Shown here in pieces: positions 1 through 28,086 of a stretch of 28,086 bases of DNA. The notes under the pieces are model-generated. The model did not search any database and had not been told where the DNA came from. It saw only the letters and a list, made by a program, of their open reading frames with translations. Position 1 is the first letter of the stretch. Every line of letters starts with the position of its first letter. Source of the DNA: a virus; IMG/VR virus record IMGVR_UViG_3300024299_000044, positions 1 to 28,086 of that record, one strand, 5' to 3'. Made by a program: the position numbers and the translations under genes.

Positions 1-267
1 TAAAAGCATACCAGCATGGATTTGCTCTACAGGGTCGAAAATATTATTGGCGATAGCCAGTTGCCACCATTTAGAAGGAGTACCATAAACTTCAAGAGAA
101 AGTAAATCTAATCTACCTTCGTACCCTGCAGGAACTTTAATAACTTTGTTACTTCCTTTTTTTCCTACATTTTTATAATAGTCATCAAATTCTTTAGAAC
201 CTATAACAGTTACTATTTTTTTTCCTTTGTGTTTTGTTTTAAAACTAAAATCGTTAATCCAACTCAT
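1..267 (-). CDS. 53: Baseplate wedge protein, gp53-like with LysM-type fold (partial, C-terminus beyond window)
   Basis: The first 89 codons are present, and the gene runs off the left edge. Read from the minus strand it starts MSWINDFSFKTKHKGKK and continues through GYEGRLDLLSLEVYGTPSKWWQLAIANN to a segment ending HAGMLL. The pattern 'RLDLLSLEVYG-x-P-xx-WW-LA-ANNI-DP' is characteristic of the T4 gp53 baseplate wedge family and related LysM-like tail proteins, in which this domain helps join wedges around the hub. The start codon directly follows the stop of the upstream gene (TAA then ATG), with GAGG about 8 nt upstream as a ribosome binding site, so translation is probably coupled. Its place after the tape-measure and tube-initiator candidates fits a baseplate operon. 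The family call rests on motif recognition, not on a search. Confidence 0.7.
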   Translation of the reverse strand, partial: MSWINDFSFKTKHKGKKIVTVIGSKEFDDYYKNVGKKGSNKVIKVPAGYEGRLDLLSLEVYGTPSKWWQLAIANNIFDPVEQIHAGMLL

Positions 268-1869
268 TTAAAATGCCTCTTCGGTATAAATAGGATCCAA
301 AGTTCCTTGTTCTGTAAAGTCTAACCACCCTGGTAAGCCATAAGGGTTCTCTTCAAAGTCATAAGCTTCTGCTCCTATACCCCCTGCTTGACGATACTCT
401 TCTAGGGAGATTTTGATTTTTAGTTGCCTAGGCATTAAAGAAAAATTATCATAACCTTGACTTCCTTCAACAGTAAAACTGTAGTCTGTACAAATGCAAG
501 GAACGTCTCTATACAAGTACCCAAAGTTTAAATGCACGAGAGGAGGACCTACGGAGGGGCTGTGTGTAGAACCTACAACGAAAGTACGAACAGCGTTAAC
601 AACATAGGAAAATAAGTTTAGTGTGTTTAAGTAAGAAGCTCCAAACTCTTTATTTTGAAATATAAAATCAGAATCGTCAGGTCTCCTAGTGAGATTTAAA
701 TCTCTCCATTCTTGAAACATCTCTGATGTTTTCGTTGTATTTCGGAGAGACTCTTGAGTGCCAAATTCTTTTCCTGCTTCTGTACCTTCAAGTTGAGGAT
801 CATCTCCATTTATAGGTGAGGAAGGTTCAAGCTCCGTTTTGAACCTTTCATTTAGAGATTCTAAACTTTGATTATTCTCCCTTAAAATTTCTTGAAGCTT
901 TATTTTAAACTGACTGTATTTGTCTGTGTCTAAAGGCTTAAAAAAGTCAAACCCCATCTCATGTATATGGGGGATAGTATATGTAAAAGTTACATCTAGG
1001 TTCCTAGCTTCAGCACCTGTGAATAAGCGTAAAGGTTCATTTCTATTAAAGATAGGGATAGATGAATATTTTGCTTTTCTCTTTTCACTTATAATAGGAT
1101 TCTCAAAAAAAGGAAATTGCATAGTAAGGTCTGTTTCTCCTATTTTAGTAGAAGGATAAACTACACGAAGAAAACCTACTTTATCTAATATTTGATTTAT
1201 TCTTCCTTTTTTCGCTATTTTAACTGCAGTAGCGTTAGAGGGAACACCTTCTTCTTTTGCTACTTTTTCCCAATTTTCTCTGTCTCTTCTTCGTTGTTCC
1301 TTTGCAGGGTCACCCATTTCTGCTCCCCCAGCGAGAGCATTACCTAAGGTGTCTGTTGCCCACGAAACAGCGTCAGATGCAAAACCTGCAATAGCTCCTC
1401 TAACATCCTCAATTGTGTCACCAAGAGAAAAACCGTCGATAGGATACTGGGTACCATCAATACCTATATTTTGATTTCCCCACCCACCACCTAAGGAAGG
1501 TAAAGAGTTGGCAAGTATTTGAAATTCGTTTTGGTGGGGCCTAGTTTTGTCCCCCTGTAAAACACCCATAGCAATAGATTTCCATCTTTCTGCTATGTCT
1601 AAATGAATAGTACTTAAACCTCCAGCACCAACAGCATTTAAAATACCACTAATACCTTGTCCTTCCGATTGAAGAATAACCTTTCTACGATCGAGTGCGG
1701 GTTCTCCAATATGCTCTGCTGCGTGAGCATTAGAATCAAGGATGAGAACCTGTCTTTTATCTAACCAAGGTTGCCCTATGTACCCCGCTGCTTCTGTATT
1801 ATGGGGAATAATTGTAGCATGGCCTCCATCAGGAGGTGTAACTATTGTGTAACTGGAAGCTTTTGTCAT
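268..1869 (-). CDS. Baseplate/tail-tube initiator-like protein (gp48/gp54-type candidate)
   Basis: 533 residues. The last third carries a block typical of tail-tube initiators and tube-cap proteins: NLFSYVVNAVRTFVVG, then VGPPLVHLNFGYLYRDVPCICTDYSFTVEG and a closing 'MPRQLKIKISLEEYRQ' strand. In T4 gp48/gp54-like proteins this region forms the tube-like fold that caps the baseplate and seeds tube polymerisation. The middle (residues about 150-220) is glycine/alanine-rich and then charged. Residues about 24-70 contain a tandem duplication, AAGYIGQPWLDKRQVLIL followed by AAEHIGEPALDRRKVIL. The start lies 2 nt after the tape-measure stop and the stop abuts the gp53-like gene, so it sits inside the tail operon. 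The assignment is inferred from the C-terminal block and from context; another baseplate protein is possible. Confidence 0.55.
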   Translation of the reverse strand: MTKASSYTIVTPPDGGHATIIPHNTEAAGYIGQPWLDKRQVLILDSNAHAAEHIGEPALDRRKVILQSEGQGISGILNAVGAGGLSTIHLDIAERWKSIAMGVLQGDKTRPHQNEFQILANSLPSLGGGWGNQNIGIDGTQYPIDGFSLGDTIEDVRGAIAGFASDAVSWATDTLGNALAGGAEMGDPAKEQRRRDRENWEKVAKEEGVPSNATAVKIAKKGRINQILDKVGFLRVVYPSTKIGETDLTMQFPFFENPIISEKRKAKYSSIPIFNRNEPLRLFTGAEARNLDVTFTYTIPHIHEMGFDFFKPLDTDKYSQFKIKLQEILRENNQSLESLNERFKTELEPSSPINGDDPQLEGTEAGKEFGTQESLRNTTKTSEMFQEWRDLNLTRRPDDSDFIFQNKEFGASYLNTLNLFSYVVNAVRTFVVGSTHSPSVGPPLVHLNFGYLYRDVPCICTDYSFTVEGSQGYDNFSLMPRQLKIKISLEEYRQAGGIGAEAYDFEENPYGLPGWLDFTEQGTLDPIYTEEAF

Positions 1870-1871
1870 AA

Positions 1872-3992
1872 TTAAAACCCTGTATTTAGAGTTGCATTTG
1901 TGGGTGATGACCCATCTATTATTCTTTGTCTTAAGTCTTGTTGCCTTAGAGCATTCGCAGCTTTAAGCTCTTCTAGAATTTGCAAACTTAATTCACTTTG
2001 TAGAACTTGAGCATTTTCAAAAACGGAATTTAGGGGGTTATTCTTAGATGAATTATCCTTAATAGTGTCTAAAGATTTAGTTTGTTTTCTAAGTTCAGCT
2101 AACTCGTTAGCCATATCATCTTCTTGTTGTTTTAGTAACTTCTTAATTTGAGCATCTTCGGAAGGAGATTCATAATCGTGATTTAATACTCCTTTTGCTC
2201 CTTTATATGCAGAGTACATAGTAAAAGCAGTTGTAGCTAAACCAGCAACCATACCGAGAGGCCCTAAGAAACTTAGAGCTCCTGCGAATTTACCCCCCGT
2301 AGCTGTAGCATTGCCTGCTGCTGTTGTAGCTGTATTTCTTACAAGTTCAGTATGAATACCACGTAAAATGTTGTGAGTAATACCAACATTCTTTGCTTCT
2401 AAAACTTGGGCTTGAAGAGCATGCACTTTTGAAAGAGTGTTACTTAGAAAAAGCAAACCTTTCATTCCTAATAAAAGACCAAAATTCCTAACAGCAAAAG
2501 CTACAAGAGAATAGCTAAATTTAGCTACTTTTATAATTTGCTGAGATACTATAGAGCCATACACTTGTAAGTATGCTGATAAAAAACGTACAACGGGAAT
2601 CGCCTCTCCAGTAAAACTAACAAGTAAAGCTTGAAGGGAAGTATTAAAACTTCTCATTAAATCATTTGTTAAAATGGTTTGTTCCTGTTGTTTTAATAAC
2701 ACATTTCTATTTTCTATTTCATTATTTGCACTTGTAGTAAAAGAGTCAGCAATAAGCATCAGGGATTCTAATTGATTCTGGGTTAAGCCTGTAAGGTCAG
2801 CAAAAATGGGTGCTAATAAAGCACCAACTTCAGCACTCGATCCTCCAGAAGCAGTAGTAAGCTGTGACTTAATTGCTTGTCCTAAGTCAGCCAAAGCTTG
2901 CACTTGTTGCTTAGAACCTTCCTTACCTGCTAATGCTTCCGAGGATACATTACCCGCAAACATTCCTTTTGTAACAAAAGTTTTAAATTGGTTCCCTGCT
3001 AACCCTTGTAAAAGATCTGCAATTTGACCTTCTGACCTAGACCCCATTAAACTAGTCAATCTAGTCAATGTTTCCCCCATTGCTATCGCAGCATCCTTTC
3101 CTTGTGCAAGGGAAACTCTTGCTAGAGTTGGACCTAATTCTTGTAAAGCCATTACAAGACGATGAGAATCTAAATGAAAGGATTGTGCTAAGTCTAGAGT
3201 AGCATTCACTAATTCAAGACCAGCTTTATTGCCTATTCCTGTAGTTACAGAGAGTTGCTTAGTAATAGCCGTATTTTGGGAAACATCCATCCCTAAAAGG
3301 GCAGATCTCTTAGCAAGGTCTTGCATCCCTTTGGACATAGGATTAAAACCATTTGTAGTTGCAGCTACGATAGCTTCAACTCCTTCCTTGTAAGTAATCC
3401 CACTTTTCGCTAATTCTGCTAAAAATTTAGTGTTGAGAACATCGTCGAATGACTTTCCAAAAGCCGCTGACACAGAAGAAATTTGAGAAAAAGATTTTAC
3501 AACATCTTTTGCTCCTTGCATTAAAGCCCCACTGAGAAAACCAATAAAGAGTTTTAAATAATGAGTAACAGAAGTAAAGCTCTTTACACGTCCAATTGCT
3601 TCTTTTCTCCTAGCTTCTTCAAAGAAATTTAATCCTTTATCAGTTAAGCCCAAAGTCTTTCCTAAACCTTGAGTGTAAGTATCTGTAATAGTAGAGTTAA
3701 GCTTACCAAAAACCCCTAATGTACGAAGAATACTTTTCTCTCTTACTCTAGCATTCCCTTTACTGGATTCTATGTCTACCAAACCTGCTCTTTCAACATT
3801 TCTACTACTCTGGTTAGCAGCTTCTCCTGCATCCGTTAAATGGTCAGCAGCAGTCTTTGTAGCTTTTTTATTTCTTACAACTTCTTCCTTTTGTGTGTTT
3901 AAAGAAGAAGTAAGATCTTTAACAGTTTCAACTAAAATAAGTAGGTGAGACGCTAAAATCTCAGTAGAGGAGGATTGGTCAAGATCAGACAT
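1872..3992 (-). CDS. Tail tape-measure protein (probable)
   Basis: 706 residues, a plausible length for a phage tape measure. The N-terminus is polar and coiled-coil-like (TVKDLTSSLNTQKEEVVRNKK), and a long helical Ala/Leu/Gly-rich core follows. Hydrophobic stretches occur near residues 145-160 (FLSGALMQGAKDVV), 470-500 (AIPVVRFLSAYLQVYGSIV), 505-530 (LVAFAVRNFGLLLGMKGLLFL) and 610-640 (LGPLGMVAGLATTAFTMY); such segments are common in tape-measure proteins that reach the host membrane. The C-terminal 90 residues are charged and helical. The ATG overlaps the stop of the upstream gene as TAATG, which indicates translational coupling. Neighbouring baseplate genes support the call. No catalytic domain such as a transglycosylase or peptidase was recognised. 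Confidence 0.7.
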   Translation of the reverse strand: MSDLDQSSSTEILASHLLILVETVKDLTSSLNTQKEEVVRNKKATKTAADHLTDAGEAANQSSRNVERAGLVDIESSKGNARVREKSILRTLGVFGKLNSTITDTYTQGLGKTLGLTDKGLNFFEEARRKEAIGRVKSFTSVTHYLKLFIGFLSGALMQGAKDVVKSFSQISSVSAAFGKSFDDVLNTKFLAELAKSGITYKEGVEAIVAATTNGFNPMSKGMQDLAKRSALLGMDVSQNTAITKQLSVTTGIGNKAGLELVNATLDLAQSFHLDSHRLVMALQELGPTLARVSLAQGKDAAIAMGETLTRLTSLMGSRSEGQIADLLQGLAGNQFKTFVTKGMFAGNVSSEALAGKEGSKQQVQALADLGQAIKSQLTTASGGSSAEVGALLAPIFADLTGLTQNQLESLMLIADSFTTSANNEIENRNVLLKQQEQTILTNDLMRSFNTSLQALLVSFTGEAIPVVRFLSAYLQVYGSIVSQQIIKVAKFSYSLVAFAVRNFGLLLGMKGLLFLSNTLSKVHALQAQVLEAKNVGITHNILRGIHTELVRNTATTAAGNATATGGKFAGALSFLGPLGMVAGLATTAFTMYSAYKGAKGVLNHDYESPSEDAQIKKLLKQQEDDMANELAELRKQTKSLDTIKDNSSKNNPLNSVFENAQVLQSELSLQILEELKAANALRQQDLRQRIIDGSSPTNATLNTGF

Positions 3993-4567
3993 TAGTATTC
4001 TAGTTTAGTAATATTTAATTTTTCTACACTTTTTTCAGGAATATTTTTTCTGTAGTACATCCTGTAAGCAGAGTACGCAATATATTTATCAATGTTCTGG
4101 ATGGTTTCATAATTAACATGATGCCCTTTATTCTTAATAATACGAGACAAAGCAAGTGCTAGTTCTAAGTCTACGTATCGAACACTAATTCCCGTGAAAA
4201 ATTGAGCACCTGCATTGTTGTCATAAAGACTATCTCCCCACCCAGTAGTATTATACCTCATGTCATAGTTATTGTGATTAAGGTAAATAACAATAGGGTA
4301 GTTATCCTTATTGGCTCTGCCTTGGGAATCAGAACTCTGGTAAGGAAATTTAAAAATGGTACCTGAAGGAGATCGCCAAGGTAAAATACTTCTCTCCCAA
4401 GTAGCCTCCTGAGGGATGCCATCACCATCATGAATAAAATTTCTCTTTTCAGGGTCAGAAACAACACTCAAGTTTGGATGGCTTGAGTGAGAACTAGAAC
4501 CTGTTTTTACATTTAAGTAATTTATTCGTTTACTTGTAGTCAAGTATTTAGATAAAGGATGGGACAT
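3992..4567 (-). CDS. Unknown tail-operon protein, 191 aa
   Basis: I do not recognise this protein. It begins MSHPLSKYLTTSKRINYLNV, is rich in Ser, Asn, Tyr and aromatic residues in its first two thirds (GTIFKFPYQSSDSQG, YLNHNNYDMRYNTTGWG), and ends in a helical, basic segment (ALALSRIIKNKGHHVNYETIQNIDKYIAYSAYRMYYRKN). No membrane segment or signal peptide is visible. It is the first gene of the minus-strand unit that continues with tape measure, tube-initiator candidate and gp53-like wedge protein, so a virion or tail-assembly role is likely. Its start has no Shine-Dalgarno sequence; a TATAAT box lies 7 nt before the ATG. Its stop overlaps the next start (TAATG). Confidence 0.75.
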   Translation of the reverse strand: MSHPLSKYLTTSKRINYLNVKTGSSSHSSHPNLSVVSDPEKRNFIHDGDGIPQEATWERSILPWRSPSGTIFKFPYQSSDSQGRANKDNYPIVIYLNHNNYDMRYNTTGWGDSLYDNNAGAQFFTGISVRYVDLELALALSRIIKNKGHHVNYETIQNIDKYIAYSAYRMYYRKNIPEKSVEKLNITKLEY

Positions 4568-4597
4568 GCTTACTATTATATATAGAATAGAAAGAAT
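4568..4597. promoter_or_regulatory. Divergent promoter region with TATAAT 7 nt before the minus-strand ATG
   Basis: Only 30 nt separate two divergent start codons. On the minus strand TATAAT (4580-4575) is followed by AGTAAGC and the ATG of the 4567 gene, with no ribosome binding site between. The wider string reads CTATATATAA, close to the CTATATAA element found before other units. On the plus strand the same AT block (TATATAGAAT) lies 8 nt or more before the ATG at 4598. No convincing -35 box is visible for either direction. Promoter identity is inferred from sequence alone. Confidence 0.5.
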
Positions 4598-4879
4598 ATG
4601 GTATATTTTGAAGAAGTAAACTCTTATAGTATAGAACTTTTAGATTATGTAGATAGTTTAGATTTTTTATTTTCTGAAGCTTTCCTACTAAAATGGAAAC
4701 ATAAATACTCTGAAGACTTTATTAGAGTTTTTAGATTAAAAATTTTAAAATCACTCCAAGAAATAAAACCAATTAAGAGGGAATCCCTAAAAAATTTCCT
4801 CAAAATTAAAACTAAGTTTAATGAGGAAATTATTTTTGAGTTCTTCGAGGATATAGACCTTAACCTTTATCTCCCTTAG
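4598..4879 (+). CDS. Unknown small protein, 93 aa
   Basis: Not recognised. It is an acidic-to-neutral, Leu/Phe/Ile-rich, probably all-helical protein (SIELLDYVDSLDFLFSEAFLLKWKHKY, then IRVFRLKILKSLQEIKPIKRESLKNFLKIKTKF). No cysteine clusters, membrane segments or catalytic motifs are seen. It stands alone on the plus strand between two minus-strand genes. Its 3' end overlaps the convergent nuclease gene by 20 nt, and its start is 30 nt from the divergent 191-residue gene. Codon use is strongly AT-rich, like the plus-strand primase. That it is coding is supported by an intact frame filling the gap exactly; the function is unknown. Confidence 0.65.
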   Translation: MVYFEEVNSYSIELLDYVDSLDFLFSEAFLLKWKHKYSEDFIRVFRLKILKSLQEIKPIKRESLKNFLKIKTKFNEEIIFEFFEDIDLNLYLP

Positions 4880-5651
4880 TATCGAGAAAAGCTTGCATTC
4901 TTTGTTCAATTAACATTTGGTCATTGAATTTAGGACATACTCCTTTGTACCCACACCAATTGCAGAACTTGTTGTGGCAAGCTGAGAAATCATCTTTCTT
5001 CATTTTTCGGATTTTCCACATTCGTTCTTGCACTTTCTTCAAAAAGGAAGCTATGTCAGCCGCACAGAAACGCACTGTAACGAGTTTATCGAGGTGGGGG
5101 TAGAAATGGGCAAGAGTAACGTCCTTAACGCTCACAGAGTACAGCTGAGTGACTGCGTAGGCGTACATCTTCATTTGGTCATCCCTGAACAAATCCATTT
5201 GGGTTTTTGGACGTTTAGAGGTTTTGTAATCAATGACTAAGTATTTTCCACTCTCTGACTTAATGATACGGTCTATAATACCATTGACGTTCATATCTTT
5301 TTCTGGGTCTCCAAACTGGAACTTGAACCTCTGCTCTGCCTCTCCTACTTCGTTCAAGGTAGCATTTAACTTAAGAAAGTTTTTGCACATGTCCTTAAAG
5401 TTTTGAAACTTAGATTTAGGAAAGTCGTAGTTGTCTCTCTCTTTATTTGCTATTTCCATTAGGTCTTCCATAGTTTCAGCTTCAACGCCATCCTCAAATA
5501 CCTTGTGAACGAAAGAACCATAGTGTAAAGCGTCTGTATTACTATTATCATTAAACACGGGATCAAGACGATCAACGTACCTCAACTTATACTTCAGAGG
5601 ACATTCCTCATAAGTGCTTAGCTTGGATGCTGAAAAATTATTTATAAACAT
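4860..5651 (-). CDS. PD-(D/E)XK exonuclease with Fe-S cluster, Cas4/RecB/AddB type
   Basis: 263 residues. The nuclease core is visible as FVHKVFEDG (helix with conserved His), 'NGIIDRI' followed by YLVIDYKTSKRPK, which gives the D...(D)xK catalytic set, and the QMKMYAYAV helix. The iron-sulphur cysteines typical of Cas4/AddB are present: Cys17 in YEECPLKYKLRY and a C-terminal C-x2-C-x5-C (CNWCGYKGVC). The family degrades or processes DNA ends, usually with 5'-3' single-strand exonuclease activity. In T4-type phages, RecB-like nucleases are found with recombination genes. The start codon overlaps that of the divergent primase (shared CATG), and the 3' end overlaps the 4598 gene. The fold assignment is strong; the precise role (recombination, host DNA degradation, end processing) is inference. 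Confidence 0.85.
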   Translation of the reverse strand: MFINNFSASKLSTYEECPLKYKLRYVDRLDPVFNDNSNTDALHYGSFVHKVFEDGVEAETMEDLMEIANKERDNYDFPKSKFQNFKDMCKNFLKLNATLNEVGEAEQRFKFQFGDPEKDMNVNGIIDRIIKSESGKYLVIDYKTSKRPKTQMDLFRDDQMKMYAYAVTQLYSVSVKDVTLAHFYPHLDKLVTVRFCAADIASFLKKVQERMWKIRKMKKDDFSACHNKFCNWCGYKGVCPKFNDQMLIEQRMQAFLDTKGDKG

Positions 5652-6696
5652 GATTAAACTTTCTTCTAAAAATATTAAAGACTATTTGGAGTCTACTTTC
5701 ACCGATTACAAGGTGGTAGGTTATCATAGTCAGGAGTTCACTATAAACTCTGTATTTGTTAAGGATACAGGATACCACCTTTCGATTAATATGCAAACGG
5801 GACTCTGGCAAGACTTTAGAGCCAAAAAGAAAGGAAATATTATTGGGTTGGTAGCAGCTGTAGAGAAAATCTCTTTTAGAGAAGCAGAGGCTAGATTAAG
5901 AAGGAAATACCTTCGCAGTATGGAAAGTCTGGAAGAAAACATAAAAAGTCTTCTAGAGCCTCCTCAAGATGACTATAATAGATTATTTATTAGTAATAAC
6001 AAAGACTTCTCTTCTTTAAATATAAAAGAATATACAAACAATATAAAAGATACTAATAACAATATATTAAAGAATAAAGCTATTAAGTTATTAAAGAATA
6101 AAGGTTTATATAACTTAAACCACTTGTTCTTAATCGGAGATAAACCTGGTCCTTTGTTTGGTAGACTTATTATTCCTTTTATATTGGAAGATAAGGTAAT
6201 TTATTATCAAGCTAGAACCTTATTTAATGATAAAATTAAATATCTTAATCCTTCTTCAAAAGACTGTGGGGTTAAATCTTCAGATATTTTATACCCTTAT
6301 AACACCCAGAAAGATTATTTGTTTATTGTTGAAGGACCTCTGGATGCTATAACCCTCCAGAGTATAGGAGTTAATGCTACTTCTCTCCAAGGTTCTTCTA
6401 TATCTCAGGAACAGTTACGAGTATTAAAAATAGATAAACATATGAAGTTTGTTTTATCTATGGATAATGATAAACCAGGGAGAGTAGCTGAAGCCAGTCT
6501 TGTGCCTAAACTTCTTAAAGTTGGAATAGAGCCAGAACGAATTTTAACCTGTCACCCTTCATTAGAATACAAAGATTGGAATGATATGTTTACATTAGAA
6601 GGAAAAGAATCCGTTTTACTTCAAATTAAAAAGACTAAGAAGTATGATTCTATGGATCTTGTTTACTCTACAATCAAAGGGAATTCATCTGAGTAA
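5650..6696 (+). CDS. DnaG-type primase with TOPRIM domain and metal-less zinc-finger-like N-terminus
   Basis: 348 residues from the ATG at 5650 (MIKLSSKNIKDYLEST). A GTG at 5614, 12 nt after AGAGGA, would add 12 residues and cannot be excluded. Residues about 20-75 follow the layout of the CHC2 zinc-binding domain (VFVKDTGYHLSINMQTGLWQ, DFRAKKKGNIIGLVAAVEKISFREAEARL), but the metal-binding Cys/His residues are absent. The TOPRIM part shows LFIVEGPLDAITLQ (catalytic Glu) and VLSMDNDKPGR (DxD-type motif). There is no helicase domain, so it resembles stand-alone primases such as T4 gp61 or DnaG rather than T7 gp4. It would make RNA primers for lagging-strand synthesis. The gene overlaps a divergent nuclease at its start and the convergent 6663 gene by 34 nt. 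Confidence 0.8.
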   Translation: MIKLSSKNIKDYLESTFTDYKVVGYHSQEFTINSVFVKDTGYHLSINMQTGLWQDFRAKKKGNIIGLVAAVEKISFREAEARLRRKYLRSMESLEENIKSLLEPPQDDYNRLFISNNKDFSSLNIKEYTNNIKDTNNNILKNKAIKLLKNKGLYNLNHLFLIGDKPGPLFGRLIIPFILEDKVIYYQARTLFNDKIKYLNPSSKDCGVKSSDILYPYNTQKDYLFIVEGPLDAITLQSIGVNATSLQGSSISQEQLRVLKIDKHMKFVLSMDNDKPGRVAEASLVPKLLKVGIEPERILTCHPSLEYKDWNDMFTLEGKESVLLQIKKTKKYDSMDLVYSTIKGNSSE

Positions 6697-7634
6697 ACTA
6701 TTTGACCAGCAAGACTAAATCTTACTTGTATATGATACATTCCTCTAGGGTTAATAATTAACTCATTTGCATTTAACTCTGTAGTATCTAACATAAAAGA
6801 TAAGGTATCATCAGAATCAATAGTATCAACTGGAGTCCAATCCTTTAGGAGGGCTTTTTGAGGGAATTCACCATCTTCCCTATAGCGAGTAATAGTGTAT
6901 TCTGCTTCTTCAATAAGGGAGTGTCTAAGCATTGCAATAATCTCACTTCCAATATTTTTATTAAGAATACTTACACTTGTAGAAAGAATCACTTCCTCTT
7001 TAGAACCATACTTCAACTTATTTGTCTTTAAGCGTGCCTTAGCCTTTGCATGTAGAGGTTCAGTAAAATGAAACCTATTACTAGGATAAAGTGTGAACTC
7101 ATTAATTAATAGCTGAGGGTCTTCCCCTGGGCCAAAAGTTACAGTCCATACATCAAAATAATCACCAGAATGGGTAGCTCCATTTGTATACACTATGGCA
7201 TCTTTTGTAAAGAGGGAATCTTTATGTAAAGCTATACCATACCTTTCTAATCCTGGATGTTCCCACTGTGCTTCAATAGAATACATTTGATAGATATCTT
7301 GTGATGTTGTAGCATCTCCTGTATACTCTGAAATATGTTTACACCCAAGCGTTGTTGCTCCCCCATTCTCAGTTCCTGAGAAAATCATAACTGCACTTTC
7401 TAATGCTTGGTCCTCGCTAACTAACCCTGTTTCATAATCTACAAAATATTGACTTTCTACTTGTTCATAATTGAAGTCTCCTTTAGGGAACACATGTACT
7501 GAATGCACCTCGTAGATGTTGTAAGGAGATCCCGCTTCTAGAGTGTATAACTCTAGAAGCACTCTGGAAGAAGGGGATGGTCGGTTGTTACGGTTAGTAA
7601 CACTGATATTTTTATTGCCTGGAATTGTTGCCAT
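6663..7634 (-). CDS. Unknown beta-rich virion-type protein, 323 aa
   Basis: Not recognised at family level. The sequence is Thr/Ser/Tyr/Glu-rich with alternating hydrophobic residues typical of beta-sandwich virion proteins (SSRVLLELYTLEAGSPYNIYEVHSVHV; DYFDVWTVTFGPGEDPQLLINEFTLYP; the close MYHIQVRFSLAGQIVYSDEFPLIVE). No signal peptide or membrane segment. It starts 4 nt after the stop of the frameshifted chaperone extension, so it belongs to the same minus-strand transcript as the hub chaperone. The 3' end overlaps the convergent primase gene by 34 nt. A structural role in tail, baseplate or neck is likely from composition and position only. Confidence 0.75.
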   Translation of the reverse strand: MATIPGNKNISVTNRNNRPSPSSRVLLELYTLEAGSPYNIYEVHSVHVFPKGDFNYEQVESQYFVDYETGLVSEDQALESAVMIFSGTENGGATTLGCKHISEYTGDATTSQDIYQMYSIEAQWEHPGLERYGIALHKDSLFTKDAIVYTNGATHSGDYFDVWTVTFGPGEDPQLLINEFTLYPSNRFHFTEPLHAKAKARLKTNKLKYGSKEEVILSTSVSILNKNIGSEIIAMLRHSLIEEAEYTITRYREDGEFPQKALLKDWTPVDTIDSDDTLSFMLDTTELNANELIINPRGMYHIQVRFSLAGQIVYSDEFPLIVE

Positions 7635-7638
7635 AGGA

Positions 7639-7830
7639 TTAAGAACCTGCTCTAATACTATTTAGTTGTTCCTTCTCCTCTTTCCTCTCTTCTATTAGAA
7701 ATTCTAGGTATATATTCCTTTCTGCTTTTGTCATACGATGAACATCTTCATAACTAAATCCGATGTTCTTTACTAACAAATAAAGTTCATAGTTCAGGGA
7801 ACGAAAGGTTAATTCTCTGAACTCGCTGAG
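7639..7830 (-). CDS. -1 frameshift extension of the baseplate/tail assembly chaperone (63 codons, no local start)
   Basis: Read in the -1 frame from the slippery site, this gives LSEFRELTFRSLNYELYLLV, then a segment containing GFSYEDVHRMTKAERNIYLEF, and a Lys/Glu-rich helix ending in NSIRAGS. The frame is closed upstream by TGA shortly before the slip site, and its first internal ATG lies about 30 codons in, so it has no plausible start of its own. It fills the otherwise unexplained gap between the 0-frame stop (7809) and the next ATG (7634). The fusion product would be 268 + 63 = 331 residues. Two-product chaperones made by -1 frameshifting, as in lambda G/GT, are a conserved theme in tail assembly. 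The 'GFSYEDVxxMTxxE' pattern resembles the short helical second domains of such proteins. Frameshift use is inference. Confidence 0.8.
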   Translation of the reverse strand, partial: LSEFRELTFRSLNYELYLLVKNIGFSYEDVHRMTKAERNIYLEFLIEERKEEKEQLNSIRAGS

Positions 7831-7836
7831 AAAAAA
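7791..7836 (-). promoter_or_regulatory. Programmed -1 ribosomal frameshift signal: T TTT TTC slippery heptamer plus stem-loop
   Basis: On the minus strand the 0 frame reads GAT TTT TTC TCA, so the heptamer T TTT TTC (7836-7830) is in the correct register for a -1 slip to TTT TTT CTC. After a 6-nt spacer (TCAGCG) comes AGTTCAGAGAA (7823-7813), which pairs with TTCCCTGAACT (7801-7791). The stem has 11 positions with a single A-C mismatch and an 11-nt loop. Slippery site, spacing and stem all match the classic architecture. The stem also contains the 0-frame stop codon in its loop side (TAA at 7809-7811). Confidence 0.8.
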
Positions 7837-8633
7837 TCTGCTGTTAAAGGTAGATCCATATCATTTTTTTCTTCACAATGCATACAATGAAAAGAAATTT
7901 TAGTCTCTAAACCCCATTCTTCATTAAGAATGGAATTCCGAAGTTTTGAAACATCTTGTGCAGGTAATTTTTTAACGAAAGCTCTAATAATATCTTTGTC
8001 TTCAATATCCTCTACCCTGTTCACAAATCTCCACAAATTATCCATGAGCTTAGAAGGTTTGGTTATCAGGTCTTCATCTCTTGATCTAGGTACCGTTACT
8101 TCTACGTTTCTCTTAGACCCAGGGAGAAATAGTTGTTTTACAGTGCATGCCTTTTCATCAATATAATTAACAGTTAGCTCATTAATAGGGATAATCATCT
8201 CATTGGGTTCCTCACAGTGTAAACAATTTAAAAGAACATTATAATCTGTACCATACGAAATTTCTCTCAACTTGAATAAAAGATAGATTTTATCTGGTAA
8301 CGTAAGATCAAGAATGGATACTCCCTTTACACACTTCCCCATCATATTGTTAATAATGTTTTTACCTCCTATTTTGGAAGAGGATAAAAGCATTTTCTCT
8401 TCTTCATAAGTAAAAGGTTTAATCATTACTTTTGTATCTTCTTCATAAAACACATTTTTTGAAGGAAGCACAATTTCAATAAAATCATTATTCACTTCTG
8501 AAAGTAAACCTGAAAGGATATCTTTTTTTGTGGTATCAACAGGGATACCAGGAGTAGGAGTAGTAGCTTCTTTGCTTCCATGATACTTTTCAGCGAAAAG
8601 ATCTCCAAGAGTTTTATTATTTTCTTCGTTCAT
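7809..8633 (-). CDS. Baseplate hub assembly chaperone, gp26/gp51-like (T4 base plate protein family), 0-frame product
   Basis: 274 residues. Two CxxC pairs are visible, LLNCLHCEEPNEM near residue 140 and SFHCMHCEEKNDM near residue 255, and they could bind one or two metal ions. The segment FIEIVLPSKNVFYEEDTKVMIKPFTYEEEKMLLS opening the core is typical of the T4 base plate family that includes gp26. In T4, gp26 and gp51 are needed to build the central hub. The N-terminal 45 residues are polar and probably disordered. The last codons contain the slippery site, so this is probably the shorter of two products. There is no Shine-Dalgarno sequence: TATTAT lies 6 nt before the ATG. It is the head of the minus-strand unit 8633-6663. 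Confidence 0.75.
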   Translation of the reverse strand: MNEENNKTLGDLFAEKYHGSKEATTPTPGIPVDTTKKDILSGLLSEVNNDFIEIVLPSKNVFYEEDTKVMIKPFTYEEEKMLLSSSKIGGKNIINNMMGKCVKGVSILDLTLPDKIYLLFKLREISYGTDYNVLLNCLHCEEPNEMIIPINELTVNYIDEKACTVKQLFLPGSKRNVEVTVPRSRDEDLITKPSKLMDNLWRFVNRVEDIEDKDIIRAFVKKLPAQDVSKLRNSILNEEWGLETKISFHCMHCEEKNDMDLPLTADFFSASSEN

Positions 8634-8677
8634 ATTACTATAATAGGGAGTAACCCCTATTCATTATTATAGTTAGT
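8634..8677. promoter_or_regulatory. Divergent, palindromic promoter region between hub chaperone and UvsW-like helicase
   Basis: The 44-nt gap is an imperfect palindrome: ACTATAAT (8637-8644) pairs with ATTATAGT (8666-8673), with AATAGGG and CCCTATT inside. Each arm places a TATTAT box just before a start codon: 8645-8640, 6 nt from the ATG at 8633, and 8665-8670, 7 nt from the ATG at 8678. Neither gene has a ribosome binding site in this gap. The two genes therefore probably share a symmetric divergent promoter or operator and give leaderless messages. The palindrome could also bind a regulator. Confidence 0.5.
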
Positions 8678-10033
8678 ATGCAAATCATAAAAGATAATAT
8701 TTATACAAGATTGGTTAAATGTGATAAAGAGTTATTATCTTTATTAGTAAAAAAGTATAGTTTTAAAATCCCTAATGCTTATTTTGCCTCCAAAGGACGA
8801 GGAGGTTGGAATGGTACTCAACAATTTATTACTAAAGGTGGCCGATTAGGCACTGGTATTATTGACGAAGTTTTGGACGATCTTTCCACTGTGAATGCTC
8901 AATACACTTTAAAAGATAACACAACTAGTATCCCTTCTATAAACCGTAACCCTTTACCAGGTGTCACTTTACGGCACTACCAAGAAAGTGCTTTATCGGC
9001 TATTGAAAGGAATAATTTTAGAGGAATTATAAAAGCACCTACAGGGTCAGGTAAAACTCTTATTTTAGCTAGTGTTGCAAATTATTTTAAAGACTCTATA
9101 GGAGTTATTTTTTTTACTAAAAAGCAGATTTTGTTTCAAACTTACAAGGAATTCCAAAAACTAGGTATTGACTGTGGTATTGTGTGTGGAGAGGCTAACG
9201 ATATTAAACCAATCACTCTTTGCACTATCCAGTCAGTAGACAAGATTTTAGATAGTCATGTAGACCACGCAGAGTTTATCCTTTATGACGAAATTCACGA
9301 GTTTGGAAAAGGGAAACTTTCTAAAAGCTGCTTAAAGTCCTTTAAGAAGGCTGCTGTTCGCCTTGGTTTCTCAGCAACACCACCGAAGGAGATTACACAC
9401 GATTACTCTGTACGCTCCTTCTTAGGCCCTCTCATTTACGACTTAAAGGCTGCTGTCCTTATTGAGGAAGGCTTCTTAGCTAAACCCAAAATTAAAGTGG
9501 TAACAGCTAAAGAACCTGCAGGTTATACTTCAGAAGTAGGGGTTCCTTACCCAGAGGTGTATAACGATTTCATTATTAATAATAAGAATAGGAATAAACA
9601 AATATGTGATATTGTAGACTCTTATGAGGAAGGAAGATTTTTAATATTAACAAAGAATTTAGAACATGCACACATATTAAAGGATCTTATTCCAAATTCT
9701 TTTCAACTAGAAGGAAAGGATTCCTTACTTACACGAAGGCAAACAATAGAAGACTTCAAAACCAAAAATAAGAAAACTGTTCTTATAGGTACAGTAATTC
9801 TTCAAACGGGAGTAGATATCCCTGAAATTACTCACTTCATTAATGCTAGAGGAATGAAGTCAGAAATAGCTACTATTCAAGCTATTGGTAGGTCTTTACG
9901 TATTAGTGAAGGAAAAACAGAAGCCACTATCTTTGATTTTTATGATGATGCTATGTACTTAGCATCCCACTCAAAGAAAAGACTAAAACATTATAAAAGT
10001 GAAGACTTTGACATAGAGAATTATGAAAACTAA
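8678..10033 (+). CDS. uvsW: SF2 DNA helicase, UvsW-like
   Basis: 451 residues. The helicase motifs are in order: Walker A APTGSGKT (residues 120-127), motif Ia IFFTKKQILFQTYKEF, motif II DEIH (204-207), motif III FSATP (231-235), motif V TVILQTGVDIPEITHFI and motif VI AIQAIGRSLRISEGK. The N-terminal 85 residues, with GRGGWNGTQQFITKGGRLGTGI, resemble the small DNA-binding domain that precedes the ATPase in T4 UvsW. UvsW unwinds branched DNA and R-loops, regresses forks, and shifts T4 from origin-dependent to recombination-dependent replication. The start has TATTAT 7 nt upstream and no Shine-Dalgarno sequence. The stop overlaps the next gene's start by 11 nt. The length is a little below T4 UvsW. 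Confidence 0.85.
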   Translation: MQIIKDNIYTRLVKCDKELLSLLVKKYSFKIPNAYFASKGRGGWNGTQQFITKGGRLGTGIIDEVLDDLSTVNAQYTLKDNTTSIPSINRNPLPGVTLRHYQESALSAIERNNFRGIIKAPTGSGKTLILASVANYFKDSIGVIFFTKKQILFQTYKEFQKLGIDCGIVCGEANDIKPITLCTIQSVDKILDSHVDHAEFILYDEIHEFGKGKLSKSCLKSFKKAAVRLGFSATPPKEITHDYSVRSFLGPLIYDLKAAVLIEEGFLAKPKIKVVTAKEPAGYTSEVGVPYPEVYNDFIINNKNRNKQICDIVDSYEEGRFLILTKNLEHAHILKDLIPNSFQLEGKDSLLTRRQTIEDFKTKNKKTVLIGTVILQTGVDIPEITHFINARGMKSEIATIQAIGRSLRISEGKTEATIFDFYDDAMYLASHSKKRLKHYKSEDFDIENYEN

Positions 10034-10247
10034 AAAAGAAGAAAAAGATCGTTTAAATAAGATTTCCATTGAAGACAAAGAAGAACTTCAAAGTTTAATT
10101 CATAAAATTGAATTTCTTATAAAGAAAGGGGAGATAACAGAAGAAACTTTAAAAGAGTTGCAAGCTTTAATCGTTCATTTAATGATTAAGAGAGAGCAGT
10201 ACTTTTATAGACTGCTCTCTCTTCTTAAACAAGGGTATCAGGAATAG
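10023..10247 (+). CDS. Small helical protein after the helicase, 74 aa (unknown)
   Basis: Not recognised. It is highly charged and helical (KTKKEEKDRLNKISIEDKEELQSLIHKIEFLIKKGEI, then TLKELQALIVHLMIKREQYFYRLLSLLKQ), with a Leu/Ile heptad pattern suggesting a coiled coil or helical hairpin. Its ATG lies inside the last codons of the UvsW-like gene (11-nt overlap), so translation is coupled. T4 has a small ORF (uvsW.1) linked to uvsW; this may be a positional analogue, but I see no sequence evidence of homology. The last codons form a 13-bp hairpin. It ends exactly where the convergent minus-strand gene ends (10247/10248). Confidence 0.65.
   Translation: MKTKKEEKDRLNKISIEDKEELQSLIHKIEFLIKKGEITEETLKELQALIVHLMIKREQYFYRLLSLLKQGYQE
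10188..10223. terminator. 13-bp perfect hairpin at the convergent gene ends
   Basis: AAGAGAGAGCAGT (10188-10200) and ACTGCTCTCTCTT (10211-10223) are perfectly complementary around a 10-nt loop. The structure lies within the last codons of the 74-residue plus-strand gene and 25 nt beyond the end of the minus-strand 10248 gene. It is symmetric, so it could end or stabilise transcripts from both sides. There is no clear U-run on either strand, so intrinsic termination would be weak. Confidence 0.5.
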
Positions 10248-11978
10248 TTACTCATCATACATATCCCTTTCCTCTGTATCAATGTCAGACCCTGGCATCC
10301 CTGTTAACAGTTCCTCGATATCTTTAACTAAGTGCATAAGCTCCTCAGGGTTAGTTGTTGCTGAATCAACACCTCCAGGGGTAGGCGACTCTTCTTGCTC
10401 CATTCCCTCTTCAGGAGGCATTCCTTGCTCCGTTCCTTGCTCCATTCCTTGCTCCGTTCCTTGCTCAGGGGGCATTCCTTGCGCAGAAGGGTCTTCCTGT
10501 TGTTCCATCTCTTCTTGAGCAGCATCGGGGTCTGGTACGTCATCTTGAGCTATCTGCTGCTCTTCTCCTTGCCCCATTCCTTGCTCTTCTTGTTCCCTTC
10601 CTTGCTCTTCTTGTTCCCTTCCTTGCTCTTCTTGTTCCATCCCTTGCTCAGGGGGCATTCCTTCTTCTGCTTCTCCTTGACTTACACCTCCTCCTTGGGA
10701 GCTAAGAACATTCTTTATTCGCATTAAATCATCTTTAATTTTTCCTAAATTAAGATAACTTTCTTTTAACAAATTATTCTCGCTTAGTAGAATTGTTATC
10801 ATATCATTAACAAATAATAAATCAATGCCTTGTTTTGCTTTGACTTCTTTTGAGCATTCAACAAGAACATCTGAAAGAATACTAGTAGGAGGGCAAAGGC
10901 TGGATAGTTCCTTTAAGATATTAGTATGAAGTTTACCTAAACTTTTTAAAGATGGAGTTTCTTTGATGGTATTGAGAGCAATACCATGCTTTTCATTTAG
11001 GGCATCTGTTAAGAATTCTTTATATACTTTCTTACTTTCGAATAGGGATTTAACTAACTTATTTAGATCCTTCTTTGCAATAGCAGATTCTCCATTCACT
11101 ATAAAATGAGTCTCTACTAATTCTTGTAACTCTTTCTTATTCAAAAAAGCAAAGTAAGGGTACTTTGTGATAGTTCTCTCTAAAATATCTTCGAAGTCAT
11201 TTGCATCCTCTTCTGCAATATGAGTTATCAATTCTGTAATAAGTTCAGCACTAGTCCAAGAAGAGTATAAAGAGTTTTTACTTTCATATAGCTCTTTCTT
11301 TAAAAATTCTTGTTTACATACAATGTCAAACAAAGGGCTATCTAAGTCCTCCTTTAAAAAGACTTGAGTAGTTCCTACTAGTTCGTCAAGAGTAAAAGTA
11401 GTATTAACACTTAAACTATCAGAAATTGTGGAAGCTAGGTGAATATTCTCTAAAAGTTCCTTATTCCCATTAATAGTCTTTTCATTAGCTTTAAAGAATT
11501 TGGAGACAAGATCTTTAACCTCAAATAATTTAAAGAAAGGTGTTTTATTTATAGCATCCATCTTAGCTATATTTTCTTTTAGACTGATTTTATTTTTAAC
11601 TTCATCCAAATGAATTCGGTATTCAAAAGAATCGAGTAAACTATTAAAAGACTCATGCATATCCGTAAAGGAAGATTCTTTAGTAGCTTCTATTAAGTGT
11701 TTAATCTTCTCGTTGATAATCTGATTAAAGGGTTCTTCTGATGTAAAGGATGTAACATCAGTTATATTAATATCTGCTAAAGTAATCGATTCAGAATCTG
11801 CCTCATACTTTGCTTTAATAATATTTTCTGTTTCAGTTAAGAACATAGCTTCTTGATTCAAAACATCGACATCAAAAAGTACTACGTTTTCTCTTAAAAC
11901 TCGTCCTAAATATACGCTTCCCTTTAAAAGATTAAGGTAAGTTTTATCTCTGTTTTCGAATAATGATTGAATTTGCAT
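10248..11978 (-). CDS. Large acidic capsid-operon protein with EQGMPPE-type repeat tail (scaffold or core candidate)
   Basis: 576 residues, directly downstream of portal on the same strand. Residues 1-425 are helical, with many Lys/Glu/Leu segments (LIEATKESSFTDMHESFNSLLDSFEYRI; NLLKESYLNLGKIKDDLMRIKNVLSS). Residues about 430-545 are a low-complexity acidic tail of EQGM, PPEQG and EEQGREQ repeats, followed by a short helical, very acidic end (ELMHLVKDIEELLTG...). In the T4 order, core and scaffold genes (67, 68, 21, 22) follow portal gene 20, so a prohead core or scaffold role is a reasonable guess. The N-terminus MQIQSLFEN contains L-F-E, matching the T4 prohead protease rule (L/I-x-E). No protease motif is seen. 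A neck or tail structural protein is the main alternative. Confidence 0.6.
   Translation of the reverse strand: MQIQSLFENRDKTYLNLLKGSVYLGRVLRENVVLFDVDVLNQEAMFLTETENIIKAKYEADSESITLADINITDVTSFTSEEPFNQIINEKIKHLIEATKESSFTDMHESFNSLLDSFEYRIHLDEVKNKISLKENIAKMDAINKTPFFKLFEVKDLVSKFFKANEKTINGNKELLENIHLASTISDSLSVNTTFTLDELVGTTQVFLKEDLDSPLFDIVCKQEFLKKELYESKNSLYSSWTSAELITELITHIAEEDANDFEDILERTITKYPYFAFLNKKELQELVETHFIVNGESAIAKKDLNKLVKSLFESKKVYKEFLTDALNEKHGIALNTIKETPSLKSLGKLHTNILKELSSLCPPTSILSDVLVECSKEVKAKQGIDLLFVNDMITILLSENNLLKESYLNLGKIKDDLMRIKNVLSSQGGGVSQGEAEEGMPPEQGMEQEEQGREQEEQGREQEEQGMGQGEEQQIAQDDVPDPDAAQEEMEQQEDPSAQGMPPEQGTEQGMEQGTEQGMPPEEGMEQEESPTPGGVDSATTNPEELMHLVKDIEELLTGMPGSDIDTEERDMYDE
10395..10680. 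repeat. Low-complexity repeats encoding the Gln/Glu/Gly/Met/Pro tail
   Basis: On the plus strand, units such as cttgctcc(a/g)ttc and cttgctcttcttgttccc recur many times. In the coding (minus) frame they give EQGM, EQGT, EQGREQE and MPPEQG. Three nearly identical 21-nt units lie around 10575-10640. These tandem repeats are prone to length change by slippage and cause the long spurious open frames seen here on the other strand. Confidence 0.75.
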
Positions 11979-11999
11979 AAAGTGTAGCCTTGCTATTAG

Positions 12000-12007
12000 T
12001 TATATAG
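12000..12007 (-). promoter_or_regulatory. CTATATAA late-type promoter element upstream of the 11978 gene
   Basis: CTATATAA on the minus strand (12007-12000) lies about 22 nt before the ATG at 11978. The same octamer precedes other minus-strand units in the window and resembles the T4 late promoter TATAAATA. AAGG about 9 nt before the ATG gives a weak ribosome binding site. The spacing would allow a short leader. Confidence 0.55.
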
Positions 12008-12043
12008 ATTTTAGTTTAATTATATTTTAATTTTTTTGAAAAA

Positions 12044-13759
12044 TTATCTTGGAGCCGCTTGGGGGGGTAGTTGTTCCCCCTCAATATCCGATTCCATTCC
12101 TGGGGAAGGTTGTCCTGGCATATTTGGATCCATCATATTTGGATCCATCATATTTGGATCCATCCCTTGCATTGAAGGATCCATCCCTTGCATTGAAGGA
12201 TCCATCCCTTGCATTGAAGGGTCCATTTGGGGTTGCATTGCTGCTTGTTGTTCTGCTAACTCCATTTGTTCCTCTTTTACCTTCTTCTTCATGTCCTCAA
12301 TTTCTTTATCTGTCATGTTAAAGTAAGTTTTATACAAATACTCATCAGAGAAAAGTTGAAGTCCTTTTACCGCTTGAACAACCCTTGTTTTGTTATCATC
12401 TAATTCTAAGCGTCTTTTTTCATAAATGTCGGAAGGAGGACTTAAAAAGATTTTAAAATCACGTAAAGACATAGAAGGGAACCTACGTAGTTTAAGATGT
12501 CTTTTTACCATAGTAGTTAACCCTATCTCTACTTCCCTCTGTAACCTAACAACTGCTCTAGCAAACTTAACGTCTAATTGAGATAAATTAGCCTTACGTT
12601 CTGGGGATCCATCTTTTTCGACAATAAAGTCTTTTGGAACTTTAAGAGCGGATAGCAGTTTATCTCTAAAGTATTTAACATCCTCAACCTCTCCTAGGTT
12701 CTGAGCTCCAGGCAAAGTTTCAATACGGGATGCTTTACTATCTTTTCTTGTGGGAACAAAGTAATCTTCATCTGCAGACAAAGGGTTGTATCTTTCATCT
12801 ACTGCCTGTGTTCTAGGGTCAAAGAACTTTTCCTTTTTGAATTTGGCTTTTTGTCTTTCAATAAAAGCTTCGGCTTTGGAGGCTGGCATGTTACCAATAT
12901 CAATATAAAAGACTCGTCTTTCAGGAGCACGAGTCAATCGATATACTAACATTGCCTCTTCCATTAGGCGTAAAGATCTAAAAGCTTGCATGGCAGAAGA
13001 AAGAATAGATTTACCATACGGATAAAAACCAGGATCAGAGTTGTGGATTCTAAAGTGAACAATTTGATTTTTATCAAGAAAAATATGCTTTTTAGGAATA
13101 GTGTTAGAAGGCATATCTAAGTTTAAATCCCTAGGAATCTCTTGAATAAAGTTTTTTAAGTAACCAAATGCATTCTCAGCACGTAAAAGATAATTAGGAT
13201 TAAGAATCTTTAATCTTTGAATTCCAAGTTCAGGTCTTTTTAGATTAAAAATAGTCTCAATAAAGCAATCTCCATACTTAGCTGTATTCCTAATAATGTC
13301 CCAAAGTACTTTTTCTATCTCTATCTTTTTAAATAAGGATTCAACTTCACTTTGGAGATAAGAATCTGGAGTCTCAATGTTGATCATTTTTCCTTCAATA
13401 GATTTTTGGGAGCTATCATCTGCGTAAATATCCAAAGCAGCATTAATTTCAGGAAAATGGTCCATATCCTCAAATTCAGCATATCTTTTCTTTCTTTCAT
13501 ATTCGTAAGAAGGAAGCTTATGAATCCCCCGCACCATTCCTGGTGCGAAGCCTTCTGTATCCAGAAGCTCTTCGGCTTTATAGGTATCACCTCTAAGCTC
13601 TTTGTCTGGTTTATGAGTAGGTCTACCAGGACGGGCGAAGAATTTTGCTAATAGCTTACCAAAAAGACCTGTTGGGTCTTGGTTTGGGGGGTGAATTCCT
13701 CCTGCTTTAGAGGCGAATTCAGTATAAGATTCGTTTAAGTTTTTATCGTCTTGGTCCAT
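12044..13759 (-). CDS. 20: Portal protein, gp20-like
   Basis: 571 residues, slightly longer than T4 gp20 because of a repeat tail. Recognisable family stretches include YEYERKKRYAEFEDMDHFPEI and INAALDIYADDSSQKS, DCFIETIFNL, VHFRIHNSDPGFYPYGKSIL, LMEEAMLVYRLTRAPERRVFYIDIGNMP and FIVEKDGSPERKANLSQLDVKFARAV. The portal is the dodecameric ring at the capsid vertex through which DNA is packaged and ejected, and where head assembly starts. The C-terminus (residues about 505-560) is a run of MDPSMQG and MDPNM repeats. It follows terminase with a 17-nt overlap; a GGTGG about 5 nt before the ATG is the only ribosome-binding candidate. Synteny terminase-portal agrees with T4 genes 17 and 20. Confidence 0.9.
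   Translation of the reverse strand: MDQDDKNLNESYTEFASKAGGIHPPNQDPTGLFGKLLAKFFARPGRPTHKPDKELRGDTYKAEELLDTEGFAPGMVRGIHKLPSYEYERKKRYAEFEDMDHFPEINAALDIYADDSSQKSIEGKMINIETPDSYLQSEVESLFKKIEIEKVLWDIIRNTAKYGDCFIETIFNLKRPELGIQRLKILNPNYLLRAENAFGYLKNFIQEIPRDLNLDMPSNTIPKKHIFLDKNQIVHFRIHNSDPGFYPYGKSILSSAMQAFRSLRLMEEAMLVYRLTRAPERRVFYIDIGNMPASKAEAFIERQKAKFKKEKFFDPRTQAVDERYNPLSADEDYFVPTRKDSKASRIETLPGAQNLGEVEDVKYFRDKLLSALKVPKDFIVEKDGSPERKANLSQLDVKFARAVVRLQREVEIGLTTMVKRHLKLRRFPSMSLRDFKIFLSPPSDIYEKRRLELDDNKTRVVQAVKGLQLFSDEYLYKTYFNMTDKEIEDMKKKVKEEQMELAEQQAAMQPQMDPSMQGMDPSMQGMDPSMQGMDPNMMDPNMMDPNMPGQPSPGMESDIEGEQLPPQAAPR
12119..12225. repeat. Two adjacent in-frame tandem repeats in the portal tail (15-bp x3 and 21-bp x3)
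   Basis: Three copies of tatttggatccatca (about 12121-12165) encode MDPNM-type units. Next to them, three copies of the 21-nt unit beginning tccatcccttgcattgaagg (about 12159-12221) encode MDPSMQG. Copies are almost identical at the DNA level, which suggests recent expansion. Both unit lengths are multiples of three, so the reading frame is kept. Confidence 0.85.
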
Positions 13760-15266
13760 ATAACCACCGTAAGTCTTCCTTATCCATATTTTTATTTACC
13801 CTTGAGATCATCGCTCTTTGTGGGTTATTCTGAAAAGTTTTTTCAGGACTCTTACTTTCTCCTACTGAATACTCAATAGGGGAAAAGTCTAAGATGTCTT
13901 TAAATGCGTAACAGGTTAAAGCTAAACTCATAGTAAGATCATCATTGTAACCTACCTCAGCTTCGATTTTGTTATTTTCAGTAATGATAAAAGTAAGAAG
14001 TTCCTTAACTGTACGCTCAGAATTAACTTTGATCTTATTATTACGCACAAATTCTTCTAGAGAAGCAAGAATACCATCTCTGTTATGTGTTGTTACCGTA
14101 AGCCCCAGCTGGTTTTTTGTATCATCCATCCAAAGATTTTCATATTCAAGTTCTTCAAAAAGTATTCTTAAAAGTTCGATACCTATTCCATTGCGTTCCA
14201 CAATCATGTAAGCAGTGTTATACCAATCTCCCTCGTACTTTAGGATATTACCAAAATCCTTTACAGAAGTTTTGTTAGAATAAAATTCAGCTACTTGCTC
14301 TCCTGTATAAATGTCAATAATATGAAAAGCTGAGTAATCTTTTTCAACCCCAAGGGAAACATCTACACCAATAACATATTCTTTAAAGGGTTCGGGGTCT
14401 TTCCAAACACGCATTCTGTTATTGTACTTAATATCAAAATCGTCATTAAAGTTATCCTTAAGTACTTTAAGGGTTCCTCCATCAATAAAAGTATCACCTG
14501 TGCCTAAAAAGTTGCACTCATACTCTTGCAACCATCTCTTTTCTCCAATATTTCTTCTTGTTTCAATAGACCACTCCTTCGTATAGTCGGGGTGTTGCTG
14601 CCAAAAAATATCAATCACGTTAAATGAGTTTCCTCCTTCTTTCGCTTTATGGTAGAATTCATAGTACCAATTAGCCATTCCATTAACAGTTGAAAGGATA
14701 ACAGCTTCCCCTCCTGTCGATATAGTAGGGAAAATAGCAGCCCAGAAGACTTCCATATTATCAATAAAAGCTGCTTCATCAACTATAAGAACAGATATAG
14801 ATTCACCACGACCAGCAGAGTCAGAAGAAGGAATAGATTTGACTTGACTATTATTTGATAGTTTCAAAGTATGTTTGTTTCTTTCGTCTACACCAATCTT
14901 GAGAAATTCAGGAAGTTCATCATACATTCTCCATACTCTAGAAAGAAATGCTGTAGACTCACGTTCACCAATTGAAACAATAAGAACTGATTTCTCAGTT
15001 TTGAATAAAGTATACCATAAGGAGTAAGCACAACAAATAGTGGTAATTCCTGCTTGCCTAAACTTTTTAATAATATTAAATCTGTTAGCATCAAAGTCAG
15101 TAACAATACTTTGCTGGAATTTGTAGAGATCAAAAGGGACTAATCCTTTAACAGGATGAACTACTTTGATATATGTGGATATAAAATAAACAGGGTCCTT
15201 ACTACACTTTTCTATCTCTTTTTCAATTTCTTTTAAAGTATTTTTGATAAGTTCTTTGTTAGCCAT
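13743..15266 (-). CDS. terL: Terminase large subunit, gp17-like packaging ATPase/nuclease
   Basis: 507 residues. The ATPase part shows the adenine/Walker A region IIKKFRQAGITTICCAY (residues about 60-75, an RQxGxTT variant of the Walker loop), Walker B VLIVDEAAF and the coupling motif ILSTVNGMANW. The RNase H-like nuclease part shows GVDVSLGVEKDYSAFHIID (first Asp), MIVERNGIGIELLR (Glu) and GYNDDLTMSLAL (last Asp). The enzyme docks on the portal, pumps DNA into the prohead and cuts it at headful. It lacks the long N-terminal extension of T4 gp17. It heads the minus-strand unit terminase-portal-10248 and starts in a palindromic divergent region; TATAAT lies only 2 nt before the ATG. Confidence 0.93.
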   Translation of the reverse strand: MANKELIKNTLKEIEKEIEKCSKDPVYFISTYIKVVHPVKGLVPFDLYKFQQSIVTDFDANRFNIIKKFRQAGITTICCAYSLWYTLFKTEKSVLIVSIGERESTAFLSRVWRMYDELPEFLKIGVDERNKHTLKLSNNSQVKSIPSSDSAGRGESISVLIVDEAAFIDNMEVFWAAIFPTISTGGEAVILSTVNGMANWYYEFYHKAKEGGNSFNVIDIFWQQHPDYTKEWSIETRRNIGEKRWLQEYECNFLGTGDTFIDGGTLKVLKDNFNDDFDIKYNNRMRVWKDPEPFKEYVIGVDVSLGVEKDYSAFHIIDIYTGEQVAEFYSNKTSVKDFGNILKYEGDWYNTAYMIVERNGIGIELLRILFEELEYENLWMDDTKNQLGLTVTTHNRDGILASLEEFVRNNKIKVNSERTVKELLTFIITENNKIEAEVGYNDDLTMSLALTCYAFKDILDFSPIEYSVGESKSPEKTFQNNPQRAMISRVNKNMDKEDLRWLYGPRR

Positions 15267-15298
15267 CTATTATAACCTATAGGTATATATAATCTCTT
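15267..15298. promoter_or_regulatory. Divergent terminase/glycosyltransferase promoter region centred on ACCTATAGGT
   Basis: The 32-nt gap holds a perfect 10-bp palindrome ACCTATAGGT (15275-15284) flanked by ATTATA on the left and TATATAAT on the right, so the whole is near-symmetric. On the plus strand TATAAT (15288-15293) is 5 nt before the ATG at 15299. On the minus strand TATAAT (15274-15269) is 2 nt before the terminase ATG. No Shine-Dalgarno sequence serves either gene. The layout echoes the 8634-8677 region. Confidence 0.5.
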
Positions 15299-16054
15299 AT
15301 GAACAAACATGCAATAATTTCCACACGAGACGAAAATAAGTCTCAAACCTTACAAGATCTTGAAAAGTATTACGAAGAAGCAGGCTTTACAGTACACACT
15401 GTAGAAGGAGCGTCCTCTATGCTTGAGGCATATAATTCTAAATTAAAAGAATTAGAAATCTTTAGTAAAGATATTATAGTATTTTCTCATGATGATATTG
15501 AAATTTTAGTAACTCAAAAAATGTTTAATACCGTTCTGGAAGAAACTTTAGCAAATAAAAAAATTGGTTTTGCAGGGGTTGCAGGTACTAAACTTTTATC
15601 AGAGGAAGCTACCTGGTGGGATATGGACCTCTGGAGACAAGGCTTACACTCTGGAATGGTAATGCATGGAGACGATTTTAAAAAACAAACTATTTATGGA
15701 CCTCACGGGGACGTTGTTGTTTGTGACGGAGTATTTATGGCGTGTACAGGGAAAACGATCAAAAGTTTAGATTTTAAGCATCCAGAGTACTTACCTAAGG
15801 GTTGGGATTTCTATGATCTTCACTTGTCTATCCTAGCGTTGGAAGAAAATCTAAAAAATATGGTAATGCCTCTTCTTATACGCCATGCTTCTGGCGGAAT
15901 GGGAGCTGCAGCTCCTGCTGGCGACTGGCAAGAAAATAGAAGTAAGTTCAAAGAGAAATGGGGAGAAAAGCTTCCTTTAATGACTCCACATGTAAGGCAG
16001 GTTATAGAACAACTTAAGAAGCAGCAACGTGAGAAAGAACAAACTATTCCTTAA
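15299..16054 (+). CDS. Glycosyltransferase-like protein (GT-A fold, StrF-type / Glyco_tranf_2_5 candidate)
   Basis: 251 residues. The N-terminal strand HAIISTRDENKS and the later DIIVFSHDDIEIL give the nucleotide-sugar fold with a D-D pair in the place of the DxD metal-binding motif. They are followed by KKIGFAGVAGTKLLSEEATWW, VFMACTG and LPKGWDFYDLHLSILALEEN, a combination typical of the small GT-A family that includes StrF-like and hyaluronan-synthase-related proteins. The conserved 'GWDFYDLHLS' is the clearest signature. The product probably transfers a sugar to phage DNA, a phage protein or the host surface; the acceptor cannot be read from the sequence. TATAAT is 5 nt before the ATG. The downstream ORF starts inside its last codons. 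Confidence 0.7.
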   Translation: MNKHAIISTRDENKSQTLQDLEKYYEEAGFTVHTVEGASSMLEAYNSKLKELEIFSKDIIVFSHDDIEILVTQKMFNTVLEETLANKKIGFAGVAGTKLLSEEATWWDMDLWRQGLHSGMVMHGDDFKKQTIYGPHGDVVVCDGVFMACTGKTIKSLDFKHPEYLPKGWDFYDLHLSILALEENLKNMVMPLLIRHASGGMGAAAPAGDWQENRSKFKEKWGEKLPLMTPHVRQVIEQLKKQQREKEQTIP

Positions 16055-16529
16055 GGTCCACCCAGACTTCCATGACTTGAAATTTGAAGCTTTAGCTCTT
16101 AGTGTGGATCCTTCTATTTTTGTTACAAATTATGAGAGGATTGACAATATTTCAAATAGAATAGCCTCTTTGTTTGAGCAAAAGAAAATAACTAGATTTT
16201 ACTGTCTAGGACGAACTTACGCTGATTTTATTTGTTGTCTTGTGGCTACTAAAGTTGAGATCCCTTTTGTTCTCCTTTCTCCCTTCACATCTCTTAAAGA
16301 CCATAAGGATATAGTATTTACTAATTTATATGAAAAAGCTGAATCTACTATTTTTCTAGGAACTAACATTGTAAATGCTGAACTTGCTATCATTAAGTAT
16401 ATTAAAGCTTCTTGCAATAGTATTGCCTTACTTACTCACAAGGAGAAAACACCTTCCTCCTTTGGGAGGTATAGTCCCCTCTCTACGGACAAATTAAAGG
16501 ATGAACTTTTCTTAATAAAAGTAGTGTAA
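16029..16529 (+). CDS. Unknown Rossmann-like protein, possible SLOG/YspA-type nucleotide-binding fold, 166 aa
   Basis: It begins at GTG 16029 (AAGAAG about 7 nt upstream) and overlaps the glycosyltransferase by 26 nt. The pattern RFYCLGRTYADFICCLVATKV, then VEIPFVLLSPFTSLKD, then NLYEKAESTIFLGTN resembles SLOG-superfamily proteins, with a beta-alpha unit, a 'P-F' strand and a 'YE.A...I.L' strand; these bind nucleotides or their derivatives. The glycine signature is weaker than usual (CLGRTYADF), so this is low confidence. The start is uncertain because the first in-frame alternatives lie well inside the domain. It could modify or sense the nucleotide-sugar pathway of the neighbouring transferase, but that is a guess. 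Confidence 0.55.
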   Translation: MRKNKLFLKVHPDFHDLKFEALALSVDPSIFVTNYERIDNISNRIASLFEQKKITRFYCLGRTYADFICCLVATKVEIPFVLLSPFTSLKDHKDIVFTNLYEKAESTIFLGTNIVNAELAIIKYIKASCNSIALLTHKEKTPSSFGRYSPLSTDKLKDELFLIKVV

Positions 16530-16545
16530 CTTCCGTAGTGCCGAC

Positions 16546-16551
16546 TATGAT
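16546..16551 (+). promoter_or_regulatory. TATGAT -10-like box 5 nt before the 16557 start
   Basis: TATGAT followed by AAAGT and ATG. There is no ribosome binding site. Same geometry as the other first-gene starts in the window. No -35 box is recognised. Confidence 0.35.
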
Positions 16552-16556
16552 AAAGT

Positions 16557-16955
16557 ATGAAAGACAAACTTCGTATTAGCCCTAACGGGTACTCCTTCCT
16601 GTCCCCCTTTATCTTAAGAGGTGCTAAAAATACTGTTACTTATGGTGTTATCCTTGGTAACCAAAAGGCAAAAACACCCATGCTTCGTTCTAGTAAAGTG
16701 TATACCTACAACCCTGAAACGCAGAAAATGCATTTAGAAGGTAACCTTGGTTCTTTAATTAACTATGAAGCAACTTCTCTCTATGAAAGTGCTATTATGT
16801 CTTCCAACTTTCGTGCTACTTTTGCTTCCAATTTTAAACCTTCCTCTAGTTCTTTTACAAAGACAAAAACAAAGGAACTTCGTAGAGCGCACTATCCTCG
16901 ACCCTTTATTTCTGCTGTACATTCTAAATGGGATTGTGGGATAAGTAGATCCTAA
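16557..16955 (+). CDS. Unknown basic protein, 132 aa
   Basis: Not recognised. It is rich in Ser, Thr, Asn, Lys and Arg (FILRGAKNTVTYGVILGNQK, SKVYTYNPETQKMHLEGN, SNFKPSSSSFTKTKTKELRR). The C-terminus is HYPRPFISAVHSKWDCGISRS. No domain, signal peptide or membrane segment is seen. It has its own TATGAT box 5 nt before the ATG, so it may be transcribed separately from the glycosyltransferase pair. Its stop shares an A with the next ATG (TAATG), which begins a 16-codon hydrophobic peptide. Confidence 0.65.
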   Translation: MKDKLRISPNGYSFLSPFILRGAKNTVTYGVILGNQKAKTPMLRSSKVYTYNPETQKMHLEGNLGSLINYEATSLYESAIMSSNFRATFASNFKPSSSSFTKTKTKELRRAHYPRPFISAVHSKWDCGISRS

Positions 16956-17005
16956 TGTGGTTTTTAATTGGCTTTTTTCTAGGGTTTAAATTATTTGAAG
17001 ATTAA
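16955..17005 (+). CDS. Possible 16-aa hydrophobic micropeptide (MWFLIGFFLGFKLFED)
   Basis: It starts at TAATG, overlapping the stop of the 132-residue gene by one base, and ends 6 nt before a strong terminator hairpin. The peptide is almost entirely aromatic and aliphatic up to a charged end, short of a full membrane span. The coupled start and the exact fit before the terminator support translation. The tiny size means it may be chance. Confidence 0.35.
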   Translation: MWFLIGFFLGFKLFED

Positions 17006-17010
17006 ACCAA

Positions 17011-17038
17011 AGAAGGTGGGGAAAATTCCCCACCTTCT
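17011..17038. terminator. Bidirectional terminator hairpin, 13-bp perfect stem
   Basis: AGAAGGTGGGGAA (17011-17023) pairs with TTCCCCACCTTCT (17026-17038) around a 2-nt gap. It lies between the end of the plus-strand 15299-17005 unit and the end of the minus-strand 213-residue gene, whose stop codon overlaps it. It is GC-rich for this genome, and the U-tract is poor on both sides. Confidence 0.75.
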
Positions 17039-17678
17039 AACTTGTAAACCCAAAACTAGTAGTTTCACCCTTCCTTTTATTCCTGGACTTCCCCGCTTGC
17101 TCCTTCTTTTTTTGCCTCTTTTCCATATTCGCATCGTGTACCTTTTTTCTTTGAGCCCTAGTAAAAGGAAGAGAATCAAAGAAGTTACCTTGGGTTGAAG
17201 GTTCTGAAGGTTCTGAAGGTTCTGAAGGTTCTGAAGGTTTATTTCCTTTTATAGTTATTGTTTTCTTAAAAGGTAGATCAGGTTGGTAAACACCTTCCCC
17301 AAAAAGACGTTTAGAGCCTACCCTACCCATCATTCTCTTATACCCTTGCAATTTTCGACTTCTATCCTCCCCTGTTAAGTTAAACCTACGATTGGAACCT
17401 ACTGTTTTTAAATCCCTTTTAGCCCCTACCTGTCCTATTTTCCTGTCTCTATCTACAGTACTGTGTACTCCAGGCTGAAAAGAGGCAGTGCCTTGTGTTC
17501 TTACATCAGCACTTTGACCTCCTAACTTTTCTTGAGCAGTGTGTACTTCAGTAATGGGTTGTCCAATACGGATGACCATAACATGCCCAGTATTAGGCTT
17601 CTTTTCAGCCTGTTTCTTTTTTTCTTCAATATAACGTTGAAAAAGATGATTTAAAAATGAAGATTCCTTTTTAGCCAT
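17037..17678 (-). CDS. Basic low-complexity protein with SEP repeats, 213 aa (unknown)
   Basis: Not recognised. It is strongly basic (RQKKKEQAGKSRNKRKG near the end) with four Ser-Glu-Pro triplets (about residues 148-160) from 9-nt DNA repeats. The N-terminal helix is SFLNHLFQRYIEEKKKQAEKK. The middle has many Arg/Lys/Gly residues (RDRKIGQVGAKRDLKTVGSNRR). The segment MVIRIGQPITE at residues 34-44 resembles the MITINLITE start of the proteins at 24960-26189, but it is internal here. A nucleic-acid-binding or internal virion role is plausible from charge alone. An ATATATAA element precedes the gene by about 16 nt. It stands as a single-gene unit between two plus-strand genes. Confidence 0.7.
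   Translation of the reverse strand: MAKKESSFLNHLFQRYIEEKKKQAEKKPNTGHVMVIRIGQPITEVHTAQEKLGGQSADVRTQGTASFQPGVHSTVDRDRKIGQVGAKRDLKTVGSNRRFNLTGEDRSRKLQGYKRMMGRVGSKRLFGEGVYQPDLPFKKTITIKGNKPSEPSEPSEPSEPSTQGNFFDSLPFTRAQRKKVHDANMEKRQKKKEQAGKSRNKRKGETTSFGFTS
17196..17240. repeat. 9-bp tandem repeat (ggttctgaa) x about 4-5
   Basis: Consecutive copies of ggttctgaa encode Ser-Glu-Pro units in the minus-strand gene. Copies are identical, which is typical of slippage-driven expansion. Confidence 0.85.
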
Positions 17679-17694
17679 AAACTATTCTCTATTT

Positions 17695-17702
17695 TTATAT
17701 AT
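17695..17702 (-). promoter_or_regulatory. ATATATAA promoter-like element before the 213-aa gene
   Basis: A one-base variant of the CTATATAA octamer, placed 16 nt before the ATG at 17678. Purine-rich AGAGAATAG follows. No -35 box is visible. Confidence 0.4.
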
Positions 17703-17743
17703 GGTTACAGACAAAGCATCTAAATAATAATAAGGTACAATCT

Positions 17744-18340
17744 ATGCACTCTTCTATAGCCCTCTACAAAACATACACTAAAACTGCCATTCACAAAACC
17801 ATTGCAACCACTAATGCAGCCTTTGGTTCTGACTGGAAAGCCCTTACTGACGCATCGGGGGTTATTGAACTTAACGACTCTTCAGGTAACCCCTTAGATG
17901 CTAATTGGTGCCATATAGTAGCAGTTACTTATGGTGTGGCCACTGCTCAAAACAAGGTTGGAATTATATTAGAGCCTTCAGGGGTTAACAGAACAGAAGG
18001 CAACGATAACAGAAATAAGTATGCTGTCGTAGGGTTACAAGAAGGAGATATTAATCTCGATATAGATGTAGGAGTTACTTCCTCAGGTTGCCCTGGTGTT
18101 TTACTATACCCTACTGTGGCTAACTCAGGTAACGATTCTGCAGCTAGAGACGAACACACTTGGCACTTCCCTACAGGAGGGGTTTCTGAGTTTAGGTATA
18201 CCACTGCTTATGTTACAGGTAATGCCCCTACAGGGACACACCACCTTTTCTTAATTATTACTTATGGTAAGGAATACCCAGAAAATCATCGTAGAATGAT
18301 TGAAGCTAAAGGGGGAGATCCTCTTCACGTAGGTGGATAA
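17744..18340 (+). CDS. Unknown virion-like protein on the plus strand, 198 aa
   Basis: Not recognised. Gly/Thr/Ser/Asn-rich with alternating hydrophobic strands (WCHIVAVTYGVATAQNKVGIILEPSG; INLDIDVGVTSSGCPGVLLYPTVA; FRYTTAYVTGNAPTGTHHLFLIITYG), as in jelly-roll or beta-sandwich decoration and fibre proteins. The tail EYPENHRRMIEAKGGDPLHVGG is more polar. It is a lone plus-strand gene facing minus-strand neighbours and overlaps the dCMP deaminase gene by 35 nt at its 3' end. The start MHSSIALYK has TACAAT 2 nt upstream; AAGG lies further upstream. Confidence 0.65.
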   Translation: MHSSIALYKTYTKTAIHKTIATTNAAFGSDWKALTDASGVIELNDSSGNPLDANWCHIVAVTYGVATAQNKVGIILEPSGVNRTEGNDNRNKYAVVGLQEGDINLDIDVGVTSSGCPGVLLYPTVANSGNDSAARDEHTWHFPTGGVSEFRYTTAYVTGNAPTGTHHLFLIITYGKEYPENHRRMIEAKGGDPLHVGG

Positions 18341-18740
18341 CCTTTACACCTGCTTTTAAAAGCAACCCCTTTCCCTCATGTAATCTATACTCTTCAGTAT
18401 AGATTACTTTTTTAATACCCGATTGAATAATAAGTTTAGCACATTCGAAGCAAGGTTCAAGGGTAATATAAAGAGTAGCTCCTTTACTACTTTGTGTACT
18501 CCTAGCTAGTTTTGCAATAGCGTTAGATTCTGCATGGAGGACGTAAGGAAGAGTTAAACCTGAAGCAGTGTCCTCACATTTATTAGGAAATCCTTTAGGA
18601 GTACCATTAAAACCATCACTTATAATAGTACCATTCTTAACAATTAAGGCTCCCACTTGTTTACGTTTAGCTTTGGAGAGCTTTGCCCATTCCTTGCACA
18701 TACGAAGGTATGCTCTACTTAAATCTAATTGGTCAGCCAT
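18306..18740 (-). CDS. Deoxycytidylate (dCMP) deaminase family protein
   Basis: 144 residues, the usual size for bacterial ComEB-like and phage enzymes. The zinc site is complete: HAESNAIAK (zinc His and catalytic Glu) and PCFECAKLI (two zinc Cys). The family converts dCMP to dUMP, feeding thymidylate synthesis. The substrate-side segment SDGFNGTPKGFPNKCED and the closing GKGLLLKAGVKVIHL fit dCMP rather than free cytidine deaminases. In T4 the equivalent enzyme (cd) supplies dTMP for replication; an AT-rich phage would benefit. TATAAT lies 7 nt before the ATG, inside a CCCTATTATAGGG palindrome that also contains the stop of the preceding micro-gene. The 3' end overlaps the convergent 17744 gene. 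Confidence 0.9.
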   Translation of the reverse strand: MADQLDLSRAYLRMCKEWAKLSKAKRKQVGALIVKNGTIISDGFNGTPKGFPNKCEDTASGLTLPYVLHAESNAIAKLARSTQSSKGATLYITLEPCFECAKLIIQSGIKKVIYTEEYRLHEGKGLLLKAGVKVIHLREEDLPL

Positions 18741-18748
18741 ATACCCTA

Positions 18749-18844
18749 TTATAGGGCTTTTCGTAAAGCTGCAATACGTTTCTTATGCTCTGCAAGCATA
18801 TTAAACACTTTCTTTTTCACTACAGCTTTTTTAAATTTATTCAT
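18749..18844 (-). CDS. Small basic protein, 31 aa
   Basis: It reads MNKFKKAVVKKKVFNML, then AEHKKRIAALRKAL and stop. The ATG lies inside the last codons of the 95-residue membrane/coiled-coil gene (8-nt overlap), and AGGAAG just upstream acts as a ribosome binding site, so translation is coupled. It is a short, highly basic, amphipathic helix. It is too short for family assignment. Its stop sits within the palindromic -10 region of the dCMP deaminase gene. The tight fit between two genes supports it as real. Confidence 0.55.
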   Translation of the reverse strand: MNKFKKAVVKKKVFNMLAEHKKRIAALRKAL

Positions 18845-19124
18845 CTTCCTTACCTACAATTTTAAAGTGAGTCATAATAAGATCTAAGCGATCAATAATA
18901 ACAGCATTATCAGTAACCAAAGTGTTAAGTTTATTATCAACCTTAGTGATTTTACCTTCTATTTCCTTTATAGCAACTTCGTTCGCTTGAATAGCTGTTT
19001 CATTTGCTCTTATTTTAGCACCTACATTTGTCCAAGCTATAGCAAGGATAATAACAGGGGTAGCTACTGCGATTAACGTTTTAACAAACGTTAATCCTTG
19101 AATATCAATTTTTAAATCAGGCAT
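18837..19124 (-). CDS. Membrane-anchored coiled-coil protein, 95 aa (unknown)
   Basis: One hydrophobic segment, VKTLIAVATPVIILAIAW (residues about 14-31), is followed by about 45 residues of heptad-like coiled coil (AKIRANETAIQANEVAIKEI and KITKVDNKLNTLVTDNAV). The layout, a membrane anchor then a coiled coil, is seen in small phage lysis or membrane proteins, with the order reversed relative to XhlA-like haemolysins. No lysis partner is visible nearby, so the function is open. A good AAGGAAA ribosome site lies 4-5 nt before the ATG. It is the second gene after the basic 872-residue protein (8-nt gap) and overlaps the 31-residue gene. Confidence 0.7.
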   Translation of the reverse strand: MPDLKIDIQGLTFVKTLIAVATPVIILAIAWTNVGAKIRANETAIQANEVAIKEIEGKITKVDNKLNTLVTDNAVIIDRLDLIMTHFKIVGKEDE

Positions 19125-19132
19125 GGTTTCCT

Positions 19133-21751
19133 TTAATTCCCCTCGTCTTTTTCTTTATTAGCTGCACTAATACTTGCTTTTAACTGATCTTGAAAGCTTA
19201 AGGAAGGGGTATCGTCTTCCCCATTTGAATTTTGGATAGCTTTATCTAAGGATGTTTGCTTACGCTTAGGTTTCTTTTTACTTTTTCCTCTTAAATCTTC
19301 AGGAGTACCTGTGTAATCCTCAAAAGACTTAACATATTCTCCCTTCGCAAAATGAGCAGCTCTAAAATCGTGTGCTGACCCTATTTTTTTAGCTTTTCTA
19401 AATAAGTTAATAGTTTTCCTTAAATTAGTTCTAGGCGATTTTAAGGCTTTAGCATTTCTCTTTTTCTGCCATGCTTTAACCCCTTTTAAGTTTCGTTGCA
19501 AATGTCGCTCTGCCTCTGATTTAAAGGGACCAATTTCCTTTTCCCTTTTCTTTTCTACTTCTTCTTTCCCTTTAGTCTTTTCCCACTCCTTTTGGGCTTC
19601 CGAATCACTCTTTTTCGTTCTAACTCTGTCAAGTTCTCTTACCTCTTCTCCTTCCTTTTCCGATCGTGCAATTCTTGGTTGTCTTACTTTTGTTTCGTAA
19701 TGTTTGTCACTCTTTCTTTTTTGACTTTCTTTTCGAGCTGTATCAACAGGATCTTCCTTATAATCTCCTCCCATAAAAGTAGCATTAGATACTCCTTTTC
19801 CTTTCGCAGGAGGAAGATTTTTTAAATGCAAATCGTGAATCCTTGAAGATACACCTCTTTTCTGCATAGCTTTGCGCTCTTTTTCAGTAAGCTTTCTACC
19901 TTCTGGAGTATGGGAAGGAGTAGTAACAGTTCTCTTAATATGTGCGATTGCAGCAGTTTTCTTCTGTCTCTTTTCACTTGCTTTTTTTGCTTCTGAGGCC
20001 TTTTTACTTTGCGCTACAGCTTTTACTGTTGCAGGATCAAAACTTATGGGTTTTCTAGGAGTGGTTTCTATAGGATTGTTCGCTACCCATTTACTATGTT
20101 TTACTCTTGCATCTTTTTCAACAGCAGTCATTCCTTGTTCTTGGCTCCGATGTTTACGTAACGTCCGTAACGCCTCTGCTGTTGCTTTTCTTCTCTTATT
20201 GTCTATTCTATCCTCTTTCGTAGAGGCTTCCTTTGCTTTTTTAGCAGTATTTACCTTTAAGATTTTTTCTTGTGTTGAAAGAGGACGAATTGAAATTGGG
20301 GGTGCTTCCCCTACACTTTTTATTTTTAATGCTTTTCTTTTCTTGCTTCTACTACCTTCCTTCTCATAATTATTTAAAATATAGTCACGTTGCTCTCTAG
20401 AAGCGTATTCAGCATTTGCTGCTCTTTGCACATTATGAGGGTGTCTAGCATCACTATAATCTGGCTTTTCAGGTGTTCTAATAGTAATAGGATCATATTT
20501 CCTTTTTTTCCTTTTTTTCTTAGAAGCAGGAGGGTCAACAAGAGGGGGAGTCTCGTTAGATGCTTTCACTCTCGCAACATTCTTTTTTGCTTGTTTCTTT
20601 TCGAAGGCTGTGTTACTTGCTTGTGCTATAGCATTTGCTTTCCCTCTTTTTTTCAGTTCTCCAGCAGAAACTGAGGTACTTTTAAAAGTTGATCCAACAT
20701 TTTTTATAGCTCTTCTTTGTTTCACTTTTGATTTAAGGTGACCCCAAGAAGGTGAACTACTTCCAGTAAGAGCAGTTCTTGTTTCTTCTCTCTCTTCTGC
20801 TGTAGATTCAAGGAGACTCTTTAATTTATAAAGGAAGGATTCATCGATTTGCCCCCTTCTTTTTTTCATTTCTCGTCTTGCTTTCCAAGTCTGCCCTCCT
20901 TTCCCTGAAGGAGACTCTTGGGGTTTTTTTACACTTTTAATTATAAAATTCGCTGCAACATCTTGTACGGTTTTACCTGACTTGCTTGCAATTTGAGCTA
21001 CTTCTTTCGCATTGTCTATAGTGGAATTACCGTCGTTATTAATAGTTCCTCCTCCTGGTAAAGAGTGCGCTGCATTATATTTTTTTACTGCTTTCTCTGA
21101 GGCTAACCTGGAAACACGAGACCTTCTAACTATTGGGTTTACCTTCCCTTTTAAGCTTGCAAACTTAACGGCTTTCCCCGAAGTTCCTTTTTTAGCTTTT
21201 TTTTGAGCAGTTGTTAAAACCGTGTGTTCTTCATCTCCACCTGCAGCGAGACCATGCCTAACTTCTTTGGCTGCTTTTTTTCCTATATCATCTTGTTTAT
21301 CTGCTAACCTTGGTTTGTGTGAGAATCCTTTTTGGGGTATCACTCTTTCTGGGTTGTACGACCCTTGTCGTCCTCCATAAATACTATGAAATAAATCTGG
21401 AGAGGACAAGGCAACATTTGAACCTTCCCTTTCTGGTTTTAAAAGTTTATCAGCTTCCTTTGCAGCGTCGCTGCTTTCACCTGCAGCAAGTTCTGTCCTT
21501 TTTGAATTACTAGGAGGGAGTTTCCCACTGGCTTTTGTAATTTTAGCTACTGAAGTGGCAGAAAGACCAGACGAAGAAGTACTAGCTTTTTTAGCTTTTT
21601 TAGCTTTTTTAGCTTTTTTAGCTTTTTTAGCTTTCTTATCTTTCACCTTAGCCTCTTCTTTTTTAGCTGCGTCTGCCGCTGCAATAGCTGCTATTTTTTC
21701 TGCCATAGACTCTTCATAAAGTCTAATTAAACTTTGTGCTCTTTTATCCAT
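19133..21751 (-). CDS. Very basic 872-aa protein with AAK-type repeats (internal/DNA-binding virion candidate)
   Basis: Not recognised by family. Lys, Arg, Ala and Ser dominate throughout. Residues about 34-57 are a KKAKKAKKA tract from 9-nt DNA repeats, and further Lys/Arg clusters run to the end (for example REMKKRRGQ, KSKKKPKRKQ). Few hydrophobic segments exist; FLYKLKSLLES and NLFRKAKKIGSAHDF are exceptions. The composition suggests an extended or disordered nucleic-acid-binding protein. Packaged internal head proteins of this kind are known in large phages; the N-terminal QSLIRLYEESMAEK contains L-Y-E, compatible with T4-type prohead processing. It lies between the small virion-type genes and the membrane/coiled-coil gene. 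AGGAGGG lies 11 nt before the ATG. The role is inference only. Confidence 0.75.
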   Translation of the reverse strand: MDKRAQSLIRLYEESMAEKIAAIAAADAAKKEEAKVKDKKAKKAKKAKKAKKAKKASTSSSGLSATSVAKITKASGKLPPSNSKRTELAAGESSDAAKEADKLLKPEREGSNVALSSPDLFHSIYGGRQGSYNPERVIPQKGFSHKPRLADKQDDIGKKAAKEVRHGLAAGGDEEHTVLTTAQKKAKKGTSGKAVKFASLKGKVNPIVRRSRVSRLASEKAVKKYNAAHSLPGGGTINNDGNSTIDNAKEVAQIASKSGKTVQDVAANFIIKSVKKPQESPSGKGGQTWKARREMKKRRGQIDESFLYKLKSLLESTAEEREETRTALTGSSSPSWGHLKSKVKQRRAIKNVGSTFKSTSVSAGELKKRGKANAIAQASNTAFEKKQAKKNVARVKASNETPPLVDPPASKKKRKKRKYDPITIRTPEKPDYSDARHPHNVQRAANAEYASREQRDYILNNYEKEGSRSKKRKALKIKSVGEAPPISIRPLSTQEKILKVNTAKKAKEASTKEDRIDNKRRKATAEALRTLRKHRSQEQGMTAVEKDARVKHSKWVANNPIETTPRKPISFDPATVKAVAQSKKASEAKKASEKRQKKTAAIAHIKRTVTTPSHTPEGRKLTEKERKAMQKRGVSSRIHDLHLKNLPPAKGKGVSNATFMGGDYKEDPVDTARKESQKRKSDKHYETKVRQPRIARSEKEGEEVRELDRVRTKKSDSEAQKEWEKTKGKEEVEKKREKEIGPFKSEAERHLQRNLKGVKAWQKKRNAKALKSPRTNLRKTINLFRKAKKIGSAHDFRAAHFAKGEYVKSFEDYTGTPEDLRGKSKKKPKRKQTSLDKAIQNSNGEDDTPSLSFQDQLKASISAANKEKDEGN
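21584..21637. repeat. 9-bp tandem repeat (agctttttt) x5 plus a partial copy
   Basis: Five exact consecutive copies of agctttttt and a sixth with one change (agctttctt). They encode Lys-Lys-Ala units in the minus-strand 872-residue protein. The long A/T runs make this a likely hotspot for polymerase slippage and for length variation. Confidence 0.9.
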
Positions 21752-21753
21752 GA

Positions 21754-22491
21754 TTACTTACACCCTCCTATTTTAAAAGTAAAAGAGCGATTTTTCTTAA
21801 TTAGTTGAATAACCTTTTTCTCGTTTAGTGCTTTCTGATATAAACGATACCAATTGTACACACCAGGAGAGTAAGTAGGTCCTTGTAACCCTGCTTTATT
21901 TCCTCCTGGAAATGATTTATTAAAATCATCTAGCATAGTACCTGCTATTCCGTCATCATTTAATATTGCTTTGTTTCTTCCCCTTTCCACAGCTATAAAG
22001 GAACCGTTTGTATTCTCATGGTAATTATTAGCTGCACTATCTATGCCGTCCAAAGCAGTCATTCCATCTTCATGAGCTACTGTTTGATCTGATTTTAGGA
22101 CATGGGGGCAATCTGCTCCCCCTTTTAAAATAACATATGTTTTATTAAAAATAATATCTCCGTTAACAAACTTAAGTTTAGCAGTTTTATCCCCATAAGA
22201 AGAAGTATTATTTAAAGCATCGGCTGTAAGAGGACTTTTAGTTGTGGCTGGAGTACCATCGCTATTTTTCCCTGTACCCATACTTAAAGTTCCTTTCGAT
22301 TCACCTACACCCGACCTTCTCCCTTGCACGCCTTTCGCCCCCCTTCTTGTATCGGGCACACCATTATATCTTCCTCTTGGAGGAATTTTAAATTCAACTG
22401 TAATAATACAATACTCTTTAAGTAAATTATCATTGCCTGGATAAGTAGGGGTAGTTCCCCCTTCTTGGTTGTGGTTGTTCGTTATTACCAT
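21754..22491 (-). CDS. Probable virion protein, 245 aa, member of the small-protein array
   Basis: It starts MVITNNHNQEGGTTPTYPG and continues EYCIITVEFKIPPRGRYNG; Gly, Asn and Thr are common. It ends in a basic segment, IQLIKKNRSFTFKIGGCK. The start (short hydrophobic stretch, polar PP/Gly-rich linker, then an early Cys in a beta strand) resembles the next three to four genes upstream, suggesting a diverged family. It overlaps the end of the 23138 gene by 7 nt and precedes the 872-residue basic gene by 2 nt, so all are on one transcript. No known domain was recognised. Confidence 0.65.
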   Translation of the reverse strand: MVITNNHNQEGGTTPTYPGNDNLLKEYCIITVEFKIPPRGRYNGVPDTRRGAKGVQGRRSGVGESKGTLSMGTGKNSDGTPATTKSPLTADALNNTSSYGDKTAKLKFVNGDIIFNKTYVILKGGADCPHVLKSDQTVAHEDGMTALDGIDSAANNYHENTNGSFIAVERGRNKAILNDDGIAGTMLDDFNKSFPGGNKAGLQGPTYSPGVYNWYRLYQKALNEKKVIQLIKKNRSFTFKIGGCK

Positions 22492-23138
22492 TTTGATTTA
22501 TTCTTTTTAGCGTTTATTATACTTTTGCGTAAAAGCTTAGCAATTGCTTTATCAAAGGAACATCCCCTATCAGGGAAAGAAGAAGTTCCTTCACTAGTAT
22601 TTCCAAAGAAGTTTTCCTCTAACCAAGCAACCATAGCAGGAGAAGAAGACTGATCAAAGTTCATCATTCCTTTATTGCAGAAAGCTCCTGCTTTTCTTAG
22701 TGCCTGACTTAAAGCTAGGTCTGTGGCATTAGAATCGTTAGGGTGATAAGTAAAACTCCTATGAGCTCCTGGAATATTTAACTGATTACAATCCACAGTT
22801 GTAAGGGTACGGGCAGACTCAACACATTGATAAGATACCTTTGTAAAGGTATCTTGGTCATTTCCGTGAACATCTGAACCTTCGTTATGCCCAGTAGGTA
22901 AAGGGGGTAAAGGAGCAGTAGATCTACCCGCACGAGAACCTTTTTGTTTGAGCCCTACTACCATACTAATAGAATCATCCTCATTTAGACAAACTCCTTG
23001 AGCAACAGCAGACCCATAGGGGCCTGCGTAAAAACCTGAAAAATCCATAGTCATATGTATCTTGCAACAAGACCATTTAAGTTCTGAAGGGTCAGGAGAA
23101 CCCGAGTCTTGAGCGGGAGGTATCGTTAAGTAAGTCAT
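22485..23138 (-). CDS. Cys-rich probable virion protein, 217 aa
   Basis: The start chosen is MTYLTIPPAQDSG (23138). A longer frame beginning at 23189 would place the start inside a 14-bp terminator hairpin and lacks support. Cysteines are numerous (KWSCCKIHMTMDF; QGVCLNED; SYQCVESARTLTTVDCNQL; AFCNKG; RGCSFDKAIAK). The middle is polar and Pro/Gly-rich (APLPPLPTGHNEGSD), and the end is a basic helix, LLRKSIINAKKNKSKW. TATAAT lies 6 nt before the ATG within CTATATAATTATAG, and there is no ribosome site, so the message is probably leaderless. Not recognised; part of the 21754-24956 array. Confidence 0.65.
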   Translation of the reverse strand: MTYLTIPPAQDSGSPDPSELKWSCCKIHMTMDFSGFYAGPYGSAVAQGVCLNEDDSISMVVGLKQKGSRAGRSTAPLPPLPTGHNEGSDVHGNDQDTFTKVSYQCVESARTLTTVDCNQLNIPGAHRSFTYHPNDSNATDLALSQALRKAGAFCNKGMMNFDQSSSPAMVAWLEENFFGNTSEGTSSFPDRGCSFDKAIAKLLRKSIINAKKNKSKW

Positions 23139-23145
23139 ACTATAA

Positions 23146-23184
23146 TTATATAGTAAAGAGGAGAGCATTTTGCTCTCCTCTTTA
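23146..23184 (-). promoter_or_regulatory. 14-bp hairpin directly followed by CTATATAA promoter
   Basis: TAAAGAGGAGAGCA (23154-23167) and TGCTCTCCTCTTTA (23171-23184) form a perfect stem with a 3-nt loop. On the minus strand the stem is followed immediately by CTATATAA (23153-23146) and then the ATG at 23138. The hairpin can end transcripts of the 23205 gene, and the octamer starts the next unit. Confidence 0.7.
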
Positions 23185-23204
23185 AACAAAAATTAAAAGG
23201 AACC

Positions 23205-23765
23205 TTAGTATACTGGCTTTCCAAAAGGAAGTGGTTTTAACCAAATGGTTTCTCTGAAGTCTCTATTCTTCTTCCCATCTATTATATTATTTTTTGTTCC
23301 TTCTATAAAATAATCAATATTATTTTCAAAGGTACCATCTTCCCCAGCAGGGGAGACAAAACCAAGAATACACCTAGCAAAAGCTACTCTATCTGTAGGG
23401 TTAAGGTCTCTACAAGTTTGAACCTGTGCTTTAAATTTTGCGTAATCTATGATCCCTCCATCTCCTATTTGGAAGTGAATAAAAGCACCACTAATAACCT
23501 TTCCCTTATCTCCCGTTGATACACACGCCTCACAACCTTGTACACAAGTAGTAGTTGTTATCATAGGATAACCATCGTCCCATGAGGGGGTACAGGTTTC
23601 TTTACAGTTTACATAACTAGTAACAACAGCAGGACCAACCACAAGTTTTCCACTAAATTGATCTATTGTTGCAGAATTTGCATTCGAAAAATCAATAACA
23701 GAAAAAGTTAAACAATGTTCTTCTTCAAGAGAAACAGGGGAAGCGGGACTTTGGACAATGGTCAT
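23205..23765 (-). CDS. Cys-rich probable virion protein, 186 aa
   Basis: The start chosen is MTIVQSPASPVSLEEEHCL (23765). A longer frame to 23804 runs through a 17-bp hairpin and is rejected. It contains many cysteines, some paired (NCKETCTPSW; TTTCVQGCEACVSTG; QVQTCRDLNP; ARCILGFV), and a strand GAFIHFQIGDGG that resembles GGYIHFKQG in the 24424 protein. The end has IDYFIEGTKNN and WLKPLPFGKPVY. TATAAG lies 6 nt before the ATG within CTATATAAG. No ribosome site. Not recognised; likely a virion surface or neck component by composition. Confidence 0.65.
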   Translation of the reverse strand: MTIVQSPASPVSLEEEHCLTFSVIDFSNANSATIDQFSGKLVVGPAVVTSYVNCKETCTPSWDDGYPMITTTTCVQGCEACVSTGDKGKVISGAFIHFQIGDGGIIDYAKFKAQVQTCRDLNPTDRVAFARCILGFVSPAGEDGTFENNIDYFIEGTKNNIIDGKKNRDFRETIWLKPLPFGKPVY

Positions 23766-23772
23766 GTTATAC

Positions 23773-23811
23773 TTATATAGGGTGCTTGTTATTATAACAA
23801 GCACCCTATAT
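23773..23811 (-). promoter_or_regulatory. 17-bp perfect hairpin overlapping a CTATATAA promoter
   Basis: ATATAGGGTGCTTGTTA (23775-23791) pairs with TAACAAGCACCCTATAT (23795-23811) around tta. The promoter octamer CTATATAA (23780-23773, minus strand) lies in the downstream arm. The element separates the 23831 and 23765 genes and repeats the hairpin-then-promoter design of 23146-23184. Confidence 0.7.
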
Positions 23812-23830
23812 CTAAAGTTTTGATTAAAGA

Positions 23831-24424
23831 TTAACCAAGCAATTCAGGCATCCAACCAAACTCAGCTGGAGTGAAAGAGACACCTGCATTTGTACTATCA
23901 GTTGAATACAAGATACCACCCTCACGGATAGAAGCATTCATCTGGATAAGGAAAGCATTAACAGTTTCTGCATCGTCTACAAGCTCACCCGTTTGACCAA
24001 CAGGAGCAAGAACCATGGCTTCGTGGAAATCTTCGGTATTGAAGTAAGGGAAATCAAGATCCGTGGACGGACGAGTAACATAACCTTGTTTAAAATGGAT
24101 ATATCCGCCAGTACCAAGACCAGAGGAGGAATCGTTACTATAAACAACAGGCTCCATATCCTGCCATGAATTCAAAGAGGAAGTAGAACCACTAGAATTA
24201 AAATCAGTGATAGTTTCTTGAACGGTGTACTTTAAGTCAATAGAGAAGTAAACCTTTGTTTCAGCAGCAGTAGGCCAAGAACCGTCAAGCTCCTGGGCAG
24301 ATACTTGAGTATACGTTAGGTAAGCAGACTGAGTGTGTGTAAACACTGAGCTTGCGTCACCACTTGCGGAATAGGTTAATCCACCTAAACCAGGCTTGGG
24401 AGTTGGGGTAATTTCAGTTGGCAT
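23831..24424 (-). CDS. Probable abundant virion protein, 197 aa
   Basis: It begins MPTEITPTPKPGLGGLTYSA, then AYLTYTQVSAQELDG and a beta-rich core (KVYFSIDLKYTVQETITDF; GLGTGGYIHFKQGYVTRPS; LIQMNASIREGGILYST), and ends FTPAEFGWMPELLG. It has no cysteines, unlike its neighbours. Its codon use looks less AT-extreme than surrounding genes, consistent with high expression. It has its own promoter octamer and a 46-nt leader with a hairpin. A tail-tube, head-decoration or sheath-associated role is possible; no family was recognised. Confidence 0.7.
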   Translation of the reverse strand: MPTEITPTPKPGLGGLTYSASGDASSVFTHTQSAYLTYTQVSAQELDGSWPTAAETKVYFSIDLKYTVQETITDFNSSGSTSSLNSWQDMEPVVYSNDSSSGLGTGGYIHFKQGYVTRPSTDLDFPYFNTEDFHEAMVLAPVGQTGELVDDAETVNAFLIQMNASIREGGILYSTDSTNAGVSFTPAEFGWMPELLG

Positions 24425-24436
24425 AATTAAATTGTA

Positions 24437-24477
24437 AAGGAGATTCTAATTTCGTCTCCTTGTTCTTCTTTATATAG
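24437..24477 (-). promoter_or_regulatory. CTATATAA promoter and leader hairpin (AAGGAGA/TCTCCTT)
   Basis: CTATATAA (24477-24470) lies 46 nt before the ATG at 24424. The leader contains AAGGAGA (24461-24455), a perfect Shine-Dalgarno-type sequence, paired with TCTCCTT (24443-24437) around an 11-nt loop. The AAGGAGA is about 30 nt from the ATG, too far to act directly unless the RNA refolds. The hairpin may stabilise the 5' end of an abundant message. Confidence 0.5.
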
Positions 24478-24497
24478 GGGTCGCACCTACCTAGTAA

Positions 24498-24956
24498 TTA
24501 CACATTATGGGTACTTAAACAACTAAGAGATTTATCTTTTAAATATTTTGCGATTTGGTCTTCCACAAATTGGGTTCCGTTGGAACAAGCTTTAAAGTCA
24601 ACATTCCCTTTATTATCTATATTATCTATAAAGCATCCTAGTACTGCCCCTTCCCCAGGATCACTAAAGTCCCAAACGACAGAAAGGTACCCACCTTTAA
24701 AATACCTAGGCAAATTACCCAGACTTGAATTTAGCTTACACGCAGTGTTGCACTTGCCTATGGATTCTTCTGAGTCTTCCTTACAAGAACAGGTAATGGA
24801 AAAACTTCCGTCAAGTTTCCAATAATGGGTATTTCCACTTTTACTGTAAGTAAACTGTATTCTATCTGTATCTATATCTTGGTGGCAGTAGGAAGCTTCT
24901 TTATTTTGCCCATCTGTTTGCCCTCCTTCAGGGGGTGTTTCTACAACAATAGTCAT
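24498..24956 (-). CDS. Cys-rich probable virion protein, 152 aa
   Basis: The start MTIVVETPPEGGQTDG closely resembles MTIVQSPASP of the 23765 protein. Cysteines are abundant (ASYCHQD; SFSITCSCKED; GKCNTACKLN; VLGCFIDN; FKACSNG; LSCLSTHNV). The core strands are HYWKLDGSFSI and GGYLSVVWDFSDPGEGAVLGCF, parallel to the GGYIHF and GAFIHF strands of neighbours. It starts 3 nt after the stop of the 25349 gene, so it shares that promoter. Probable member of a diverged virion-protein family; function unknown. Confidence 0.65.
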   Translation of the reverse strand: MTIVVETPPEGGQTDGQNKEASYCHQDIDTDRIQFTYSKSGNTHYWKLDGSFSITCSCKEDSEESIGKCNTACKLNSSLGNLPRYFKGGYLSVVWDFSDPGEGAVLGCFIDNIDNKGNVDFKACSNGTQFVEDQIAKYLKDKSLSCLSTHNV

Positions 24957-24959
24957 CTT

Positions 24960-25349
24960 TTACTTGGTGTCTTCTCCAAAGACAGGTTTTGTATCAGGAA
25001 AAGCCTTTCCGCCAGGGTAACGACCTGAAGAATTTCCTTGTTCAACGGCCCAGCGTCTGTTTTTGTTCGTTTGTAAACTACCTGGGGCTTTCCCCCCTCC
25101 TTGTTGGCTATCAATTCTTCTAGTTAATCGGGCAGAAATATTACCTCGCCGTTGAGGTTCAGCTATTGCTTTACCTAGAGCTTTCACAGGTTTAGCAACT
25201 GTTCCTTTTAACTTTCTAAAAAAATCCGTTATTTTGTTTGTTGGTTTTTTAGGAGCACTATCTTTACCAGTAACAAGACGCATTACTTTAGGTATATTAG
25301 TAAGAGTTCGAGTACTAGACTCCTCCGTTATTAAATTGATTTTTATCAT
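24960..25349 (-). CDS. Small basic protein with MIKINLITE leader, 129 aa (internal head protein candidate)
   Basis: The N-terminus MIKINLITEE matches those of the 25701 and 26189 proteins, while the bodies differ. The remainder is basic and flexible (VTGKDSAPKKPTNKITDFFRKLKGTV; RRGNISARLTRRIDSQQGGGK). In T4, internal proteins IPI-III and Alt carry a short N-terminal capsid-targeting sequence cut by prohead protease after L/I-x-E; ITE-E fits this rule at residue 9. Its own CTATATAA (25402-25395) and a leader with a poly-A loop hairpin precede it. The internal-protein role is inference. Confidence 0.65.
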   Translation of the reverse strand: MIKINLITEESSTRTLTNIPKVMRLVTGKDSAPKKPTNKITDFFRKLKGTVAKPVKALGKAIAEPQRRGNISARLTRRIDSQQGGGKAPGSLQTNKNRRWAVEQGNSSGRYPGGKAFPDTKPVFGEDTK

Positions 25350-25394
25350 ATTTATAGTTACCCTTGCTTTTTTTTTTACAAGGAGTTCTTACTT

Positions 25395-25402
25395 TTATAT
25401 AG
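25395..25402 (-). promoter_or_regulatory. CTATATAA promoter within an ACTTTTA/TAAAAGT inverted repeat
   Basis: CTATATAA, 46 nt before the ATG at 25349, overlaps a 7-bp inverted repeat. The leader also folds CCTTG against CAAGG around a long A-tract. It separates the 25420 and 25349 genes. Confidence 0.6.
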
Positions 25403-25419
25403 TAAAAGTAGGATAACTT

Positions 25420-25701
25420 TTACTTCTTCTTCATAAGCTTTTTCAGTTTACCGTAAGTACCCTTAGCAATGTTTTTGGTTGTATCATAAGTGTGAGGAAT
25501 AGCCAAACCTGTTGCTAATCCTGACATAGGATCTAAACCTACAAGAGGAGCTGCTAAAGAGGCAGCTGCACCTGCACCTACAGTTTGCGCCAAAAGTTTG
25601 TCAGAATGATCACTTTTTTTGTATTCATCCACTCCCTTTTTCGCTACCTTTTTTACAGTGTCCCGAACCTTGCCTTCACTTACTAAGTTAATTGTAATCA
25701 T
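25420..25701 (-). CDS. Small protein with MITINLVSE leader and Gly/Ala hydrophobic segment, 93 aa
   Basis: The leader MITINLVSEG is shared with its neighbours. After it come a basic helix (KVRDTVKKVAKKGVDEYKKS), a long Gly/Ala/Leu segment (TVGAGAAASLAAPLVGLDPM, then SGLATGLAI), and a basic end (GKLKKLMKKK). The hydrophobic part resembles membrane-active glycine-zipper segments found in injected or colicin-like peptides. If the leader is a capsid-targeting peptide, this would be a packaged protein that meets the host membrane on infection. The start overlaps the 26189 gene's stop as TAATG. Confidence 0.65.
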   Translation of the reverse strand: MITINLVSEGKVRDTVKKVAKKGVDEYKKSDHSDKLLAQTVGAGAAASLAAPLVGLDPMSGLATGLAIPHTYDTTKNIAKGTYGKLKKLMKKK

Positions 25702-26189
25702 TACTTATCTTCCCCATTATACGTAACTGCTCCTTTCAGATAAGGGGTGTTCATTCCTCTGGGGGGAGTACCTCTATGAGGAGTGTCATTAGCAGACCCT
25801 AAGACTCTTCTTTTGTGCACAGGAACAGCAGTGGCTACATTGCCAGCTGTACGTTCTGCTTCAGCCTTTTGAGTAAGCATACCTTTTTTAGCTCCAAGAG
25901 CAGCTATCCTACCCAATTGAGACTTAACGTCACCCCCTGATTTGTTAGGGTTAATAGTAAGCCTATTATCCCTTGCTCCCCACTTAGTAACATTTTGCAT
26001 AGCACCAAACTGCGCTCTAGCCTTCCCTGTACTCTGGGAAGCGGATCCAGCTACAGGTTTACTATTATAGTTTAAAACGTTAGGGTGGCGGTATGCATCC
26101 ACTGCTGCAGTCTTACCATAATTGTGAGCTAGTCTTTTTAAGGTTCCCCTTGTATCCCTGTCTTCTGTTATTAAGTTAATTGTAATCAT
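25701..26189 (-). CDS. Basic protein with MITINLITE leader, 162 aa (internal head protein candidate)
   Basis: It has the same leader (MITINLITED) followed by a basic, Gly/Ala/Asn-rich body without recognisable domain (RGTLKRLAHNYGKTAAVDAY; GSASQSTGKARAQFGAMQN; VPVHKRRVLGSANDTPHRG). Possible cleavage after I-T-E (residue 9). It heads the minus-strand unit that runs left from 26230. Its promoter octamer is 34 nt upstream. Function unknown; composition and leader suggest packaging in the capsid with DNA. Confidence 0.65.
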   Translation of the reverse strand: MITINLITEDRDTRGTLKRLAHNYGKTAAVDAYRHPNVLNYNSKPVAGSASQSTGKARAQFGAMQNVTKWGARDNRLTINPNKSGGDVKSQLGRIAALGAKKGMLTQKAEAERTAGNVATAVPVHKRRVLGSANDTPHRGTPPRGMNTPYLKGAVTYNGEDK

Positions 26190-26222
26190 GGTTATATTTT
26201 TTATGGGAGTATATCCTTACTT

Positions 26223-26250
26223 TTATATAGGAGTCCCTTAAATAAGGGAC
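26223..26250 (-). promoter_or_regulatory. Hairpin (GTCCCTT/AAGGGAC) followed by CTATATAA promoter
   Basis: GTCCCTT (26233-26239) pairs with AAGGGAC (26244-26250). Two bases further on the minus strand comes CTATATAA (26230-26223), 34 nt before the ATG at 26189. This is the right-most member of the hairpin-promoter series and marks the boundary of the large minus-strand region. Confidence 0.65.
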
Positions 26251-26344
26251 CTTTTGTGTAACCTCTAAATTTTTATTTTATTTTTTTTGAAGGGGGGTGC
26301 TTGTCATCAATCGCAACTTTATCGTAAATGGACATAGTTGAAAC

Positions 26345-26496
26345 TGGATATTTTGATTTGATTTGATTTGATTTGATTTATTGGGATTTTATTTGTGATT
26401 TGATTTTGATTTGATTTGATTTTAATTTTATTTGTGATTTGATTTGTGATTTTATTTGTGATTTTGATTTGATTTGTGATTTGTGATTTTATTGTG
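26345..26496. repeat. C-free GATTT / TTTGTGA repeat tract, 152 nt
   Basis: The plus strand contains no C across 152 nt. It begins with five exact GATTT units (26355-26379) and continues as a mixture of GATTT, GATTTT and TTTGTGATTT units. It is extremely AT-rich and strand-asymmetric, with no ORF. Such tracts melt easily and favour R-loops; candidates are a replication origin or unwinding element, or an unstructured RNA leader. It lies in the 550-nt gap between the minus-strand unit and the hairpin-rich ORF. Confidence 0.85.
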
Positions 26497-26739
26497 CGTC
26501 CTATTACCTAGAGATACGGTGCACACAGTTCTCTTATTGGAGTCCCTTAAGTGCGATATCGTCCGATAGGCTTAAAAGCATATAGTGAAAATCATATATC
26601 TTGCTGCACCGTTAATAGGTGGTAAACTATTTGCGTTATAATAAAATTATGGTATTATATAAACATGGCAAGAGACACTTAAGTTTGTTGCCATAAGGCA
26701 TTTTCGCCTAAGTCATTGTTACCTATAGGAGATTAAACA
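26497..26739 (+). promoter_or_regulatory. Structured leader/promoter region of the hairpin-rich ORF
   Basis: No gene is seen here. ACGGTGCA (26516-26523) is the exact inverse of TGCACCGT (26605-26612), a 97-nt long-range pair. CGATATCG lies near 26554. A TATAAT (26637-26642) about 10 nt after the repeated element at 26606-26626 is the likely -10 box. The transcript leader would be about 90 nt with ACTTA..TAAGT and AGGC/GCCT stems, and ends in AGGAG 8 nt before the ATG at 26740, the strongest ribosome site in the window. Confidence 0.5.
26606..26628 (+). repeat. Diverged copy (copy 3) of the CACGACTAATAGATGGTAAAT element
   Basis: CACCGTTAATAGGTGGTAAAC matches 16 of 21 positions of the two near-identical copies at 27309-27334 and 27985-28010. 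It lies just upstream of a TATAAT box at 26637, in the position of a -35 or activator site. Confidence 0.5.
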
Positions 26740-27252
26740 ATGAATAAAAGACCTGTTAAATGGGTCTCGTTCCTCAAAGATGCATTGCTTCAATGCACTT
26801 TGTGGAAGAAGAACCCATCCCTCTCTTCGGAAGAGAGGGAGTTTATGCAAGAGTTTCGACGCGCAGACAGGCGCGTTGAAACTCTTAAACGGAGACTCGC
26901 AGAAACTCAAAGTTTCTGCGAGACTTCAGTTGACCGATTCCTTGCCCTCGAGGGCAAGGTACGGTCAAATGCGGAGGCAGCGTCAACCGTCGACTCCGTC
27001 GACGCGACCCTGTTCAAAGCCTTAATGACAGCCCGAGGGCTGTCATTCGAGCCAGGCGAGGCCGCTGAAATAGTGGCCTTGTTTTATGAGGCCGAAGGAC
27101 GAAAATTCGTCCTTCTGCCAAATAGCGAAACCGTAGTGCGAGCGCAATGCTCGCCCCTTGGGCAGATGGCCAGTTCTCTAGCCCCATGGCTAGAGAACAA
27201 TACTCCCCATCCTCCAGAAGAGGATGGGAAAGAGAATCAAGCATCCGCTTGA
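26740..27252 (+). CDS. 170-aa ORF composed of consecutive perfect hairpins (unknown protein, possibly dual RNA/protein)
   Basis: AGGAG lies 8 nt before ATG and the frame stays open for 170 codons up to the terminator, so translation is likely. The peptide has a Glu/Arg-rich helical, coiled-coil-like stretch (SSEEREFMQEFRRADRRVET; LKRRLAETQSFCETSVDRFL), an Ala/Glu helix (LSFEPGEAAEIVALFYEAEG) and an acidic end (PPEEDGKENQASA). No family is recognised. The DNA is far more GC-rich than the rest of the window and is almost wholly made of inverted repeats, many in register with codons (for example CTC GCA GAA ACT, CAA, AGT TTC TGC GAG). Another view is that the ORF is incidental to a large structured RNA. 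Its opposite-strand frame (27014-27244) is taken as a shadow. Confidence 0.6.
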   Translation: MNKRPVKWVSFLKDALLQCTLWKKNPSLSSEEREFMQEFRRADRRVETLKRRLAETQSFCETSVDRFLALEGKVRSNAEAASTVDSVDATLFKALMTARGLSFEPGEAAEIVALFYEAEGRKFVLLPNSETVVRAQCSPLGQMASSLAPWLENNTPHPPEEDGKENQASA

Positions 27253-27292
27253 TTCCTAGAATCCCTAGAATACTCTTGTATTCTAGGGATTC
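26762..27292 (+). ncRNA. Hairpin array: about 14 consecutive stem-loops (large structured RNA candidate)
   Basis: Perfect or G-U-completed stems, in order: 26781-26797 (inside an imperfect 26762-26817 stem), 26819-26839, 26851-26884 (14 bp, one wobble), 26896-26922 (12 bp), 26930-26968 (two-tier), 26988-27004, 27025-27046 (10 bp), 27057-27081, 27090-27119, 27138-27154, 27173-27198 (11 bp), 27206-27228 (9 bp), 27234-27255 (9 bp), 27259-27292 (15 bp). By hand count about 60% of bases are in stems. Promoter upstream and terminator downstream define one transcript. Resemblance to large ornate phage RNAs such as GOLLD or ROOL is in style only; no homology was tested. Confidence 0.6.
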
Positions 27293-27301
27293 ATCTTTTT
27301 T
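27259..27301 (+). terminator. Strong intrinsic terminator, 15-bp perfect stem plus T6
   Basis: GAATCCCTAGAATAC (27259-27273) and GTATTCTAGGGATTC (27278-27292) pair perfectly around tctt. A short gap and TTTTTT (27296-27301) follow. It is the best-formed intrinsic terminator in the window and lies 7 nt after the stop of the hairpin-rich ORF. Confidence 0.9.
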
Positions 27302-27308
27302 CTACACA

Positions 27309-27334
27309 GAGCGCACGACTAATAGATGGTAAAT
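27309..27334 (+). repeat. Copy 1 of the GAGC(A/G)CACGACTAATAGATGGTAAAT element
   Basis: 25 of 26 bases are identical to copy 2 at 27985-28010. Both are followed by an inverted repeat built on AATCTAAA / TTTAGATT. It begins 8 nt after the terminator. Possible promoter box, protein-binding site or RNA motif. Confidence 0.8.
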
Positions 27335-27536
27335 AATCTAAATTACAAAATAAATCAGATTTGATTTAGATTATTTTAATATTAAAAATAACCCTAAAAG
27401 AAAAATAGTTAGGGGGCTAACTTTATTAACCCCTTAACTAAATTACCCTTATTTAACTGCCCTTAATCGGGCAGGACATTATCTTAGAAAAAAGATAATG
27501 CGTAGAAACCTTTCCTTAGTGGGTAAAATCTAAGGA
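27332..27536. other. Non-coding string of five hairpins
   Basis: No gene is seen between 27303 and 27592. It holds stems 27332-27343/27364-27375 (12 bp), 27406-27416/27430-27440 (11 bp with one wobble), 27457-27462/27469-27474 (6 bp), 27477-27485/27492-27500 (9 bp) and 27513-27519/27530-27536 (7 bp). The series continues the hairpin style of the adjacent ORF without an open frame, which suggests structured RNA or a cis-acting DNA region. Confidence 0.65.
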
Positions 27537-27543
27537 TTGGTGT

Positions 27544-27577
27544 GAAGTCCCAAGGATATTAATATCCTTGGGACTTC
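27544..27577. repeat. 34-bp perfect palindrome P1
   Basis: GAAGTCCCAAGGATATT is followed by its exact reverse complement with no spacer. The inner 20 bp, CAAGGATATTAATATCCTTG, are shared with P2, one base away. It could extrude as a cruciform or fold as a hairpin RNA. Confidence 0.9.
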
Positions 27578-27578
27578 C

Positions 27579-27610
27579 AAAAGTCAAGGATATTAATATC
27601 CTTGACTTTT
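27579..27610. repeat. 32-bp perfect palindrome P2, probable bidirectional terminator
   Basis: AAAAGTCAAGGATATT is followed by its exact reverse complement. The flanking AAAA/TTTT give a short U-tract in both directions. The stop codon of the minus-strand 71-residue gene (27593-27595) lies at the palindrome centre, so the gene's last codons form part of the stem. Confidence 0.85.
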
Positions 27611-27808
27611 CCAATAAGCATCGTACTCTTCCGCTCTCTGCGGAAAATAGTATCGCCATTTTTCAGTTAACCTTCCAAGAAAAGGCGCACCGTGCTCATC
27701 ATGACGCAACTCATGCATGGCAAAACGCTCGCCACTTTCAAGTTCATACTCAACTTGCCCTTGCGTTCCGCCGTATTCAACAATGTGAATTACTTTTGGT
27801 ACTTCCAT
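27593..27808 (-). CDS. Unknown small acidic protein, 71 aa
   Basis: It starts MEVPKVIHIVEYGGTQGQVE and continues YELESGERFAMHELRHDEHG, ending EKWRYYFPQRAEEYDAYWKS and QGY. AGGAGG lies 8 nt (all A) before the ATG, a near-ideal ribosome binding site. I do not recognise a family; the first half could be a small beta-hairpin fold (IHIVEYGG...VEYELESGE), the second half an acidic/aromatic helix. The plus-strand frame over the same region (27568-27828) lacks a ribosome site and is rejected. A 70-type promoter lies about 90 nt upstream, and the 5' leader has AACATAAA/TTTATGTT and GGTTT/AAACC stems. The coding region also contains hairpins (TTCCGC/GCGGAA at 27630-27646). It ends within palindrome P2. 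Confidence 0.7.
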   Translation of the reverse strand: MEVPKVIHIVEYGGTQGQVEYELESGERFAMHELRHDEHGAPFLGRLTEKWRYYFPQRAEEYDAYWKSQGY

Positions 27809-27893
27809 TTTTTTTCCTCCTAGAATAAATGGTTTAAGCGAAGGGAAACCAAAACATAAATTCTTTTATGTTCATCGTCTTGCTTATGATGTA

Positions 27894-27921
27894 ACTATAT
27901 CAGATATCAAATATAATGCAA
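27894..27921 (-). promoter_or_regulatory. Sigma70-like promoter for the 71-aa gene
   Basis: On the minus strand TTGCAT (27921-27916), a 16-nt spacer and TATAGT (27899-27894). This is the only place in the window where a recognisable -35/-10 pair was seen, suggesting early expression by host RNA polymerase. The leader would be about 80 nt. Confidence 0.5.
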
Positions 27922-27984
27922 GTGGTTTCACACTTAGAATCTTCTGGAGATACAAGAATCCTTGCATCTGGGTTGGAAAGTTTT

Positions 27985-28010
27985 GAGCACACGACTAATA
28001 GATGGTAAAT
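27985..28010 (+). repeat. Copy 2 of the CACGACTAATAGATGGTAAAT element
   Basis: Differs from copy 1 by one base in 26. It is followed by AATCTAAA (28015-28022) and TTTAGATT (28038-28045) and a TAAAAT at 28019. No gene is seen from 27922 to the window end; the element probably controls something just beyond the right edge. Confidence 0.8.
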
Positions 28011-28086
28011 TTAGAATCTAAAATAATTTTAATCTGATTTAGATTATTTAATTAATATCTTTTTACCCCAACCACAACATATAGTG

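Follow-up and report, generated by a model that had tools for sequence, protein, structure and literature searches.

At one end of a phage contig of 28,086 nucleotides (IMG/VR record IMGVR_UViG_3300024299_000044, positions 1 to 28,086; hereafter the window), an open reading frame runs through a dense succession of stem-loops. A frame and a fold that share the same nucleotides might reflect a large structured RNA in which the ORF is incidental, a messenger that governs its own translation or decay by folding, or a dual-function RNA, all three of which were raised in a preliminary description of the sequence; we asked which of them the locus represents.

Genomic setting of the locus

The 28-kb record belongs to a T4-like phage: its terminase and portal match T4-type Pfam families, and the terminase is ~34–37% identical to those of Microcystis phages and marine cyanophages. 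Close contigs exist around the terminase only, one (L062) sharing 99.3% identity across 8201–14182 and another (L002) 71% across 12300–15592. From 26.2 kb onward, minus-strand late genes yield to plus-strand units with hairpin strings.

Three adjacent late-side genes on the minus strand (25420–26189 and 24960–25349) begin with near-identical N-terminal peptides, MITINLITE, MITINLVSE and MIKINLITE. The end of such peptides resembles the T4-type prohead-protease cleavage motif; they may be cleaved propeptides, and the proteins capsid-internal. Between these divergent late genes and the first plus-strand unit (unit 1), immediately upstream of the hairpin gene, sits a low-complexity, strand-biased tract of ATTTG/ATTTGTG tandem repeats (26350–26493). 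The sequence GGAGTCCCTTAA is present twice, at 26232–26250 and 26540–26551, its first copy belonging to a terminator-like hairpin beside a late-promoter-like TATATAAAAG on the minus strand. Elsewhere, in-frame tandem repeats with units of 12–24 bases lie towards the C-terminal end of both the portal gene and its neighbour (10421–10649 and 12119–12226), where they encode Gln/Glu/Gly- and Met/Asp/Pro-rich tails.

Extreme local folding through the hairpin gene

Unit 1 has the following layout, drawn from the predicted fold, the palindromes, the ORF list and a terminator call:

26665–27292, plus strand: unit 1, a predicted transcript of ~18 consecutive hairpins, of which the terminator hairpin is the last (fold)
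26713–26743, plus strand: predicted start-site hairpin, with the AUG in the stem and the Shine-Dalgarno GGAG in a 15-nt loop, 26721–26735
26740–27252, plus strand: ORF of 170 codons through the hairpins, without recognisable family (ORF list, structure-keeping null)
26744–26759, plus strand: longest unpaired run in the predicted fold, 16 nt, immediately 3' of the start codon
26819–26839, plus strand: perfect hairpin in the ORF; the inverted repeat with 11-base arms spans 26818–26840 (fold, palindromes)
26841–26890, plus strand: hairpin in the ORF, 20 pairs including an uninterrupted 15-bp helix (fold)
26891–26927, plus strand: hairpin in the ORF, with a perfect core of 12 bp (fold, palindromes)
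26930–26968, plus strand: hairpin in the ORF; its core, 26940–26959, has 10-base perfect arms without a spacer (fold, palindromes)
27024–27047, plus strand: perfect hairpin in the ORF, arms of 11 bases (fold, palindromes)
27054–27084, plus strand: hairpin with G-U at 5 of its 14 pairs, which would become A-C mismatches on the other strand (fold)
27094–27115, plus strand: perfect hairpin in the ORF, arms of 10 bases (fold, palindromes)
27173–27198, plus strand: perfect hairpin in the ORF, arms of 11 bases (fold, palindromes)
27206–27228, plus strand: perfect hairpin in the ORF, arms of 9 bases (fold, palindromes)
27234–27255, plus strand: perfect hairpin with the stop codon, arms of 9 bases (fold, palindromes)
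27259–27292, plus strand: intrinsic terminator of unit 1, a 15-bp perfect stem and then the T run ATCTTTTTTC (terminator call)

The 601 nt from 26710 to 27310 have a predicted folding energy of −306 kcal/mol, against −176.9 ± 6.7 in dinucleotide shuffles (z = −19.2). With the protein and codon usage of the ORF held fixed, z is −13.1 (200 permutations) or −14.3 (60 permutations), and 12 other genes in the window, permuted likewise, range from −2.1 to +2.4. When the DNA is scanned in 373 stretches of 150 nt, whose mean z is −0.7, the 12 lowest z all fall inside 26701–27675. Perfect stems of at least 8 bp make up 44% of one 500-nt stretch in the unit 1 region, versus 19% in the next-best such stretch among ~2.5 Mb of fetched phage DNA, a set with some overlap that comprises related contigs, jumbo-sized contigs, Microcystis phage Mel-JY01 and 50 kb of T4. 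The dense run of stem-loops through the ORF is thus confirmed and is stronger than the preliminary description claimed: local folding is extreme, beyond the demands of protein or composition. The hairpins are indeed consecutive; it is the end points first given for them, 26740 and 27301, that shift, the string beginning at ~26665 and a second string reaching ~27610.

By the same code as we used for the RNA phages MS2 and Qbeta, the ORF is 72% paired, with 5.9% G-U. Helices are almost all perfect, with two mismatches only, both in extended helices, and uninterrupted helices in unit 1 reach a maximum of 15 bp. Several stems had appeared to be in codon register; pairs are spread over the three registers as 71/62/52, the codon register (62) being second commonest and not enriched, and we rejected a codon-register design. 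Pairs without a wobble position amount to 42%, a share equal to that in MS2/Qbeta that does not discriminate, and G-U pairs number 8/77 where no wobble position is available versus 3/108 (Fisher p = 0.054), a difference that is suggestive only. Because the two strands fold alike (−415.2 and −415.5) and the tract is equally exceptional under DNA folding parameters (z = −20.7), RNA is not proven as the acting form.

Read by eye, the loops of unit 1 have no common motif, from which it would seem that structure as such is what matters. The hairpins are unrelated in sequence, and a palindromic repeat element family was rejected on that ground.

The longest unpaired runs of 26665–27292 are the 16 nt after the start codon and the 15-nt Shine-Dalgarno loop; the third is 7 nt, compared with a median of 12 and a minimum of 8 for the third-longest run in 60 shuffles of unit 1. 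In the predicted fold, then, the RNA is closed apart from the ribosome landing site. GC content is 57.6% in paired bases and 37.8% in unpaired ones, the latter about the level in the rest of the window, and the shift is similar across all three codon positions. Since GC is raised in paired bases alone, the GC-richness first noted for the tract is real but resides in the stems, not in foreign DNA, and a foreign GC-rich insertion was rejected because unpaired bases show phage composition; since all codon positions shift equally, protein sequence has yielded to the stems as much as synonymous sites have.

A protein-coding frame within the structure

Of 20,000 shuffles that keep base pairs and loops, 0.04% retain an open frame, and in none is this combined with a composition as protein-like as that observed. 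Scored against the phage's other genes, the amino-acid composition stands at +3.3 bits (null −28 ± 8), and a six-frame comparison agrees with the real frame. A period-3 signal is present at a level below most genes of this phage (p = 0.0065), a weakness expected if the stems and the codon structure make competing demands. We take the ORF to be, very probably, a genuine gene, with 170 codons, a stop codon, a Shine-Dalgarno GGAG and a stem-and-T-run terminator. With the frame so seldom open by chance and never equally protein-like, we rejected an incidental ORF, and a large structured RNA carrying one is likewise disfavoured because the only two accessible stretches form the ribosome site.

Relatives of the protein were sought widely. 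No homologue was found by tblastn in phages or plasmids; neither viral contigs nor genome contigs yielded one with the whole protein or a 70-aa part, nor did the complete records of 43 contigs that are related or bear the box, and the equivalent region in relatives, sought through neighbouring genes, was not reached. The analysis therefore concerns one sequence. Comparison with Pfam, PHROGs, NCBIfam, PADLOC and PDB gave no family, a PHROG match to a coiled-coil part (E = 0.029) being discarded as weak and PDB matches at E 0.2–0.44 also discarded. An AlphaFold2 model built without an alignment is helical and of low confidence (pLDDT 49.5).

A promoter-like box and a second hairpin string

A short box recurs at this end of the contig, ahead of unit 1 and of a further hairpin string, unit 2:

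26613–26626, plus strand: box TAATAGGTGGTAAA of unit 1, then TTATAATAAAAT (exact copy of TAATAGRTGGTAAA)
27320–27333, plus strand: box copy 2, ahead of unit 2 (exact copy of TAATAGRTGGTAAA)
27996–28009, plus strand: box copy 3; the contig ends before whatever follows (exact copy of TAATAGRTGGTAAA)
27345–27615, plus strand: unit 2, an AT-rich hairpin string, apparently non-coding on the plus strand (z = −10.2)
27331–27376, plus strand: further AT-rich stem overlapping the promoter-like region of unit 2 (fold)
27544–27577, no strand assigned: perfect palindrome, 17 bp (palindrome list)
27579–27610, no strand assigned: perfect palindrome, 16 bp, AAAA...TTTT, in a bidirectional-terminator layout (putative terminator)
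27593–27808, minus strand: convergent 71-aa gene, its last codons and stop inside the 27579–27610 palindrome (ORF list)

Exact matches to TAATAGRTGGTAAA number three across the window and all lie at this end; with up to two mismatches there are 8 matches versus 1.1 expected. About 10 nt after each box copy comes a TATAAT-like sequence. In T4 middle promoters a −10 element is preceded by an activator box; by analogy, TAATAGRTGGTAAA may be promoter-like, an activator box ahead of its own −10 element. Of the promoter originally ascribed to the gene, what stands is this pairing of box and TATAAT-like sequence, but a sigma-70 scan called no promoter at the box. A 17-base box scan gave matches in 13 contigs, with nothing comparable in the parts of them examined, and these matches were taken as chance.

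No convincing ORF was found on the plus strand of unit 2. Two neighbouring palindromes of this unit are the only ones with a common core. The convergent 71-aa ORF has a strong Shine-Dalgarno, GGAGG, and is unmatched in phages, viral contigs and family libraries.

What the hairpin string may be for

The reading we favour, though only tentatively, is that the mRNA and frame of this T4-like phage gene have been shaped together into an unbroken hairpin string that leaves the ribosome-binding site single-stranded, most likely as a shield against nucleases. Structure and coding alike have been demonstrated computationally. If shielding is their function, as we infer, single-strand-specific endonucleases (the host's RNase E and RNase LS, RegB-type phage nucleases, toxin RNases) would find few sites, exposed only where ribosomes load. 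RNase III prefers roughly two helical turns, and helices of at most 15 bp would stay short of that preference. Ribosomes would melt the hairpins singly, with hairpins re-forming behind them, and unit 2 would be a non-coding RNA of like design behind the same kind of box. The internal duplex would act as antisense cover does, within one molecule; Prochlorococcus phage transcripts reportedly escape RNase E because antisense RNA covers them almost completely, on the account of Stazic et al. as cited in PMC9692554. In T4 mRNA decay, RNase E is a main actor, and RNase LS cleaves single-stranded sites, for which masking by structure is presumed (PMC3014915). The string starts where a transcript from the 26613 box would be expected to start, and finishes in the terminator. 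It counts against shielding that the tract is confined to this contig end, when other genes should be affected too if messages generally needed protection from RNases, and that translation opens hairpins. Among the possibilities first proposed, the best fit is a structured mRNA that regulates its translation or decay through its own folding, with decay favoured; a dual-function RNA is possible.

The structure might instead work in trans: its hairpin strings would bind or titrate a protein, be it a decay factor, a defence sensor or a binder of double-stranded RNA, and what the ORF encodes would be accessory. A similar non-coding string does adjoin, as unit 2, and phages produce structured RNAs bound by host sensors (cabRNA, PMC10686824); yet a frame kept far past chance, a ribosome site that is the sole accessible part, and loops without a common motif for a binder to read lead us to consider such a role unlikely. 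We give less credence still to a translational brake or self-control, by which stems would delay ribosomes or allow initiation to be switched, so that little is made of a protein that is harmful or must be well timed; that protein might itself bind the mRNA that encodes it. The AUG is paired in 26713–26743, with the Shine-Dalgarno in its loop, and stems lie inside the translated part, as a brake would have it; one or two stems near the start would do, however, where 18 run up to the terminator, and unit 2, with no convincing plus-strand ORF, appears not to be translated.

The equal folding of both strands, the few G-U pairs (5.9%), the z of −20.7 under DNA parameters and the palindromes without spacer would all suit hairpins that act at the DNA level, as single-stranded or cruciform DNA in recombination, replication or protein binding on both strands. 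Because the string matches transcript borders and spares the ribosome site, the unit 1 hairpins have no sequence in common, and one helix depends on G-U for 5/14 of its pairs, we judge this improbable, and less likely than a role for RNA. Nor need there be a function at all if template switching at imperfect inverted repeats keeps producing perfect palindromes; arms that are nearly all perfect, with two mismatches only, in extended helices, and the two neighbouring palindromes with a common core, are in keeping with such an origin. It would leave unexplained the open, protein-like frame, the spared ribosome site and the limits at promoter and terminator, and we know of no mutational hot spot of such density; we regard it as very unlikely. 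Hardest to credit is an assembly or amplification artefact, in which fold-back chimeras formed at a metagenomic contig end: the tract does lie 0.8 kb from that end, and the sole near-identical contig (L062, 99.3%) spans 8201–14182, short of it, but fold-backs do not leave short palindromes in such number and variety together with a Shine-Dalgarno, a terminator and a protein-like frame that is still intact, and the unpaired bases retain phage composition.

A broader proposal, which we hold more loosely, is that DNA phages may be able to evolve 'armoured' mRNAs, hairpin strings co-evolved with the protein and open at the ribosome site only, together with like-designed non-coding RNAs that have the same type of promoter, and so withstand RNA decay, whether due to the host or induced by the phage. 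The protein might even take part in a takeover of the host that degrades RNA and that its own mRNA has to withstand. The locus would be a natural case of protein and RNA structure optimised within the same 170 codons; it makes testable whether structure alone protects a phage message from decay yet permits translation, and offers a strong natural template for the study of ribosome passage through stable stems.

Comparison with known systems

To our knowledge, no dsDNA phage gene with an all-hairpin mRNA has been described, and literature searches, confined to open-access papers, returned no precedent. The newness of the gene is judged by the yardsticks below and that literature, and falls if similar genes are known elsewhere.

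A comparison with the large ornate RNAs GOLLD and ROOL had been drawn, and like them (PMC12286853) the locus specifies a large, highly structured phage-encoded RNA. The likeness goes little further: their fold is elaborate and pseudoknotted, whereas unit 1 has simple local hairpins (as seen by a predictor blind to pseudoknots), a coding frame runs throughout its ORF, and no tRNA, and so no tRNA cluster, occurs anywhere in the window. Against Rfam, the whole window gave no match at gathering cut-offs, and a permissive search gave sub-threshold matches only, to families other than GOLLD, ROOL and OLE. The cabRNA sensed by CBASS is, similarly, a phage transcript that derives from protein-coding genes and contains several hairpins (PMC10686824), but its source is terminase genes, and the hairpin gene is separate, much more hairpin-dense and without sign of sensing. 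Antisense-covered Prochlorococcus transcripts, as PMC9692554 relates them, share the proposed effect, duplex RNA keeping RNase E away from a phage message, although the duplex there forms with a second transcript and here would be intramolecular.

Rickettsia palindromic elements also place hairpins inside open frames; they are copies of one repeat, whereas the unit 1 hairpins have unrelated sequences.

A further parallel is with the Leviviricetes. Run through the same code, coding stretches of 513 nt from MS2 and Qbeta, plus the 393-nt MS2 coat gene, have z of −4.3 to −9.5, 61–69% of bases paired and 7–16% G-U; windows of phiX174 have z of −0.7 to −3.2. As in these RNA phages, a coding RNA lies in dense local hairpins with z well under that of ordinary genes, and the share of pairs without a wobble position is comparable. 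Unlike them, the hairpin gene belongs to a dsDNA phage: its contig has a T4-type terminase and portal, and the ORF matches no replicase, coat or maturation protein (Pfam, PHROG, NCBIfam, PDB). G-U pairs are fewer than in MS2 and Qbeta (5.9%), and perfect stems, at most 9.6% there, take up 44% of 500 nt here. The resemblance to ssRNA phages drawn at the outset therefore holds and is surpassed, for at z = −14.3 the hairpin gene is more structured than MS2 and Qbeta, which usually serve as the textbook examples.
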